Assembly (NCBI RefSeq): GCF_900302465.1
Contig: NZ_OMOR01000001.1
Location: forward strand, 2,046,001 to 2,110,000
Source of the DNA: Ascidiaceihabitans donghaensis
Lineage (GTDB): Bacteria; Pseudomonadota; Alphaproteobacteria; Rhodobacterales; Rhodobacteraceae
Length of the DNA: 64,000 nt
Reading direction: 5' to 3'
The notes below the pieces were generated by a model, which saw only the letters and a program-made list of their open reading frames with translations, made no database searches and had not been told where the DNA came from. The position numbers and the translations under genes are program-made. Of this stretch, positions 1 through 64,000 are shown piece after piece. The first letter of the stretch is position 1; each line of letters begins with the position of its first letter.

Positions 1-540
1 GTGTTGCCTGATGGCCCCGAAGTTATCATGTCCGACACTGTGGGCTTCATTTCTGACTTGCCCACCGAACTTGTCGCGGCCTTTCGCGCCACGCTTGAGG
101 AAGTGCTGGCCGCTGACATTATTTGCCATGTGCGCGACATCAGCCATCCGCAAACCGAAGAACAATCTGCCGATGTCATTGAGATCATGAAGGTTCTCGG
201 CGTCGAGCAGGACCGGCCCACCTTTGAAGTCTGGAACAAGGTGGACGTGTTGGACTCCGACGAAGCGGATGCCGTTCAGGCCCGCGCCGACCGTGACGAC
301 ATGATCTTTGCGACCTCTGCGGTCACTGGCGCGGGTGTCGATCCTTTGCTGGCGGCCATCGCCGAAGCCTTGCAGGGCGCTTTGATGTCCGAAGACCTTG
401 TTTTGCCATTCTCAGACGGCCGCAAACGGGCATGGTTGTTTCAGGAAGATGTGGTGCAATCGGAGGCGCAGACCGAAGACGGTTTCGAGATCGAAGTGCG
501 CTGGAGCGGCAAGCAAAAGGCGCAGTTCGCAGCCCTTTAA
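1..540 (+). CDS. hflX: GTPase HflX, C-terminal part (gene truncated by window start)
   Basis: This is the 3' part of a ribosome-associated GTPase of the HflX family, which splits stalled or stressed ribosomes in the cytoplasm. Frame 1 is open from the first base. It shows the G3 element DTVGF (about residues 12-16), then the switch stretch ISDLPTELVAAFRATLEE typical of HflX, and the G4 motif NKVD (about residues 79-82). Family members are usually over 400 residues, so the N-terminal HflX domain and the P-loop lie upstream of the window. The stop overlaps the stop of the convergent yqaA-like gene. Identification is secure; the true start is not visible. Confidence 0.93.
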   Translation: MLPDGPEVIMSDTVGFISDLPTELVAAFRATLEEVLAADIICHVRDISHPQTEEQSADVIEIMKVLGVEQDRPTFEVWNKVDVLDSDEADAVQARADRDDMIFATSAVTGAGVDPLLAAIAEALQGALMSEDLVLPFSDGRKRAWLFQEDVVQSEAQTEDGFEIEVRWSGKQKAQFAAL

Positions 541-968
541 CCCAACCATGCCAGCGTGACTGCGGCCAACACCAGATATCGCCCTGCTTTGGCCAATGTC
601 ACCAAGGCCAGAAACGGCCAAAACGGCGCGCGCAACACGCCTGCGATCACCGTGATGGGGTCGCCAATGATCGGCACCCAACTGGCCAACAGCGACCACA
701 GCCCATAGCGGCGATACCATCGCTCTGCCTGCTGCAATCTGGCCTGAGATGCCGGAAACCAGCGCCGATCCTTAAAGCGCACCAAAAACCGCCCCAGCCC
801 CCAATTCACCACCGCGCCCAACACATTGCCAACGGTCGCCACCATCAGCAAAACAGCCACAGGACGCGTGCCGTCCAGCATCAAGGCCACCAACACCGCC
901 TCGGATTGAAGTGGCAGGATGGTGGCGGCAATCAGGGCCGAGGCGAAAAGGGTGAAATAGGCGATCAT
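537..968 (-). CDS. YqaA-family inner-membrane protein (SNARE-associated/DedA-like)
   Basis: This is a 143-residue integral membrane protein with several hydrophobic segments. It has the features of the YqaA branch of the DedA/VTT superfamily: the GNxLGAxxNWxLGR stretch (about residues 47-60) and the WVPIIGDPITVIAGVLR stretch (about residues 97-113). Family members are proposed to act in membrane lipid or envelope homeostasis, but the substrate here is unknown. It is the last gene of a minus-strand run (acylase, pseudouridine synthase, YqaA). It is convergent with hflX and overlaps its stop codon. Confidence 0.85.
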   Translation of the reverse strand: MIAYFTLFASALIAATILPLQSEAVLVALMLDGTRPVAVLLMVATVGNVLGAVVNWGLGRFLVRFKDRRWFPASQARLQQAERWYRRYGLWSLLASWVPIIGDPITVIAGVLRAPFWPFLALVTLAKAGRYLVLAAVTLAWLG

Positions 969-1004
969 GGGTGCAACGCAGCCTTGATCTGGCAGGCCAG
1001 CGTG

Positions 1005-1553
1005 TCAGCCATCCACCCATGTTCCGCTTGCCAGATCCCCAATGCTCCAATCACCGATCCGGGCGCGGATCAATCGCAGCGTGGGGTGACCCACATGGGC
1101 TGTCATGCGGCGCACTTGTCGGTTGCGTCCTTCCGAGATTGTGATTTCCAACCAAGTGTCGGGCACGGATTTCCGAAACCGCACAGGCGGGTCGCGGTCC
1201 CACAGGTTTTCCGGTTCACCAATTTGGGCCACGCGGGCAGGGGCGGTCATGCCGTCTTTCAAGCGTACACCGTTTGCCAAATCGCGCAGGGCTTTGCCGC
1301 CCGGTTCGCCTTCGACCTGCACCCAGTAGGTCTTGGCCATTTTGTTTTTGGGCTCTGCAATCCGCGCTTGCAGTTTGCCGTTGTCCGTCAACACCATCAA
1401 ACCTTCGCTGTCGCGGTCCAAACGCCCGGCGGCGTAAACGCCCGGCACGTTGATGAAGTTGGACAGAGTCGGGCGGGGTGAACCGGCAGAGCCCTTGTCG
1501 GTAAACTGCGACAGCACGCCAAAGGGTTTGTTGAACAGGATAACGCGGGTCAT
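1005..1553 (-). CDS. rluE: rRNA large-subunit pseudouridine synthase, RluE type
   Basis: This 182-residue pseudouridine synthase belongs to the RsuA/RluB/E/F family and converts uridine to pseudouridine in 23S rRNA. The short N-terminus starts directly with the catalytic domain ([13 protein letters not shown]) and no S4 domain precedes it, which fits RluE. The catalytic aspartate lies in the [14 protein letters not shown] motif (about residues 43-56). The family motif GRNRQVRRM is near residues 142-150. Its ATG overlaps the TGA of the upstream acylase gene, so translation is probably coupled. The exact target uridine is inferred from the family. Confidence 0.9.
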
Positions 1554-4018
1554 TGCACCTCCGGAACCAAAGTTGTGACACCTACGGCCGCCGCCCGCGC
1601 CAGATCGGCGTCCAGCGACATCAAGATGTATTCACCGCGCCGCCACAGCTGCGCCATGTCATCATAGTGGCGTGACAGGAAATGCCCCGATTGCCCTGTC
1701 GACATAATGAACACCGAACTGTCGGGGTCCGCAAAGTCGTACACGCCACGATAGCCTGCACCATTGACGTTCTGGAATGGGGCGTTTCCGGTGCCGCGCG
1801 ACAGTCCACGGTTCAATGTGTTGTCGCCACCCGATGTGCTTTGACGGATGTTCACGAAATACCGCAGCAAAGGCACTTGTCCCAACGTCGGGTGATCTTG
1901 TGCCGCTTGATGCGCGTCGCCCCATCGCAGGCTTTCCAACGCACCGGAATAGCGTTCCTCAATCTCTAAAAGCGCATCATCCAGCGCCAGCCGCGCCATG
2001 TCAGGGCAGCTTTCTTTGGGCGCACTTTGGATCACGTCACACCAGATCGATGCGCCGTCGATATTGCGAAACACGCGTTCGATGAACAAAGGTTCCAGAT
2101 GGGTAAAGACGCTGGCCATCGGCCCCAATTCGTCACGCATCAACCGGTCTTGCAGGGCACGCACCCAATGGCTGTAAATCAGCGGCTCTGGCAAGTGCTC
2201 GTTCATATCCCCGTTCCACGAGGCCAGCAGGGTCAGCGCCCTTTGGCGCTTGCGGGCGGGTGTGCCGTCGGGGGCGGCTTCGCCGGTGAACCAAAGCTCT
2301 GCGCCAATCAGCGGTAACAGTGACCGCGCCGTAAAACTGACTGTGTCCAGTTGCGCCTCAACAAAGCTGTCGCGGGTGTGGACTTGTCGCGCTTGCATCA
2401 GCCGTTGCCAGCGTTGCACCCGCTGCGTATCGCCCCATGAAAAGCTGACGTGACCGGGAAAAGGGCGTTCCACCATCTTGTTGTTGGTGTTGCCCAAAAT
2501 ACCGCCCACGGGCTGCACAAACCCCGGGTTCGAAGTATAGGGCAAGCGCCCGTCCCAGCGATTTGCTTTTCCCCACCCCAGCGTGGGCATGCGTCCTTGG
2601 CTTTGATGTCCGGTGTCGCGTCTTGGCAAGGCCCCGATGGTTTTCATGGCAATCGTATTGCGATCTGCAAGCGTGAGGTTTTGCGCTGGCGCGATATGGG
2701 CAGCGGCGGCGTCCACAGCTTGTGCCACGGTGCGTGATTGCATCACACCGATGGCTGCACTTAGCGATGTGTCGCGCGGGCTAAGGGCGGTGAAGGCCAC
2801 CGACACCACATGGCCCGCAGGCGTGATGCTGCGCAGGTTTTCAAAACTGCCGGGCAACACAGGTCCGTTTTCTGTCCAGCGCAGGGTCAGTGTGATGGGA
2901 TCTGCGTCTTTGATGTTAATGATCGACGGGCGCACATCAAAGGGCTTGAACCCATCGAGGCTGCGGTATTCGTCTGGATTGTCTGGATTGACCTCTTCGA
3001 TATGCAAATCCTGATCGTCCGCATAGGCCGTGGTCACCCCCCATCCCAAAGCGTCGCTGCGTCCCGACAGCACCACAGGCATCCCCGGCACAGTTGCACC
3101 GATCACAGCGCCGGTGCTGAGGTTCATGCGTGCCAGATACCAGATTGATGGCGCGGTCAGCGCCAAATGTGGGTCATTGGCCAACAATGTGCCGCCTGTG
3201 GCTGATCGTGTCGGGGCGGCGGCCCATGCGTTTGATGCCCCTGCATGGCCCCGCATTTTGAAAGGCGACAAGGGGTGCGAAATCGGGGCTGGAACCTGCG
3301 CAAAACGGGGCGCATTCGGAATCAGGCTGGCATATTCAGGCAAGCTTGCTACGCCTGTGCCGGGCGCATCGGGCAGAATGTCTTGCAAACGGGCCGCGTC
3401 TGGCAGGGCCAATGACATACGAGCACGCAGAATCTCTTGTTTCAAGTGGCCCGTGCTTTGAACCGCCATCAGTTTGCCAATCGCGATGCTGTCCGCGGGA
3501 CGCCAAGGGGCCATGGGGGCGTTGAAGACAAACAGCTCGGGTGCACCGCGGCCCTGCGCCCCTTTGTTGATCTGCGCCAACTGGGCATTGACGCCGCGTG
3601 CGTAGGCCTCCAGCGCCGATTGCGTGGCCGGTGTTTGCGCATCGACCGAGGCCACAGACAAGCGGTACAAATCAAGGCGCCGCATGATGGTGTCGGTTTC
3701 AATGGTTGCCGCGCCAAAGACCTCTGACAATCGCCCCTGTGCTGTGCGTCGCAACACTATCATTTGCCACAGACGGTCTTGCGCATGGGCATATCCAAGC
3801 GCGAAAAAGGCGTCCTGATCGGTGGTCGCCAGAATGTGGGGCACATTGGCGTTGTCACGCACAATTTCCAATGGGGCTTGCAAGCCGCGAACCTCGGCCG
3901 TCGCCGTGTATTCAGGCAAAGACCGCGAGGCCAGATAGTAGATCAGCAGCACAGACAAAACACACAACACAATCAGTGCTGTTGCGATCTTTACCAACCA
4001 TTGAAACACCAGCGCCAT
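1550..4018 (-). CDS. Penicillin acylase family protein (Ntn hydrolase)
   Basis: This predicted 822-residue N-terminal-nucleophile amidase belongs to the penicillin/acylhomoserine-lactone acylase family. The family cleaves an acyl-amide bond after autocatalytic maturation in the periplasm. I start at the ATG at 4018 because the longer open frame would overlap the divergent dehydrogenase gene, and because a hydrophobic membrane/signal segment (residues about 7-30) follows directly. The maturation site is clear: Ser262 in GASNAWA would become the N-terminus of the beta chain. The beta-chain signatures NDPHL and GNTNN are also present. The substrate cannot be read from sequence. Acyl-homoserine lactone or beta-lactam side chains are family possibilities. 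Confidence 0.85.
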
Positions 4019-4130
4019 AGGCACCCCATCCTGTAGATACGTCCAAAGCCTTGCAGTTTGCGTTGACCCTTGGGCTTCGACTGTTAGGTATGCATGCAGA
4101 AATACGCAACAGCTAGAGTTAGGGAAAGAT

Positions 4131-5003
4131 ATGGCCAAATTGGCATTTTTGGGATTGGGTGTCATGGGCGCGCCAATGGCGGGGCATCTGCAAAAAGCGG
4201 GCCATGACGTGACCGTATACAACCGCACCTACGCAAAAGCGGAAGAATGGGTGAAAACCTATGGCGGTGCTGCGGCCAAAACGCCATGTGACGCCGCAAA
4301 AGGCGCCGATTTCGTCATGTCGTGTGTCGGCAATGACGATGATCTGCGCGCGGTGTGCACCGGCGACGATGGGGCATTTTCCGGCATGGATGCGGGCACA
4401 GTGTTTGTGGATCATACCACCGTTTCCGCCAAAGTGACGTCTGAGCTTTTCGCCGCGGCCGACGCCGCGAACATCAGCTTTGTCGATGCGCCGATTTCAG
4501 GCGGGCAGGCGGGTGCCGAAAATGGCGTGCTGTCAATTATGTGTGGTGGCGACACGGGTGCTTTTGATCGCGCTTTGCCAATCATGGAGGTCTATTCCAA
4601 GATCTGTCGTAGAATTGGCGACAGCGGGGCCGGACAAATGACCAAAATGTGCAACCAGATTGCCATTGCAGGGCTTGTTCAGGGGCTGTCCGAAGCCCTG
4701 CATTTTGCGGACAAGGCGGGGCTGGATGGCCGTTCTGTAGTTGAAGTGATCAGCCAGGGCGCTGCAGGCAGCTGGCAGATGGCCAACCGTTTCGAGACGA
4801 TGCTGGATGACCATTTTGATCATGGTTTTGCGGTTGACTGGATGCGTAAGGATTTGGGCATTTGTCTGGACACAGCCAATGACACAGGTGCGTCTTTGCC
4901 GGTGACGGCGTTGGTCGATCAGTTCTACAAAGACGTCCAGAAAATGGACGGTGGCCGCTGGGATACGTCCAGCCTGTTCAAACGCCTGCAATCTATGGGG
5001 TGA
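4131..5003 (+). CDS. NAD(P)-dependent beta-hydroxyacid dehydrogenase (3-hydroxyisobutyrate dehydrogenase family)
   Basis: This 290-residue enzyme has the beta-hydroxyacid dehydrogenase fold. The Rossmann motif GLGVMG is at residues 8-13. The substrate-binding signature DAPISGGQAGAENG is at about 119-132, and the catalytic lysine is Lys172 in GQMTKMCNQ with Asn175 following. Family enzymes oxidise 3-hydroxyisobutyrate or related short hydroxyacids such as tartronate semialdehyde, glycerate or 4-hydroxybutyrate, and the residues visible here do not choose among them. It stands alone on the plus strand, divergent from the acylase gene. Its stop codon lies in the first unit of a short tandem repeat. 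Confidence 0.88.
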   Translation: MAKLAFLGLGVMGAPMAGHLQKAGHDVTVYNRTYAKAEEWVKTYGGAAAKTPCDAAKGADFVMSCVGNDDDLRAVCTGDDGAFSGMDAGTVFVDHTTVSAKVTSELFAAADAANISFVDAPISGGQAGAENGVLSIMCGGDTGAFDRALPIMEVYSKICRRIGDSGAGQMTKMCNQIAIAGLVQGLSEALHFADKAGLDGRSVVEVISQGAAGSWQMANRFETMLDDHFDHGFAVDWMRKDLGICLDTANDTGASLPVTALVDQFYKDVQKMDGGRWDTSSLFKRLQSMG

Positions 5004-5044
5004 CTGAGCATGAGGTGCCTGTGTATGAGGTGACTGTGCATCAA
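5000..5044 (+). repeat. Three 15-bp tandem repeat units at the 3' end of the dehydrogenase gene
   Basis: Three imperfect 15-base units follow one another: GTGACTGAGCATGAG, GTGCCTGTGTATGAG and GTGACTGTGCATCAA. The first unit contains the stop codon of the upstream gene. A 7-bp inverted repeat (AAAGCCC/GGGCTTT, about 5043-5071) follows and may help termination, although there is no T-run. Confidence 0.6.
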
Positions 5045-5142
5045 AGCCCGAAACAGCAAATTTTTGGGCTTTGGTAAGGGTTTTGTAAAGGGTTTTGCGC
5101 CTACTTTGATGTCTTAGCAGTTCAGTCATCAAAGAGCGTTGC

Positions 5143-6363
5143 ATGCCCTCCCACATCGTGTCGGATCATACATCTATCAGTGGCACACATGCTGGCAAAC
5201 TCCATGTTTGCATCTTGGACGGGGACGGGCAGGTTTGTACGTCCAACTATCCTTTGGGAAACAACAAAGATTTGCCGCTGCCTGACGTGATCAGGCTGGC
5301 CTATGGCGTGACCCCCCATCCTGATATGCCGGATGCCATTTACAACCGGATGGAACGCCGCATCCAAACGGAAGCTGGCGCGGCAGGGTTTTACTTGTGC
5401 CAAACGTCAGAAGGACACAATTTCTGGATTTCGGTAAATTTTTACAATTCCAAAAATGGGCGCGCAGTGTGCCATTTCGCAGTATCATCCCCCGTGGTTA
5501 AAGAATTTGCGGATTTCTTTTCCAACATCAAAAGCGCCGAACACACCACAAAAGGTCCACAAGACCAGCCCCCGCGAACCGCAGACCAGATCCAGGCCGA
5601 CATCTCAAAATATCGTACCCTGGCAGTTACTGTCATGTCGGAGGAATTGACCAAACGTACCAAAGATCGCGATTGCCATCACCATAACGGTTTCATCTCG
5701 TTGCACAGCATTCTATCCGCTTTGGTCCAGATTGATGATTATGCCAAGCGCATCGACGGGATGTCCGCGCGCAGCAAATTGATCCCCTATCAACTGAAAT
5801 TGCAAGCCGCGCGCCTTGAAGGGGGGCGTGGCCCGTTTGGTGTCATTGCAAGCAATCATCAGGAATTGACCCAATCCTTACTGGGTATCACAGAAGAATT
5901 GCGCGGCGCGTCTTCAAGCGAAATTGATGCTGTTATGGATGCGATGGCGTATCTGGCGCAAAGCACACTGGCTGCAGAGCTGATTGAAACGGATCAGGTT
6001 GATAATTGCATCGGCGATATTGATGCTGAAAGCACGCTTGGGGAATTGGAGTATCTGATTGCTGATTGCGGCCAGCAAATCCTGACTCTTTTGGCCCGTG
6101 TGGACCGATCAATTTTGAAACTTGCCGCGATCTGTCACCGCATGCGCCGTTCTTTGTCAGCAATGGAGACAACGCGCATGATGTGCAAAATTGAACGCTC
6201 TCGTTTGAACGATGGCGCCGAGGGTCTTATGGATATCGAAGACCAATTGCACCAAGTCCATGCAGACTTACTGAAATGGATGACAAAAATTGAACGCGAA
6301 GCGGACAGCGCCCTACAAATGGCGCAAGACATGAAGGATGCACGCAAACAAAAAGCGGCATAG
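5143..6363 (+). CDS. Soluble PAS-like plus chemoreceptor-tip-like protein, function unknown
   Basis: I do not recognise this 406-residue protein with certainty. No signal peptide or membrane segment is seen. Residues about 15-130 look like a degenerate PAS domain: a LDGDGQV start, a predicted helical middle, then the strand pattern GHNFWISVNFYNSKNGRAVCHFAVSSP as in Aer-type PAS domains. Residues about 145-400 are almost entirely helical and heptad-like. Within them, IPYQLKLQAARLEGGRGPFGVIASN resembles the hairpin tip of methyl-accepting chemotaxis proteins, which contacts CheA and CheW. The C-terminus is charged and coiled. A cytoplasmic energy or redox sensor feeding a chemosensory array is an inference. 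No che genes are nearby. Confidence 0.5.
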   Translation: MPSHIVSDHTSISGTHAGKLHVCILDGDGQVCTSNYPLGNNKDLPLPDVIRLAYGVTPHPDMPDAIYNRMERRIQTEAGAAGFYLCQTSEGHNFWISVNFYNSKNGRAVCHFAVSSPVVKEFADFFSNIKSAEHTTKGPQDQPPRTADQIQADISKYRTLAVTVMSEELTKRTKDRDCHHHNGFISLHSILSALVQIDDYAKRIDGMSARSKLIPYQLKLQAARLEGGRGPFGVIASNHQELTQSLLGITEELRGASSSEIDAVMDAMAYLAQSTLAAELIETDQVDNCIGDIDAESTLGELEYLIADCGQQILTLLARVDRSILKLAAICHRMRRSLSAMETTRMMCKIERSRLNDGAEGLMDIEDQLHQVHADLLKWMTKIEREADSALQMAQDMKDARKQKAA

Positions 6364-6416
6364 CCTATCTTGAACGCGGTTTGGCTATGCCAGGACTTTG
6401 TGTCTTAACATCGATG

Positions 6417-6444
6417 ATGCGCCGCCACATGTGCAACGGCGCAT
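6417..6444. terminator. Bidirectional hairpin between convergent genes
   Basis: A perfect 8-bp stem (ATGCGCCG at 6417-6424, CGGCGCAT at 6437-6444) with a 12-nt loop lies between the convergent 3' ends of the PAS-like gene and the SYLF gene. No T-run follows on either strand, so a terminator role is inferred from position. Confidence 0.45.
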
Positions 6445-6450
6445 GCCCGA

Positions 6451-7017
6451 TCAAGGAATGATGCGGGTGTATTTGGTACCTTCCAGCGTCGCGCCAATCC
6501 GCAAACCGGCCCGCCCGAAGACGGCTGCCAGCACGGGGGCCAGAACCGTCGTTGTTTCGGCGTTCACACTGTCGCCTTTGTCGGAAATGACATATTCCAA
6601 ATCCGCACCAGCCGCCCAGCCCGGAGACCGGCGGAACCCTGTCAGTGCTTCTTGTGTCATAAAGAACAAGACATGCGCATATTGTTGTGCACCGATCTGA
6701 AAACCGCCTGACGCTTTGGTTACGGAATAGTAGTCAACTGTGCTGCTGCCGACGCGCAACGCGCCACGCCCATATGCCCCGCCAAAGCCAAGGCCCGCTT
6801 CTGTGACCAAAGGCATCACCAACATGCCGTTGGCTTTGTCAGCCAGCTGGATTGTGTTGGGGAATGATCTGTACATCTCTTGTAACGTGGCATCGACCCG
6901 CGCATCAATCAACGACGGACCCCGTCCGCCGACGCCGTTTCCGCATGCCGCAAGTGTACCCGTTGCCGCAACCGCGCCCAACGCGAATGCGCGGCGCGAC
7001 AGTGTTGTATCGTTCAT
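6451..7017 (-). CDS. SYLF-domain (YSC84-related) lipoprotein
   Basis: This 188-residue exported protein has an N-terminus with a twin-arginine-like SRRAFALGAVAATG stretch followed by a lipobox (LAAC, Cys about residue 25). It is probably a Tat-dependent or Sec-dependent lipoprotein. The rest matches the SYLF/Ysc84 domain: repeated VMP/VTEAGLGFGGAYGRGALRV blocks, and the ending FGRAGLRIGATLEGTKYTRI. In eukaryotes this domain binds phosphoinositides. Its bacterial role is unclear, and a lipid-binding or envelope function is only inferred. It stands alone between the PAS-like gene and hemB. Confidence 0.85.
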   Translation of the reverse strand: MNDTTLSRRAFALGAVAATGTLAACGNGVGGRGPSLIDARVDATLQEMYRSFPNTIQLADKANGMLVMPLVTEAGLGFGGAYGRGALRVGSSTVDYYSVTKASGGFQIGAQQYAHVLFFMTQEALTGFRRSPGWAAGADLEYVISDKGDSVNAETTTVLAPVLAAVFGRAGLRIGATLEGTKYTRIIP

Positions 7018-7146
7018 AATGTAAACCGCCTGTAATTGGTTTGTGCTCCGCCGGTTATCCGGTCGTTGTTGGCAGATATACGCCGATCACGCAGCCTTGT
7101 CACCTGTCATGGTGTCCATGGGCAGGAAATCGCCGCAAAAAGTGAT

Positions 7147-8148
7147 CTATTTTCCAGCCAAAAGCCTTGCAGCCGCCGGTGCAAAATAGGTCAGAATACC
7201 ATCGCAGCCTGCGCGTTTGAACGCCATCAGGCTTTCCATCATTACCTTGTCCCCGTCGATCCAACCTTGTTGGGCCGCCGCTTGGATCATGCTGTATTCG
7301 CCCGAAACCTGATAGGCATAAGTCGGGGCGCCAAAGGTGTCTTTGACCCGCCGACAAATATCCAGATAGGGCAGGCCGGGTTTTACCATAACCATGTCAG
7401 CCCCTTCGCGCAGATCGCGTTCGATCAAACGCAGGGCTTCGTCGGAATTGGCGGGGTCCATTTGATAGGTTTTCTTGTCGCCGGTCAGCGCCCCCGAGGC
7501 GCCAACGGCGTCCCGAAACGGGCCATAGAAACCGGACGCATATTTGGCAGAATAGCTTAGGATCATTGTGTTTTGGTGGCCTGCGCCTTCCAAGGCAGAT
7601 CGCATTGCGCCAATACGTCCGTCCATCATATCCGATGGACCGATGATGTCTGCGCCAGCTTCGGCTTGGGCCAGTGTCATTTTGACCAATGCCTCAACAG
7701 TGCGGTCATTCACGATCTCGCCGTTTTCCACGAACCCGTCGTGGCCGTTGATGTTATAGGTGTCCAAGGCCACATCCGTCATAATGGCAATGTCGGGCAC
7801 AGCGGCCTTGATGGCGCGGATGGCGCGGTTAGCATGATTGTCGGGATCCCAGGCGCCTGCGCAGTCTTCTGTGCGTTCTTCCAGCCCTGTGTAGGGAAAG
7901 ATGCAGATGGCAGGAATACCAAGGTCTGCAGCATCACGCGCGGCATCGACGATTTTATCAACAGAGCGGCGAAAGACACCCGGCATCGACGGGATAGGTT
8001 CTTCAATCCCTTCACCGGACCGCACAAAGACAGGCCAGATAAAGTCGTCCACCGACAGCGTATTCTCGCGGGTCAACGCACGAATGGGTGCGGTTTGGCG
8101 GGCGCGTCGCAGGCGGGTGGCAGGAAAGGAGGCTTGTGTGGGGCGCAT
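7147..8148 (-). CDS. hemB: Delta-aminolevulinic acid dehydratase (porphobilinogen synthase)
   Basis: This 333-residue cytoplasmic enzyme condenses two 5-aminolevulinates to porphobilinogen, the second common step of heme, bacteriochlorophyll and cobalamin synthesis. The two Schiff-base lysines are visible as Lys202 (SAKYASGFYGPFRDA) and Lys256 (MVMVKPGLPYLDI). The metal-loop region reads ALDTYNINGHDG and lacks the cysteine triad of zinc enzymes, so it should be the magnesium/potassium-dependent type. The gene stands alone on the minus strand. Heme made from this pathway feeds the heme A synthase encoded at 27.5 kb. Confidence 0.97.
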   Translation of the reverse strand: MRPTQASFPATRLRRARQTAPIRALTRENTLSVDDFIWPVFVRSGEGIEEPIPSMPGVFRRSVDKIVDAARDAADLGIPAICIFPYTGLEERTEDCAGAWDPDNHANRAIRAIKAAVPDIAIMTDVALDTYNINGHDGFVENGEIVNDRTVEALVKMTLAQAEAGADIIGPSDMMDGRIGAMRSALEGAGHQNTMILSYSAKYASGFYGPFRDAVGASGALTGDKKTYQMDPANSDEALRLIERDLREGADMVMVKPGLPYLDICRRVKDTFGAPTYAYQVSGEYSMIQAAAQQGWIDGDKVMMESLMAFKRAGCDGILTYFAPAAARLLAGK

Positions 8149-8261
8149 GCTGTGTAACCTTTTGTTGACACTTCCTTGCTGCCATGGATTTTTGCGCCTC
8201 GCAAGGCTAGGAATTTCCCTGTTCGCCCGTTATGAGGGCAAAAAGCAAATAGGCGTGTCCC

Positions 8262-8789
8262 TTGGATCTAAGCGAAACACTTTTGGAAATCATCGACATG
8301 CGGTCTTTCTCGAACCTGTGGTTCTGGATTGCGCTTGCTGTGATGTGGTCCACCGCCAGCCATTGGGTGCTGGGCGTGCCCAACGATATGATCGTGCGCG
8401 CACGGCGCAGCGCCGGTCAGGCAGAGGTCGATCTGGAAGATCTTGTGCGCATCAACTGCAACCGGCTGCTGTATATTGCCCAAGTGTCTGGCCTTTGGTT
8501 GTTGGGGCTGGGGTGCTTTATACTGACGGGTCTGTTCACCATGGGGCTGTTTTATGATGTGCAACTGGCGCAGGCTTTGTTTTTGCTTGGCTTTCCAATG
8601 TCGCTGGTGGGGCTTTTGAACATCTCGACGGCGCGGCTGATCGTGGACACACAGCCCAAAGGCGAAGCATTGCGCAAGCGGCTGTCGCGTCAACGCACCT
8701 ACACACAAATCATCGGTATGATCGCAATTTTCTGCACTTCCTTGTGGGGGATGTATCAAAACCTGCGTGACATCATTTTCCTGCAGTGA
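8262..8789 (+). CDS. Conserved multi-pass membrane protein, function unknown
   Basis: This 175-residue protein has four hydrophobic segments (about residues 19-38, 70-90, 95-115, 147-165) and a basic loop RRSAGQAEVDLEDLVRINCNR. I start at TTG 8262, which gives an N-terminal amphipathic MDLSETLLEIID helix; the ATG at 8298 is the alternative. Relatives in Rhodobacteraceae are sometimes labelled component of the SufBCD complex, but nothing here supports a role in Fe-S assembly. It is divergent from hemB and lies 44 bp upstream of mfd. Confidence 0.65.
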   Translation: MDLSETLLEIIDMRSFSNLWFWIALAVMWSTASHWVLGVPNDMIVRARRSAGQAEVDLEDLVRINCNRLLYIAQVSGLWLLGLGCFILTGLFTMGLFYDVQLAQALFLLGFPMSLVGLLNISTARLIVDTQPKGEALRKRLSRQRTYTQIIGMIAIFCTSLWGMYQNLRDIIFLQ

Positions 8790-8833
8790 TCGTTCTTGAC
8801 TTCATCCCATGCAGACACAATTGAAGCGGTCTG

Positions 8834-11800
8834 ATGCCTAAAACACCCCATATCGCCACGTCGCATGTCACCGTCAGCGGTGCCCCTGAAGGGTTCGATG
8901 CCCAGCTGATCCTGTCGGAGCTGGCCAAAGGGGCCGCCGTGGCCCATGTCGCCCGTGATGACAAGCGATTGGTGGCGATGCAGGACGCGCTAAGGTTCTT
9001 TGCGCCGGATGTTCCGGTCGTGGTGTTTCCGGGGTGGGATTGCCTGCCATACGATCGCGTATCTCCCAACGCCGACATTTGTGCACAGCGTATGGCCACG
9101 CTGGCGGGGTTGGCGCATGGTATGCCGGAACGTTTTGTGCTGTTGACCACATTAAATGCAGCGACCCAGCGGGTGCCCGCGCGCAACTTGCTGCGCGAAG
9201 CCGCATTTTCCGCCCGCGTCGGCGACCGTGTCGATGAAAAGGCATTGCGCCGCTTCTTGGTGCGGATGGGGTTTGTGCAAAGTCCAACGGTGATGGAACC
9301 CGGTGATTACGCCATTCGCGGCGGCATCATCGACATTTATCCCCCCGGTGATCTGGGGCCCATTCGTCTTGATCTGTTTGGCGATGTTCTGGACGGTGCG
9401 CGTCGCTTTGACCCTGCAACACAACGCACAACCGAAAAGCTGGACGTCATTGAACTTGCGCCAGTCTCAGAGGTGATTTTGGACGAAGCCGCCGTGACGC
9501 GCTTTCGCCAAAGCTACCGTTTGGAATTCGGGGCCGCAGGCACGGATGATCCGCTGTATGAGGCGATTTCGGCAGGCCGCAAGCACCAAGGTGCCGAACA
9601 CTGGCTGCCATTTTTCCATGACGAACTGGAAACCCTGTTCGACTACTTGCCCAACGCCACAATCACGCTGGACGATCAGCTGACAGGCGCACGGCTGGCC
9701 CGTTGGGACGGTATCGAAGACCAATATGAAACGCGCAAACTGGCGATGGACCATCGGTCCAAAAATGACAGCGTCTATAAACCTGCCAAACCCGAAGGGC
9801 TGTATCTGAACGATCTGGCGTGGGAAAGCGCATTGGTTGACCGCCGCGTGGTGCAATATTCGGTGTTGCAGCAAGCCACAGGACCGGGTGTCACTGACGC
9901 AGGAGGACGCATCGGGCGCAATTTTGCCCCCGAACGCCAACAAGAAAGTATAAGCCTTTTTGGTGCCTTAGCGGATCATATTAAAGCAAAAATGGGCCAA
10001 GGCCCAGTCGTGATCGCAAGCTACTCAGAAGGTGCGCGTGAACGTCTGGCAGGATTGATCGAAGACGAAGGCGTTGCCGAAGCGATACCGGAACCGAATG
10101 CCTCCCGTATCGGAAAGCGCGGCCTGCATCTGGTGGTTTGGGCGCTGGAGCATGGGTTTGAGACACCTGATCTGACGGTCATTTCCGAACAGGACGTTCT
10201 GGGCGATCGTTTGATCCGTCAGACCCGCAAGAAACGACGTGCTGAAAACTTTCTGACCGAAACCCAATCTTTGTCGCCGGGTGATTTGATTGTGCATGTG
10301 GACCACGGCATTGGCCGCTACATGGGTATGGAAGTTGTCACCGCTGCAGGTGCGGCCCATGAATGTCTGTTGCTGGAATATGCAGAGAATTCAAAGCTGT
10401 ATATGCCGGTCGAAAACATCGAATTGCTGTCGAAATACGGCCATGACGAAGGGCTGTTGGACCGCTTGGGTGGCGGAGCATGGCAGGCCAAGAAGGCCAA
10501 ACTAAAGGAACGCATCCGCGAGATGGCCGACAAGCTGATCCGCGTGGCTGCCGAACGCGCCTTGCGCAAAGCCCCTGTGTTAGAGCCGCCCCCGGGGATG
10601 TGGGACGCGTTTTCGGCGCGTTTTCCCTACACCGAAACCGACGATCAGTTGACGGCCATCGGCGACGTCATAGACGATTTGACCGGTGGATCCCCCATGG
10701 ACCGGCTGATCTGCGGCGATGTTGGATTTGGCAAAACCGAAGTTGCCATGCGCGCGGCCTTTGTCGCGGCGATGGCGGGCACTCAGGTGGCCATCATTGC
10801 GCCCACGACGTTGTTGGCACGGCAGCATTACAAATCCTTTGCAGAACGCTTCCGCGGCTTTCCGATCGAAGTGCGCCAACTGTCCCGCTTTGTCAGCGCA
10901 AAAGACGCAAACGCCACCCGTGACGGGTTGGCCCGTGGCACCGTGGATATTGTGGTTGGCACGCACGCTTTATTGGCAAAAACTGTACGGTTCAAAAATC
11001 TCGGGTTGTTGGTGATCGACGAAGAACAGAAATTCGGCGTCACCCACAAAGAGCGTCTTAAGCAGATGCGAACGGATATTCACGTGCTGACGCTGACCGC
11101 GACGCCAATTCCGCGCACACTGCAATTGTCGCTTACGGGTGTACGTGATCTGTCGATTATCGGAACGCCGCCCGTCGACCGCTTGGCCATCCGCACCTAT
11201 GTCAGCGAATTTGACCGCGTCACGATCCGCGAGGCGCTGTTGCGGGAACACTATCGCGGCGGGCAGTCTTTCTATGTGGTGCCCCGCATTTCGGACCTGC
11301 GCGAGATCGAAGAATTTCTGAAAGACCAGATGCCGGAACTGACCTACATCGTGGCCCATGGCCAGATGGCGGCTGGCGAATTGGACGATCGTATGAATGC
11401 GTTTTACGATGGAAAATACGACGTGCTGTTGGCCACAACAATTGTCGAATCCGGTTTGGACATCCCAACGGCCAACACCATGATCGTGCACCGCGCGGAC
11501 ATGTTTGGCTTGGCACAGCTGTACCAGATACGCGGACGGGTGGGGCGCTCCAAAACCCGCGCCTATGCCTACCTGACGACAAAACCACGCGCCAAGTTGA
11601 CTACCACGGCCGAAAAACGGCTGCGTGTCCTGTCATCACTGGACACGCTTGGGGCCGGCTTTACGCTGGCGTCACAGGATTTGGACATTCGCGGCGCAGG
11701 CAACCTGCTGGGCGAAGAACAATCAGGCCAGATGCGCGATGTGGGCTTTGAACTGTACCAGAACATGCTGGAAGAGGCGATTGCCAAGATACGGACCGGC

Positions 11801-12307
11801 CAGATGGAAGGTCTGTCCGAGACAGACGACCAATGGGCGCCGCAAATCAATCTGGGCGTGCCTGTTCTGATCCCCGAGGACTATGTGCAGGATCTAGACG
11901 TGCGTCTGGGCCTTTACCGACGTTTGTCGTCGCTTAGCACAAAGGTTGAACTGGAAGGTTTTGCGGCAGAATTGATTGACCGTTTTGGCCCGCTGCCCCG
12001 CGAGGTCAACACGCTGATGCTGATCGTGCGCATCAAAGCCATGTGCAAAAAGGCTGGAATCGCAAAGCTGGATGGTGGGCCAAAAGGGGCAACTTTGCAG
12101 TTTCACAACGACAAATTCGCATCTCCGCAAGGTTTGGTGGAGTTCATCGAAAACCAGCGCGGCTTGGCGAAGGTCAAAGACAACAAGATTGTCGTGCGCC
12201 GCGATTGGACAAAGGACGCCGACAAGATCAAAGGTGCGTTTTCAATCGCCCGCGATCTGGCGGAAAAAGTCGTCGAAGAGAAAAAGCGCAAAAAGACCAA
12301 AGTCTGA
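8834..12307 (+). CDS. mfd: Transcription-repair coupling factor Mfd
   Basis: This 1157-residue DNA translocase removes RNA polymerase stalled at lesions and recruits UvrA. Order of domains: UvrB-homology region (about 1-320, with FPGWDCLPYDR and RGGIIDIYPPG), RNA-polymerase interaction domain (about 460-540, beginning SLSPGDLIVHVDHGIGRYMG), and the RecG-like motor. The Walker A GDVGFGKTE is near residue 628, followed by DEEQ, the TATPIPRTL motif and QIRGRVGRS. The C-terminal TRCF domain follows. Length is normal for the family. The gene is convergent with the MFS gene, with a gap of only 7 bp. Confidence 0.98.
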   Translation: MPKTPHIATSHVTVSGAPEGFDAQLILSELAKGAAVAHVARDDKRLVAMQDALRFFAPDVPVVVFPGWDCLPYDRVSPNADICAQRMATLAGLAHGMPERFVLLTTLNAATQRVPARNLLREAAFSARVGDRVDEKALRRFLVRMGFVQSPTVMEPGDYAIRGGIIDIYPPGDLGPIRLDLFGDVLDGARRFDPATQRTTEKLDVIELAPVSEVILDEAAVTRFRQSYRLEFGAAGTDDPLYEAISAGRKHQGAEHWLPFFHDELETLFDYLPNATITLDDQLTGARLARWDGIEDQYETRKLAMDHRSKNDSVYKPAKPEGLYLNDLAWESALVDRRVVQYSVLQQATGPGVTDAGGRIGRNFAPERQQESISLFGALADHIKAKMGQGPVVIASYSEGARERLAGLIEDEGVAEAIPEPNASRIGKRGLHLVVWALEHGFETPDLTVISEQDVLGDRLIRQTRKKRRAENFLTETQSLSPGDLIVHVDHGIGRYMGMEVVTAAGAAHECLLLEYAENSKLYMPVENIELLSKYGHDEGLLDRLGGGAWQAKKAKLKERIREMADKLIRVAAERALRKAPVLEPPPGMWDAFSARFPYTETDDQLTAIGDVIDDLTGGSPMDRLICGDVGFGKTEVAMRAAFVAAMAGTQVAIIAPTTLLARQHYKSFAERFRGFPIEVRQLSRFVSAKDANATRDGLARGTVDIVVGTHALLAKTVRFKNLGLLVIDEEQKFGVTHKERLKQMRTDIHVLTLTATPIPRTLQLSLTGVRDLSIIGTPPVDRLAIRTYVSEFDRVTIREALLREHYRGGQSFYVVPRISDLREIEEFLKDQMPELTYIVAHGQMAAGELDDRMNAFYDGKYDVLLATTIVESGLDIPTANTMIVHRADMFGLAQLYQIRGRVGRSKTRAYAYLTTKPRAKLTTTAEKRLRVLSSLDTLGAGFTLASQDLDIRGAGNLLGEEQSGQMRDVGFELYQNMLEEAIAKIRTGQMEGLSETDDQWAPQINLGVPVLIPEDYVQDLDVRLGLYRRLSSLSTKVELEGFAAELIDRFGPLPREVNTLMLIVRIKAMCKKAGIAKLDGGPKGATLQFHNDKFASPQGLVEFIENQRGLAKVKDNKIVVRRDWTKDADKIKGAFSIARDLAEKVVEEKKRKKTKV

Positions 12308-12314
12308 TATTACT

Positions 12315-13520
12315 TCAGGCTTTGGTCGCAGCGTTGATGTCTCGCATCATAAATATGGCGGCAATGCCCAATACGATGATGGATCCCATCAAAGGGCGCG
12401 GTGTGCCATCGAACAGCAATCCGATGGGCGATGCGATCATCGCGGCAACCACCGTCGAAACAGACCCCACAACGGATGCGGCCATGCCTGCAATATGCCC
12501 CATGGGTTCCATTGCGATGGCGTTCAAATTGCCAACAGTCAGACCCGCTTGGCAAAACAGGAACAACTGCCAAACCAAAAAGATATAGAAATGCGAACTG
12601 CTGTCATTCCAAAGCAGTGCCAGCAAGATCGACGATAGCACCACCTGACATCCCAGCGTCCATGTCACCACCGCCTGCATGCCGACCCGCACCACAATGC
12701 GCGCATTCAGCAAACTGGCGCTGGCAGACAACAACGCAATTCCCCCGAAATACCAATGAAATGTATCGGCTGCGCCGTAGCCCACATCATAGATCGGCTG
12801 GATCATTGTCAGTGTTGCAAACAACATCGCCATCACCAAAGTCTGAACAATGATCGCACGCCGCACACCCGCATGGCGGGCCATTTCACCAATGGCCGAA
12901 AACAACAGGTTCAAGCGGATCGGGCGTCGTGCTGCGCGTGGCAAAGGTTCTTTCAAGCGCACCCCAAGCCAGAAAACGGTGATCACCGAGAACAAAATGA
13001 ACGCGCCAAAAATACTGCGCCAACCAGCAAGTGCGATAATGCCCGCCCCCATAGCCGGCGCAATCGCAGGCACAAGAATGAAAAGCGTCATCGCAAACGA
13101 CACGATGCGGGCCATTTCGCGGCCCTGATAGAGATCGCGAATGATAGCCAATGACACAATCCGAGGACCTGCAGCCCCGATCCCCTGTACAAACCGGGCC
13201 ACTAGCATCCATTCCAGTGAATGTGTCAGCCATGCGAAAGCTGCGGCCAGAATGTAGATAAAAGTTCCTGCATAAATTGCGGTTTTTCGCCCGTACGCAT
13301 CGGACAAAGGGCCTGCAAAGAATGTCCCAAACCCAAGCCCGCCCACGAAAGCTGTCAAAACCCAGGCAGCCCGTGCAGGGGCGTCAGGTGTAATCTCAGA
13401 TGCGATTTCGCGCATTCCGGGCAGCATAGCGTCAATCGAAAAAGCTGTTGTGGCGAACATGGCCGCCATCAGCATGACAAATTCGAAACGCCCAATGGAC
13501 TGATCTTGAGTGGTATTCAC
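12315..13520 (-). CDS. MFS multidrug/small-molecule exporter, Bcr/CflA-like
   Basis: This is a predicted 401-residue, 12-helix major facilitator transporter. The family loop motif is seen as GPLSDAYGRKTAIY between helices 2 and 3, and the RFVQGIGAAGPRIV stretch in helix 4 is typical of the 14/12-TM drug-proton antiporters Bcr and CflA. I prefer the GTG start at 13520 because the longer frame begins in a palindromic operator-like region and would use a TTG. Substrate is unknown. The inverted repeats directly upstream suggest control by a dimeric repressor, none of which is adjacent. Confidence 0.82.
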   Translation of the reverse strand: MNTTQDQSIGRFEFVMLMAAMFATTAFSIDAMLPGMREIASEITPDAPARAAWVLTAFVGGLGFGTFFAGPLSDAYGRKTAIYAGTFIYILAAAFAWLTHSLEWMLVARFVQGIGAAGPRIVSLAIIRDLYQGREMARIVSFAMTLFILVPAIAPAMGAGIIALAGWRSIFGAFILFSVITVFWLGVRLKEPLPRAARRPIRLNLLFSAIGEMARHAGVRRAIIVQTLVMAMLFATLTMIQPIYDVGYGAADTFHWYFGGIALLSASASLLNARIVVRVGMQAVVTWTLGCQVVLSSILLALLWNDSSSHFYIFLVWQLFLFCQAGLTVGNLNAIAMEPMGHIAGMAASVVGSVSTVVAAMIASPIGLLFDGTPRPLMGSIIVLGIAAIFMMRDINAATKA

Positions 13521-13540
13521 CAAAAACCTATACGAAAACA

Positions 13541-13573
13541 ATGACGCCAATATGCGTCATAGAAACTATGACG
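13541..13573 (-). promoter_or_regulatory. Tandem palindromic operator-like site upstream of the MFS gene
   Basis: Two overlapping inverted repeats share one half-site. ATGACGC (13541-13547) pairs with GCGTCAT (13554-13560). CGTCATAG (13555-13562) pairs with CTATGACG (13566-13573) across AAA. They lie 20-53 bp upstream of the chosen start. Their spacing suggests cooperative binding of a TetR- or MarR-type dimer; this is inference. Confidence 0.5.
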
Positions 13574-13645
13574 TAACACTTTATGGTTGAAAATGCCTAA
13601 ATGCGCCTTTCGCATAAACAACGCAGTTGACGTAGCGTCAGGGTG

Positions 13646-14287
13646 TTATCCGTTTTCGGCTTGCTGTGCAAAGTCCGCAATCACTTGCGCCCATAATTCA
13701 GGGGGCTGTGCGCCCGGTACAGCGTGCCGTCCACCCACAATAAAGGTCGGAACAGAATTCACGCCCATCTTCCGGCTGTGAGCGTCTCGATCACGAATGC
13801 TTTGCATATCTTCGTCTGTGTTCAACAGGCGTGTCACCACAGAGGCGTCCATTTCAATGCTGTCAGCAATGTCTGCCAATACCTCAAGATCGCCAATGTC
13901 GCGCGTGTCTGTGAAATACGCTTTGAACAATGCGGACACTGCAGCGGTTTGGCGCCCTTCAATCCCCGCCCAATGGATCAGGCGGTGTGCATTTATGGTG
14001 TTGGGGGTGCGTTTCATACCTTCAAAGTCGATAGCCACACCGGCCTTTTCAGCATTTTCCACCACTGGTGCATAGGCACGCACAGCGCCTTCTTTACCAC
14101 CAAATTTGCCCTCCAGATACGCACGACGGTCCATGCCATCCATCGGCATCTCCGGGTTCAGCTGAAAGGGATGCCATTCGATTTCGAACCGATGGTCGGG
14201 GTGCGCTTGCAAAGCTTTATCAAGATGGGCCTTGCCAATGAAACACCACGGGCAGATCGGGTCGGACATAATATCGAGTTTTATCAT
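13646..14287 (-). CDS. DsbA-family (FrnE-like) thioredoxin-fold oxidoreductase
   Basis: This 213-residue protein has the DsbA/2-hydroxychromene-2-carboxylate isomerase fold. The N-terminal sequence LDIMSDPICPWCFIGKAHLD carries a CPWC redox motif (about residues 12-15). The C-terminal GVNSVPTFIVGG supplies the conserved cis-proline. No signal peptide is present, so it is cytoplasmic, like FrnE and polyketide-type isomerases. I chose the ATG at 14287 (MIKLDIM); an alternative lies 9 bp upstream. The substrate is unknown. Confidence 0.85.
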   Translation of the reverse strand: MIKLDIMSDPICPWCFIGKAHLDKALQAHPDHRFEIEWHPFQLNPEMPMDGMDRRAYLEGKFGGKEGAVRAYAPVVENAEKAGVAIDFEGMKRTPNTINAHRLIHWAGIEGRQTAAVSALFKAYFTDTRDIGDLEVLADIADSIEMDASVVTRLLNTDEDMQSIRDRDAHSRKMGVNSVPTFIVGGRHAVPGAQPPELWAQVIADFAQQAENG

Positions 14288-14340
14288 GCAGAACACTTAT
14301 CCGGTGTCGCCTGAATAGACCAGAGCACAGGGCGCCTGAC

Positions 14341-15864
14341 CTATGTCACAGTTTGTTGTGCAAACAGATCGCGCAGGGCATTGCGTTTGATCTTGTTGTT
14401 CGCGCCAGTGGGCAACGCATCAATCTGGATGTAAATGCGCGGCTGCTTGTAGCGTGCCAGACTGTGCGCCGCGTGGTCTTTTATCACATCCGGATCCAAA
14501 GGCGTTGCCGCTGTGTAGTAGGCGGCGATCACAAACGTGTCTTGTTTCACCTCGACCGCGACACATCCCACAGATAACACGCCCTTTACCTGCATCAACA
14601 CGTGTTCGACCTCCAACGGGGACACACGGTGGCCGCCAGCGTTCATCATGTCATCGCGGCGGCCCAAATAGGTGATTTGGTCATCAGCGTTCATCAGTCC
14701 CTGATCACCTGTCAAAAACCAGTCCCCTTGCATTTTGGATGCCGTTTCATCGGGATCGCCCAGATACCCCAGCATCAAGCCTGGGTCACTTTTATGTACA
14801 GCTATGGTGCCTTCCACACCCAATGGGACGGGGCCGTCAGCATCCAGTATAGCCACGCGGCGTCCCACTTGCGGGCGCCCTAAACTGTCATTTGTGGCCG
14901 GTGCAGTCGGACATGCAGACAAGAACGTCGAACACTCCGACATGCCGTAGGCCTCAAAGATATCACAGCCTGTGGTGTCGACCCAGCGTTGACGCACACG
15001 ACCCGGCAGCTTTTCCCCGGCACTCAAACCATGCCGTAAAGTCGGTAGGTTAATTCTACCATCTGGCTTCAAAAGCTGCCTGTAAACACCTGGTGCGGCT
15101 GCAAAAATTGTAGCCTCGTGGCGTTCCAGAAGCATCGGTAAGTCAGACGCTGCCGTTTCAGGGGCGGGAATGATTGCCGTGGCCCCGATTGTCCACGGAT
15201 CCATCAAACCTGTGCCCAATGTGTATGTCCAATTAAAGGCGCCGGCATGCAAAACCCGGTCATTGGCCTGCAATCCGTACCATCCGTCAAACATCATCTG
15301 CCGGGCCCAGATTGCACGGTGCGCATGTGCCACGGCACGCGGGCGTCCCGAAGTGCCGGAGGTATAAATCACATATCCCAATCGATTTGGATCGCCCAAA
15401 TGATACGGTGTGCGGGGCATGTCCCGAAAAGTGCGCAACAGGTCGACATCGACGCAATTTTCAATATCGGGACACGCGACGTCGGGCGCACGTATTACAA
15501 GCTTTGGATCAAGTTCCTTTATGATCGGGGCGACTTCGTGCGTGGTCAGTGCGGCAGAGGTTGGCACAGGCACCAAACCCGCAGCCAAAGCCCCCAAATA
15601 GGCCAATGGAAAATCAACCGTATTGCCCAAACGCATCAGGATTTTATCACCGGGGGTCGCACCAAGGCCCAATAGACCGGACGCCGTGCCCAAAACCGCG
15701 CGTTCAAGCTGTGCGTAGGTCCAGTCATGGGCGGTCCCGTCACCCGCCAAAACACGCAATGCCAACTTGTCAGGATGTTCGCCCGTCTGTGCAAGCACGT
15801 ATGCCGCCATATTGAACGGCGCAGGGCAGGGCGGCAAAGTGCCTTTTTCGAATATTGACATCAT
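14341..15864 (-). CDS. AMP-forming acyl-CoA synthetase (benzoate-CoA ligase-like)
   Basis: This 507-residue adenylate-forming enzyme activates a carboxylic acid to its CoA thioester. The phosphate-binding motif is YTSGTSGRPRAVAHAH (about residues 168-183). The A5 motif YGMSECSTF, the hinge region LGRRDDMMNAGGHRVSPLEVE and the catalytic C-terminal lysine in GANNKIKR are all visible. The FNWTYTLGTGLMDPW stretch resembles benzoate/aryl-CoA ligases, so an aromatic or short acid is plausible but unproven. It is transcribed divergently from an XRE-cupin regulator whose longest frame begins on the same CATG, which suggests local regulation. Confidence 0.85.
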   Translation of the reverse strand: MMSIFEKGTLPPCPAPFNMAAYVLAQTGEHPDKLALRVLAGDGTAHDWTYAQLERAVLGTASGLLGLGATPGDKILMRLGNTVDFPLAYLGALAAGLVPVPTSAALTTHEVAPIIKELDPKLVIRAPDVACPDIENCVDVDLLRTFRDMPRTPYHLGDPNRLGYVIYTSGTSGRPRAVAHAHRAIWARQMMFDGWYGLQANDRVLHAGAFNWTYTLGTGLMDPWTIGATAIIPAPETAASDLPMLLERHEATIFAAAPGVYRQLLKPDGRINLPTLRHGLSAGEKLPGRVRQRWVDTTGCDIFEAYGMSECSTFLSACPTAPATNDSLGRPQVGRRVAILDADGPVPLGVEGTIAVHKSDPGLMLGYLGDPDETASKMQGDWFLTGDQGLMNADDQITYLGRRDDMMNAGGHRVSPLEVEHVLMQVKGVLSVGCVAVEVKQDTFVIAAYYTAATPLDPDVIKDHAAHSLARYKQPRIYIQIDALPTGANNKIKRNALRDLFAQQTVT

Positions 15865-15928
15865 GTCTTTCAGCTACCGCGAAGCCCAAGCCGTTGCAAG
15901 GCAGCCCCGTGCCGCCTATACACCTGTT

Positions 15929-16555
15929 ATGACAGGCAAAGACCCAAAATCATTGATCCAGATCGCCCGCCAAAGTGGTACGACGGAAATCGCCGAACCT
16001 TTGGATTTGGGGGCGCGTGTGCGCGAATTGCGCAAAGCCCGCGATTGGACATTGGAACAAGCCGCCGGACAAGCCGGACTTGCGCGCTCAACCCTGTCCA
16101 AAATTGAAAACGGCCAAATGTCTCCGACCTATGAAGCTTTGAAAAAGCTTGCCACAGGGTTGGAAATTTCGGTGCCACAGCTGTTTACGCCTCCTGCGCA
16201 AGGTCAGGTCGGCGGCCGTATGGCTGTCACCAAAAGCGGCGAAGGCAGTGCTCAGGTCACCACTACATACGAACATGAATTGCTGGGTGACATGCTGACG
16301 CAAAAGCAGATGTTGCCCTACCGCGCACGCGTTCGTGCCCGATCCATGGATGAGTTTGATGGCTGGGTGCGTCACGGCGGTGAAGAGTTCTTGTATGTGC
16401 TGACAGGGGTCATCAAGCTCTACACAGAATTTTACGAACCTGTCGAAATGCGTCGTGGCGACAGCGCCTATTACGATGCGTCTATGGGGCACAACGTGAT
16501 CTCGGTCAGCGACGAAGACGCGTCGATTTTATGGGTTACATCTTTGTCGTCGTGA
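15929..16555 (+). CDS. XRE-family transcriptional regulator with C-terminal cupin domain
   Basis: This protein of about 208 residues has an N-terminal helix-turn-helix (LGARVRELRKARDWTLEQAAGQAGLARSTLSKIENG, about residues 21-55) and a C-terminal cupin barrel (HGGEEFLYVLTGVIKLY ... GDSAYYDASMGHNV). Cupin-XRE regulators usually sense a small ligand of the adjacent pathway. I prefer ATG 15929; an in-frame ATG at 15863 would add 22 residues and overlap the start of the divergent acyl-CoA ligase. The 3' end overlaps the convergent aquaporin gene by 20 bp. Confidence 0.88.
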   Translation: MTGKDPKSLIQIARQSGTTEIAEPLDLGARVRELRKARDWTLEQAAGQAGLARSTLSKIENGQMSPTYEALKKLATGLEISVPQLFTPPAQGQVGGRMAVTKSGEGSAQVTTTYEHELLGDMLTQKQMLPYRARVRARSMDEFDGWVRHGGEEFLYVLTGVIKLYTEFYEPVEMRRGDSAYYDASMGHNVISVSDEDASILWVTSLSS

Positions 16556-17195
16556 ACAACGTTTTGAACGCTGCATGGGCGACGAAAACCGTCAAAATCT
16601 GCACCACAATGAATGCTGCGATGTGGCCGGGGTATATGCCTGCAAATGTGTCGCTGAACCCGCGTGCGATTGTGACCGCCGGATTTGCGAAGCTTGTGGA
16701 CGACGTGAACCAATAGGCACCAGTGATGTAAATCGCAACCAAAGTCGGCACGGCGTCCGGCTTGGACCGAAGCCCCCCGAAGATTACAAACAACAACCCG
16801 AACGTGGCGATTGCTTCTGATCCCCATTGCGCAACACCCGTGCGATGAAGAGTTTGCGAGGTTTGAAAAATACTTAGGTCAAACATGAAGTGTGTGGCCC
16901 AAACCCCTAGAATACCGCCAAAAATCTGCGTTGGGATGTATGCAACCGCAAGGGAAGTGTTAATTTCACCGCGCAAGAAAAACGCGAGTGTTACCGCAGG
17001 GTTAAAATGTGCGCCACTGATGGGGCCAAGCACTGTAATGATCACATACAGCATACACCCTGTCGCAATCGCATTGGCCAACAACGCAATTGCAGTGTTC
17101 CCGTCGGCCAATGCGGCGCCCATTATTCCAGAGCCCACGACGCCGATAAGCAACATCGCTGTGCCGAACGCCTCGGCCAATAATTTTTGTATCAA
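16536..17195 (-). CDS. MIP-family channel, AqpS-like aquaglyceroporin
   Basis: This 219-residue, six-helix channel has two NPA boxes: HFNPAVTLAF (about residues 63-72) and FANPAVTIARGFSDTFAGI (about 169-187). In the second, the residue after NPA is valine instead of the usual arginine of the selectivity filter. This is a feature of the AqpS group, which in rhizobia is linked to arsenic resistance operons. No ars gene is nearby, so arsenite or methylarsenic transport is inference only. The start is a TTG with a weak ribosome site. Confidence 0.85.
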   Translation of the reverse strand: MIQKLLAEAFGTAMLLIGVVGSGIMGAALADGNTAIALLANAIATGCMLYVIITVLGPISGAHFNPAVTLAFFLRGEINTSLAVAYIPTQIFGGILGVWATHFMFDLSIFQTSQTLHRTGVAQWGSEAIATFGLLFVIFGGLRSKPDAVPTLVAIYITGAYWFTSSTSFANPAVTIARGFSDTFAGIYPGHIAAFIVVQILTVFVAHAAFKTLFTTTKM

Positions 17196-17265
17196 TGTGT
17201 CGATCCATCTTGCATTTGATTGCGCTTATCCATGCGGTGTAACGGTGTTATGACGCAACTGCGGT

Positions 17266-19092
17266 TTAGGGCTGCCACCACCAGACATGCGGCATATAGG
17301 ACGGCCCGTCGCCATATGCGGGAATCACATCAGGACGCTTCATTTCGCGCATATGGGCAATACGACCAGTGGTGAAAGACCAAAAGGGAATGACATATCT
17401 GCCCGCCATCAAACTACGATCCAAAGCCCGCACAGCTGCATTGAATTGCTTTTGGTCAGGCGCTGCCAGCATGGCATCGATCATGGCATCAATGGCAGGG
17501 GATTGAACGCCCATCAGGTTGCGGCTGCCGTCTTGGGAGGCTGCGGCACTGCCCCAATAGAACCGTTGTTCGTTGCCGGGCGACAGTGAAAGTGCGCGGC
17601 GAAAATGGGTCATGTCAAAAGCGAAACTGCCCGTACGTTCGACAAATTGCGCATCGTCCACTGTCTCGATTGTGACTTCAATCCCAAGGCGTTTCAACGC
17701 ACCTATATAGATGTCTGCGATACCGGCATTTTCTGTGCTGCCCTTTGGCAGAAGGATCGAAAACCGCAAGGGTGAGCCGGACGCATCGCGCATCACGCCG
17801 CCATCCACTGTATACCCGGCCTGTGCCAAAAGTTTCATCGCCCGGCGCAGACCTTTGCGGTTGCGCAAACTGCCGTCGGATGCGGGCAGGGTGTATCCGT
17901 TGATGGCATCGGGTGGCATGCTACCTGCAAAGGGCACCAGCAATCTGGTCACATCCGCATCGGCTTTGCCCGGTTTCATCGCCAATGCAGAATTTGAAAA
18001 ATACGACGTGATACGCGGTTGAGCGCCCCCTGTGAACGTGTCGTTGATGTATTCGAAGTTAAACGCCTGGATCATCGCCTCGCGCACCCGCCAATCATCA
18101 AACGGCGCTTTGCGCGTGTTCATAACAAACCCCGTCATACCCGAAGGCTTTTGATGGGGAATTTCGGTTTTCACCACATCACCGGACTGTGCGCGTGGAA
18201 AGTCGTAGGACCGCGCCCATGTTTCAGCATTAAATTCACGCACAGCCGAAATCTGGCCAGCCTTAAAACCTTCGCGCAAAACATCGCCATCGCCGTAAAA
18301 ATCGATGCGGATGGCGTCGAAGTTGTGAGTGCCTTGCACAAACGGCACGTCCTTGCCCCAATAGTCCGGATTGCGGGTCAGTTGAACAAAGCGGCCCGCC
18401 TCAAAATCGGTAACGCTGTAAGGACCGGAACCGATAGGAATCTCGTTCAATGCTGCATTTGCAAAATCTTTGCCGTCCCACTGGGCTGCTTTCAAAATGG
18501 GACGCAGCCCCACCAGCATAACCAGTTCGCGGTTGTCGGTGTTGAAGGTGATGCGGACATGGCCCGGTTTGGTTTCTTCAATCGTTTCGATCTGGTTCCA
18601 GAGCCCGTGATACTTCGGATGGCCCTTGGTTCCCAAAGTTTTAAAGGACCAGATCACATCCTTAACCGTCAAAGGGGTCCCGTCAGCGAATCGTGCATCG
18701 TCCCGCAGCTTGAATTCAATCCATTTGCGGCTGTCCGGCACCTCTATCGATTCGGCCAAAAGGCCGTAAAGTGTGAAAGGTTCGTCCAAAGATCGCCCCA
18801 TCAGCGTCTCATGCGTTAAGAAAGGTAACTGCCAAGGCTTGGTTCCTTTGAAGACAAACGGGTTAAGAGAATCGAAACCGCCTGTGTTTCCCAGCACAAT
18901 GCGTCCTGTTTTGGGGGCGGCGGCGTTCACATAGGGCAAAGACACAAAATCCGGTGGAAGTGCAGGCTCTCCATACATAGCTATGCCATGTACCGATTCT
19001 GCATAGCCGGATTGAGCACCCAGAATCAGGGCAGATATCAGCGACAATCGGCGCAATTCGCGCCACGCGTGTTGGAAAAACACTGTGTTCAT
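17266..19092 (-). CDS. Periplasmic oligopeptide-type ABC solute-binding protein (family 5, YejA-like)
   Basis: This 608-residue exported protein has a signal peptide (cleavage near residue 31, ALILGAQSGYAES). Its SBP_bac_5 architecture includes GGFDSLNPFVFKGTKPW at the N-terminus, the DARFADGTPLTVKDVIWSF family motif (about residues 132-150), and HVWWWQP at the end. It resembles YejA, the binding protein of the Yej peptide/microcin C importer. No yejB, yejE or yejF lies downstream: the next gene is a channel. It is therefore an orphan binding protein, or its partners are elsewhere. A candidate sRNA is encoded divergently upstream. Confidence 0.88.
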   Translation of the reverse strand: MNTVFFQHAWRELRRLSLISALILGAQSGYAESVHGIAMYGEPALPPDFVSLPYVNAAAPKTGRIVLGNTGGFDSLNPFVFKGTKPWQLPFLTHETLMGRSLDEPFTLYGLLAESIEVPDSRKWIEFKLRDDARFADGTPLTVKDVIWSFKTLGTKGHPKYHGLWNQIETIEETKPGHVRITFNTDNRELVMLVGLRPILKAAQWDGKDFANAALNEIPIGSGPYSVTDFEAGRFVQLTRNPDYWGKDVPFVQGTHNFDAIRIDFYGDGDVLREGFKAGQISAVREFNAETWARSYDFPRAQSGDVVKTEIPHQKPSGMTGFVMNTRKAPFDDWRVREAMIQAFNFEYINDTFTGGAQPRITSYFSNSALAMKPGKADADVTRLLVPFAGSMPPDAINGYTLPASDGSLRNRKGLRRAMKLLAQAGYTVDGGVMRDASGSPLRFSILLPKGSTENAGIADIYIGALKRLGIEVTIETVDDAQFVERTGSFAFDMTHFRRALSLSPGNEQRFYWGSAAASQDGSRNLMGVQSPAIDAMIDAMLAAPDQKQFNAAVRALDRSLMAGRYVIPFWSFTTGRIAHMREMKRPDVIPAYGDGPSYMPHVWWWQP

Positions 19093-19171
19093 ATTCGTGA
19101 CAATCCCATTTCGGCCTTGTTTTGTTAACTATTTGGGTAACGTGGGTTTCACGTAATATCAAACTTTTAGC

Positions 19172-19200
19172 TTGGCCAGAGGCATTAGATTGCTTATAAA
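19172..19200 (+). promoter_or_regulatory. Sigma-70-type promoter for the candidate sRNA
   Basis: TTGGCC (19172-19177) and TATAAA (19195-19200) are separated by exactly 17 bp. No protein-coding start follows within 180 bp, but a hairpin RNA with a strong terminator does. Confidence 0.6.
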
Positions 19201-19206
19201 GGACCC

Positions 19207-19283
19207 ACTGCTCGATAGGTTTCTTGCCTGTATGAAACCTGCCTCAATAACTTAACGCCAGCTTCGTGCTGGCGTTTTTTTTT
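19207..19283 (+). ncRNA. Candidate small RNA, about 77 nt, between yejA-like gene and bdhA
   Basis: The transcript is bounded by a sigma-70-like promoter and an intrinsic terminator. It has a 5' hairpin (AGGTTTC 19217-19223 with GAAACCT 19234-19240, 10-nt loop TTGCCTGTAT), a single-stranded linker (GCCTCAATAACTT), and a 9-bp terminator hairpin with T9. This two-hairpin layout with a long U-tail is typical of trans-acting, Hfq-type sRNAs. It does not resemble tRNA, 6S, tmRNA or SRP RNA, and I see no open frame of note. The start is estimated from the -10 box. Confidence 0.55.
19254..19283 (+). terminator. Strong intrinsic terminator
   Basis: The stem AACGCCAGC (19254-19262) pairs perfectly with GCTGGCGTT (19268-19276), with loop TTCGT and nine consecutive T (19275-19283). 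It ends the candidate sRNA about 100 bp before bdhA. Confidence 0.85.
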
Positions 19284-19385
19284 GGCTCTATCCGACAACA
19301 CGATGCTGTGCACCCCATTTATTTCGCAGTTGCAGCATGACATGGTGCATTCAAAGCAAGCAGACATCAAAACAAGGATCACATC

Positions 19386-20171
19386 ATGGCATTCGAGATT
19401 TCACTGGCGGGCAAAACGGCTGTTATCACCGGTTCGAACTCTGGCATTGGTTTGGGCATTGCATGGGAAATGGCCCGTGCGGGCGCAGACGTGGTTTTAA
19501 ATTCCTTCACTGACCGCGATGAAGATCATGCCATCGCAGAGGAAATTTCAAAAGAAACAAACACCAAGGCCCGCTATATTCAGGCCGACATGTCCAAAGG
19601 CGACCAATGCCGCCGCTTGATCACAGACGCCGGGCGCTGCGACATTCTTGTGAACAATGCAGGCATCCAGCACGTCGCCGCGATCCCTGATTTTCCGGCT
19701 GTCAAATGGGATGCGATCATCGCCATCAACCTCAGCTCTGCGTTCCATACCTCTGCAATTGCATTGCCCATGATGCGCGAGGCCGGTTGGGGCAGGGTCG
19801 TCAACATTGCCTCCGCGCACGGGCTGACCGCGTCCCCCTACAAAGCGGCCTATATCGCGGCCAAACATGGCATCGTCGGACTGACCAAAACGACTGCATT
19901 GGAAACCGCGCAAGAACCGATCACCGCAAATGCAATCTGCCCCGGATATGTGCTGACCCCCATCGTCGAAAAACAAATCCCCGACACGATGAAAGAATAC
20001 GACATGAGCCGTGAAGACGTGATCCAGAACGTCATGTTGAAACGCCAGCCTTCGAAAGAATTCGCCACAACCGAACAGATGGGGGGCACAGCTGTCTTTC
20101 TCTGCTCGGATGCCGCGGCACAAATCACCGGCACAACGATCTCTGTAGATGGCGGATGGACAGCCCTGTAA
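19386..20171 (+). CDS. bdhA: D-3-hydroxybutyrate dehydrogenase
   Basis: This 261-residue short-chain dehydrogenase interconverts 3-hydroxybutyrate and acetoacetate with NAD, in polyhydroxybutyrate and ketone-body use. It shows the cofactor motif TGSNSGIG (residues 15-22), NNAG (90-93), and the catalytic Ser143, Tyr156 and Lys160. The end VDGGWTAL and the HGLTASPYKAAYIAAKHG block are characteristic of BDH. A patatin-like lipase gene follows 53 bp downstream on the same strand, a pairing also known from related bacteria. Confidence 0.93.
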   Translation: MAFEISLAGKTAVITGSNSGIGLGIAWEMARAGADVVLNSFTDRDEDHAIAEEISKETNTKARYIQADMSKGDQCRRLITDAGRCDILVNNAGIQHVAAIPDFPAVKWDAIIAINLSSAFHTSAIALPMMREAGWGRVVNIASAHGLTASPYKAAYIAAKHGIVGLTKTTALETAQEPITANAICPGYVLTPIVEKQIPDTMKEYDMSREDVIQNVMLKRQPSKEFATTEQMGGTAVFLCSDAAAQITGTTISVDGGWTAL

Positions 20172-20224
20172 AACAGGGTCCACTTTGTCTTTTTCCTAAT
20201 CAAATCCCCGCCGGAGGCATCCCG

Positions 20225-21283
20225 ATGTCTCACCGCAAATCGGAGCGCACAATGACAACCAAACAGATCAATCTGGCCTTGCAAGGCGGTGGTGCGCATG
20301 GCGCGTTCACGTGGGGCGCGCTGGAAACGCTGCTGTCTGATGACCGGATCGAAATCGCAGCCATGTCTGGCACCTCTGCGGGGGCATTGAATGGCGCGGC
20401 TGTGAAATCCGGCATCATCCAGAACGGCAAACAAGGTGCTTTGGACAATCTGGCCAGCCTTTGGGGGGAAGTCAGCGGCGCCTACAGCGAAGGCATCACA
20501 CAATGGCTGATGCCTTTGGGGGCGCACAACGTCAGCAAAGCGTTGGAAAATTCGTGGCCCTATGCCGTGGGCGAGGCGTTTACGCGCATGGTGTCGCCCT
20601 ATTCATACGGTGTGTTTTACAACAACCCGCTGAAACCCATCGTTAATGCGCTTAGCTACGATTGCGTTTGCGCCGACGAAGGTCCCGATCTTTTCATCAA
20701 CGCCACCAGAGTACGCGACGGCAAGCTGCGTGTGTTCAACGCGCGCGAAGTGACACCTGACGTGATTATGGCCTCGGCCTGTCTTCCGACATTGTTTCAG
20801 GCAATCGAGATGTTTGACACGCAAACCGGTCAGGACGAAGCGTTCTGGGATGGTGGCTACACGGGCAATCCTGCGTTGTTTCCCTTGTTTGACACATCGC
20901 TGCCAGAAGATATCGTTGTGATCAATGTGAACCCGCTGGAACGCAAAGAGCTGCCAACATCCCCGCAACAAATCCAGAACCGTCTGAATGAAATCAGCTT
21001 CAACTCGTCTTTGTTGCGCGAAATGCGGGCCATCGATTTTGTGCAAAGGCTTCTGGACAGCGGCACTTTGCAGCCCGGTCAAATGGCACAGGTCCACATG
21101 CATATGATCGCAGATGATGCCCTGATGAATATTTTGTCGGTTGCCACAAAGACAGTGCCCAACGCCTATATCATCCAAACCCTCAGGGTTGCGGGGCGGG
21201 AATCAGCCAAGCAGTTTTTAGACGCCCACTTTGACGATCTGAACCAACGCTCCAGCCTGAATTTGCGGGACATGTTCAACTAG
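20225..21283 (+). CDS. Patatin-like phospholipase family protein
   Basis: This 352-residue patatin-type serine hydrolase has the oxyanion motif GGGAHGAFTWG at about residues 20-30. The nucleophile elbow GTSAG contains the catalytic serine (about residue 50), and the DGG motif of the Ser-Asp dyad is in FWDGGYTGNPAL. I start at 20225 because GGAGG lies 8 bp upstream. Patatins act on lipids or polyesters. The position behind bdhA suggests a role in polyhydroxybutyrate turnover, either as a depolymerase-like enzyme or at granules; this is inference. Confidence 0.88.
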   Translation: MSHRKSERTMTTKQINLALQGGGAHGAFTWGALETLLSDDRIEIAAMSGTSAGALNGAAVKSGIIQNGKQGALDNLASLWGEVSGAYSEGITQWLMPLGAHNVSKALENSWPYAVGEAFTRMVSPYSYGVFYNNPLKPIVNALSYDCVCADEGPDLFINATRVRDGKLRVFNAREVTPDVIMASACLPTLFQAIEMFDTQTGQDEAFWDGGYTGNPALFPLFDTSLPEDIVVINVNPLERKELPTSPQQIQNRLNEISFNSSLLREMRAIDFVQRLLDSGTLQPGQMAQVHMHMIADDALMNILSVATKTVPNAYIIQTLRVAGRESAKQFLDAHFDDLNQRSSLNLRDMFN

Positions 21284-21322
21284 CCGCGGTGTCGCGCGAC
21301 CTGACAGCCCTACCTAACAGCC

Positions 21323-22042
21323 TTAGTCTTCAAGGGCAGGCGGCTGGGTGGGGTCTTTTCCGTTCGGATAGACCAGACCGGCCGAGATCACCAGTTTTGC
21401 GGAATCCTCGACGCTCATATCCAATTCGATCACATCGTTGGCCGGAACAAACAGCAGAAATCCGGACGTGGGATTGGGTGTTGTTGGCACAAAAATGCTT
21501 AGTAATTCGTCTTTTCCATGTCCGGTGCTGGCCATGATTTCGCCCTTGGCTGTGGTCGAAATAAAGCCGATGGCCCACATGCCGCGTCTTGGGTATTCGA
21601 TCAGACAGGCTTTTTCAAAAGACCGGTCGGATTGGGCAAAAATCGTCTCAGATATTTGTTTGATGCCGGAATAGATCGATCGCACAACGGGGGTCCGTTC
21701 CACCAGCCCTTCGGCCGCACGAATGAACGACCGGCCAATGAACCCTTTCGCCATCCAGCCTACGATAATCGTAAACAGGAAAAACAGCACAACGCCCACA
21801 CCACGGATGTTGACCTGAATGGTTTCATCCAGCCCCAACCACGTTTGCAAAAGGCGGTCGGGATGATAGCTGCGTGGCACCACTTGCAAGACGAAACCGT
21901 CAAACCAGCCCACCACTGTCCAAATCAGCCAGATCGTCAGCCCGACAGGGGCCACAACCACCAGTCCCGTCAAAAAGGACGACCGGAGACGGGCAAACAG
22001 GCCCGGTTTTCTGGGTTGGTTCGGATCGAAAGGCGTGTTCAT
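21323..22042 (-). CDS. DUF502 family inner-membrane protein
   Basis: This 239-residue protein has two membrane segments (about residues 23-50 and 83-105) and a conserved soluble part. The FLTGLVVVAPVGLTIWLIW start, the GRSFIRAAEGLVERTPVVRSIYSGIKQ block and the FVPTTPNPTSGFLLFVP block are signatures of DUF502. Its biochemical function is unknown in the family. It stands alone, convergent with the patatin gene. Confidence 0.9.
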   Translation of the reverse strand: MNTPFDPNQPRKPGLFARLRSSFLTGLVVVAPVGLTIWLIWTVVGWFDGFVLQVVPRSYHPDRLLQTWLGLDETIQVNIRGVGVVLFFLFTIIVGWMAKGFIGRSFIRAAEGLVERTPVVRSIYSGIKQISETIFAQSDRSFEKACLIEYPRRGMWAIGFISTTAKGEIMASTGHGKDELLSIFVPTTPNPTSGFLLFVPANDVIELDMSVEDSAKLVISAGLVYPNGKDPTQPPALED

Positions 22043-22135
22043 CTGGTCTTCCGTATTAGGTTTTGTCCGAGGTATGCGTTTTGAAGCGCGCCTACAATGG
22101 CTCTGGCGCGTAAATACCTAATACCACGGTCAATT

Positions 22136-23047
22136 TTAGGCCATTTTGCACAAATGGGATGCAATTTCAGCGGCCAGCTTTGCATTGTTGCGCACCAATG
22201 CGATGTTGGCCGTCAGCGATTGCCCATCGGTCAGCTCAAAAATGCGTTGCAACAAATACGGCGTCACACCTTTGCCGCTGATACCGTGTGCCTCTGCGTC
22301 TTTTTGGGCTTGCGCAATGATCGGTGCGAGGGTCGAGGCCGAAATTTCAGCATCCTGCGGGATCGGATTGCCAACAAGTTGTCCACCGGGGATGCCCATT
22401 TGCACCCGCAATCTGTGGCTTGCGGCAATCTGGGCCGCATCATCCATCCGCAGGGGCGCGCGCAGCCCGCTTTCGCGGCTCCAGAATGCAGGCATGTCAT
22501 CCTGACCATAGGCAATGACGGGCACACCTTCAGTTTCCAGCACTTCCAGCGTTTTTGGAATGTCCAAAATCGCCTTTGCGCCTGCCGCGACGACCGTGAC
22601 AGGCGTTTGGGCCAATTCCATCAAGTCCGCTGATATGTCGAAATTCAGCTCGGATCCTTTGTGTGCACCACCAATGCCACCGGTGGCAAAAACGTCGATC
22701 CCCGACAAACGCGCCGCGATCATTGTGGCCGCAACTGTTGTCGCACCCGTGCCACCTGTGGCCATGCAGGCCGCCATGTCGGCACGCGACAGCTTGGCCA
22801 CGCCTTTGGCTTGGGCCAACGCCTCAAGCTGTGCGTCTTCCAAACCACCGTGCAATGTACCGTCTATAACAGCCATCGTGGCTGGCACGGCACCTGCGGC
22901 ACGAATGTCAGCCTCAACCTGACGGGCAACGTCCAGGTTTTGCGGATAGGGCATGCCATGGGTGATAATCGTGCTTTCCAACGCAACAACCGGCGTGTTT
23001 GCGGCTTTTGCGGCGGCCACTTCGGCAGACAGCGTAATAAGGGTCAT
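22136..23047 (-). CDS. psuG: Pseudouridine-5'-phosphate glycosidase
   Basis: This 303-residue enzyme splits pseudouridine 5'-phosphate into uracil and ribose 5-phosphate. The family N-terminus VALESTIITHGMPYPQN (about residues 21-37), the catalytic loop ATGGIGGAHKGSELNFDISADL, and SRESGLRAPLRMDD are all visible. Its ATG overlaps the TGA of the upstream PfkB kinase gene. The kinase makes the phosphorylated substrate, so the pair forms the complete salvage route for pseudouridine from degraded RNA. Confidence 0.96.
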   Translation of the reverse strand: MTLITLSAEVAAAKAANTPVVALESTIITHGMPYPQNLDVARQVEADIRAAGAVPATMAVIDGTLHGGLEDAQLEALAQAKGVAKLSRADMAACMATGGTGATTVAATMIAARLSGIDVFATGGIGGAHKGSELNFDISADLMELAQTPVTVVAAGAKAILDIPKTLEVLETEGVPVIAYGQDDMPAFWSRESGLRAPLRMDDAAQIAASHRLRVQMGIPGGQLVGNPIPQDAEISASTLAPIIAQAQKDAEAHGISGKGVTPYLLQRIFELTDGQSLTANIALVRNNAKLAAEIASHLCKMA

Positions 23048-23937
23048 GTGTCGGGGTCTCCTGAGACGTAGATTGCGGCAGCTTTCAAAGCTTGTTCCAA
23101 GGCATCTGCACGGCCAGCGCCCCGCGCTTCGGCGGCGATATGGGCTGCCATAAATGTGTCACCTGCACCGGTGATGCGGGTCACCAAGACTTGTGGTGGG
23201 GTGGCGCAGATCACATTCGACGCAGTGCCCTCGGCGGCATCTTCACCGCCATTGGTGACCAGAACACGCGCAGCACCACGTTGCAAAAGGGCCGCAGCCG
23301 CGGTGGCCGCATCCTCAAAGCTTGTCTGACACAACAAGCCCGCTTCTTCGAGGTTTACATACAATGTGCCGCGGCCCGATTTGATAAACGGAGACAAACG
23401 TTCCGCTTTTCCGGGGGACGCAGGCGCCACCCGCAAGTCTGCCTGTTCTGTCAGCGGGCTGGTGGCCAGCTTGGACAGCAAATCCAGCGTCAGGTTCCCG
23501 TCAAGGGCAATTAGCCCGCCATAGGGATTGGCCCCATCTGCCAAATCGCCATTGTGCAGGGGTTTCAAAATCTTTTCGCCCGCGGCTTCCAATGAATGTG
23601 CGTCAGCGATGGCTGCGATCAAACCGTTTGCACCTTCAACCGCCATATAGCGGTCTGTTGGCAAATCATCGGACCGGTAGATCGTTGATGTCACCATGCC
23701 GCGCGCCTCGCAGGCCGCCACCAGTTCGTCCCCTTCAGCGTCTCGTCCGATTGCAGTCAAAAGGGCAGGGGTCATGCCAAAACGCGCCAGTGTCATCGCG
23801 ATATTCATGGCCACGCCACCGGGCAGTCGCGTAATCCGTCCCGGCACGTCCGATCCCTGACGCATCACTGCAGGGGCACGACCAATCACGTCCCAAAGCA
23901 CAGAGCCAATACACAAAATGTCAGATGGTTTTGTCAT
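23044..23937 (-). CDS. psuK: PfkB-family carbohydrate kinase, probable pseudouridine kinase
   Basis: This 297-residue ribokinase-fold enzyme has the start ILCIGSVLWDVIGRA with an RLPGGVAMNIAMTLARFG substrate-binding block. The PfkB signature with the catalytic base is ITGAGDTFMAAHIAA near residue 250-265. The overlap with psuG points to phosphorylation of pseudouridine. I use the ATG at 23937 rather than the longer frame because MTKPSDILCIG fits family N-termini. Confidence 0.9.
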   Translation of the reverse strand: MTKPSDILCIGSVLWDVIGRAPAVMRQGSDVPGRITRLPGGVAMNIAMTLARFGMTPALLTAIGRDAEGDELVAACEARGMVTSTIYRSDDLPTDRYMAVEGANGLIAAIADAHSLEAAGEKILKPLHNGDLADGANPYGGLIALDGNLTLDLLSKLATSPLTEQADLRVAPASPGKAERLSPFIKSGRGTLYVNLEEAGLLCQTSFEDAATAAAALLQRGAARVLVTNGGEDAAEGTASNVICATPPQVLVTRITGAGDTFMAAHIAAEARGAGRADALEQALKAAAIYVSGDPDT

Positions 23938-23977
23938 GTGTCTGGTTTTGCAGCGCTTTGCACCCGCGTGCAACCGA

Positions 23978-24778
23978 CTATTGTGGTACGCTGAACGTCA
24001 AAGCGGCCCAAAGCGTTTCCCACACCGCGTCTTTTTCCCCAGTGTACGGCCGCAGGTGAACTGCGTCGAACAGGTAATCGTGCCCCTTCGTCACAGCAAT
24101 GTCTGCCACACCCTGCGCGTTGGTGCGGTGCAAGGTTATGGTAACAGCGCCGTCAGGATCACGATCAAACACTTCGACCTGCGCGTCAGCACGGGGGGCG
24201 CCATCCAGATAAAGGGCCACAGACATCCTACCGTCAAAATCCGGCGCATAAGGATTGGTGCGGGCGACGAATTCTGTTTTCAAGCCGAAGGCCGCATCCG
24301 CACCAGCACCACCGCCTACTGCAACAAGTGCCTTTGTGTGGCGGGTGTAGCTTTCACGAAACCCTTCGCGCGGGGCACCCAGCGCGGCGTGCCGGGCTTC
24401 GATGTCTTTAAAGTCTTTATGATCTACGAACTTTTGAAACTTTTCCCAAGTCGCATACTTCAAACGAGACGGGGTCGTTTCATGCACGATCACCACCAAA
24501 CCATCCTCTGTTGCTTGCGTGCTCAACGCCGGACGGTCCCCCATGCGCCCTTCAACCGGCGTCATCCGACCATTGGCAATCACATCGAACCGTGTTGTCG
24601 AAGTCGAAAAATAAGCCAGGTCAGAGCCTTGAAATTCCTGCCCGTTTTTGAGATTTGCAATCAACTTACCGCCACTTTCGACTTGAAAGTTCTGCGGTTC
24701 GATCCAAAACTCATGGGCAGTGGCAGATTGCACATGAAGTGCCAAAACTACAGCAAGAAACAATCGGGGAAGAGACAT
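23978..24778 (-). CDS. DUF4198 exported protein
   Basis: This 266-residue exported protein has a clear signal peptide (MSLPRLFLAVVLALHVQSATA, cleavage before HEFWI). The mature start AHEFWIEPQNFQVESGG is typical of DUF4198, a beta-rich periplasmic family that often sits next to nickel/cobalt uptake proteins. The first histidine after cleavage may bind metal. It shares the start-codon CATG with the divergent HupE-like gene at 24777. A role as a periplasmic metal-binding partner of that protein is inferred from pairing only. Confidence 0.8.
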   Translation of the reverse strand: MSLPRLFLAVVLALHVQSATAHEFWIEPQNFQVESGGKLIANLKNGQEFQGSDLAYFSTSTTRFDVIANGRMTPVEGRMGDRPALSTQATEDGLVVIVHETTPSRLKYATWEKFQKFVDHKDFKDIEARHAALGAPREGFRESYTRHTKALVAVGGGAGADAAFGLKTEFVARTNPYAPDFDGRMSVALYLDGAPRADAQVEVFDRDPDGAVTITLHRTNAQGVADIAVTKGHDYLFDAVHLRPYTGEKDAVWETLWAALTFSVPQ

Positions 24779-25925
24779 GGTGGGTGCTTTCAATAAGATA
24801 AGCCTTAAGCTGCGGCTTTGGGCTGTGATGTCAAGCATCTGCATGGCATGTGCCGCGACTGTGAGCCATGCGCACGAAGTGCTGCCCACGTTGTCGGATA
24901 TGACTGTGGTCGACGACACGGTGTTGCGCTTTGAGATGACGCTGAACGCAGAAGCATTTCTGGCGGGCATTGATCTGGATGTGGTCGAAGACACCGACGA
25001 GGCCGAAGGCACGACCGATTACAACACTTTGCGTGCGCTGCCAGCATCAGATCTGGCGCAGCGTTTGCCTGAGTTGCTGCGCGATTGGACCAACCAGCAG
25101 ATAGTGGTGGTAGACGGTGCACCACAGCCGCTGTCACTTGGCAGCTATGCCTTCAACGATCCAGCCGACCTTGAACAACCACGTCAGACCGACATTGTGA
25201 TGGACGTCTATATGCCACCGGCGTCTCAAAGTGTGGTCATCAACTGGCCCGCAGGCAACGGCGCTTTCGTTTTGCGCCAACAAGGGGTGAACGACCCCTT
25301 CACCGGCCTGCTACAAGGCGGCACATCCAGCCCCGAAATCGCGTTGGCAGGCGGGGGCCAAGCCACGCTTTGGCAGGCGTTCGTCAATTACATCCCTGTG
25401 GGTTTTGACCATATTTTGCCCAAGGGTCTTGATCATATCCTGTTTGTACTGGGCCTGTTTTTCCTATCCACACGGTTGCGTCCGCTGATCTGGCAGGTGT
25501 CTGCGTTCACACTGGCGCATACCGTCACATTGGCTTTGGGGGCTATGGGCTGGGTGAATGTACCGGGTTCTATTGTAGAGCCATTGATCGCCGCGTCGAT
25601 CGTGTATGTCGCGGTGGAAAACATCTTTACGTCCGGATTAAGCCCGTGGCGCCCGTTTGTGATCTTCGGGTTCGGATTGCTGCATGGCCTTGGCTTTGCA
25701 TCGGTTCTGGGCGAATTCGGATTGCCTGAAGGGCAGTTTATTCCGGCCCTGATCGGCTTTAACGTTGGTGTCGAATTTGGTCAGTTGACTGTCATCGCCA
25801 TCGCATTTGTTTTGGTCGGCTGGTTCATGAAGCGCGACTGGTATCGCCGTGCCATCGCGATCCCTGCGTCTTGTGTGATTGCGGCTGTGGGTGCGTATTG
25901 GTGCATCGAACGAGTGTTTTTCTAA
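24777..25925 (+). CDS. HupE/UreJ-family membrane protein with exported N-terminal domain
   Basis: This 382-residue protein has a signal-like N-terminus (cleavage near SHAHE, about residue 33), a beta-rich exported region of about 170 residues, and a C-terminal membrane domain with about six helices. The membrane domain begins FVNYIPVGFDHILPKGLDHILFVLGLF, the HupE/UreJ_2 motif with histidine-aspartate pairs thought to bind nickel. GFGLLHGLGFAS is a second conserved block. A GGGGAAGAG-like ribosome site supports start 24777; 24828 is an alternative. A metal permease role is inferred from the family. Confidence 0.82.
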   Translation: MVGAFNKISLKLRLWAVMSSICMACAATVSHAHEVLPTLSDMTVVDDTVLRFEMTLNAEAFLAGIDLDVVEDTDEAEGTTDYNTLRALPASDLAQRLPELLRDWTNQQIVVVDGAPQPLSLGSYAFNDPADLEQPRQTDIVMDVYMPPASQSVVINWPAGNGAFVLRQQGVNDPFTGLLQGGTSSPEIALAGGGQATLWQAFVNYIPVGFDHILPKGLDHILFVLGLFFLSTRLRPLIWQVSAFTLAHTVTLALGAMGWVNVPGSIVEPLIAASIVYVAVENIFTSGLSPWRPFVIFGFGLLHGLGFASVLGEFGLPEGQFIPALIGFNVGVEFGQLTVIAIAFVLVGWFMKRDWYRRAIAIPASCVIAAVGAYWCIERVFF

Positions 25926-25943
25926 AACACCCGTCACATGCGT

Positions 25944-26579
25944 TTAGACCATTGCCGCAATCAGATCGGCCATGGCTTTGACGGGATCATCGGTTGACCA
26001 GACTTCGTCGCCCACGCCAAAGAAATCGGTGTAGGGCGTCAGGGTGCGGATGATGTTTGTGTCCAGCAAGCCTTCGGCGACAACGGGAACTTCGATCACC
26101 TCGGACCACCATTTGAACAGGTCTGTTTGCGCAAAGCTGCCGTCGCCCAATGTATTTTCACGCGCAGGCCCGAAACAGATATAGTCCGCGCCAGCTTCGC
26201 CCGCATTCATGCCATCGTGGCGCGATGTGCCGGAATGGGCGCCGATAATGGCGTCCGGTCCCAGTTCTTTGCGGGCATAGCGCATTTGATGCGCACCATC
26301 GCTAAGATGGACACCATCCAGCCCCAAACGATCCACCATGGCAAGATGGTCACTGACCACCAATGCAACATCACGGGCATGGGTCACTTCGCGCAAGGCA
26401 TCGGCCGCTTTTGACAGGTGGGATTCATCTTGGGTGGCCAGCGCCATACGCACACATGCAATCGGATGCGCATCCAGCATGGCCGCCAGCTGATCGGGAA
26501 ACGCGCTTAGGTCAACCTCTGACGGGGTGATCAGGTAGAGTTGTGGCTGCTCGATCTGTGTCTCGGTCATCTGGGTCAT
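25944..26579 (-). CDS. ThiE-like thiamine phosphate synthase family protein
   Basis: This 211-residue TIM-barrel protein has the ThiE pattern: LYLITP at the first strand, DGVHLSDGAHQMRYARKELGPDAIIGAHSG in the middle, and GADYICFGP near residue 138. It would join hydroxymethylpyrimidine diphosphate and thiazole phosphate to give thiamine phosphate. The usual GxHLGQxD loop is altered to GVHLSDGAHQ, so TenI-like or divergent activity is possible. No other thi gene and no TPP riboswitch is seen nearby. Confidence 0.78.
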   Translation of the reverse strand: MTQMTETQIEQPQLYLITPSEVDLSAFPDQLAAMLDAHPIACVRMALATQDESHLSKAADALREVTHARDVALVVSDHLAMVDRLGLDGVHLSDGAHQMRYARKELGPDAIIGAHSGTSRHDGMNAGEAGADYICFGPARENTLGDGSFAQTDLFKWWSEVIEVPVVAEGLLDTNIIRTLTPYTDFFGVGDEVWSTDDPVKAMADLIAAMV

Positions 26580-26632
26580 CCTTTGCGTGGTCGCGGCACG
26601 GGTGTGGTGCTGTCTTGGCGCGGGGGTAACTG

Positions 26633-26656
26633 AAAAGTTTTGAAAAGAAAACTTTT
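26633..26656. repeat. A/T-rich perfect inverted repeat in a divergent promoter region
   Basis: AAAAGTTTT (26633-26641) and AAAACTTTT (26648-26656) form 9-bp arms around GAAAAG. The site lies between the divergent starts of the ThiE-like gene (26579) and trmJ (26739). It could be an operator or a DNA-bending element; no regulator is adjacent. Confidence 0.5.
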
Positions 26657-26738
26657 ATACCCGTGGCGCACATAGAAATATTGGTGTGATATGGAACGCC
26701 GTGTTGTTTGCCATACCGGTTCCCGCTAAGAGGCGCCT

Positions 26739-27476
26739 ATGGTGGATCATCCTTATATTGTACTTGTGCGCCCGCAAATGGGTCAGAACATCGGTGCGGC
26801 AGCCCGTGCGATGTTGAATTTCGGTCTGACGCGGATGCGGATCGTTGATCCGCGCGATGGCTGGCCCAACCAGTCTGCGGTTGCCATGGCATCCGGGGCG
26901 GGGCGTGTTTTGGACGATGCACAGATTGCGCCTGACGTGGCGGGTGCTTTGGGCGATTGTGCCTTTGTTTTTGCAACAACAGCGCGCTCCAGAGACCTTA
27001 CGAAAGACATTTATTCCCCTGAAGAAGCCATGCGTTTGGCTGTGCAAAAAATTGATGCCGGTCAAAAGGTGGCCGTCATGTTTGGACCCGAACGCGCGGG
27101 CTTGGAAAACGAGGATCTGGTGCAGGCAAACGCACTGATTTCGGTGCCCGTAAACCCCGACTACGCGTCCTTGAACCTTGCCCAATGTGTTTTGCTGGTC
27201 GGATACGAATGGATGCGCCAGCGTTCACACGTGACCCCTGTTGTGCACGAGATGGCCGGCAGCGACTGGGCCGAAGTTCAAGAGGTCGACCACCTGATGC
27301 GCCACTATGAGGACCGTCTTGAAGACGCCGGATTTTTCTGGCCCGAACACAAATCCGCCAGCATGAAACTGAACCTGCGCAACATGTGGTCCCGCATGCC
27401 CATGACCCGCGCGGATGTGCAGATGTTCCATGGCATCCTGCGGCAGATGGTCCGCTGGAAAGAACGCGACCGTTGA
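26739..27476 (+). CDS. trmJ: tRNA (cytidine/uridine-2'-O-)-methyltransferase TrmJ
   Basis: This 245-residue SPOUT-class methyltransferase modifies the ribose at position 32 of tRNAs. Motif 1 is IVLVRPQMGQNIGAAARAMLNFG near the N-terminus. The knot motifs FGPERAGLENEDL and VPVNPDYASLNLAQCVLLVGYEWMR (about residues 131-155) are typical of TrmJ. The C-terminal helical extension with MLRNM-like NLRNMWSRMPM is also conserved. It is followed 73 bp later by the heme A synthase gene on the same strand. Confidence 0.92.
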   Translation: MVDHPYIVLVRPQMGQNIGAAARAMLNFGLTRMRIVDPRDGWPNQSAVAMASGAGRVLDDAQIAPDVAGALGDCAFVFATTARSRDLTKDIYSPEEAMRLAVQKIDAGQKVAVMFGPERAGLENEDLVQANALISVPVNPDYASLNLAQCVLLVGYEWMRQRSHVTPVVHEMAGSDWAEVQEVDHLMRHYEDRLEDAGFFWPEHKSASMKLNLRNMWSRMPMTRADVQMFHGILRQMVRWKERDR

Positions 27477-27549
27477 TGCGCTGGACGATTGTCTGTACCG
27501 GGCCTAGATTAGCGCAAAAGGCACAAGCCCAACAGATCATGAGGGTCCT

Positions 27550-28695
27550 ATGAGCACCAAACGCAGTATTTTCGAAGAGGTCGCCAGCGCCGACAAAGCG
27601 CCTGTTGCCACGCCTGGGTTGATCGACAAGGGGCGCTCGGGCGCCCGCGGTGCCATCCGCATCTGGTTGATGATCCTGTTCGCATTTGTTTTTGTCATGA
27701 TTGCTGTGGGCGGGTTAACGCGTCTGACAGACAGTGGCCTCAGCATCACCGAATGGCGGCCCTTTACGGGGGCAATTCCGCCATTGAACGCAGCGGATTG
27801 GCAGGCAGAATTTGCCAAGTATCAGGCAATAGATGAATTTCGCATTCAAAACCAATGGATGCAACTGTCTGATTTCAAAGTGATATACTGGTGGGAATGG
27901 GGCCACCGCCAATTGGGTCGCGTCATTGGTCTGATCTGGGCCATAGGCTTTTTCTGGTTCTTGCTGCGCCGCCAGATCCCCACAGGCTGGACGCCACGCT
28001 TGTTGCTTTTGGGCGCTTTGGGCGGCGCGCAGGGTGCGATTGGGTGGTGGATGGTGGCGTCAGGGGTCACCACAGGCGAAGGCATGGTGGATGTGGCAAG
28101 CTACCGTTTGGCGACACATCTGGGACTGGCGTTTGTGATCCTTGGGTTCATCGCGTGGTATGTCATGATGCTGGGCCGCTCTGAGCGCGACCTGATGCAG
28201 GCGCGGCGCGGCAAGGAAGCCAAACTGTTTGGCCTATCGACCGGGCTTTTGCATTTCACCTTCCTGCAAATTCTGATTGGCGCTTTGGTGGCAGGCATCG
28301 ACGCGGGCCGCAGCTATACCGATTGGCCTTTGATGGGGGGGCAGGTCTTTCCGGCCTCTGCTTTCGTGTTGGACCCTTGGTGGCGCAACCTGTTTGAAAG
28401 CCCCGGTTTGGTGCAATTTGTGCACCGTGTTACGGGGTATCTTCTGTTTGCCTTTGCGGTTGTTGTTTGGCTGAGAGGCCGGCGCAGCGCCCATCCACGC
28501 ACGCAATTTGCCTTTAACGCGGCGTTCGCGGCTCTGAGCCTGCAAATCGTTCTTGGCATCGTAACTGTTGTTTACGCGGCCCCCGTGCATATCGCCATTG
28601 TGCACCAAGTGCTGGCTGTGATCTTGTGGGTGTTGATCCTGCGTGCGCGGTTCTTGTCCGCATATCCCATAACAACATCCCTAAGAGGAAACTGA
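27550..28695 (+). CDS. ctaA: Heme A synthase, COX15/CtaA type 2
   Basis: This 381-residue, eight-helix inner-membrane enzyme oxidises the methyl group of heme O to a formyl group, giving heme A for aa3-type cytochrome oxidases. The N-terminus MIAVGGLTRLTDSGLSITEWRPFTGAIPPL, the ligand histidine in KVIYWWEWGHRQLGR, and later histidines in GLLHFTFLQI, FVHRVTGY and IVHQVLAV are all visible. The gene starts 73 bp after trmJ, and the M32 peptidase gene begins 4 bp after its stop, so the three may form one transcript. Confidence 0.97.
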   Translation: MSTKRSIFEEVASADKAPVATPGLIDKGRSGARGAIRIWLMILFAFVFVMIAVGGLTRLTDSGLSITEWRPFTGAIPPLNAADWQAEFAKYQAIDEFRIQNQWMQLSDFKVIYWWEWGHRQLGRVIGLIWAIGFFWFLLRRQIPTGWTPRLLLLGALGGAQGAIGWWMVASGVTTGEGMVDVASYRLATHLGLAFVILGFIAWYVMMLGRSERDLMQARRGKEAKLFGLSTGLLHFTFLQILIGALVAGIDAGRSYTDWPLMGGQVFPASAFVLDPWWRNLFESPGLVQFVHRVTGYLLFAFAVVVWLRGRRSAHPRTQFAFNAAFAALSLQIVLGIVTVVYAAPVHIAIVHQVLAVILWVLILRARFLSAYPITTSLRGN

Positions 28696-28699
28696 CTCC

Positions 28700-30175
28700 A
28701 TGACTGCATATGAAGACCTGACGGCACATGCCCGCGAAACAATGGCGCTTGGCCAGATCGCAGGGCGCCTGGGATGGGATCAGGAAACCATGATGCCGCG
28801 CGGGGCAGCCGCCCAACGCGGCGAAGAAATGGCAGCGATCGAAAGCGTGCTACATGCCCGCCGCACAGATCCGCGCATTGGGGATTGGTTGGCTGCGATC
28901 AAGTCCGAGGACCTTGATGATGTTGGCCGCGCACAGGTCCGCCACATCACCCGCAGTTTTGAACGCGCCAACAAGGTGCCCGCCGATCTGGCAGCAACTT
29001 TGGCGCGTGTCACATCAACCGCACAAGGCACATGGGCCGAGGCGCGCAGCAATGACGATGTGGCCGCGTTCTTGCCCACCTTCGAGGAAGTCATCAATTT
29101 GAAGCGCTGGGAAGGTCAGGCATTGGCCGCCGGCGAAGATGTCTATGATGCGATGCTGGCAGATTATGAACCCGGCACATCAGGGGCCGATCTCGCGGAG
29201 ATGTTCAATGAGATGCGCCCCGAGCTGACCGCACTTCGCGCAGCGATCATTGCAGCAGAACAACCCAAACGCCTTGAAGGGCGCTTTGACGAAAGCAAAC
29301 AGATGAAGCTGACACGTCAGCTGGCCAAAACCTTCGGCTACGACATGAGCCATGGGCGCGTGGACAAGGCCGTACATCCCTTCAGCTCCGGGTCGGGGCT
29401 GGATGTGCGGATCACCACGCGCACCTCGGAAACCGATCCCTTCAACTGCCTGTATTCAACAATCCACGAAGTTGGCCACGCCTGCTACGAGCAAAACATC
29501 GACCGCGCTTACCTTTTGACGCCGTTGGGGCAGGGCGTGTCCATGGGCGTGCATGAAAGCCAAAGCCGCATTTACGAAAACCAGATCGGGCGCAGCCGGG
29601 CCTTCACAAGCTGGCTTTACACGCAGATGGTTGAAGCGTTTGGCGACATTGGTCTGGACGATGCCGAAGCGTTTTATGCGGCCGTTAATCGTGTGAACGA
29701 CGGCTACATCCGCACCGAAGCAGACGAAGTGCAGTACAACCTGCACGTCATGCTGCGCTTTGATCTGGAGCGTGCTTTGATGTCTGGCGATTTGGCCGTT
29801 GGAGATTTGGAAGCGGCCTGGAACGATCGCTTTGCTGCGGACTTCGGATACGAGGTCGACAAGCCATCGAACGGGGTATTGCAGGATGTGCATTGGCCTG
29901 TTGGCCTGTTCGGGTATTTCCCGACGTATTCCTTGGGCAATGTCTATGCAGGGTGCCTGAACGACGCGATGACTCAGGCAGTGCCTGACCTTGATGACGA
30001 TCTGGCCAAAGGCGACACAACCGCCGCAACAGGTTGGCTGCGCAGCAACGTGCAAACCTATGGCGGATTGTATGAACCCCGTGACATGATCGCAAAGGCC
30101 AGCGGAATGGAGCCGGGACCAAAGCCGCTTTTGGCATATCTCAACCGCAAATTCAGCGATATTTACAAGCTTTAA
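28700..30175 (+). CDS. Carboxypeptidase Taq, metallopeptidase family M32
   Basis: This 491-residue cytoplasmic metallocarboxypeptidase removes C-terminal residues from peptides. The zinc site is complete: His256-Glu257-x-x-His260 in TIHEVGHACYEQ and Glu286 in MGVHESQSRIYEN. The family motifs DVRITTRTSETDPF and GYIRTEADEVQYNLHVMLRF are present. Length is normal. It begins 4 bp after ctaA. Confidence 0.96.
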   Translation: MTAYEDLTAHARETMALGQIAGRLGWDQETMMPRGAAAQRGEEMAAIESVLHARRTDPRIGDWLAAIKSEDLDDVGRAQVRHITRSFERANKVPADLAATLARVTSTAQGTWAEARSNDDVAAFLPTFEEVINLKRWEGQALAAGEDVYDAMLADYEPGTSGADLAEMFNEMRPELTALRAAIIAAEQPKRLEGRFDESKQMKLTRQLAKTFGYDMSHGRVDKAVHPFSSGSGLDVRITTRTSETDPFNCLYSTIHEVGHACYEQNIDRAYLLTPLGQGVSMGVHESQSRIYENQIGRSRAFTSWLYTQMVEAFGDIGLDDAEAFYAAVNRVNDGYIRTEADEVQYNLHVMLRFDLERALMSGDLAVGDLEAAWNDRFAADFGYEVDKPSNGVLQDVHWPVGLFGYFPTYSLGNVYAGCLNDAMTQAVPDLDDDLAKGDTTAATGWLRSNVQTYGGLYEPRDMIAKASGMEPGPKPLLAYLNRKFSDIYKL

Positions 30176-30318
30176 GCTGTATTTCGCCGATTTCTGGGTG
30201 ATTTTTACGGTGTTTCGGCGGCGTGTTGCACATGTGACGTGACACGCTGTTTCTTCCCATGTGTTTCCACCCAGCCCACCATATTCTGGTGCACATCATC
30301 ACTGGGAGTGAAAACGCT

Positions 30319-30651
30319 ATGAAAAAATTCGTAATTGCCACATCGATTGCTCTGGTTGCAGGCAACCTCGCATTTGCACAACAGACACAACAAACAGGCG
30401 TTGTGGGCCCTTCGGGTGACGATGTTTATTCGTTGCAAGTGACGGGCGCCGATGGCGTAACTTACAACTGCCGGCCCGATGTCATCGACGTGGACGGTGT
30501 TCCGTCGCGACCTTGCGTGCAAGCCGGAAACACACCGGCATTCCAAGGCAGCCTTGCCGCGGGCGGCGGGGCAGCATTGGGCGCGTTGGTGTTCATTGCG
30601 CTGGTGTCAGGCAGCGACGGGTCGCCATCGACAACGACCACAACGAACTAA
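30319..30651 (+). CDS. Small exported protein, function unknown
   Basis: This 110-residue protein has a clean Sec signal peptide (MKKFVIATSIALVAGNLAFA, cleaved before QQTQQT). I chose ATG 30319 on that basis and the GGGAG ribosome site 11 bp upstream. The mature part has two cysteines (YNCRP and RPCVQ) that could form a disulfide. A glycine/alanine-rich hydrophobic segment (about residues 78-97) follows, and the tail is threonine-rich. I do not recognise a domain. An inner-membrane anchor at the C-terminus is possible. Confidence 0.7.
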   Translation: MKKFVIATSIALVAGNLAFAQQTQQTGVVGPSGDDVYSLQVTGADGVTYNCRPDVIDVDGVPSRPCVQAGNTPAFQGSLAAGGGAALGALVFIALVSGSDGSPSTTTTTN

Positions 30652-30673
30652 GGACTGCAAAATAGGGAAGACA

Positions 30674-30706
30674 CCTTTGCACCTTACTTTATGATGGGTG
30701 CAGAGG
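30674..30706. terminator. Bidirectional hairpin between convergent genes
   Basis: CCTTTGCACC (30674-30683) pairs with GGTGCAGAGG (30697-30706), ten pairs with one G-T wobble. It lies between the small exported protein gene and the convergent beta-barrel gene. There is no T-run, so the role is inferred from position. Confidence 0.5.
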
Positions 30707-30709
30707 CAG

Positions 30710-31663
30710 TCAATAAACCGGGTTTTGCAAAATGTTTCGTGTTTCAGACCGTGCTGGCAGGCCAAAGCCTGCATTGGGGCGCGAAGTTTCCATGATCAGA
30801 CCGAACGAGACACGAGCCCCGCTATCGTTAATTATTCCTTTTACCCAATCAGACGAGTGCCCGACACTCAGGAATGTGCTGAATTCAGGCGTGAAATAGT
30901 ATCTTGCCCCCACAGCGATACCCTTTTGCCGGTTGAGAAACCGTGTACGATCTCTGTTTGCATAGTAAAGCTGCGCAGTTAACGCGAGATTCTTGAAGCT
31001 TCGATGCTCTGCTGAAACGAATATGGATTGTTGCCGAAAGCCAGTCGCAATGATGTTGCTTTGGTTCTCGAATTGCGCCTCGGCAAATAGTGTTAGGTCG
31101 TCAGCACGATGATGGGCGGTAAAGCGCATCTGATCGCTGAACTTCGTGTCAGTGTATTGCACCGCCAAATAAGTTTGCGGGCGGACAAACCATTCAAAAA
31201 ACAAATCCGTCTTTTCATCAAACTTGGAAAAGGTCGCGCCGACCCCAAAACGCATTGTGTCTGTTTCGCGTCCAACAGCAAACCGCCTTTCATCCGGGGT
31301 TTCGGACGTTGAAATACGGCCTACCCTGTCGACAAGTCTACTGCTATCTTGATTATAGCTCGCGTTAAAAAACAATGTGTTGTCAAAGGTATACTGCGCA
31401 CTAAATCTTGCAGCGTTTGCCACAATCGTACCAATCGAGAAGGGTAATTTAAGTCTTGTAATCTCGGATGAGAACCTAAGCCTCTGGCCATCAATTTGAA
31501 ACCCCAAGCCTATCTTCTCTCCATTGCTGTCCGCGTATTGGCCACCGTTGTTTTTGGAAAACAGCACGGTTGAACCATAATAGTAGACGTCTTGAGCCTT
31601 TGTTGTTTGGGCCGTTCCAAGTAAAGCAAAGCACAGAGCGGAGATATGTTTAAGGATCTTCAC
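30710..31663 (-). CDS. Predicted outer-membrane beta-barrel protein, function unknown
   Basis: This 317-residue exported protein (signal peptide MKILKHISALCFALLGTAQTTKA) is rich in alternating hydrophobic/polar strands with aromatic residues (FRFSSEITRL, FDNTLFFNASYNQD, TYLAVQYTDTKF, LALTAQLYYANRD). It ends in an aromatic residue (VY), as outer-membrane barrels do. No named porin family is recognised. The start is GTG at 31663, with AAAGAG upstream. It follows gyrA by 24 bp on the same strand. The DNA looks more A+T rich than its neighbours, which may reflect later acquisition or lineage-specific drift. Confidence 0.6.
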   Translation of the reverse strand: MKILKHISALCFALLGTAQTTKAQDVYYYGSTVLFSKNNGGQYADSNGEKIGLGFQIDGQRLRFSSEITRLKLPFSIGTIVANAARFSAQYTFDNTLFFNASYNQDSSRLVDRVGRISTSETPDERRFAVGRETDTMRFGVGATFSKFDEKTDLFFEWFVRPQTYLAVQYTDTKFSDQMRFTAHHRADDLTLFAEAQFENQSNIIATGFRQQSIFVSAEHRSFKNLALTAQLYYANRDRTRFLNRQKGIAVGARYYFTPEFSTFLSVGHSSDWVKGIINDSGARVSFGLIMETSRPNAGFGLPARSETRNILQNPVY

Positions 31664-31687
31664 AATAATACTCTTTAAACTGCGGTT

Positions 31688-34432
31688 TCAGGTGTCTCCG
31701 CCTTCGTCTTCGTCGCCTTGATCGGCAATCCACGCGACGCTGACGACTTCTTCGTTTTTGCCGGTGTTGAACACTTTGACACCACCTGCGCTGCGGGATC
31801 GGAAACTGATGCCTTCAACGGGTACACGGATCGACTGGCCTTTGGAGGTGGCCAGCATGATCTGGTCGTCCATCTCGACAGGGAAGGACGCCACAATCGG
31901 GCCACCGCGCATGGCTTTGTCCATGGCGGTAACCCCCATGCCGCCGCGTCCCCGAACAGGGTAGTCGTGGCTGGAAGAAAGCTTACCAGATCCTTGCGAC
32001 GTGATTGTAAGGATTAAGTTTTCAGCCGCTGACATCTCGGCGTAGCGTTCTTGTGGCAGCTGGGTGTTTGCGTTGCCTTCTTCTTCATCCGGTGCATCCG
32101 CATCGTCGGCCAAACCTGCCATAGCACGGCGCATTTTCAGATAGGCCGCCCGTTCGTCAGACGTCGCATCGAAGTGGCGGATGATCGACATCGAAACAAC
32201 CGCGTCGTTGTCATTCAGCTTAACACCTCGGACCCCGACCGAATTACGTGAGTTAAAGACACGCACATCTGTTGCGGGGAAGCGGATGGCACGGCCAGAA
32301 CTTGTGACCAACATCACATCATCATCATTCGATGCGATGCGGGCATTGATCAGGGTCGTTTCAGCGTGATCGTCTTCAAACTTCATCGCGATCTTGCCGT
32401 TGCGCATGACCTTGGTGAAATCCGACAGTTTGTTGCGACGCACGGTGCCTGCCGAGGTCGCAAAGACCACCTGCAGATCATCCCATTCGTCCTCATCACG
32501 GTCCACTGGCATAATAGCGGCAATCGAGACGCCAACAGGGATCGGCAGGATATTCACAATCGCTTTGCCTTTGGACGTGCGTCCACCTTGCGGCAAACGC
32601 CAGGTTTTCAGCTTGTAGACCATACCGTCAGTCGTAAAGAACAGCAGCTGTGTGTGCGTGTTGGCCACAAAGAGGGTGGTGATCACGTCCTCTTCTTTGG
32701 TCTGCATTCCCGCCACACCTTTGCCGCCGCGCTTTTGGGCGCGGAAATCGATCAATGGCGTCCGTTTGATGTAGCCCCCAGACGTCACAGTCACGACCAT
32801 GTCTTCGCGTTCAATCAGGTCTTCATCGTCCATATCGCCTGACCAGTCGACGATTTCAGTGCGACGTGGAACAGCAAACTGGTCTTTGATTTCAGTCAGT
32901 TCGTCTGCGATGATCCCCATAATACGTTCGCGGGATCCCAAAATCTCAAGATATTCTTTGATCTTGCCTGCCAGCTCTTCCAGCTCGTCTGTGACTTCTT
33001 TCACACCGATCTGCGTCAAACGCTGCAAGCGCAATTCGAGGATCGCGCGGGCCTGTGTCTCAGAAAGGTTATACGTGCCATCGTCGTTGGCCGTATGGGT
33101 CGGATCGTCGATAAGTGCGATATAAGGTAAAATATCTTGCGCAGGCCAGCGCCGCGTCATCAGTTTTTCACGCGCTTCCGCCGCATCGGCAGAAGACCGG
33201 ATCGCGGCAACGATTTCGTCGATGTTGGTGACAGCAACGGCCAAACCACACAAGATATGGCTGCGTTCGCGCGCCTTGCGCAACAGATAGGCGGTGCGAC
33301 GCGCCACAACGTCTTCGCGGAAGTCGATGAACGACGTCAGGAAGCGGCGCAGCGTTAAAGTTTCCGGTTTTCCACCATTCAACGCCAGCATGTTGCAGCC
33401 AAAATACGTCTGCATCGGCGTAAAGCGGAACAGCTGGTTCATGACAACTTCAGCTGTGGCATCACGTTTCAGTTCGACTACCACGCGCACACCATTACGA
33501 TCGGATTCGTCTTGAACGTGGGCGATGCCTTCTATCTTTTTGTCGCGTGCGGCTTCCGCGATACGTTCAATCATTGTGGCCTTGTTCACCTGATAGGGAA
33601 TTTCATCCAGAACAATGGCATAGCGGTCTTTCCTAATCTCTTCGACACGCGTTTTGGCGCGTACAATGACGCTGCCGCGCCCTTCAAGATAGGCTTTGCG
33701 TGCCCCGGTGCGACCCAACATGATCCCACCTGTGGGGAAGTCCGGCCCCGGCACATATTCGATCAGCTCTTCGGAGCTGAGATCCGGTTGTTCGATCAAT
33801 GCAAGGCAGGCATCGATGACTTCTCCCAGATTGTGGGGCGGGATGTTGGTGGCCATACCCACCGCGATGCCGCCAGCGCCGTTGACCAGCATATTGGGAA
33901 AACGGGCGGGCAGGACCGTCGGTTCACGGTCCTTGCCATCGTAGTTATCTTGAAAATCAACCGTATCTTTGTCGATGTCGCTCAGAAGATAGGCTGCGGG
34001 TTTGTCCATGCGCACTTCGGTGTACCGCATGGCCGCCGCGTTATCGCCATCCATGGAACCAAAGTTGCCCTGACCATCCAACAGCGGCAGCGACATGGAA
34101 AAATCCTGCGCCATGCGCACGAGGGCGTCATAGATAGCACTGTCACCATGCGGGTGGTATTTCCCCATCACATCGCCAACAGGACGCGCTGACTTGCGGT
34201 AGGCTTTGTCGTGGCTATTTCCAGTTTCGTGCATCGCATAAAGAATGCGTCGGTGGACCGGTTTCAGACCGTCTCGCAGGTCCGGAATCGCGCGGGACAC
34301 GATGACCGACATGGCATAGTCCAGATAGGACGTGCGCATTTCTTGCTCGATCGAAATGCTGGGGCCGTCATAAGCCGGCCGCTCGGGGCGCATTTCATCA
34401 TCGTTTTCAGGGGGTTGTGGCGTATCGTTCAC
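31688..34432 (-). CDS. gyrA: DNA gyrase subunit A
   Basis: This 914-residue subunit of the type II topoisomerase introduces negative supercoils with GyrB. The catalytic tyrosine is Tyr137 in [10 protein letters not shown]. The quinolone-determining region [16 protein letters not shown] carries Ser98 and Asp102, the residues that match the wild-type susceptible state in E. coli. The GyrA box is QKRGGKG (in [15 protein letters not shown]), which separates gyrase from topoisomerase IV. The C-terminal beta-pinwheel repeats end in an acidic tail. The gene is monocistronic or leads into the barrel gene. Confidence 0.98.
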
Positions 34433-34529
34433 GTGATTGTCCCGATGTCTTGTTGCATCTATATCTTGATGCGAAGACTAGCAGACAGCATAGATGATGT
34501 GCAATGGCGTGACGGGAATTAGATCGTTT

Positions 34530-35480
34530 TTACGCCGAACAGCTGGCCCCGCCCAAAACGCAGAACTTGGCACAATGCGGATGATTGAGGGCCACATCTT
34601 TTTCCGCCTCTTCCAGCGATGCGCCCAATTCAAACTCTGGCGAATAAGGCAAAAGCGTACAGGCCAGCACAGCCGGTGTGGCAGCGCCCTTGCGTTTCAC
34701 CACCATACGGCTTGAAGCGCACATAACCGCATCAGGCGATTTATCCAGAATGCCCCAGCACGCGGTGGTGATTTCGGGCACTTCCACTGTTTCGTCCATT
34801 TCGGGAAACAGCACGGTCATGCCGGGGTCTTGCGCGTCGATGTCAAAGCCGTGTTCGGCATAGAAGGCGGCGTAGCCTGCGCGGCTGTCTTCGTCGCTGT
34901 CCCCAAAAACAGAACGTCCGGCCACAGCCATACGCACGCCATTGTCACGCAACCATGCCATGCCGATAATGGTCTTTTCCAAAGCACCCGCACCGCGTTC
35001 CGCATCATGCAGATCGGCGCGGTAATGGTCCACTGAAATGCGAAAGGTCAGCTTGCCGGGGTAGGCGGCGTTCAATTCCAGAATACCAGCCTGCATGGTT
35101 TTGCGCATCATCGGACGCATGGCATTGGTCAGAACCAAAACGTCATAGCCCACATCCAGCGACCGACGCATGATCTCGATCATCTGTGGGTTCATAAAGG
35201 GCTCACCACCGGTGAAGGCAATTTCTGTCACAGGCCATTTGCGGGCTTTGATCTGATTTAGGTAATCCTGCACTTCGTCGGCGGTAATATAGACCAGTTT
35301 ATCGTTTGTCGGACTGCTTTCGATGTAACAGTTTACACATTCAATGTTGCACAGCGTGCCTGTATTGAACCAAAGCGTTTGCGGATTGGTCAACGCCACC
35401 GTCGCACGCGCCTCGCCTTTGGCGGTTACGGCGCGGTCTTGAAACTTCCCAAGATTTGCGGATGTATCGAGGTCTTTCAT
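34530..35480 (-). CDS. Radical SAM enzyme with cysteine-rich C-terminus
   Basis: This 316-residue radical SAM protein has the cluster motif CNIECVNC (CxxxCxxC) at about residues 44-51. FTGGEPFMNP and the SVDHYRADLHD strand follow. Beyond the barrel there are several further cysteines: CWGIL, MCASS, ACTLL and a terminal HCAKFCVLGGASC. This arrangement suggests an auxiliary Fe-S cluster of SPASM/twitch type. The closest functional analogies are peptide- or heme-modifying enzymes, but no precursor peptide or partner gene is adjacent. I start at the ATG at 35480, giving the family-like MKDLDTSANLGKF. It is divergent from zwf. Confidence 0.8.
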   Translation of the reverse strand: MKDLDTSANLGKFQDRAVTAKGEARATVALTNPQTLWFNTGTLCNIECVNCYIESSPTNDKLVYITADEVQDYLNQIKARKWPVTEIAFTGGEPFMNPQMIEIMRRSLDVGYDVLVLTNAMRPMMRKTMQAGILELNAAYPGKLTFRISVDHYRADLHDAERGAGALEKTIIGMAWLRDNGVRMAVAGRSVFGDSDEDSRAGYAAFYAEHGFDIDAQDPGMTVLFPEMDETVEVPEITTACWGILDKSPDAVMCASSRMVVKRKGAATPAVLACTLLPYSPEFELGASLEEAEKDVALNHPHCAKFCVLGGASCSA

Positions 35481-35665
35481 AAGACGCCTTTCGGTTGGCT
35501 GCGTGTGGTACATGGGACCTAGCGCAAAGCGCGACAAGACAAAAGGCGGCGTCTCCCCCTTTGACACCATTGTGAACTTTGTCGTTTATGTTGCGCAACA
35601 GGTAGAACATCTGTAGACGCCGTTAGCGGTAACATAGGCTCTGGAAGACTTAAGGAAGACTTAGC

Positions 35666-37123
35666 ATGGTATCTCGCATCATTCCCGTCGAAGCATTCGA
35701 TCTGGTGATCTTCGGTGGCACGGGGGATTTGGCACGCCGCAAGATCTTGCCTGGGTTGTTTCGTCGTTACTGCGCGGGGCAAATGCCTGACGGGGCACGG
35801 GTGATCGGGGCCGCACGATCAGATATGGATGCGGCAGGCTATAAGGATATGGTGGCCGATGCCATCCGCGAGTTTGGCGGCGGTCGGTCTTGCGAAGACG
35901 GCACATTGGATGCCTTTCTGGACCGGTTGCATTACGTGGCGATTGATGCGCGCGGTGAAACGGGCTGGTCCGAACTGACCGACCTGATGCGCGACAGCGT
36001 TCAGGTGCGCGCCTACTATTTCTCTGTAGCACCCAGCCTGTTTGGTGACCTGGCCGAACGGCTGCACAGCCACGGTCTTGCTGATGATCAAAGCCGCATC
36101 GTGGTGGAAAAGCCCTTTGGGCGCGATTTGCAGACCGCCAGGGCGTTGAATGCATCCTTGGCCGAGCATTTCGATGAAAGCCAAATCTACCGGATCGATC
36201 ATTATCTGGGCAAAGAAACCGTGCAAAACCTGATGGCGGTCCGCTTCGGCAATACGCTGTTCGAACCTTTGTGGAACGCGCAATATGTCGATCATATCCA
36301 GATCACTGTGGCCGAAACCGTAGGCGTTGGGGGCAGGGGCGAATACTATGACAAATCGGGGGCGATGCGCGATATGGTGCAAAACCACCTGATGCAGCTG
36401 TTGTGCCTTATTGCAATGGAACCCCCGGCCAAGTTTGATCCGGGCGCTGTGCGGGACGAAAAGCTAAAGGTGATCCGCGCCTTGGACAAAGTTGAGCCGC
36501 ACCACATTGTGCGTGGCCAATATGCAGCGGGTCCCGACAATCCCGATTTCCGTGAAGCCGTAGGTGATGCGCGGTCCAAAACCGAAAGCTTTGTGGCTAT
36601 GAAGGTCGGCATTTCCAACTGGCGGTGGGCTGGCATTCCATTTTACTTGCGCACCGGCAAACGCATGTCGGCACGGTCCAGCGAAATCACGGTTGTGTTC
36701 AAAGCGCGCAACCATTCCATCTTTGAAGAAGACGGCGAAGACCACCGCAACGTGTTGTCTATCCGTCTGCAGCCCAACGAGGGCATCACGATGAAAGTGA
36801 CCATCAAGGAACCCGGGCCGGGGGGCATGCGTCTGGTCGATGTGCCGCTGGACATGAGCTTTGCCGAAGCCTTGGGCGAAGACGGCGGTGATCCGCCCGA
36901 TGCTTATGAGCGGTTGATTATGGATGTCATTCGCGGAAACCAAACGCTATTCATGCGCGGTGACGAGGTCGAAGCCGCATGGGCTTGGACCGATCCTATC
37001 ATCGACGGCTGGACGGCGCGGGGTGATGTGCCCAAACCATACGATTCAGGCAGCAACGGCCCCACCGATGCCGACCAGCTTCTGGCCCGTGACGGGCGTA
37101 TTTGGCGCGAGGTAAGACCATGA
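35666..37123 (+). CDS. zwf: Glucose-6-phosphate 1-dehydrogenase
   Basis: This 485-residue enzyme oxidises glucose 6-phosphate to 6-phosphogluconolactone with NAD(P). The cofactor motif is FGGTGDLARRKILPGLF (about residues 15-31). The catalytic signature RIDHYLGKE (about 176-184) contains the active histidine. It is the first gene of zwf-pgl-pgi. Its TGA overlaps the ATG of pgl, so the three products are likely made in fixed proportion. These enzymes feed the Entner-Doudoroff and oxidative pentose phosphate routes; edd and eda are not in the window. Confidence 0.97.
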   Translation: MVSRIIPVEAFDLVIFGGTGDLARRKILPGLFRRYCAGQMPDGARVIGAARSDMDAAGYKDMVADAIREFGGGRSCEDGTLDAFLDRLHYVAIDARGETGWSELTDLMRDSVQVRAYYFSVAPSLFGDLAERLHSHGLADDQSRIVVEKPFGRDLQTARALNASLAEHFDESQIYRIDHYLGKETVQNLMAVRFGNTLFEPLWNAQYVDHIQITVAETVGVGGRGEYYDKSGAMRDMVQNHLMQLLCLIAMEPPAKFDPGAVRDEKLKVIRALDKVEPHHIVRGQYAAGPDNPDFREAVGDARSKTESFVAMKVGISNWRWAGIPFYLRTGKRMSARSSEITVVFKARNHSIFEEDGEDHRNVLSIRLQPNEGITMKVTIKEPGPGGMRLVDVPLDMSFAEALGEDGGDPPDAYERLIMDVIRGNQTLFMRGDEVEAAWAWTDPIIDGWTARGDVPKPYDSGSNGPTDADQLLARDGRIWREVRP

Positions 37124-37788
37124 AGTTTAAAGAATATCCTGACCGCGAAATGCTTGTGATGGACGTGGCCCAGCAAATTGTGACTGATTTGAATATGGCC
37201 CTCGTCGGTCCAGACCGTGTATCGATTGCCGTTCCCGGCGGCACCACGCCGGCACCCATTTTCGATGTGCTGTGCGCGGCTGATCTGGACTGGGCCCGCG
37301 TGGATGTGCTTTTGACAGACGAACGGTGGGTGCCTGCGGATCATGCCCGCTCAAACGCAGGGTTGCTTTATCGGCACCTGTTGATGGACAGGGCAGCTGA
37401 CGCGCATTTTGTGCCGTATTACGTAGAAGGCATGAAGGCCAAAGAGGGGGCCGCGCAGACCTCTGGGCTGATTGAACAGCATGTGCCGCTGGACGTTGTT
37501 GTGCTTGGCATGGGCGCCGATATGCACACGGCCTCATTGTTTCCCGGTGCGTTGGGACTGTCAGACGCTATGGCTGCAGATGCGCCGCACTTATGTGCGG
37601 TACAAGCAGAAGGCCAAGAACCCCGCGTGACGTTAAGCGCAGCAGTTTTGAACAGTGCTGTGCAAAAACATCTTGTGATATTTGGCGATGACAAACGCGC
37701 AGCATTGGACGCTGCTATGGATGCGCAACCCGAAGACGCGCCAATCAGCGCCGTGGTACAGGGGGCAACGGTACATTGGGCCGCATGA
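37120..37788 (+). CDS. pgl: 6-phosphogluconolactonase
   Basis: This 222-residue enzyme hydrolyses 6-phosphogluconolactone to 6-phosphogluconate. The NagB-like fold is shown by SIAVPGGTTPAPIFDVL, the LLTDERWVPADHARSNAGLL block (about residues 66-85), and VVLGMGADMHTASLFPG. The typical DEXXH-like active-site histidine lies in MGADMHTASLF. The start at 37120 overlaps the zwf stop (ATGA) and the end overlaps the pgi start in the same way. Confidence 0.95.
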   Translation: MKFKEYPDREMLVMDVAQQIVTDLNMALVGPDRVSIAVPGGTTPAPIFDVLCAADLDWARVDVLLTDERWVPADHARSNAGLLYRHLLMDRAADAHFVPYYVEGMKAKEGAAQTSGLIEQHVPLDVVVLGMGADMHTASLFPGALGLSDAMAADAPHLCAVQAEGQEPRVTLSAAVLNSAVQKHLVIFGDDKRAALDAAMDAQPEDAPISAVVQGATVHWAA

Positions 37789-39386
37789 CATTTTCAGACG
37801 CATGGGCGGACGTAGAAGTCCGTCATGCCGCAACCGCAGACCGTAAATTTCTATCTTTGTTTGACGACACCGGCCGTGCCGATACGTTTCGGTGTGATAC
37901 CTCTGACATGCGGTTGGACTATTCCAAAACCAACATTGACGCCGAAACCCGGGACGCCTTGTTGGCACTGGCCGAAGCTGCCGATGTCGCGGCGCACCGC
38001 GATGCAATGTTCAGCGGCCAAAAAATCAACCAGACCGAAGGCCGCGCCGTGTTGCACACCGCATTGCGCAATCTGGATGGGGGTCCGGTTCTGGTGGATG
38101 GCACTGACGTCATGCCGGGCGTTTTGGACACGCTGGGGCGGATGGGGGTCTTTGCGGACGAAATTCGATCCAGCCATATCACTAATGTCGTCAACATCGG
38201 AATTGGTGGCTCTGATCTTGGTCCTGCCATGGCCGTGCAGGCCCTAAGCCCATATCATGACGGACCGGCGGTGCATTTTGTGTCCAACGTCGATGCAGCA
38301 GATGTTTCTGATACATTGCGTGGCCTTGATCCCAAAACGACACTGGTGATTGTGGCATCCAAGACATTCACAACTGTTGAGACCATGACCAACGCACGCA
38401 CCGCACGGGCATGGATGTCAGAGGGCGGTGGCGATCCGGGCACACAGTTTGCAGCCCTGAGCACCTCGGAGGATGGCACGTCGCAGTTTGGCATTCCACC
38501 CGAACGCGTGTTCGGATTTGAAGATTGGGTGGGGGGGCGCTATTCGCTGTGGGGGCCAATTGGCCTAAGCCTTATGATTGGCATCGGTCGGCGCGGGTTC
38601 ATGGCGTTTTTGCGCGGTGGACAGGCGATGGACCTACATTTTCAGGCAGCACAAGGCGCTGAAAACATGCCTTTGATGCATGCATTGGTCGGGATTTGGC
38701 ACAACCAGTTCTGCGGGCACGCCACCCGTGCCGTGTTGCCTTACGATCAACGTCTGGGGCAACTGCCAGCTTATTTTCAGCAGCTTGAAATGGAAAGCAA
38801 TGGCAAGTCTGTGCGGATGGACGGATCGGATGTTCCTGTGCACACAGGCCCCGTTGTATGGGGGGCGCCTGGCACCAACGGCCAACACGCGTTTTACCAG
38901 TTGATCCATCAAGGCACCCGCACGATCCCGTGCGAATTCATGATTGCCGCGCAGGGTCATGAGCCGGATCTGGAACATCACCATCATTTGCTGGTGGCCA
39001 ATTGCCTCGCGCAATCGGAAGCTTTGATGCGCGGGCGGTCTACAGATGAAGCCCGCGTTTTGATGCGTGAGAAAGGTTTTGAGGGTGCAGAGCTAGACCG
39101 TCAGGCCGCCCACCGTGTGTTTTCTGGCAATCGTCCTTCTGTCACTTTGGCGTACCCTAAGCTGGACCCCTTTGTTCTGGGGCAAATCATAGCACTTTAT
39201 GAGCACCGTGTGTTTGTTGAGGGTGTCATTCTGGGCATCAATTCGTTTGACCAATGGGGCGTGGAATTGGGCAAAGAGCTTGCAACGGCGTTACAACCTG
39301 TTGTGGAGGGTGCGCAAACTGCGGACGGTAAAGACGGGTCGACACAAGCGTTGGTCGATTTTGTGCAACGACACCGCGTCCCTTAG
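37785..39386 (+). CDS. pgi: Glucose-6-phosphate isomerase
   Basis: This 533-residue enzyme interconverts glucose 6-phosphate and fructose 6-phosphate. IGIGGSDLGPAM, the signature SDVPVHTGPVVWGAPGTNGQHAFYQLIHQG (with the catalytic glutamate earlier, in LEMESNGKS), and the C-terminal EHRVFVEGVILGINSFDQWGVELGK are present. I start at the ATG at 37785, which overlaps the pgl stop. The stop codon TAG is unusual: its TA is the target dinucleotide of a MITE-like element and its G is the first base of that element. Without the insertion the codon would read TAA. Confidence 0.96.
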   Translation: MTFSDAWADVEVRHAATADRKFLSLFDDTGRADTFRCDTSDMRLDYSKTNIDAETRDALLALAEAADVAAHRDAMFSGQKINQTEGRAVLHTALRNLDGGPVLVDGTDVMPGVLDTLGRMGVFADEIRSSHITNVVNIGIGGSDLGPAMAVQALSPYHDGPAVHFVSNVDAADVSDTLRGLDPKTTLVIVASKTFTTVETMTNARTARAWMSEGGGDPGTQFAALSTSEDGTSQFGIPPERVFGFEDWVGGRYSLWGPIGLSLMIGIGRRGFMAFLRGGQAMDLHFQAAQGAENMPLMHALVGIWHNQFCGHATRAVLPYDQRLGQLPAYFQQLEMESNGKSVRMDGSDVPVHTGPVVWGAPGTNGQHAFYQLIHQGTRTIPCEFMIAAQGHEPDLEHHHHLLVANCLAQSEALMRGRSTDEARVLMREKGFEGAELDRQAAHRVFSGNRPSVTLAYPKLDPFVLGQIIALYEHRVFVEGVILGINSFDQWGVELGKELATALQPVVEGAQTADGKDGSTQALVDFVQRHRVP

Positions 39387-39695
39387 GCTCAGGACCCATT
39401 CATCTTAATGCCTCAGCGCGATTTTCGTGGCACCGGAGGCGCCCCTTCGGGGCAACATATCAGAGGCTTGGGACGCGACGATAAGAGTGGTTCTCTTTTC
39501 AAGCGGCGCAAGACGCTGAGATGTCGCCCCTTTGGGGCGCAGAGATGAAGTAAAAATCGCGTCTCCGATTTCCCTGATTTGGCCCGTGACTATCGTTGCA
39601 TCTGCTTGAAATAGAACCACTGTTCCCGCGCAACTGCGCCTCATCATAAATCAAATCAGGAAAACTGAGGTATTAAGATGAATGGGTCCTGAGCC
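39386..39695. mobile_element. MITE-like non-autonomous element with long terminal inverted repeats, inserted in the pgi stop codon
   Basis: The 310-bp unit is bounded by near-perfect terminal inverted repeats. Positions 39383-39416 match the reverse complement of 39665-39698 with one mismatch in 34 bp, starting GGCTCAGGACCC. The element core GGCTC...GAGCC is flanked by TA on both sides, as expected for a TA target duplication (IS5/IS427-like or IS630-like enzymes). The interior has no transposase frame but carries subterminal inverted repeats: 39417-39425 with 39553-39561, 39486-39504 with 39604-39621, and 39573-39581 with 39652-39660. This accounts for almost all of the 369-bp gap between pgi and the thioesterase gene. 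The remaining bases up to 39755 show nothing I can name. Confidence 0.75.
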
Positions 39696-39755
39696 TAAGC
39701 GTCGGACTGGGGCCAGCCCCAGACCCCGAGGTTTACATTGCGAGATGAAGACGGA

Positions 39756-40235
39756 TCAGGGGGCTTGGACTGCCCCATCCGTGTGTGTCAGCTTTTGCTT
39801 AATGTCGTCGGGGATCGGCTGGCGCCCCGTGCCGTCTTGTTTCAGCAGCACCATCACGCAATCAAACGTCGCACGTTTACGCCCCTGCGCCCAAATCGTT
39901 TGACACAGCGTAAGCGACGTTGTGCGCATTTCTGTACACCGCGTGGTCACGATGTAGTCTTCGTTGCGCAGCATCTCTTCTATGTAGCGTACGCTTCCGC
40001 CGCGCACCACGATGCGCGGGCTGGTTTCGTCACCGATTGTGCCAATGTTGTGCATTTCCATAAATCGCACCCGCAATCGTTCAAACCACACAAAGTACCG
40101 CACGTTGTTCACATGCAGCAGTGCGTCCAATTCATCGTGGTGCACGCGGTCGGCAAAGGCCAAAGGGGCGGGTTCCGTGATACCTTCGGCGCGTTGCTCG
40201 GCCTCGGACAGGTTGGTATGATAACGTGGTGACAT
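39756..40235 (-). CDS. Acyl-CoA thioesterase, 4-hydroxybenzoyl-CoA thioesterase fold
   Basis: This 159-residue hotdog-fold protein of the YbgC/FadM type hydrolyses acyl-CoA thioesters. The catalytic region HHDELDALLHVNNVRYFVWFERLRVRFME (about residues 31-59) has the aspartate-leucine-x-x-histidine-valine-asparagine pattern of the family. I use the ATG at 40235 (MSPRYHTNL); the upstream extension would run into the divergent ligase promoter. Divergence from a DmdB-like acyl-CoA ligase suggests a common acyl substrate, but this is inference. Confidence 0.82.
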   Translation of the reverse strand: MSPRYHTNLSEAEQRAEGITEPAPLAFADRVHHDELDALLHVNNVRYFVWFERLRVRFMEMHNIGTIGDETSPRIVVRGGSVRYIEEMLRNEDYIVTTRCTEMRTTSLTLCQTIWAQGRKRATFDCVMVLLKQDGTGRQPIPDDIKQKLTHTDGAVQAP

Positions 40236-40358
40236 AACGTCACCAACTAGCGATCCGGCATGGGGCTTGCAAGCGCGTGTCTGCACATGCAGGGTCTGCA
40301 CCAAGGGAGAGCGCCATGGTTTTGTATGGCGCGTGTTAAAGAAAATTGGGAGGTGCCA

Positions 40359-41981
40359 ATGCTTGGCCAAATGATGACATCCGCTTTGACCATTTCGTCA
40401 CTTGTGGATCACGCCGCGCGCTATCATGGGAAAACCGAAGTGTTTTCCGTAAATACAGGCGGGGGGATCGAGACCACCAGCTGGGGGGAAGTCGGCGCGA
40501 ATGCGCGGCGTTTGGGCGACGTCTTGACCAAATTGGGCATTGAACCACAATCGCGCTGTGCCACCATCGCATGGAACAACCGCCGCCATCTTGAGATTTA
40601 CTTTGGTGTGTCTGGTGCGGGTTTCGTATGCCACACCATCAACCCACGCCTTTTCCCGGAACAGTTGGTCTACATCATCAACCACGCCGAAGACAAAGTG
40701 CTGTTTATTGATGCGACATTTGTACCTTTGGTGGCTGCCATTCGCGACAAATGCCCCCATTTGGAACATGTTGTGTTGATGGAGGGGCGCGACGAAGAGG
40801 CCGCAGCCAAAATCGAAGGTTTGAAATTCTACGACGACTTCATTGCCGAAGGCGACGCTGGCTTTGTGTGGCCCGAGATCGACGAAAACACGGCGTCATC
40901 CCTGTGCTATACCTCAGGGACCACGGGCAATCCCAAAGGCGTTCTTTATTCGCACCGCTCGACTGTGTTGCACGCTTTTGCGTCCAACCTGAAAGACTGC
41001 ATTGGCAATTCGGCGATGGATGTTGTTCTGCCTGTTGTGCCCATGTTCCACGTCAATGCCTGGGGCACGCCCTATGCCTGTGCCATGGTGGGCGCACGTA
41101 TGGTGATGCCGGGGCCTGGTCTGGATGGCGCGTCGTTGGTGAATTTGATCGACACCTACAACGTCACCACGGCTTTGGGTGTTCCCACAATTTGGCTGGG
41201 GCTATTGGGCGAGGCGGAAAAAGCGGGATCAAAGCTGGAAAGCCTGACACGCACGGTTGTGGGCGGATCCGCTTGCCCGCCGTCGATGATCGACACGTTC
41301 CGCGACATATACAACGTCGAAACCATTCACGCTTGGGGCATGACAGAGATGTCGCCACTTGGCACAGCAAACCAGCCGTTGGCCAAACATGGCGATTTGC
41401 CGCAAGTCGAACAAAACAAGCTGCGCGAAAATCAAGGACGCCCGGTTTGGGGTGTTGAGATGAAGATCGTCGATGACACAGGTTCCACTTTGCCCGAGGA
41501 CGGCGAAGCCCAAGGCGATTTGTTGGTGCGGGGCCATTGGGTTCTGGACGCCTATTTCCGCAAAACCAGCGATGAGACCCTGACAGACGGTTGGTTCGAT
41601 ACGGGCGATGTGGCAACCATCGACCCTGATGGCTATCTCAGCATCAAAGACCGGTCCAAGGACATCATCAAATCTGGCGGCGAATGGATTTCGTCCGTGG
41701 ATCTGGAAAACATCGCCATTGCCCATCCCGATCTGGCCAATGCGGCTGTCATCGGGGCGCGTCACGAAAAATGGGACGAACGCCCCATTCTGATTGCCGT
41801 GAAAGCAGAAGGGTCTGACCCAAGTGCGGCTGACGTTCTGGCGGCCTTTGATGACAAGATTGCCAAATGGCAAATACCGGATGAAGTCGTCTTTGTTGAT
41901 GCGCTGCCTTTGGGGGCAACTGGCAAAGTCCTAAAGCGCAAGCTGAAGGAAGAATTCGGCGAAGTTTTGATCGGCAAGTGA
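40359..41981 (+). CDS. Acyl-CoA ligase, DmdB-like (3-methylmercaptopropionate- or medium-chain acid-CoA ligase)
   Basis: This 540-residue AMP-forming ligase has the P-loop [19 protein letters not shown] (about residues 182-200), the A5 motif [12 protein letters not shown] and the catalytic C-terminal lysine in [14 protein letters not shown]. The N-terminus MLGQMM...[13 protein letters not shown] and [23 protein letters not shown] are very like those I recall for Roseobacter DmdB, which acts on 3-methylmercaptopropionate in DMSP demethylation. The family also contains ordinary medium-chain fatty acid ligases. Start 40359 has GGGAGG 6 bp upstream. No other dmd gene is in the window. Confidence 0.85.
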
Positions 41982-42017
41982 GAGTGGCGGGCGTCGCTAA
42001 AGGCGCCCGCACGCCGT

Positions 42018-43664
42018 TTAATCTAAGTCTTTTATATGGTTTTGGCTGACGGCGCGGCGATATTTCTCAGTCAATTCGTCATGCACTTCCGACCCGTCAT
42101 GCATGAACGGCAAAATCCCACGGCGCACGCTTTGGCCGCGCATGTCACGGATATCTTGTTCCGATCGGGTCACCCGTTGCGACATACGCAAGCCCCAACT
42201 GTGCAAATGCCCATACATTTTATCAACAAGATCAGCGTGTTGGTCCGTTTTGCAAAGGTCGTGAATTTCATCCGGGTCACTTTGCAAATCGAACAGCATA
42301 GGCCGCAGTCCACCTTCTGCATGCATCAGTTTGTAGCGCCCGTCGTAGACCATGAACAATCGGCAATCGCGCGGTTCCAAGCCCAAACCCGGCCCAATCG
42401 GCGTTGCGGAGTAATCGTATTCTGAAACGGCATACGCGCGCCATTCCGGCGTGTCCCCGTTGATCCAAGGCATCAAACTGCGCCCTTCAAGGATATGATC
42501 CGGCACGCTTCCTCCAGCCGCCTCCACAAACGTCGGCGCCAGATCAATGCTTTCCACCAACGCATCACACTTTGTGCCACGCGTTTTGTTCGCTGTAGGT
42601 CTTGGGTCGTAAATGATCATAGGCACCTTCACCGAAGGGTCATGGAAAAGGTTCTTTTCGCCCAGATAGTGATCGCCAAGATAATCGCCGTGATCCGACG
42701 TCAACACGATCATGGTGTCGTTCAGCTGGTCGGTCTCTTCAAGATGCGCAAGCAACCGGCCCAATTGATCGTCGCATTGCTTGATCAATCCCATATAGGC
42801 CGGAATGACCTTCTGACGGGTTGCTTCATTTTGAAAGGCCTGACCGACTTTGCCATCCATGAAGGCTTTCAACACCGGGTGCGTGTTTTCCAGTTCAACG
42901 CGATCGCGTTTGGCAGCCGGTACATGGTTTGGGCCGTACATGTCGTGATAGGGTGCAGGCACGATGTAGGGCCAATGCGGCTTGATATAGCTGACATGTG
43001 CGCACCACGGCCCTTTGGCCTGATCAACAAACCGGATCGTTTCGGAGGTCAGCCATGGCGTTTCACTGTCTTCTTCACGAATATTGGCAGGCAGGTCCGC
43101 GTTTTTGAACATCCATCCGCTGGCGGCGTGCCCATCTTCAAGCCCCGCATTGGCGTAGTCTGCCCACGGGTTTTCGCCAGCATACCCTTTCGACTTTAAG
43201 TATTCGTTGTAAGGTGATCTTTTTTCATCATAAAATCCATCTGGACCTTCACCCCAAAGACCATCATCACGCACCCATGCGTCAAACCCGCATTCCGCCT
43301 GGCGCACCCCGATCAGGCTGTCTGCTTCCAGCCCCAAACGCGCCATTCCTTCTGCATCTGCTTTCATGTGGGTCTTGCCAATCAACCAGCAATCCATGCC
43401 CAGTTTGCGCAGGTGATCCCCCATGGTCTGTTCGCCCACACGCAACGGAAATCCGTTCCACTGCGCACCGTGAGAAGATGCATATCGCCCCGTATAGGTG
43501 GACATGCGGGACGCCCCGCAAATCGGGCTTTGCACATAGGCATTTGTAAAGCGCACCCCCATATTGGCCACACGGTCAAAATGCGGGGTCTCCAGATGCG
43601 GATGCCCCGCACAACCAAGGTAGTCGAACCGCAACTGGTCATACATGATGAACAAGATATTCAT
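42018..43664 (-). CDS. Sulfatase family hydrolase
   Basis: This 548-residue protein of the alkaline-phosphatase superfamily cleaves sulfate (or phosphonate) esters. The N-terminal metal aspartates are replaced by a DQLRFDYLG start. The formylglycine site is Cys49 in PICGASRMSTYTGR, the CxAxR type recognised by formylglycine-generating enzyme or an anaerobic maturase. TSDHGDYLGDHYLGEKNLFHDPSVKVP carries the remaining metal ligands. No signal peptide is seen, so it is probably cytoplasmic, like choline-sulfatase. Its ATG overlaps the TGA of the small nrtS-like gene upstream. Confidence 0.9.
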   Translation of the reverse strand: MNILFIMYDQLRFDYLGCAGHPHLETPHFDRVANMGVRFTNAYVQSPICGASRMSTYTGRYASSHGAQWNGFPLRVGEQTMGDHLRKLGMDCWLIGKTHMKADAEGMARLGLEADSLIGVRQAECGFDAWVRDDGLWGEGPDGFYDEKRSPYNEYLKSKGYAGENPWADYANAGLEDGHAASGWMFKNADLPANIREEDSETPWLTSETIRFVDQAKGPWCAHVSYIKPHWPYIVPAPYHDMYGPNHVPAAKRDRVELENTHPVLKAFMDGKVGQAFQNEATRQKVIPAYMGLIKQCDDQLGRLLAHLEETDQLNDTMIVLTSDHGDYLGDHYLGEKNLFHDPSVKVPMIIYDPRPTANKTRGTKCDALVESIDLAPTFVEAAGGSVPDHILEGRSLMPWINGDTPEWRAYAVSEYDYSATPIGPGLGLEPRDCRLFMVYDGRYKLMHAEGGLRPMLFDLQSDPDEIHDLCKTDQHADLVDKMYGHLHSWGLRMSQRVTRSEQDIRDMRGQSVRRGILPFMHDGSEVHDELTEKYRRAVSQNHIKDLD

Positions 43665-43906
43665 GCATCAGGCTCCAATGTTTGTGTGCGATCCCTGACC
43701 GCCATAACCGATGAATACGTGGAAACGCAGTATGGCACCAGATACGTCGCCAGACATTTCAAGATGGCGCGCAAATCCATGTCACCTTTAAGGATATGAT
43801 CACCATGATTGATGGCCATCAACACTGTTCCGACAATCAAAGCGATTTTACCCGCACGTCTTGCAACAGACAGATCCGTTGCAATCGTCCAAAAACCATC
43901 CGCCAT
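43661..43906 (-). CDS. NrtS-like small membrane protein (nitrate/nitrite transporter family)
   Basis: This 81-residue protein has two membrane helices (about residues 18-35 and 48-65). The pattern ALIVGTVLMAINHGDHILKG and YLVPYCVSTYSSVMA fits the NrtS family, proposed to move nitrate or nitrite. The ATG at 43906 gives the family-like MADGFWTIATDL; a TTG further upstream is less likely. It is translationally coupled to the sulfatase gene (ATGA overlap), an association that would fit an anion carried alongside sulfatase activity; this is speculative. Confidence 0.7.
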   Translation of the reverse strand: MADGFWTIATDLSVARRAGKIALIVGTVLMAINHGDHILKGDMDLRAILKCLATYLVPYCVSTYSSVMAVRDRTQTLEPDA

Positions 43907-43982
43907 GATGCACACCTTTTTGCCAGTTTCGACAGAGGTGACGCTTACAGGACGCCGATGCAACAGGTGCTAAGATAAATTC

Positions 43983-44056
43983 TGGAGCGGGTAACGAGAA
44001 TCGAACTCGTAACTAAAGCTTGGGAAGCTGCCGTGATACCTTTTCACCATACCCGC
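43983..44056 (-). tRNA. tRNA-Gly(CCC)
   Basis: The reverse strand gives a 74-nt cloverleaf. The acceptor is GCGGGTA/TACCCGC with discriminator T and encoded CCA. The D-stem is GTGA/TCAC, the anticodon loop TTCCCAA (anticodon CCC, reads GGG), and the T-stem ACGAG/CTCGT with loop TTCGATT. The anticodon stem GCAGC/GCTTT has one C-U mismatch and one G-U pair, tolerated in tRNAs. Confidence 0.95.
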
Positions 44057-44067
44057 TCAGTGGGGTC

Positions 44068-44096
44068 GGAATATGAGATCGGGCAGGGGGCGTCAA
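44068..44096 (-). promoter_or_regulatory. Sigma-70-type promoter of tRNA-Gly
   Basis: On the minus strand, TTGACG (44091-44096) and TATTCC (44068-44073) are spaced by 17 bp. Transcription would start a few bases before the mature 5' end at 44056. Confidence 0.6.
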
Positions 44097-44120
44097 GCAG
44101 ATTGGCGCGTGATGCCCGTG

Positions 44121-44960
44121 CTAAACCCGTGCTTCAAATAGATTTATGTCGGCGGGAATTTGGATGCCGTTTGCCGTCTGAAACGGTGAAAATGCCTCTA
44201 CTATGCCCTGATGTATGGCTGCGACGTCTTCAGCCGTGCCATTGAAATGTTCGACAATACGCGACACAGGCCCGATGGCAAAACACTGGTCTGCCACCTC
44301 TTTCAAACCAGCAGGAGGCGTCAACATCAGATGATGTGTCGTTGCAGTTACGTCGCGCAGTCCCGCGTTTTGCAGCATTTCGATCACGCGGTTTTGATCT
44401 TCAAACGCGAATGGTCCGGGCAGGGTGCGATCGGTTTTAGGGGGTTTGCCCAGCCGTTTGGCCGCAACCTGGGCCGGAATCATAAACCATGGATTGTTCG
44501 GTGCAGGACCCCACGCCCCAAGCGTAATTTTTCCATCCGGCTTCAGCGCTTTCGCCATGTTGCGAAATGCGGCTGTGCTATCTTCAAAGAACATCACACC
44601 AAAGCGTGACAGCAAATGATCAAAACTGTTGATTTCAAAGCGGTACGATTGCGCATCCGCCAACAAGAATGATGCATGCGGGGTGGCTTTGGCCAAATCT
44701 TCCGCCTTTGCCAGCAAAGTGTCGGAAATATCCACACCCAGCGCGTGGCCTTGTGGGCCGACACGCTGTACGACCTGCACCGTGCTGGTTCCCGCGCCAC
44801 ATCCCACGTCCAACACAGTTTGACCGGTTTGAAGACCGGCGCGGTCCAGCACCAAATCCAGCACAGGGGCCAGCGTGGCATCCATTACATCCTGAAGCGC
44901 GACCCAGCTTTGGCCAGCCTGATCTGACCAGTAGGTTTTTTGATCTTCGTTGCCAGTCAT
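44121..44960 (-). CDS. Class I SAM-dependent methyltransferase, UbiE-like
   Basis: This 279-residue methyltransferase has motif I VLDVGCGAGTSTVQV (about residues 48-62), then GVDISDTLL as motif II and the LLSRFGVMFFED block typical of UbiE/COQ5-like enzymes. It carries an N-terminal YWSDQAGQSWV start seen in small-molecule methyltransferases. The substrate is not known. Its ATG overlaps the stop of the corrinoid activase gene, so the two products may work on the same process, or the coupling may only set expression. Confidence 0.82.
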   Translation of the reverse strand: MTGNEDQKTYWSDQAGQSWVALQDVMDATLAPVLDLVLDRAGLQTGQTVLDVGCGAGTSTVQVVQRVGPQGHALGVDISDTLLAKAEDLAKATPHASFLLADAQSYRFEINSFDHLLSRFGVMFFEDSTAAFRNMAKALKPDGKITLGAWGPAPNNPWFMIPAQVAAKRLGKPPKTDRTLPGPFAFEDQNRVIEMLQNAGLRDVTATTHHLMLTPPAGLKEVADQCFAIGPVSRIVEHFNGTAEDVAAIHQGIVEAFSPFQTANGIQIPADINLFEARV

Positions 44961-47008
44961 CCGCGACGCCTGCGTCTGCGCCCACCGGAGTCGCCGCCGT
45001 CCGCGCCTCCGCCGCCTGTGTTGAAGGTTTGCGTCGGAAGGGTGACAATCGAATTCAGGATCGGGAACGGTTCTACCGAATTGGGAATGGCCGAGGCATT
45101 TACGAAATGCTCCTGAAAACGTGGTTCAATCGCGGTCTCGATTTTGTGGATGGCTTTTACGGTGGCCTCGATCTCGCCGCGAGCCTCGCGGTTCAGCAGC
45201 GCAATGCGCGCACCAGTGCCCGCCGCATTGCCTGCGGACGTGACCTTGTCCAAAGGCGCATCCGGGATCATGCCCAGGATCATCGCGTGTTTTGGGGAAA
45301 TATGTGCGCCAAAAGCCCCCGCAAGGACCACACGGTCCACGGCCTCGACTTCAAACTTGTCCATCAGCAACCGTGCACCTGAATACAACGCGGCCTTCGC
45401 CATTTGAATTTCGCGGATGTCGCGGTTTGTAACCGTGATCTTTGGTCCACCTTTCGCCGTGCCGTCATAAACAAGATAGGAATAGGTGCGCCCGTCCAGA
45501 AAACAGTTGGGCGATCCGGTTTGTTCGGGCGATCCGATCAGGCCCGGGGCATCGACAATGCCCGCGATGCGCATTTCGGCGACCATCTCGATGATGCCTG
45601 ACCCGCAAATGCCGGTCACGCCGGTTGTGGCGATGGCCTCGTCAAAGCCGTCCTCGTCCGACCAGACCTCGGATCCGATCACGCGAAAACGCGGGACCTT
45701 TGTGGCGGGGTCAATCTCGACGCGTTCAATGGCACCGGGGGCCGCGCGCTGGCCAGAACTGATTTGTGCCCCTTCAAAGGCCGGTCCCGTGGGCGATGAA
45801 CACGCCAGAACCTTTTCAGTGTTGCCCAACAAGATTTCGGCATTGGTGCCAACATCCACAACCAAAACCAGATCTTTGGATTTGTCCGGCGCCTCGGACA
45901 ACGCAACGGCTGCCGCATCCGCACCAACATGGCCCGCGATGCAGGGCAACAGATAAACACGGGCGGAGGGGTGAATGTTCAGATCCAGATCATCGGCGCG
46001 CAAACGCAGCGCATCAGACGTGCCCAAAGCAAACGGGGCCTGGCCCAATTCAAACGGGTCAATGCCCAGAAACAAGTGGTGCATCACCGGATTGCAAACA
46101 AACACCGCATCCACGATCAGGGCTTTGTCGATTTCGGCTTCGATGCTGATCTGGGTGAACAGCGCATTCATACCTTCACGCACAGCACGCGTCATCTCGT
46201 CAGAACCGCCCGCGTTCATCATGGAATAGCTGACACGGCTCATCAGGTCTTCGCCAAATCGGATCTGCGGGTTCATAATGCCACTGGACGCAACAACGTC
46301 ACCGGTTTGCAAATCACACAAATGGGCCGCGATGGTGGTCGATCCAAGATCAACCGCCAACCCGTACACCGTGCCCTCATAGTAGCCTGGCCAGATATGC
46401 ATGATGCGTGGCGCGTTTTCGTCATCGCCCAAATGCACAGCGACAGTCACTTTCCACGCCCCTTTGCGCAAAACCGGCTGCATGGATTGCAAAATGTGCA
46501 AGTCGGCATGCACATTGTCCAATGCCCACTGATCCTTCAAGGCCATGCGCAATCGTTCCAGATCGCCCGACGGGTCATGCATGTCGGGTTCTTGCACTTC
46601 AACGTAGTACAGCTTGGTGGACGGGTTCATGACAATGTCACGCGCTTCCGCCCGTTTGCGAACGACTTGTTTGTGGACCTGACTTTCGGGGGGCACGTCG
46701 ATAACAATGTCACCCTGCACCGTGGCCTGACATCCAAGACGGCGGCCATCGATCAAACCGCGCTTGTCCTTGTAGCGTTGCTCGACAGAATTCCACTCGC
46801 TTAACGCGTCATCTTCTACAGTCACACCGTGTTTGGAAAATTCACCATAGCTTGGGGTGATCTGACATTTTGAACAAATGCCGCGTCCGCCACATACACT
46901 GTCCAAGTCCACGCCCAACTGACGTGCTGCGGTCAAAATGGGGGTCCCACTGGGAAAATGGCCACGCTTGCCCGATGGGGTAAAGACAACAAGAGGATCA
47001 GTGCTCAT
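44957..47008 (-). CDS. Ferredoxin-ASKHA corrinoid-protein reductive activase (RamA/DUF4445 type)
   Basis: This protein of about 683 residues has an N-terminal plant-type 2Fe-2S ferredoxin domain (CGGRGICSKC and a later cysteine in LGCQATV, within residues about 37-95), a linker, and a C-terminal ASKHA nucleotide-binding domain. The ASKHA domain shows VDLGSTTIAAHL at about residue 216, VDVGTNAEILLG, and GSGIIEMVAEM. Such proteins use ATP to reduce inactive Co(II) corrinoids to Co(I) for methyltransferase systems. The corrinoid partner is not in the window. It ends in an RRRRRG tail, and the methyltransferase gene follows with an ATGA overlap. Confidence 0.88.
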   Translation of the reverse strand: MSTDPLVVFTPSGKRGHFPSGTPILTAARQLGVDLDSVCGGRGICSKCQITPSYGEFSKHGVTVEDDALSEWNSVEQRYKDKRGLIDGRRLGCQATVQGDIVIDVPPESQVHKQVVRKRAEARDIVMNPSTKLYYVEVQEPDMHDPSGDLERLRMALKDQWALDNVHADLHILQSMQPVLRKGAWKVTVAVHLGDDENAPRIMHIWPGYYEGTVYGLAVDLGSTTIAAHLCDLQTGDVVASSGIMNPQIRFGEDLMSRVSYSMMNAGGSDEMTRAVREGMNALFTQISIEAEIDKALIVDAVFVCNPVMHHLFLGIDPFELGQAPFALGTSDALRLRADDLDLNIHPSARVYLLPCIAGHVGADAAAVALSEAPDKSKDLVLVVDVGTNAEILLGNTEKVLACSSPTGPAFEGAQISSGQRAAPGAIERVEIDPATKVPRFRVIGSEVWSDEDGFDEAIATTGVTGICGSGIIEMVAEMRIAGIVDAPGLIGSPEQTGSPNCFLDGRTYSYLVYDGTAKGGPKITVTNRDIREIQMAKAALYSGARLLMDKFEVEAVDRVVLAGAFGAHISPKHAMILGMIPDAPLDKVTSAGNAAGTGARIALLNREARGEIEATVKAIHKIETAIEPRFQEHFVNASAIPNSVEPFPILNSIVTLPTQTFNTGGGGADGGDSGGRRRRRRG

Positions 47009-47137
47009 TTTCAACGCCTAAAAGTTATTTTCCCAAAGCATAGATCGGCCCACACAAAGCGAAAGCCTATCAGCGGCAAAATCCATTCCGATGGCGTCAT
47101 AAATCTTCATAAACTTCATGAAGATACCGTTTCTTTT

Positions 47138-47187
47138 CGCCAAAAATATCCCGGGGGACGCCCGCGGGGCGGGGGGCAGCGCCCCCT
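47138..47187 (-). terminator. GC-rich hairpin and A/T tract downstream of the ureohydrolase gene
   Basis: GGGGGC (47172-47177) pairs with GCCCCC (47181-47186). On the minus strand a second GC-rich stretch and ATATTTTTGG follow. This combination of a GC palindrome with ATATTTTTGG recurs downstream of genes in Rhodobacteraceae. It should end the transcript of the gene at 47203. Confidence 0.5.
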
Positions 47188-47202
47188 TCTGGTCGCTGTG
47201 CG

Positions 47203-48168
47203 TCAACGGGTTTTGTGAAAGATAAACCCAAGCAGGTTTAACAAAAGCTGGGCGGCCAGAATGGACGTAGACCCGGTAGGGTCGTAATCCGGTGCCACTT
47301 CCACCAGATCAATACCCACAATGTCATGATTTCGAACCACCTGTTGCAGCAATTCCAAAACCTCGTAGTACAAGAAACCGCCATGGCTGGGTGTGCCGGT
47401 GCCCGGCGCGATAGAGGGGCAAAACGCGTCAATATCGATCGTGATGTAAAGGCGGGCGCCGGCGGGAATACGGGCGGCCAATTGCAATGCGCCCAATGCA
47501 CGGGCCTGTCGCACAGACAAAATATCAGACCCCATGGCACGCGCATCATCGTAGCCTTCTTTGGCCGTAGAGCTGACATTGCGAATACCAACTTGGGTCA
47601 GACCCGTGACATAGGGCTGCTCTGCCGCGCGGCGCATCGGGTTGCCGTGGCCGTGCCGCACCCCGTGGCGTTCGTCGACAAAATCAAGATGCGCGTCGAT
47701 TTGCAGGATATGGATGTCACCCCCGTTATATTCGGGGCCGTCATAGGCGCGAATACAGGGGATGTTGATTGAATGATCGCCACCAATCGTAACGGGCAGG
47801 GCGCCTGCTTTCAAAGCGGCGCGCACACCTGTTTCGATGTTGGCATGGCTGCGGTCCGTGTCGGTGTGGACAATATCGGCATCCCCCATATCCACGATGC
47901 GCACAGAGGCTGGCAAATAGGTGGCGTCGTCTTCATGATCGTAAGCGCCTGCATGACCGAAGCTGAACAGCGTTGAAGCTTCGCGCACACCACGCGGCCC
48001 GAAACGCGCGCCACTGCGAAACTGGGTGCCTGCATCAAAAGGCGCACCCAATATTGCCACATCAGCATCGATTGCATCCCAATCCGCCACAAAGGGGCGC
48101 TTTCCAAACGTAGAAATGCCGACAAATGGCAAATCAAGCCGTCCGCTCTCGTATCCATGTCCGCTCAT
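47203..48168 (-). CDS. speB: Agmatinase-like ureohydrolase
   Basis: This 321-residue binuclear-manganese ureohydrolase of the arginase/agmatinase family has GGDHSINIPC, QIDAHLDFVD and IDIDAFCPSIAPGTGTPSHGG as its metal-binding motifs, at about residues 125-135, 150-160 and 220-241. It releases urea from agmatine, or possibly from guanidinobutyrate or another guanidino compound; sequence alone does not decide. I start at 48168, where AGGAGA lies 6 bp upstream. The product putrescine would enter polyamine synthesis. Confidence 0.9.
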   Translation of the reverse strand: MSGHGYESGRLDLPFVGISTFGKRPFVADWDAIDADVAILGAPFDAGTQFRSGARFGPRGVREASTLFSFGHAGAYDHEDDATYLPASVRIVDMGDADIVHTDTDRSHANIETGVRAALKAGALPVTIGGDHSINIPCIRAYDGPEYNGGDIHILQIDAHLDFVDERHGVRHGHGNPMRRAAEQPYVTGLTQVGIRNVSSTAKEGYDDARAMGSDILSVRQARALGALQLAARIPAGARLYITIDIDAFCPSIAPGTGTPSHGGFLYYEVLELLQQVVRNHDIVGIDLVEVAPDYDPTGSTSILAAQLLLNLLGFIFHKTR

Positions 48169-48266
48169 CTCGGTCTCCTGTCTGGCGCGATTACGCCCAG
48201 CTTTGCGCCAAGCGGCGTCTTGATGCAATCTTCCCTTTGCCCCTTTTCATTCATCCCAACCCATGA

Positions 48267-49757
<1,491 letters not shown>

Positions 49758-49797
49758 TTTTACAAATCACTAAGATACAAACTTAAGGTAAACCACC

Positions 49798-50961
49798 ATG
49801 ACCCCCGGCGCCCGCGTCTCTGCTGCGATTGAAATTTTGGATATGATCGCGGAAGGAACCCCTGTGGAACGGGCCCTGACGAATTGGGCACGGGGATCAC
49901 GGTTTGCCGGGTCCAAGGATCGTGCGGCAGTACGGGACCATGTTTTTGACGTGCAGCGCAATTTGGCAAGCGACAGGGTGCGCGGCGGCGGGGCATCAGG
50001 GCGGCAGTTGATGCTGGGCCGGTTGCGCGCACAAAACGCGGATCTTGATCAGATTTTTAATGCTGCAGGCCACGCCCCGTCACCTCTAAGCGACGCAGAA
50101 CGCGCGGCCGGTCAAACCCCCGAAGCCCAAAGCGATCAGTGGAACCTGCCCGAATGGCTCATTCCGGAATTTGAGTGGTCCTTGGGCGACAGGGCCGAAG
50201 CCGCGGCGCATCAATTGCAAAACCGTGCGCCCATCACTTTGCGTGTGAATGTTGCACGCACCACGCCGTCTGATGTCGCTGCTGAATTGGCAATTGAGGG
50301 CATTGAAACCCAGCCGAACCCGGTCTGCGACACGGCATTGACCATCACCGAAGGCCCGCGAAAGCTGCGCAATTCACAGCCCTATTTGCACGGGATGGTC
50401 GAACTTCAAGACGCGGCGAGCCAAGCGATTGCAAGCAATGTGCAAGGGTCGTCCCTGAAAGTTCTGGACTACTGTGCGGGTGGCGGTGGTAAAGCCTTGG
50501 CGCTTGCGGCTCTTGGGCATCAGGTCACAGCCCATGATCTGAATGTTGCGCGAATGTCTGATCTGCCAGACCGTGCAGTTCGCGCAGGGGTACAGATTAT
50601 GGTGGAAACGCCAGATACGCTTTCGCCCGATGCAGTGTTCGATGTTGTTTTGTGCGACGCGCCTTGTTCGGGCAGCGGTGCATGGCGGCGCAGCCCCGCT
50701 GGCAAATGGACTTTGACGCAGGATGCTTTGTCAGGGCTGACAAAAACCCAAGATGAGATTCTGGACCAAGCCCAACAGCATGTGGCACCGGGCGGGCAGT
50801 TGGTCTTTGCGACATGTTCGGTTTTGCGCTGCGAAAACGAAGATAGGGCAGACGCCTTTGTGGCGCGAAATCCGGTATGGAACTGCACCGATCAGACGCG
50901 CATTAGCGTCAGCGATGCCTCAGATGGGTTCTTTCACGCGACATTTTCCAAGCTAGTCTAA
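49798..50961 (+). CDS. RsmB/NOP-family RNA cytosine-C5 methyltransferase
   Basis: This 387-residue methyltransferase has an N-terminal NusB-like region and a C-terminal catalytic domain. The SAM-binding motif is VLDYCAGGGGKALAL (about residues 222-236). DAPCSGSGAWRRSP supplies the first catalytic cysteine and FATCSVLRCENEDRAD the second. Family members methylate C967 of 16S rRNA (RsmB) or other rRNA cytosines. The shorter N-terminus makes the exact target uncertain. Confidence 0.9.
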   Translation: MTPGARVSAAIEILDMIAEGTPVERALTNWARGSRFAGSKDRAAVRDHVFDVQRNLASDRVRGGGASGRQLMLGRLRAQNADLDQIFNAAGHAPSPLSDAERAAGQTPEAQSDQWNLPEWLIPEFEWSLGDRAEAAAHQLQNRAPITLRVNVARTTPSDVAAELAIEGIETQPNPVCDTALTITEGPRKLRNSQPYLHGMVELQDAASQAIASNVQGSSLKVLDYCAGGGGKALALAALGHQVTAHDLNVARMSDLPDRAVRAGVQIMVETPDTLSPDAVFDVVLCDAPCSGSGAWRRSPAGKWTLTQDALSGLTKTQDEILDQAQQHVAPGGQLVFATCSVLRCENEDRADAFVARNPVWNCTDQTRISVSDASDGFFHATFSKLV

Positions 50962-51028
50962 CCTCACAGTAACAATTGCGGCAAATCAGCGTCTGCTCTG
51001 GCCCGAATGGCGAAGACCAATGGACCGG

Positions 51029-51044
51029 TTAAGACCCGATTAAC
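51029..51044 (+). promoter_or_regulatory. CtrA binding box upstream of cckA
   Basis: The site is TTAA (51029-51032), a 7-bp spacer, then TTAAC (51040-51044), an exact match to the alphaproteobacterial CtrA consensus TTAA-N7-TTAAC. The flanks extend it to a GGTTAA...TTAACC palindrome. It lies 82-97 bp upstream of the cckA start. Confidence 0.75.
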
Positions 51045-51125
51045 CGTTTCTGCGCGACAAATGCAGGAACGATTCGACCAATGTGAGGGCATCCTTTGTA
51101 CGACAGCACACTGACGACAGGATCT

Positions 51126-53399
51126 ATGAGCAAGTTCTCTGAAAGTGCCAAAGGCCGGTTGCGCAGCCTTTTGGTCGCGTCTGTGTTGCTTGGGGCGATG
51201 GGTGTTTTGGCGCCATTGGGCCGCATCCAGCTTGGGCTGGTCACGGCATCAGCCACTTTGGCGGTGGTGGGCATCGTGATGTTCGCCTTATCCTTCAAGC
51301 GGCAACGATCGCGCAAGTCGGCCTATGGAACGATTGCGGACTTTATCGAAAAAGACGCATCACCCAGTTTTGTAGTCTGTCCAGACGGAGAAGTGCGCAG
51401 CATAAATGAAGCCGGGCGTAAGCAGTTCGGGGCTGTAGAAGGCGAAACACTTGCCGGGACCCTCCGTAATACATTTGCAAATCCCGGCGGTATTCTTTTT
51501 CGTCTCAAGGCTTTGGCCGAAGCCAATGGGGCCGCGCGAGAAGATATAGTGACCCGCAAAGGCCATGTGCGCCTGTCTGTGCATCAAATGGGCACCGATG
51601 CGTTTTTGTGGCGCATGGAGGATGTGCCCGAACCAGCAGCAGGCCGTGGCAGCGACGGTCCGCTTTTGCCAATGCTTATGATAGGTCGAAGCAACGCAAT
51701 TTTATTCATGAACGATGCCGCACGCCGTTTGGTCGGACAACGCGTCAAATCCCTGAATGATCTGATAGGCGAAACGCCACTGACCCTTGGGACCCCGGCG
51801 GTATTGACGACTGGGTCTGGCCCCGTCGATGTGCAATTTGCCTGTGTGGAAGCTGGCGCGGGACGTCGCGCTTTGTATATTTTACCCGTTGCAGATGCCT
51901 CTCAGAATGACCCATTATGGTCATCCTTTGAAGCTTTGCCAGTGCCACTTTTGCGGGTGGCAGCCGACGGGCAAGTCCGCGCTTTTAACAAGACTGCCTA
52001 TGCTTTGATTGGGGTCGGTTTGGATGAAGACGTCCACCTGTCGGAGCTGATGGAAGGGTTGGGACGCCCGATTTCAGACTGGTTGTCGGAAACATTATCA
52101 GGCCGTGCGGTGCAACATTCCGAATTTTTGCGTCTGAAGCGTGCTGACAAGGAAATGTTTGTTCAAGTCGCTTTGAACCGTGTCACCGAAGATGGTGAGG
52201 CTTCGTTGATTGCTGTTTTGACGGATGCCACCGAACTTAAGACTTTGGAAGCGCAATTCGTGCAAAGCCAGAAAATGCAAGCCATCGGACAATTGGCCGG
52301 TGGCGTGGCGCATGATTTCAACAACCTTCTGACTGCGATTTCCGGGCATTGCGATTTGTTGCTTTTGCGCCATGACCAAGGCGACGCCGACTATAGCGAC
52401 CTTATTCAGATCAATCAGAATGCCAATCGTGCTGCAGCCTTGGTTGGGCAGTTGTTGGCGTTCTCGCGCAAACAAACCTTGCGGCCCGAAGTGTTGGATA
52501 TGCGCGACACTCTGGCAGATCTCACCCATCTTTTGAACCGCTTGGTGGGGGAAACAGTGACCCTGACCCTAAGCCACGATCCGGTGCTGCAATCCATCCG
52601 TGCTGACAAACGCCAGTTGGAACAGGTGCTTATGAACCTTGTGGTCAACGCGCGCGACGCAATGCCAGACGGCGGAGAAATTCGTATCGTCACTGAATGC
52701 GAAACGCTAACGCAACCGCTGGATCGCGGGCAGGTCAGTGTGCCAGCGGGATCCTATGTAACTGTTCGCGTCAATGATGAAGGCGTCGGTATCGCACCAG
52801 ACAAGCTGCAAAAAGTGTTTGAGCCGTTTTTCACAACCAAACGAACAGGGGAAGGTACGGGATTGGGCCTGTCCACGGCGTACGGCATCGTCAAACAAAC
52901 AGGCGGGTATATTTTTGTCGATAGCAAGTTGGGCGAGGGCACGTGCTTTACCCTTTATTTCCCTGTGCTTGACGCAGTCGTACCCAAACCCGAAGTGGCG
53001 CGCCGCGCAAAACCCAAAGAGGTGCCAAATCACGGCGATGGTGTCATTCTGCTGGTAGAAGACGAAGCCCCTGTGCGCGCCTTTGCCAGCCGTGCGTTGC
53101 GCTTGCGCGGCTATACAGTCCTAGAGGCCGATTCCGCCGAAACGGCATTGAAGACATTGGAAGACCAGTCATTGAATGTCGATTTGTTCGTGACGGATGT
53201 TGTGATGCCGGGCAAGGATGGTCCAAGTTGGGTCCGTGAAGCCTTGCAAGACCGCCCCGATGTGCGTGTTGTCTTTGTATCCGGTTATGCTGAGGACAAA
53301 TTCAGCGATGCCAAAAACAAAATTCCCAACTCAGTGTTCTTGCCCAAACCGTTTTCGCTAAACGATTTGACGGAAACGGTGCATCGCCAATTGCACTAG
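51126..53399 (+). CDS. cckA: Hybrid histidine kinase/response regulator CckA
   Basis: This protein of about 757 residues is the kinase that feeds phosphate via ChpT to CtrA in the alphaproteobacterial cell-cycle and motility relay. Two N-terminal membrane helices (about residues 14-34 and 40-58) are followed by two PAS-like regions. The DHp domain carries the phosphorylated His396 in GGVAHDFNNLLTAISG. The ATPase has NLVVNARDAM and GTGLGLST. The receiver domain carries Asp691 in TDVVMPGKDG. The QSQKMQAIGQLAGGVAHDFNN block is diagnostic of CckA. ATG 51126 is preferred to the TTG at 51096. A CtrA box in the promoter suggests feedback. Confidence 0.93.
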   Translation: MSKFSESAKGRLRSLLVASVLLGAMGVLAPLGRIQLGLVTASATLAVVGIVMFALSFKRQRSRKSAYGTIADFIEKDASPSFVVCPDGEVRSINEAGRKQFGAVEGETLAGTLRNTFANPGGILFRLKALAEANGAAREDIVTRKGHVRLSVHQMGTDAFLWRMEDVPEPAAGRGSDGPLLPMLMIGRSNAILFMNDAARRLVGQRVKSLNDLIGETPLTLGTPAVLTTGSGPVDVQFACVEAGAGRRALYILPVADASQNDPLWSSFEALPVPLLRVAADGQVRAFNKTAYALIGVGLDEDVHLSELMEGLGRPISDWLSETLSGRAVQHSEFLRLKRADKEMFVQVALNRVTEDGEASLIAVLTDATELKTLEAQFVQSQKMQAIGQLAGGVAHDFNNLLTAISGHCDLLLLRHDQGDADYSDLIQINQNANRAAALVGQLLAFSRKQTLRPEVLDMRDTLADLTHLLNRLVGETVTLTLSHDPVLQSIRADKRQLEQVLMNLVVNARDAMPDGGEIRIVTECETLTQPLDRGQVSVPAGSYVTVRVNDEGVGIAPDKLQKVFEPFFTTKRTGEGTGLGLSTAYGIVKQTGGYIFVDSKLGEGTCFTLYFPVLDAVVPKPEVARRAKPKEVPNHGDGVILLVEDEAPVRAFASRALRLRGYTVLEADSAETALKTLEDQSLNVDLFVTDVVMPGKDGPSWVREALQDRPDVRVVFVSGYAEDKFSDAKNKIPNSVFLPKPFSLNDLTETVHRQLH

Positions 53400-53441
53400 C
53401 AATTTCAGGGTATCAAAGACGCCAAATACCTGCATTTTCCA

Positions 53442-54035
53442 TCAAGAAATGCTGTTATACAGTGCAAATTCAGCATCGAATTTACGCTTGAACCGCATTT
53501 CCACATCGGCAGACAGGTCTTGAGGCACCGCAGGCGACACGTTTTCGCGCGCAAGATCAAAAGTCACCCCAAGACGGTTGGTCAAAAAGTCTTGCAGCTT
53601 GGGCTGGTCTTCATATTTGAACAAATGCGTGATGCCAGTGCCATTTGGTTGCGCTTCCAGAAATTTCGACTGCGCCCCAACATCGGCAAATCCCGGTTTG
53701 TTGCCTTTCATATAGGCCAAAACGAAATCGTCAAAGCTGATCCCATGCGTTGCATTGGGTTTGCCTTTCATGAAGTCACGTTGGCGGTAGCGCCACCAAC
53801 TGCCCAACCAGCTGACAGGTTCGCGCATCACAGCCATCAGTTCCAGTTCAACATCACATACCTTTAAAAACATCGGCCGCACAAAACGGTTGTAGCGATA
53901 AACCGGCGCATGTTTCAGCATCGGTGGCTCAGAAATCACCATATCCGCACGCCCGCGCAATGCCGTCTCGTAAGCTGTCGTTCCCGTTTTAGGAACAGAT
54001 AGAAACGCCAAGCGTTCTTTGAAAAATATCAACAT
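53442..54035 (-). CDS. Sulfotransferase family protein
   Basis: This 197-residue protein has the PAPS-binding 5'-phosphosulfate loop LSVPKTGTTAYETAL (about residues 12-26). The 3'-phosphate motif MREPVSWLGSWWRYR (about residues 69-83) is also visible. It would transfer sulfate from PAPS to a hydroxyl or amino group of a sugar, lipid or small molecule. It is shorter than most family members but ends at a natural stop. It is convergent with cckA, and no PAPS synthesis gene is nearby. Confidence 0.8.
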   Translation of the reverse strand: MLIFFKERLAFLSVPKTGTTAYETALRGRADMVISEPPMLKHAPVYRYNRFVRPMFLKVCDVELELMAVMREPVSWLGSWWRYRQRDFMKGKPNATHGISFDDFVLAYMKGNKPGFADVGAQSKFLEAQPNGTGITHLFKYEDQPKLQDFLTNRLGVTFDLARENVSPAVPQDLSADVEMRFKRKFDAEFALYNSIS

Positions 54036-54109
54036 CGGGGACCTATTTGCGGCACGTGATCAGTGGCGTGCAACATTGCCTGCTTGGCCCTGTAACGCAA
54101 TCTTTTGTT

Positions 54110-56401
54110 TCAGGTAGCTGACACAAATCGCGGCAGGCTGTGTACCCGAATTTCGGGCAGTTCACCGTCCCATTTGACCATCCGCACCAAAGCCGAATGT
54201 GCAATGTTGCCTTGGCTCAATTGCGTTGATCCTACATCACGCGTCAAAACATTAGGATTGCCGTGCACACACATCACTTCGCCATCCACTTCGCGTAAAT
54301 CCAGCCAAGCCCCGGTGGGCAATGAGATACAATCGGGGCGCATATGAGCGCTGATCCGAACCCCTGCCAAACACGCGCCACGATCATTGAACACCTTTAC
54401 GGTGTCCCCATTCACAACCCCATGCGCCGTAGCGGCGTCGGGATGCACTGTGCAGACTTCGCGTCCCTGCGATTTGCTGCGCTTTGACGGACCGCCTGTA
54501 TCGTTCTGACTGTGCAGACGGGTGTCGGGTTGCCCTGAAAGCAAATGGAACTGCCCCTGTGCCGCATCGCACAGGCTTTCCACAGGCATGCGCCATTCCG
54601 GCGACGCGGGGCAATCGTCAAGCTGCATTGCCGCGACGGTCGCACTTTCCATTTCGATACGCCCGCTGTGCGTGGCGCGGCGATGCGTATCCGGGTCTTT
54701 CCGGAACGCCTCCATCTGGATTTGCCGTCTGCCTGTCCCTGAAAAATCGAACAGGCCTTGTGTTTTGAACGATGTCCAATCGGGCAATTCGATACCCTGC
54801 GATGATCCGGCGGTTTGGCAGGCTTGCCACAAAGTATGCTGCCACTCCTCAGCTGATCGACCTTCCGAGAAGGCCGCCTGCGTTCCAAAACGCAGGGACA
54901 GGTCTGAAAAAATATCGTAGTCATCACGCGACTGGCCGTAAGGCGACACTGCAGAGGACATATACAGCATCGCAGTTTCCAGACGGTTTATCATGATATC
55001 ATCGCGTTCCAGCGCAGAGGTCGTTGGCAAAACAATATCAGCGCGGCGGGCCGTCGCCGTCCAACTGTGGTCCATAACAACAACAGTTTGCGGGCTGCGC
55101 CACGCCTTATCCAAACGGATCAAATCTTGATGGTGGTGAAACGGATTGCCGCCGGACCACCACACCAGTTTGGCATCCGGATATGTTCGCGCTTGCCCGT
55201 TGTAGGAATATGAACCGCCTGGGCTTTCCAACATGTCTGTCACACGCGCCACAGGGATGTAATCCTGTACCGGGTTTTGTCCTTGCGGCACTGACGGCCA
55301 ATTGTAGACCTTATGCGGGCGTCCCACAGATTCCGTTGATCCGTACCCGTATCCGAAACCGGTGCCCGGCAATCCGATCTGGCCCAATACACACGCCAGA
55401 CACAAGCCCCCCCAGATTGTGATTTCGCCGCCTTCAGCACGTTGCATGGACCATGCCATGTTGATCATCGTTTTTGATGTGCCCATGCGATGCGCAAGAT
55501 CACGTATGTCCTGCGCAGGAACATCGCAAATTTGCGCTGCCCATTCCGGTGTTTTGGGGATGCCATCCGACCCTTTGACGTAGTCTTCGAAACGCTGGGC
55601 GCCGGTGGTGCATCTGTTTAGAAAATCTGAATTGGCGTGACCATTGCGAAATACCTCGAAGGCAAGCGCCAAGATCAGTGCACAATCTGTGCCGGGGCGG
55701 GGTGCCATCCATTCGGCCCGGGTCTGGGTTTCGGTGTCTGTCCCCAACGGTGAAATATTCACCACCCGACATCCCCGCGCCACAGCGCGGTCCAGCCAAA
55801 CTTGCGTTTCATGGGCTGTTGTGCCCGCGGATGTGACTTGGGCTGCGCGTTTGGCGATGCCTCCGAAAGCTACAAATAGATCGCATTGCTCGGCCACCAC
55901 GGGCCAACTGGTCATGTCGTTTTGAAAATACATGTTGGATTGACCGACGATATGCGGCCAAAGCACTTCTGCACCCGCGTAGGAATAGGTATTCACCGAT
56001 CCGGTAAAGCCGCCAATAGTGTTCAAGAAACGCCGCATCTGGCTTTGTGCGTGATGGAAGCGGCCGGCGGCGGACCAACCGTAAGACCCTGCGTAAATCG
56101 CCTGATTGCCATAGGTCTCGATCACAGATTTCAGCGCGTCACCCGCCAAATCCAGCGCCTCATCCCAAGGCACTTCGACAAAGGCTGCATCGCCCGATCG
56201 CGCCCGGTCACGATGTTTCAACCAGCCTTCCCGGACAGCGGGGCGCGCGATGCGGGTGTTTGTATCACGCACAGCATCCAGCCAACCTTCGCCGATGGTA
56301 GAGGGATGAGGATCACGGGGCAGGGGCTTTAGCCTGGTCGCATCACCGACCCCGTGGATTTCATAAGCGCCCCAATGCGCAGCCGTATATTTTTGCATCA
56401 T
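54110..56401 (-). CDS. Molybdopterin guanine dinucleotide S/N-oxide reductase (BisC/TorA type)
   Basis: This enzyme of about 763 residues of the DMSO reductase family has the molybdenum ligand serine in GSYGWSAAGRFHHAQSQ (Ser about residue 110). No N-terminal [4Fe-4S] cysteine motif is present, as in TorA, DorA and BisC. The cofactor-binding WWSGGNPFHHHQDL and the end block WLDLREVDGEVMCVHGNPNVLTRDVGSTQLSQG are conserved. No Tat signal is seen, so it is cytoplasmic, which favours biotin or methionine sulfoxide reduction (BisC) over periplasmic respiration. No pentaheme or maturation partner is adjacent. Confidence 0.9.
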   Translation of the reverse strand: MMQKYTAAHWGAYEIHGVGDATRLKPLPRDPHPSTIGEGWLDAVRDTNTRIARPAVREGWLKHRDRARSGDAAFVEVPWDEALDLAGDALKSVIETYGNQAIYAGSYGWSAAGRFHHAQSQMRRFLNTIGGFTGSVNTYSYAGAEVLWPHIVGQSNMYFQNDMTSWPVVAEQCDLFVAFGGIAKRAAQVTSAGTTAHETQVWLDRAVARGCRVVNISPLGTDTETQTRAEWMAPRPGTDCALILALAFEVFRNGHANSDFLNRCTTGAQRFEDYVKGSDGIPKTPEWAAQICDVPAQDIRDLAHRMGTSKTMINMAWSMQRAEGGEITIWGGLCLACVLGQIGLPGTGFGYGYGSTESVGRPHKVYNWPSVPQGQNPVQDYIPVARVTDMLESPGGSYSYNGQARTYPDAKLVWWSGGNPFHHHQDLIRLDKAWRSPQTVVVMDHSWTATARRADIVLPTTSALERDDIMINRLETAMLYMSSAVSPYGQSRDDYDIFSDLSLRFGTQAAFSEGRSAEEWQHTLWQACQTAGSSQGIELPDWTSFKTQGLFDFSGTGRRQIQMEAFRKDPDTHRRATHSGRIEMESATVAAMQLDDCPASPEWRMPVESLCDAAQGQFHLLSGQPDTRLHSQNDTGGPSKRSKSQGREVCTVHPDAATAHGVVNGDTVKVFNDRGACLAGVRISAHMRPDCISLPTGAWLDLREVDGEVMCVHGNPNVLTRDVGSTQLSQGNIAHSALVRMVKWDGELPEIRVHSLPRFVSAT

Positions 56402-56493
56402 GTGCCCCATATGTCCGGTGATCTATTCAGAACAGGGTTGGGGCTGCGTCGCAATCTTTTTGACGCAAAATTTTCGACACAAGGCTTGGGCGC

Positions 56494-56829
56494 TTAAGCG
56501 GTAAACTCGTCGTAGGCTTCCAGTGCTTTTGCCCCATATGCGATAGAGGGGCCGCCGCCCATGTACCCGATCATTTCCAGCGCCTCACACAGTTCTTCAC
56601 GGGTGGTTTTCAAACGCACCAGCGATTTGACATGGAAGGCGATGCAACTGTCACAGCGGGTGGAAATTGCGATACCAAGGGCAATGAGTTCTTTGGTTTT
56701 CTCGTCCAAAGCGCCAGACCGTTTGGCCGCTTGTCCCATCGCATTGAACCCCGAAAACATACCCGGTGTCTGCTTTTGCAACGCACCGATGCGGTCCACG
56801 TTTTCGCCCATGAATTTTGTCCAGCTCAT
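56494..56829 (-). CDS. AhpD/carboxymuconolactone decarboxylase-like protein
   Basis: This 111-residue helical protein has the AhpD-type redox motif CDSCIAFH (CxxC plus histidine, about residues 56-63). Proteins of this family act as alkylhydroperoxidases or small-molecule decarboxylases. I use the ATG at 56829 (MSWTKFMGENVDRIG), because a longer frame would run into the permease gene upstream. It follows the ABC permease by 26 bp on the same strand and may be part of that operon. Confidence 0.85.
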   Translation of the reverse strand: MSWTKFMGENVDRIGALQKQTPGMFSGFNAMGQAAKRSGALDEKTKELIALGIAISTRCDSCIAFHVKSLVRLKTTREELCEALEMIGYMGGGPSIAYGAKALEAYDEFTA

Positions 56830-56855
56830 GCCTTTTCCCTTCAAAATTGCACCGA

Positions 56856-57620
56856 TCAGCGGCTTTCGTCTGATCCCATTTTCCGTTCTAACCAACGTAC
56901 AAAGAAGCTGATGATCAGGACCAACACAAGGTACTCCAAGATCAACAACGTGTAGATTTCCAAAGGCCGATATTCGGTGACCACCAGTTCATTCGCCCGC
57001 CGTGTCAATTCCTGCATTCCGATAACGGATGCAAAAGCCGACATTTTCACGATGTAGATAAACTGGTTCGCAAGCGGCGGCAAAATGCGTTTGATGGCTT
57101 GGGGCAAGATCACGTAACGCATGGTTTGGCGATAGTTCAGCCCGACGGTTTTGGCCGCTTCGGTTTGCCCTTTACTGATGGATTGGATGCCAGACCGGTA
57201 GATTTCTGCTGTAAACGCGCTGTCAGAGATGGCCAAGGTGATGATTGCCCCCCAAAACGCGTCAATGCTGACGCTGATGCCCATGGATTTCAGCACCACG
57301 GGCAGGCCATAAAACACCCAGAACAGCATCGGCAAAAGCGGGATGGCGCGCACAAATTCGATATAGATCCGCGACGGCAATCTGATCCATCTGTTGTCGG
57401 ACATGCCAGGCAGGGCGACCATCAGACCGATCACCATCGACAGAACCGCAGCAATAACCGACAGCAAAATGGTCGCGCCAAATCCGTTCAGAAGAAAGGT
57501 GATGTTGGACATGCCTTTGGGTGTGCTGGGGTCGATCACATACCAGCCCCAAGTGCCTGGAGTGGCCGCGCATCCCGTCAGCACCACAAACACAGACAGC
57601 AAAGCAAAGCGTTTCATCAT
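56856..57620 (-). CDS. Polar amino acid-type ABC transporter permease
   Basis: This 254-residue inner-membrane permease of the His/Glu/Gln family has the membrane block TILLSVIAAVLSMVIGL. The EAA loop is EAAKTVGLNYRQTMRYVILPQAIKRILPPLANQF (about residues 150-183). An odd feature is the N-terminus MKRFALLSVFVVLTGCAATP, a textbook lipobox (LTGC). The start at 57620 lies 8 bp after the stop of the ATPase gene. It works with the ATPase and probably with the divergent binding protein at 58490. Confidence 0.88.
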   Translation of the reverse strand: MMKRFALLSVFVVLTGCAATPGTWGWYVIDPSTPKGMSNITFLLNGFGATILLSVIAAVLSMVIGLMVALPGMSDNRWIRLPSRIYIEFVRAIPLLPMLFWVFYGLPVVLKSMGISVSIDAFWGAIITLAISDSAFTAEIYRSGIQSISKGQTEAAKTVGLNYRQTMRYVILPQAIKRILPPLANQFIYIVKMSAFASVIGMQELTRRANELVVTEYRPLEIYTLLILEYLVLVLIISFFVRWLERKMGSDESR

Positions 57621-57628
57621 AGCGGGCC

Positions 57629-58372
57629 TCAATGCTGCAAAATCTGGCTTAGGAACTTTTTGCATCGCTCAGTCTTGGGCGCATCAAAAAACTGTTCAGG
57701 CGTGCCGGTTTCGATGATCTCGCCATGGTCCATAAAGATCATGCGATCCGCGGCACGGCGGGCAAAGCCCATTTCATGGGTGACACAGATCATCGTCATG
57801 CCATCTTCGGCCAAATCCACAATCACATCCAGAACCTCGGATATCATTTCAGGGTCCAGCGCAGAGGTTGGTTCGTCAAACAGCATGATCTTGGGTTCCA
57901 TACACAGCGATCTGGCAATCGCCACACGCTGTTGTTGGCCGCCAGACAAAGCGTTGGGGCGTTTGTGGGCCTGATCGGGAATGCGCACACGTTCCAGATA
58001 TTGCATCGCTCGGTCTTCGGCGTCGCGCTTGGACAAGCCACGCGCTTTGATAGGGCCAAGGGTCAGGTTTTGCAAAATTGTCAGATGCGGAAACAGGTTG
58101 AATTGTTGAAAAACCATACCAACTTCGGACCGGATCGCGTCAATGGATGCAGTATCTTGCATTTCGATACCGTCCACGATGATATTTCCGTGATCATGTG
58201 CCTCCAATGAATTCACGCAGCGGATCAACGTTGATTTACCAGAGCCTGATGGCCCACAGACCACAATACGCTCACCATGCGCCACCGTCAGATCGATGTC
58301 TTTCAGCGCCTGATAGTCACCGTACCACTTGTTTAGGCCGGTAATTTCTATTGCGGGACCTTTTTGTGACAT
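57629..58372 (-). CDS. Polar amino acid-type ABC transporter ATPase
   Basis: This 247-residue ABC ATPase has Walker A GPSGSGKS (about residues 37-44), Q-loop VFQQFNLF, signature [13 protein letters not shown], Walker [15 protein letters not shown] and H-loop [10 protein letters not shown]. All match the GlnQ/HisP subgroup. The ATG at 58372 ([18 protein letters not shown]) is preferred to the upstream GTG/ATG start. The permease gene follows within 8 bp. The divergent substrate-binding gene shares the 117-bp promoter region. Confidence 0.95.
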
Positions 58373-58489
58373 GGACCCTTCCCCCAAATGTTTGATAAAT
58401 CTGCCCCTACTTGCTATTCCGACAAAGCCTTAACACGCTCAGTTGAGCAAACATAAGACACCTTAACGTCAACCAACGGGGACGACATT

Positions 58490-59266
58490 ATGAAAATCAT
58501 CAAAAGCCTTGGGCTTGCAGCCGCATTTGCCATGTCAGTGCTGGCTGTGCCTGCCAGTGCGCAATCGGCATTGAACGAAATCCTCAGCGGCGGTGTCTTG
58601 AAAGTCGGCACAACGGGGGACTGGAACCCGATGTCGGTGCGCGATCCGGCAACGAATTCCTACAAAGGCTATGACATCGACATCATGACGCAACTGGCCG
58701 CCGATTTGGGGGTTGAACTGGAAATGGTGCCCACGGACTGGAAGACACTGGTGAACGGCGTTGTGGCGGGCAACTATCACATGACGGGGTCTGCCTCGAT
58801 CAGCCCGGCGCGTCTGAAAGCGGCTGGTTATTCCGAAAGCTATATCTCGGTTGAAATGCTGCCCTTTACGATGGCCGACAAGGCCGACCGTTTCGACAGC
58901 TGGGAGTCTATCAACCAAACGGATGTGAAAGTGGCCACGACACTTGGCACCAGCTTTGAGAAAAACGTGCGCGAATGGTTCCCGAATGCGGAAATCATCG
59001 TCGTGGAAGCGCCTGCGCGTGGCTACCAAGAGGTCCTGTCGGGCCGCGCAGACGCCTTCATCACATCTAACATCGAAGGTGCGACCCTGCTTGAGAAATT
59101 CCAGGACCTGCGCCAGATCGACGTGTCTGAAGCGCGTGCACCAACCCCCATCGCGATGTTGTTGCCCCAATCCGATCAGGTTTGGATCAACTACATCAAC
59201 AGCTGGGTCGAATTGAAAAAAGCCCAAGGGTTTTTCAAGGCCACTGCTGAAAAATGGGGTCTCTAA
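58490..59266 (+). CDS. Periplasmic solute-binding protein family 3 (PheC-like sequence)
   Basis: This 258-residue protein has a signal peptide (cleavage after ASAQS, about residue 26). The start of the mature domain, VLKVGTTGDWNPMSVRDPA, then YDIDIMTQLAADLG, is closer to the periplasmic cyclohexadienyl dehydratase PheC than to typical amino acid binders. Arogenate/prephenate dehydratase activity is therefore possible, but the divergent ABC permease-ATPase pair supports transport. I call it a binding protein. It is followed by a strong terminator. Confidence 0.85.
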   Translation: MKIIKSLGLAAAFAMSVLAVPASAQSALNEILSGGVLKVGTTGDWNPMSVRDPATNSYKGYDIDIMTQLAADLGVELEMVPTDWKTLVNGVVAGNYHMTGSASISPARLKAAGYSESYISVEMLPFTMADKADRFDSWESINQTDVKVATTLGTSFEKNVREWFPNAEIIVVEAPARGYQEVLSGRADAFITSNIEGATLLEKFQDLRQIDVSEARAPTPIAMLLPQSDQVWINYINSWVELKKAQGFFKATAEKWGL

Positions 59267-59292
59267 CGCGTTTGACGCTTGATTGATTGTCC

Positions 59293-59323
59293 AAAGCGGC
59301 GTCCTGTTCGGGCGCCGCTTTTT
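59293..59323 (+). terminator. Intrinsic terminator after the binding-protein gene
   Basis: AAAGCGGCG (59293-59301) pairs with CGCCGCTTT (59313-59321), and the T-run extends to 59323. It lies 27 bp downstream of the stop and before the MATE gene. Confidence 0.85.
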
Positions 59324-59355
59324 CGTTCTGACACCTTTGATAAGAATGCTGTTCC

Positions 59356-60720
59356 ATGATCGACGCAGACCTGACAATTGGCCCGATATCGGGGCATTTT
59401 CGACGTGTGGCATGGCCCGCTGCGATGGGAATGCTTTTTGCGACCCTCTATAATGTCGTAGACACATTCTATGCAGGCTATTTCGGCACGCAGGCTCAGG
59501 CGGGGCAAACTGTCGGCTTTCAGGCTTTTTTCATTCTGGTGGCTGTGGGGTTCGGACTTGGGTCCGCCATGAGCGCTCTTGTCGGCAACGCAAAAGGCCG
59601 AAAAGCAACTTCAGAAGCCAAAGGACTGGTGGCGCAAGGGATCAGCTTTGCGGTTCTGGCCGTCATGACAATGATCGCAATCGGCCTAAGCCTTGGTTCT
59701 TCATTGATCGCGATTGTATCTGAGGCAGGGGCCTACCGCGACGCAGGTCAGGATTATTTCAACTGGCTGCTGCTGGCGCTGCCCGCATTTATTCTGGCCT
59801 ATGCCTGCAACGGTGTGTTGCAAGCCCATGGCGATACAGTGTCGATGCAACGGGCACTGATGGTGGCATTTTTTGCCAACATCGGCCTGAACCCTTTGCT
59901 GATGTACGGGATTCCCGGTGTTGTATCCGGACTGGGGTTCAATGGCATCGCGTTGGCCACGGCTGTCAGCCAGTCCGGAGTGGCATTGTTTTTGTTACAC
60001 AAAGTTTTTGGGCGCAGTGTGATGGATGATGTGACCATATCCGACTTCCGTCCAAATTTTACCACTTACAAAACCATTGCGGCACAAGCGTTTCCAGCAG
60101 GCTTTGCGTTGCTTGTGACCTTTGCCAGCGGGTTTATCGTCCAGTTTGCGCTTAAGGCCTATGGCCCCGACGCATTGGCCGCATACGGCATATCCTTGCG
60201 CGTTGAGCAGATATTTTTGTTGCCGGCTTTGGGGATAACGGCTGCTTTGGTCCCGATTGCCGCACAAAACTACGGGGCAGGGCACAACGATCGGGTTCGT
60301 GAAGCCTTTCGGCGGTGTTGGGGTCTTGGCGTGATCGCCACAGGCCTCGCCTTTCCGTTTTTGTGGTTTGGTGGCGGCTATGCGACGGCTTTCTTCTCAA
60401 GCGACCCTGATGTGATTGCTGCCGGTGCGTTGTTTTTGAAAGTTGAGGCCGTGATCCTGCCGCTCTATGTGGTGCTGTTTTCCGTCAATTCCTTGCTACA
60501 GGCATTGAAGAAAGCCCATTGGACCATGTGGATCGGGATTTACCGGCAAATCATCGGGATCGCGCTGTTCATCTGGGTTCTGACATCTGTATTCGACTTC
60601 GGCTTGGCAGGCGTGCGCTACGCGATTGCATTGGCTGTGATCACCGGGCTTGCCATGTCATGGACCATCGCCCGACAAGTCGCGCGTGACCGCATTGGGG
60701 GGTTGGGGGGCATCAACTGA
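59356..60720 (+). CDS. MATE-family multidrug/organic cation exporter
   Basis: This 454-residue protein has twelve predicted helices in two homologous halves. The N-terminal WPAAMGMLFATLYNVVDTFYAGYFG (about residues 17-41) and the GLGSAMSALVGNAKG block match the MATE fold. The second half has LRVEQIFLLPALGITAALVPIAAQNYGAG. It exports drugs or metabolites using Na+ or H+. It is not in an operon: the upstream gene ends in a terminator and the TRAP genes are convergent. Confidence 0.9.
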   Translation: MIDADLTIGPISGHFRRVAWPAAMGMLFATLYNVVDTFYAGYFGTQAQAGQTVGFQAFFILVAVGFGLGSAMSALVGNAKGRKATSEAKGLVAQGISFAVLAVMTMIAIGLSLGSSLIAIVSEAGAYRDAGQDYFNWLLLALPAFILAYACNGVLQAHGDTVSMQRALMVAFFANIGLNPLLMYGIPGVVSGLGFNGIALATAVSQSGVALFLLHKVFGRSVMDDVTISDFRPNFTTYKTIAAQAFPAGFALLVTFASGFIVQFALKAYGPDALAAYGISLRVEQIFLLPALGITAALVPIAAQNYGAGHNDRVREAFRRCWGLGVIATGLAFPFLWFGGGYATAFFSSDPDVIAAGALFLKVEAVILPLYVVLFSVNSLLQALKKAHWTMWIGIYRQIIGIALFIWVLTSVFDFGLAGVRYAIALAVITGLAMSWTIARQVARDRIGGLGGIN

Positions 60721-60743
60721 CGTCCCCCCCTGACATCAGGCTG

Positions 60744-62144
60744 CTAGGCTAAACTTGGCAACCAGAGCACGATGCCAGGAAAGGCCACCAATAGGGCAAT
60801 GGTCACGGCATCCGCCAAGAAGAAAGGTGTCACACCTTTGAACACATCTTGTACGCTCAGATCATCCCGCACACCTGCCACAACAAAGCAGTTGAGGCCA
60901 ATGGGCGGTGTGATCAGACAAAACTCTGCCATTTTGACCACCAAAATACCAAACCAGATCGCACACATCGGGCCTGACATTCCAAATGCGCTGTCTGCAG
61001 CACTCACTGATTCACCGCCATTCAAGGCCATGACGGCGGGGTAAACCACAGGCAGCGTCAAAAGCAGCATACCGATGGCATCCATGAACATGCCCAGCAC
61101 GGCATAGGCCAGCAGAATACAAATCAGGATCACCATGGGCGACATCGTCAGCGACGTGATCCAATCCGAAAATGCACTTGGCAAGTCTGCGAACCCCAAG
61201 AAACGCACATAGATCAGAACACCCCAAATGATGGTGAAGATCATCACGCTTAGCTTCGCGGTTTCCAACAACGCATCACGCAGTTGAGGCCAGCGCATGC
61301 CCTGCCAAAGCGCCATCAGAAACACTACAAAGGCCCCAATCGCGCCACCTTCTGTAGGCGTCCCCCACGCATCTCCGCCGAACGGGTTGTAGACAAAACA
61401 GATGATTGTCACGACCACAAAAACAATCGGCAGGGCCGGGGGCAGGGACGCGAAACGCTCGCGCCATGTGAAGCCCCGCACCGGCGGGCCCACTGTTTTG
61501 AAGGTCACCGCAATGCCAATGATCAAACCTGCATACACCAAAGCGGAGAACGCGCCGGGAATGAAACCCGCCAGCAAAAGCTTGCCCACATCCTGTTCCA
61601 CGATGATCGCGTAGATCACAAGGATCGCAGAGGGCGGAATAAGCGACGCCAAAGTGCCACCTGCGGCCACGACGCCTGCCGCGAATTGTTTGTTGTAGCC
61701 GATCTTCAGCATCTCGGGGATGGCGATGCGTGCGAAGACCGCAGAGGTCGCCACGGACGCGCCAGAAACAGCAGCAAACCCGGCTGTGGCAAACACAGTC
61801 GACACCGCCAAACCGCCCGGCACCCATGCAATCCAGCGCTTGGCCGCTTCGAACAGGGCTTTTGTCAAACCAGCGTAATACGCCAGATACCCGATCAGGA
61901 TAAACGTCGGGATCAGGGACAACGCCTGACTTGAAACCTTTGAATGCGGCACCTGACCCGCGGTTTTGACCGCAACCCCCAAGGCCCAGCCAAAATCATC
62001 CAACCCATAGTCTTTCTTGGCCCAGAATATCCAGATCAACCCTAACATTCCGGCCAGACCGGCTGCAAAAGCCACGCGCATCCCCAAAATGACCAACACC
62101 AGCATGCCGCCAGTGACCCACAATCCAATATCAATTGGTTCCAT
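60744..62144 (-). CDS. dctM: TRAP transporter large permease (DctM)
   Basis: This 466-residue, 12-helix protein is the large membrane subunit of a tripartite Na+-driven TRAP transporter. The GIVVAAGGTLASLIPPS-type block reads VVAAGGTLASLIPPSAILVIYAI, and the GGESVSAADSAFGMSGPMCAIWFGILVVKMAEFCLITPPIGLN C-terminal block is typical. I start at the ATG at 62144, which overlaps the stop of dctQ (ATGA). The longest open frame would extend through dctQ and is not real. Confidence 0.95.
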   Translation of the reverse strand: MEPIDIGLWVTGGMLVLVILGMRVAFAAGLAGMLGLIWIFWAKKDYGLDDFGWALGVAVKTAGQVPHSKVSSQALSLIPTFILIGYLAYYAGLTKALFEAAKRWIAWVPGGLAVSTVFATAGFAAVSGASVATSAVFARIAIPEMLKIGYNKQFAAGVVAAGGTLASLIPPSAILVIYAIIVEQDVGKLLLAGFIPGAFSALVYAGLIIGIAVTFKTVGPPVRGFTWRERFASLPPALPIVFVVVTIICFVYNPFGGDAWGTPTEGGAIGAFVVFLMALWQGMRWPQLRDALLETAKLSVMIFTIIWGVLIYVRFLGFADLPSAFSDWITSLTMSPMVILICILLAYAVLGMFMDAIGMLLLTLPVVYPAVMALNGGESVSAADSAFGMSGPMCAIWFGILVVKMAEFCLITPPIGLNCFVVAGVRDDLSVQDVFKGVTPFFLADAVTIALLVAFPGIVLWLPSLA

Positions 62145-62767
62145 CAGTCTTGTCCTTCCAATTGATCTGCTTCCATGCGGGCCTGCGTGGCGGCGTCCGC
62201 AATCAGTGGCACCGCGATTGCAGTGCCTGTGATGATGGCGCGACTGTAGGCCCAGAGCTGCAAACACAGTCGGGCGCACAACACACTGAACGCCAAAGGC
62301 GCCATCAGCTTGGCGGGCCACAAAGGCACCGAAATATCCATGGAACTGTCGCGGCTCCAAAGGGGGGCGGCAAAATCAAAGCTGCGATCAAAATGCGACC
62401 AACTTCCCCAAACAAGCAGGATCATCAGCATAAGCACACACAGCGTGGTGATCAGTTCGACCGAATACAAAAGACGCCCCCGCAATTTGCCCACCACAAT
62501 GTCCATTCGGATGTGGCCGCCTTCGCGCATGACATAAGACACCCCCATGAAGGCGATCAGCGGCATGGCCTGTTCAATCCAGTCGACATAACCCGGCAGT
62601 GGCGTGTTCATCGCATTGCGTCCCGTCACAGAAATCACCGCCAAAACCATAAGCCCAAAGACACTGATCCCGCTGACCAATGCAAAAATGCGTTCAAGGC
62701 GCAAAAGCCCGTGGTCGCATTTGCTGAGTGCGCTGTCGTCAGACAGCACAAGTGACGCCGTTGCCAT
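62144..62767 (-). CDS. dctQ: TRAP transporter small permease (DctQ)
   Basis: This 207-residue protein has four membrane helices, with the family motif VTGRNAMNTPLPGYVDWIEQAMPLIAFMGVSYVMREGGHIRMD (about residues 47-89). It partners the large subunit encoded by the overlapping gene. The N-terminus is hydrophilic, as usual. It lies 71 bp downstream of the binding-protein gene, with a hairpin in between. Confidence 0.93.
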   Translation of the reverse strand: MATASLVLSDDSALSKCDHGLLRLERIFALVSGISVFGLMVLAVISVTGRNAMNTPLPGYVDWIEQAMPLIAFMGVSYVMREGGHIRMDIVVGKLRGRLLYSVELITTLCVLMLMILLVWGSWSHFDRSFDFAAPLWSRDSSMDISVPLWPAKLMAPLAFSVLCARLCLQLWAYSRAIITGTAIAVPLIADAATQARMEADQLEGQD

Positions 62768-62799
62768 AATGGCCCCCTAAAATTTATGCAGAAATAGGA

Positions 62800-62832
62800 A
62801 ACAGCCCCGCATCCAAACGACGCGAGGCTGTT
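62800..62832 (-). terminator. Intercistronic hairpin between dctP and dctQ
   Basis: AACAGCC (62800-62806) pairs with GGCTGTT (62826-62832), extended by a GCG stem with one mismatch. It lies directly after the dctP stop and has no long T-run. It probably stabilises dctP mRNA or attenuates dctQM, so that more binding protein than permease is made. Confidence 0.6.
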
Positions 62833-62838
62833 GTGCGG

Positions 62839-63849
62839 TTACTGGTCTTTGGCAATCATGCCTGTAACCAGATCATACAGCTCTTGGCCGGGCAGCCCCG
62901 CAGATGTGCTTTGTTTGATCCACGCAGTCGCCGCAGGCACCGCAGCGGCGTCTTTAAAGCTGGCCAGTTCGGCATCCGGAAAAGTCACAACAGTGATGCC
63001 GCGATCTTCCAAAGCAGGCCCCCATGCATCCATCGTCGCACCATTGTAGTTAGCAACATAGTGATCCAATGCCGCATCAACGGACCCTAACAAGGCGTCG
63101 CGGTGCGCATCCGACAGGCTGTCCAGCGCATCGGAATTGACAACAACCGGACAATTCACCGTGCCGGGGTTCAGGTTCTTGGTCCACCACTTTGCATTTT
63201 CGATGGTGCCAAAAGACATATGCGCATGTGGCGCGAAGGCGACGGCCTTCACCACGCCTGAATCCATGGCCTGACGGACTTCTGATGCAGACATGGATGT
63301 GGGCACGGCACCCACCGTTTCCATCGCCGCACCGATACCACCAGTGGCCCGCACGCTGAGCCCGTCGAAATCAGCCAATGTGGCGGGGGCATCGCCCACA
63401 CCGACGATGTTGTATTGCGGCAATGGCGATGGCATCAAAAGCGTGGCATTCCACCGCGCAAGATCCGCAACAGTCGCGGGATGCTGGTACACAGCCATCG
63501 ACAGCGCTATTTCCTGTTCCAGCGACGACACCCCCAAGAACGGCAATTCCAGAACGGTGATGGATGGATTTTTGTCGCGGTGATAGCCTGCGCAGAATTG
63601 TGCCATCTCAAAGGCGCCAATAGCGATCCCATCAAGGTTTTCGCGGTTTTTGGACAAACCTCCGTAACTGATGTTCAACGTGAATTCGCCGTTTGTCTTT
63701 TCAGATACCAGTTCGGCCAGCTTTTCGACGTGCTCTGTAAAAGCACGCTGCTTGCCCCACAAAGACACGTTCCATTCTTCCGCCTGTGCGGACGCTGCCG
63801 CACCAATGGAAAGGGCCGCCAAAGCCGCGGATGTTGTAAGGTTTCTCAT
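62839..63849 (-). CDS. dctP: TRAP transporter solute-binding protein (DctP)
   Basis: This 336-residue periplasmic binding protein has a signal peptide (cleavage after SAQA, about residue 23) and the DctP fold: EWNVSLWGKQRAFTEHVEKLAELVSEKTNGEFTLNI at the mature start, LSVRATGGIGAAMETVGAVPTSMSASEVRQAMDSGVV in the middle. The R/TG signature arginine that binds carboxylates is in SVRATGG. The start at 63849 has GGAGG 8 bp upstream. The ligand is a carboxylate of unknown kind. It is the first gene of dctPQM. Confidence 0.93.
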   Translation of the reverse strand: MRNLTTSAALAALSIGAAASAQAEEWNVSLWGKQRAFTEHVEKLAELVSEKTNGEFTLNISYGGLSKNRENLDGIAIGAFEMAQFCAGYHRDKNPSITVLELPFLGVSSLEQEIALSMAVYQHPATVADLARWNATLLMPSPLPQYNIVGVGDAPATLADFDGLSVRATGGIGAAMETVGAVPTSMSASEVRQAMDSGVVKAVAFAPHAHMSFGTIENAKWWTKNLNPGTVNCPVVVNSDALDSLSDAHRDALLGSVDAALDHYVANYNGATMDAWGPALEDRGITVVTFPDAELASFKDAAAVPAATAWIKQSTSAGLPGQELYDLVTGMIAKDQ

Positions 63850-63908
63850 TTTGTTTTCCTCCCAAGAAAATCGTGCGGCTATTGAGCACGAATTCAAAGG
63901 CGGCACTT

Positions 63909-64000
63909 ATGAAGAAAACTGCGCGGTCAAAAGGGCATGGCCTGCGGATTTCCGCAGAGCTACAAAAGGGCGTTTTTATCAAGGCCCAGCTTGACGATTT
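63909..64000 (+). CDS. 5' end of a divergent gene, truncated by window end
   Basis: An ATG at 63909 is preceded by AAAGGCGG at a good ribosome-site distance and opens a frame that stays open to the end of the window (30 codons). The N-terminus begins MKKTARSKGHGLRIS. The residue mix and codon choice look real. It points away from the TRAP operon with 59 bp between starts, the usual position of a regulator or of the first catabolic gene. The product cannot be identified from this fragment. Confidence 0.45.
   Translation, partial: MKKTARSKGHGLRISAELQKGVFIKAQLDD

Follow-up and report, generated by a model that had tools for sequence, protein, structure and literature searches.

A folded miniature element, probably mobilized by IS5-family transposases, frequently occupies stop codons in Ascidiaceihabitans donghaensis and related bacteria

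The stop codon of the glucose-6-phosphate isomerase gene (pgi) of A. donghaensis is built in part by a 314-bp element which, judging from its sequence and that of its relatives, is probably a non-autonomous MITE on which IS5-family transposases of IS711 type act in trans. The element belongs to a family of marine-type bacteria whose copies are statistically enriched in stop codons and whose interior is kept by compensatory changes. Common insertion in stop codons, a fold backed by covariation and an interior that travels with different ends are properties that had been missed in the first reading of this locus.

The window analysed is a stretch of 64,000 nucleotides of contig NZ_OMOR01000001.1, in which genes resembling those for glucose-6-phosphate dehydrogenase (G6PD) and 6-phosphogluconolactonase lie upstream of pgi. 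The features are as follows (the element and its parts carry no strand):

37776..39386, plus strand: pgi, glucose-6-phosphate isomerase, a listed ORF whose TAG stop is built with the element (Pfam PGI, E 7e-185)
39384..39697: whole element with both TAs, 314 bp (310 bp between the TAs), from the sequence
39384..39385: left TA, a target-site copy and the first two bases of the pgi TAG (sequence; family YTAR target)
39696..39697: right TA, a target-site copy (sequence; family YTAR target)
39384..39416: left terminal inverted repeat (repeat search; family helix 1)
39665..39697: right terminal inverted repeat (repeat search; family helix 1)
39417..39561: arm A hairpin (limits by eye; family helices 2-5)
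39439..39454: part of an extra GC-rich insertion on the 5' side of arm A, not present in copies L002, L003 and L009
39483..39497: arm A tip, AAGAG-TGGTT-CTCTT (sequence; helix 5 of the family alignment)
39525..39540: part of the matching GC-rich insertion on the 3' side of arm A, also in L002 and L003, not in L009
39568..39664: arm B hairpin (limits by eye; family helices 7-10)
39610..39624: arm B tip, AATAG-AACCA-CTGTT (sequence; family alignment)
39756..40370, minus strand: thioesterase-like ORF, convergent, on the far side of the element (ORF list; Pfam search)

The original prediction of a MITE-like insertion at a TA within the pgi stop codon agreed with the junction (CCT TAG GCTCAGGACCC ... 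GGGTCCTGAGCC TA AGCG), the TA at both ends and the presence of multiple copies. As it had also proposed, the TAG consists of the target TA and the first G of the element, the ORF ending at 39386, and Pgi was left whole, as indicated by its match to Pfam PGI. The expected 310 bp without a transposase were found between the TAs, the only ORF of at least 80 aa within the element having 80 aa and no Pfam match. The inverted ends carry the single mismatch described before and measure 33 bp counted from the TA, the former length of 34 bp being reached when one flanking base is included; the repeat search ran the arms on into the flank (40 nt at 93%). At 314 bp the pgi copy exceeds the usual family length of about 266 bp, and its effect is most likely near neutral, that of a spacer between two convergent genes with the stop preserved. 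A promoter reading of the element found no support.

In 11 genomes of the same genus that carry pgi, the element was absent from the 57-77 bases shown after the stop codon; a search of these genomes for the element gave no copy in 10 of them and, in the other one, none near pgi. The pgi genes of these relatives end about one codon before the A. donghaensis stop (TAA in 9, TAG in 1 and TGA in 1), and the conversion of TAA into TAG that had been proposed is suggested by the nine TAA codons, by inference alone; the literal empty site expected, CCTTAAGCG, was not seen in any of the 11. A clearer comparison involves a Pseudosulfitobacter plasmid, where the element makes the TAG of an ABC-transporter ATP-binding gene, the protein ending ...ELVAQFADR (from translation, the gene being unlisted in the record); the other end of this copy is CA, not TA. 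Plasmids of Salipiger, Alloyangia and Thioclava hold the same convergent pair without the element; their protein ends ...NR at the corresponding codon, which is TGA, TGA and TAA, respectively. Two further plasmid regions examined showed no empty site, and the exact within-genus comparison covered genera with just 2 and 1 genomes.

Three other near-full copies (identities of 88, 88 and 70%) and several diverged ones are present in the A. donghaensis genome (4.08 Mb), in keeping with the several copies anticipated. Using the pgi copy as the query, similarity search gave matches in only 3 of 61 relatives, the A. donghaensis genome included. The pattern of the element ends, TAGGSTCAGGACCCATTMAT with one mismatch, occurred in 123 of 394 genomes of the same family, a number in which full ISs are counted too, and the reversed-pattern control gave 0 among the matches listed. 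The inner motif (at most two mismatches) was found in only 18 of these 394 genomes; the interior is sparse in the family. A pattern combining end and motif recovered 98 stretches from the genome collection; of the 80 titles listed, 78 are names that we take to belong to the Rhodobacteraceae in the wide sense (Sulfitobacter, Phaeobacter, Ruegeria, Lentibacter and Thiosulfatihalobacter among the carriers), and the remaining two are named Proteobacteria or Alphaproteobacteria only. One copy matched 11 plasmid records. The combined pattern had no match in viral contigs, nor did one copy used as the query in phage records.

Pairing of the ends produced 106 raw pairings, reduced to 97 elements once overlaps and two spurious cases had been taken out. 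The scan of genome contigs, whose pattern demands that the motif be intact and that the spacing in one arm be close to normal, supplied 81 of the 97. A length of 264-269 bp was shared by 80 of the 97. The 81 copies of 257-269 bp had a median pairwise identity of 71% and formed 31 clusters at 88%, and the longest ORF among 30 representatives encodes 82 aa.

In one genome, three copies 99% identical to one another occupy three loci, and their similarity ends within 3 bp of TA...TA. A YTAR target was found for 90 of the 97 copies and TA at both ends for 85. Candidate autonomous elements with the same ends, 833-877 bp long and with a two-ORF transposase, were found in related genera (L055, L056, L063 and L069), the ends in one genus reading TAGGCTCAGAACTC / TAGGCTCAGGACCCATTAATC around an IS5-family transposase. 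The ORFs of L063 match Pfam DUF4096 and DDE_Tnp_1; against the NCBIfam IS5 family model (cut-off 110) the second ORF scored 141.6 bits and the first 99.4, below the cut-off. The full-length IS with the same ends that had been foreseen exists in other genera, and the A. donghaensis genome gave 0 matches for it with one transposase query. In the accessible text of PMC2266754 and PMC3163539, IS711 is described as duplicating TA at YTAR and as having two overlapping frames and a length of about 840 bp. With IS711, similar IS5-family elements and the MITEs derived from them, the element shares the TA duplication at YTAR, and its ends are those of the ISs identified in the related genera; it differs in lacking a transposase, in its conserved two-armed interior and in its enrichment in stop codons. 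The group to which these IS5-family elements belong is presumably that named IS427. A transposase of this IS711 type would act in trans on the element, inserting it at the TA of YTAR.

The same inner motif was also found with ends TAGGGCGTAGACCYATAA in three of six genomes chosen for it, from three genera. The 11 elements with this second end type measure 265-268 bp (6), 310-381 bp (4) and 162 bp (1), and 5 of the 11 lie in stop codons; the reversed control for these ends gave three matches in genome G014. An IS with corresponding ends was located as well:

L334 1416-2367 (genome G248): IS5-type IS, 952 bp, whose ends, TAGGGCGTAGACCTATAA, match the second end type

Its two ORFs match DUF4096 and DDE_Tnp_1. 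This IS lies in one of the three genomes just mentioned and had been missed by the motif test. Further end variants around the inner motif are also present. That the element might be a decayed internal-deletion derivative of one IS would fit the match of its ends to IS5-type elements; however, the interior shows conservation between genera and is combined with two end types that clearly differ, so that it is not the remnant of a single IS, and the pgi copy has no Pfam match. We consider such an origin very improbable.

For the 90 copies with flanks of at least 300 bp (7 of the 97 fall short of this), genes were called with a simple home-made caller based on codon usage. The stop codon was hit exactly in 44 copies (TAA in 16 and TAG in 28), 41 copies were intergenic and 5 lay within called genes. 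As background we took the other YTAR sites of these loci that do not lie in gene interiors, 690 in all, with 86 at stop codons and 604 intergenic. The resulting odds ratio against these other non-coding YTAR sites was 7.5 (6.1 and 8.4 at stricter gene-calling thresholds); it was again 7.5 when stratified by tetranucleotide. Restricted to convergent regions it was 7.3, and restricted to the 60 bp next to a gene end it was 3.6. A logistic model adjusted for flank GC, CTAG and position, which used 69 of the 90 insertions (those at YTAR sites with called genes on both sides), gave a stop odds ratio of 4.1, GC and CTAG being favoured too. Flank GC was 0.655 at used and 0.596 at unused stop sites, and 0.593 and 0.534, respectively, elsewhere. 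The 48 stopped genes are mutually different, with three similar pairs at 30-49% identity, and 28 of the 44 stop insertions lie between convergent genes. A hairpin at the target site was also considered as a determinant of insertion and had no effect beyond that of GC.

The base that follows the TA is G at both ends of the element, so that an insertion in a TAR stop always leaves TAG and an unchanged protein, in whichever orientation. We infer that a preference for certain sites (CTAG, GC-rich flanks) accounts for part of the enrichment, and that the remainder comes from insertions that survived because they did no harm and perhaps from genuine targeting. Stop codons truly targeted by the transposition machinery, through sequence context or through the termination of transcription or translation, would go beyond tolerance, and we give this idea appreciable weight while leaning against it. 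It is favoured by the odds ratios that persist in convergent regions, after stratification by tetranucleotide and after adjustment for GC, CTAG and position, by the second-end-type elements in stop codons, and by the description of IS711 site choice as unexplained in the available part of PMC2266754. Used sites are GC-richer than unused ones, however, so that unmodelled context may explain more, and the odds ratio drops close to gene ends. The ends of full-length ISs were in stop codons in only 2 of 56 cases, although this class is an unfair control for targeting, since only 6 of the 56 IS ends have a pointing gene within 100 bp, 2 of these 6 being in stops; the other comparison classes gave 0 of 23 (contig-end), 2 of 19 ('other') and 3 of 22 ('short').

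Palindromic micro-elements of 40-62 bp consisting of the terminal inverted repeats (TIRs) only, with the same ends, were found at four places in the A. donghaensis genome:

C1:3102712-3102751: TIR-only micro-element L239
C1:3446128-3446189: TIR-only micro-element L237
C1:284892-284944: TIR-only micro-element L238
C1:3575940-3575979: TIR-only micro-element L240

Three of the four lie in the stops of called genes, a further point in favour of targeting and one indicating that the arms are not required for placement in stop codons. The exact micro-element pattern found none in 67 other genomes, an absence that is weak because the same pattern recovers only 1 of the 4 known in the A. donghaensis genome. 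One micro-element occupies the stops of two convergent genes together.

As a single strand, the pgi element is predicted to fold more stably than any of 100 shuffled sequences (z -10.1), and in the 30 representatives a terminal stem and two hairpin arms form a predicted three-way junction. The structure alignment (A1) covers 30 of the 31 clusters, L101 being left out. Over its 87 pairs, 94.4% of the cells are paired, and double changes occur in 65 pairs; double-change cells number 422, compared with 119 in shuffled and at most 78 in slid controls, the structure having been predicted from the same alignment. This very strong covariation shows that the predicted interior, two hairpin arms inside a terminal stem, is kept by compensatory changes. 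At the tip of arm A the TGGTT loop is mostly the same from copy to copy, and the stem that closes it varies (TAG/CTA, GAG/CTC, GTG/CAC, GGC/GCC). The arm B tip hardly changes across the family, and its loop, AACCA, reads as the reverse complement of the loop in arm A. The element is not a palindrome of two halves, as just the first 30 bp or so are complementary, and the arms are therefore separate hairpins.

A strand-specific role of the RNA should favour G-U over A-C pairs. Among the 80 pairs common to both strands, the ratio of G-U to A-C was 61:45 (p 0.14), with 29:11 in arm A and 10:14 in arm B; over the 81 copies it was 119:79 (p 0.005, a value that ignores relatedness). Of the two strands, that of the alignment had the greater stability in 22 of 30 representatives (p 0.013). 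On the transcribed strand of the 37 copies with genes pointing from one side only there were 36 G-U and 61 A-C pairs, the other 44 of the 81 being ambiguous or without a pointing gene (37) or having short flanks (7). As wobble pairs are mildly favoured or not favoured at all, the constraint may act on DNA, and the pairing may be kept at the DNA level or through a process that treats the two strands almost alike, a conclusion that we draw without certainty.

These counts bear directly on the possibility of a device working in RNA, with hairpins that terminate or protect the pgi mRNA and an element kept behind genes for its benefit. The very stable predicted RNA fold, the covarying helices, the frequent position between convergent genes and the mild excess of G-U on one strand, both over the 81 copies and in arm A, would all suit such a role. 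Nevertheless, A-C exceeds G-U on the transcribed strand, and the orientation of the element with respect to the stopped gene shows no clear bias (21:27; 13:24, p 0.10). Nor was the new terminator suggested by the original prediction supported: no intrinsic terminator was detected within 39384-39697, the two hits lying outside at 39337 and 39820, and runs of five T are absent from the first and last 20 bases in 30 of 30 representatives. We regard a function of this kind as unlikely.

Selection for structure has a competitor in a mutational process, template switching in quasi-palindromes, which would produce the compensatory changes by itself; we place this explanation only somewhat short of an even chance. 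The near equality of G-U and A-C (61:45) is what it would lead one to expect, and in the pgi copy the 5' and 3' sides of arm A bear matching GC-rich insertions, of which L002 and L003 have only one. On the other hand, there is hardly any variation at the arm B tip, the TGGTT loop mostly stays as it is while its stem changes, and 80 of the 97 copies hold to 264-269 bp, even if the pattern used for the search was biased toward normal spacing in one of the arms. The paired GC-rich insertions, only one of which is present in sister copies, look as if the arm had been re-templated; the matched insertions fit either an aid to transposition or mutual re-templating of the arms. In the mechanism that we propose, the pairing would, less surely than the other steps, be kept at the DNA level, with the folded DNA aiding movement; alternatively, the hairpin arms might re-template each other during replication. 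Taken further, the element could be a DNA parasite with a fold-selected interior whose ends can be swapped, the three-armed DNA being the working part for varied IS5 transposases, and it could be steered to stop codons with its leading G sparing the host protein, a picture that we consider rather doubtful.

An IHF site has been reported in some Correia/NEMIS elements; the IHF consensus WATCAANNNNTTR, which is degenerate in nature, was matched by 0 of 30 representatives of the present family. Correia/NEMIS, RUP and ERIC elements, as described in the accessible portion of PMC2229807, resemble it in their shortness, TA termini, inverted ends and stable fold. The present family differs from them in its length of about 266 bp, its two covarying arms and its IS5-type ends. 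GANTC, the CcrM methylation site, occurs at all in only 2 of the 30 representatives; with just two occurrences in about 8 kb of representative elements, it may be avoided. The CIR elements of Caulobacter and Brucella have in common with it a two-armed predicted fold and alphaproteobacterial hosts, as far as the text available from PMC2229807 indicates. CIR elements differ in carrying GANTC at a loop, whereas the present family rarely contains it and has in addition a terminal stem with IS5-type ends. QMITE2 of Coxiella is likewise a structured MITE, and in the part of PMC5896051 available one copy lies at a gene's 3' end; its duplications are longer, 7-9 bp according to the accessible part of PMC10969869, and enrichment in stop codons is not described for it in the available sections of these two papers.

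According to a recent review, prokaryotic MITEs are typically AT-rich and tend toward AT-rich intergenic regions (PMC10969869, in the portion accessible). The family contrasts with such MITEs in its interior kept by covariation across genera, its two end types matching IS5-type elements and its GC-richer sites. In the literature covered, which took in few subscription papers, neither the family nor its enrichment in stop codons is described, including the accessible parts of PMC5896051, PMC2229807, PMC3646047, PMC2266754, PMC3163539 and PMC10969869. That roughly every second copy examined forms a stop codon would represent a simple route to harmless spread. The site choice of IS711-like elements becomes testable at YTAR sites with and without a stop codon, and the family offers a case for telling DNA-level from RNA-level constraint on a fold.

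With respect to known RNAs, Rfam gave two weak hits in 39000-40000, both below the gathering score, and one 6S-like hit in five loci with copies, also below the gathering score and outside the element. This 6S RNA-like match, at L080 5842-5994, falls just below the gathering score and lies about 125 bp from an element.
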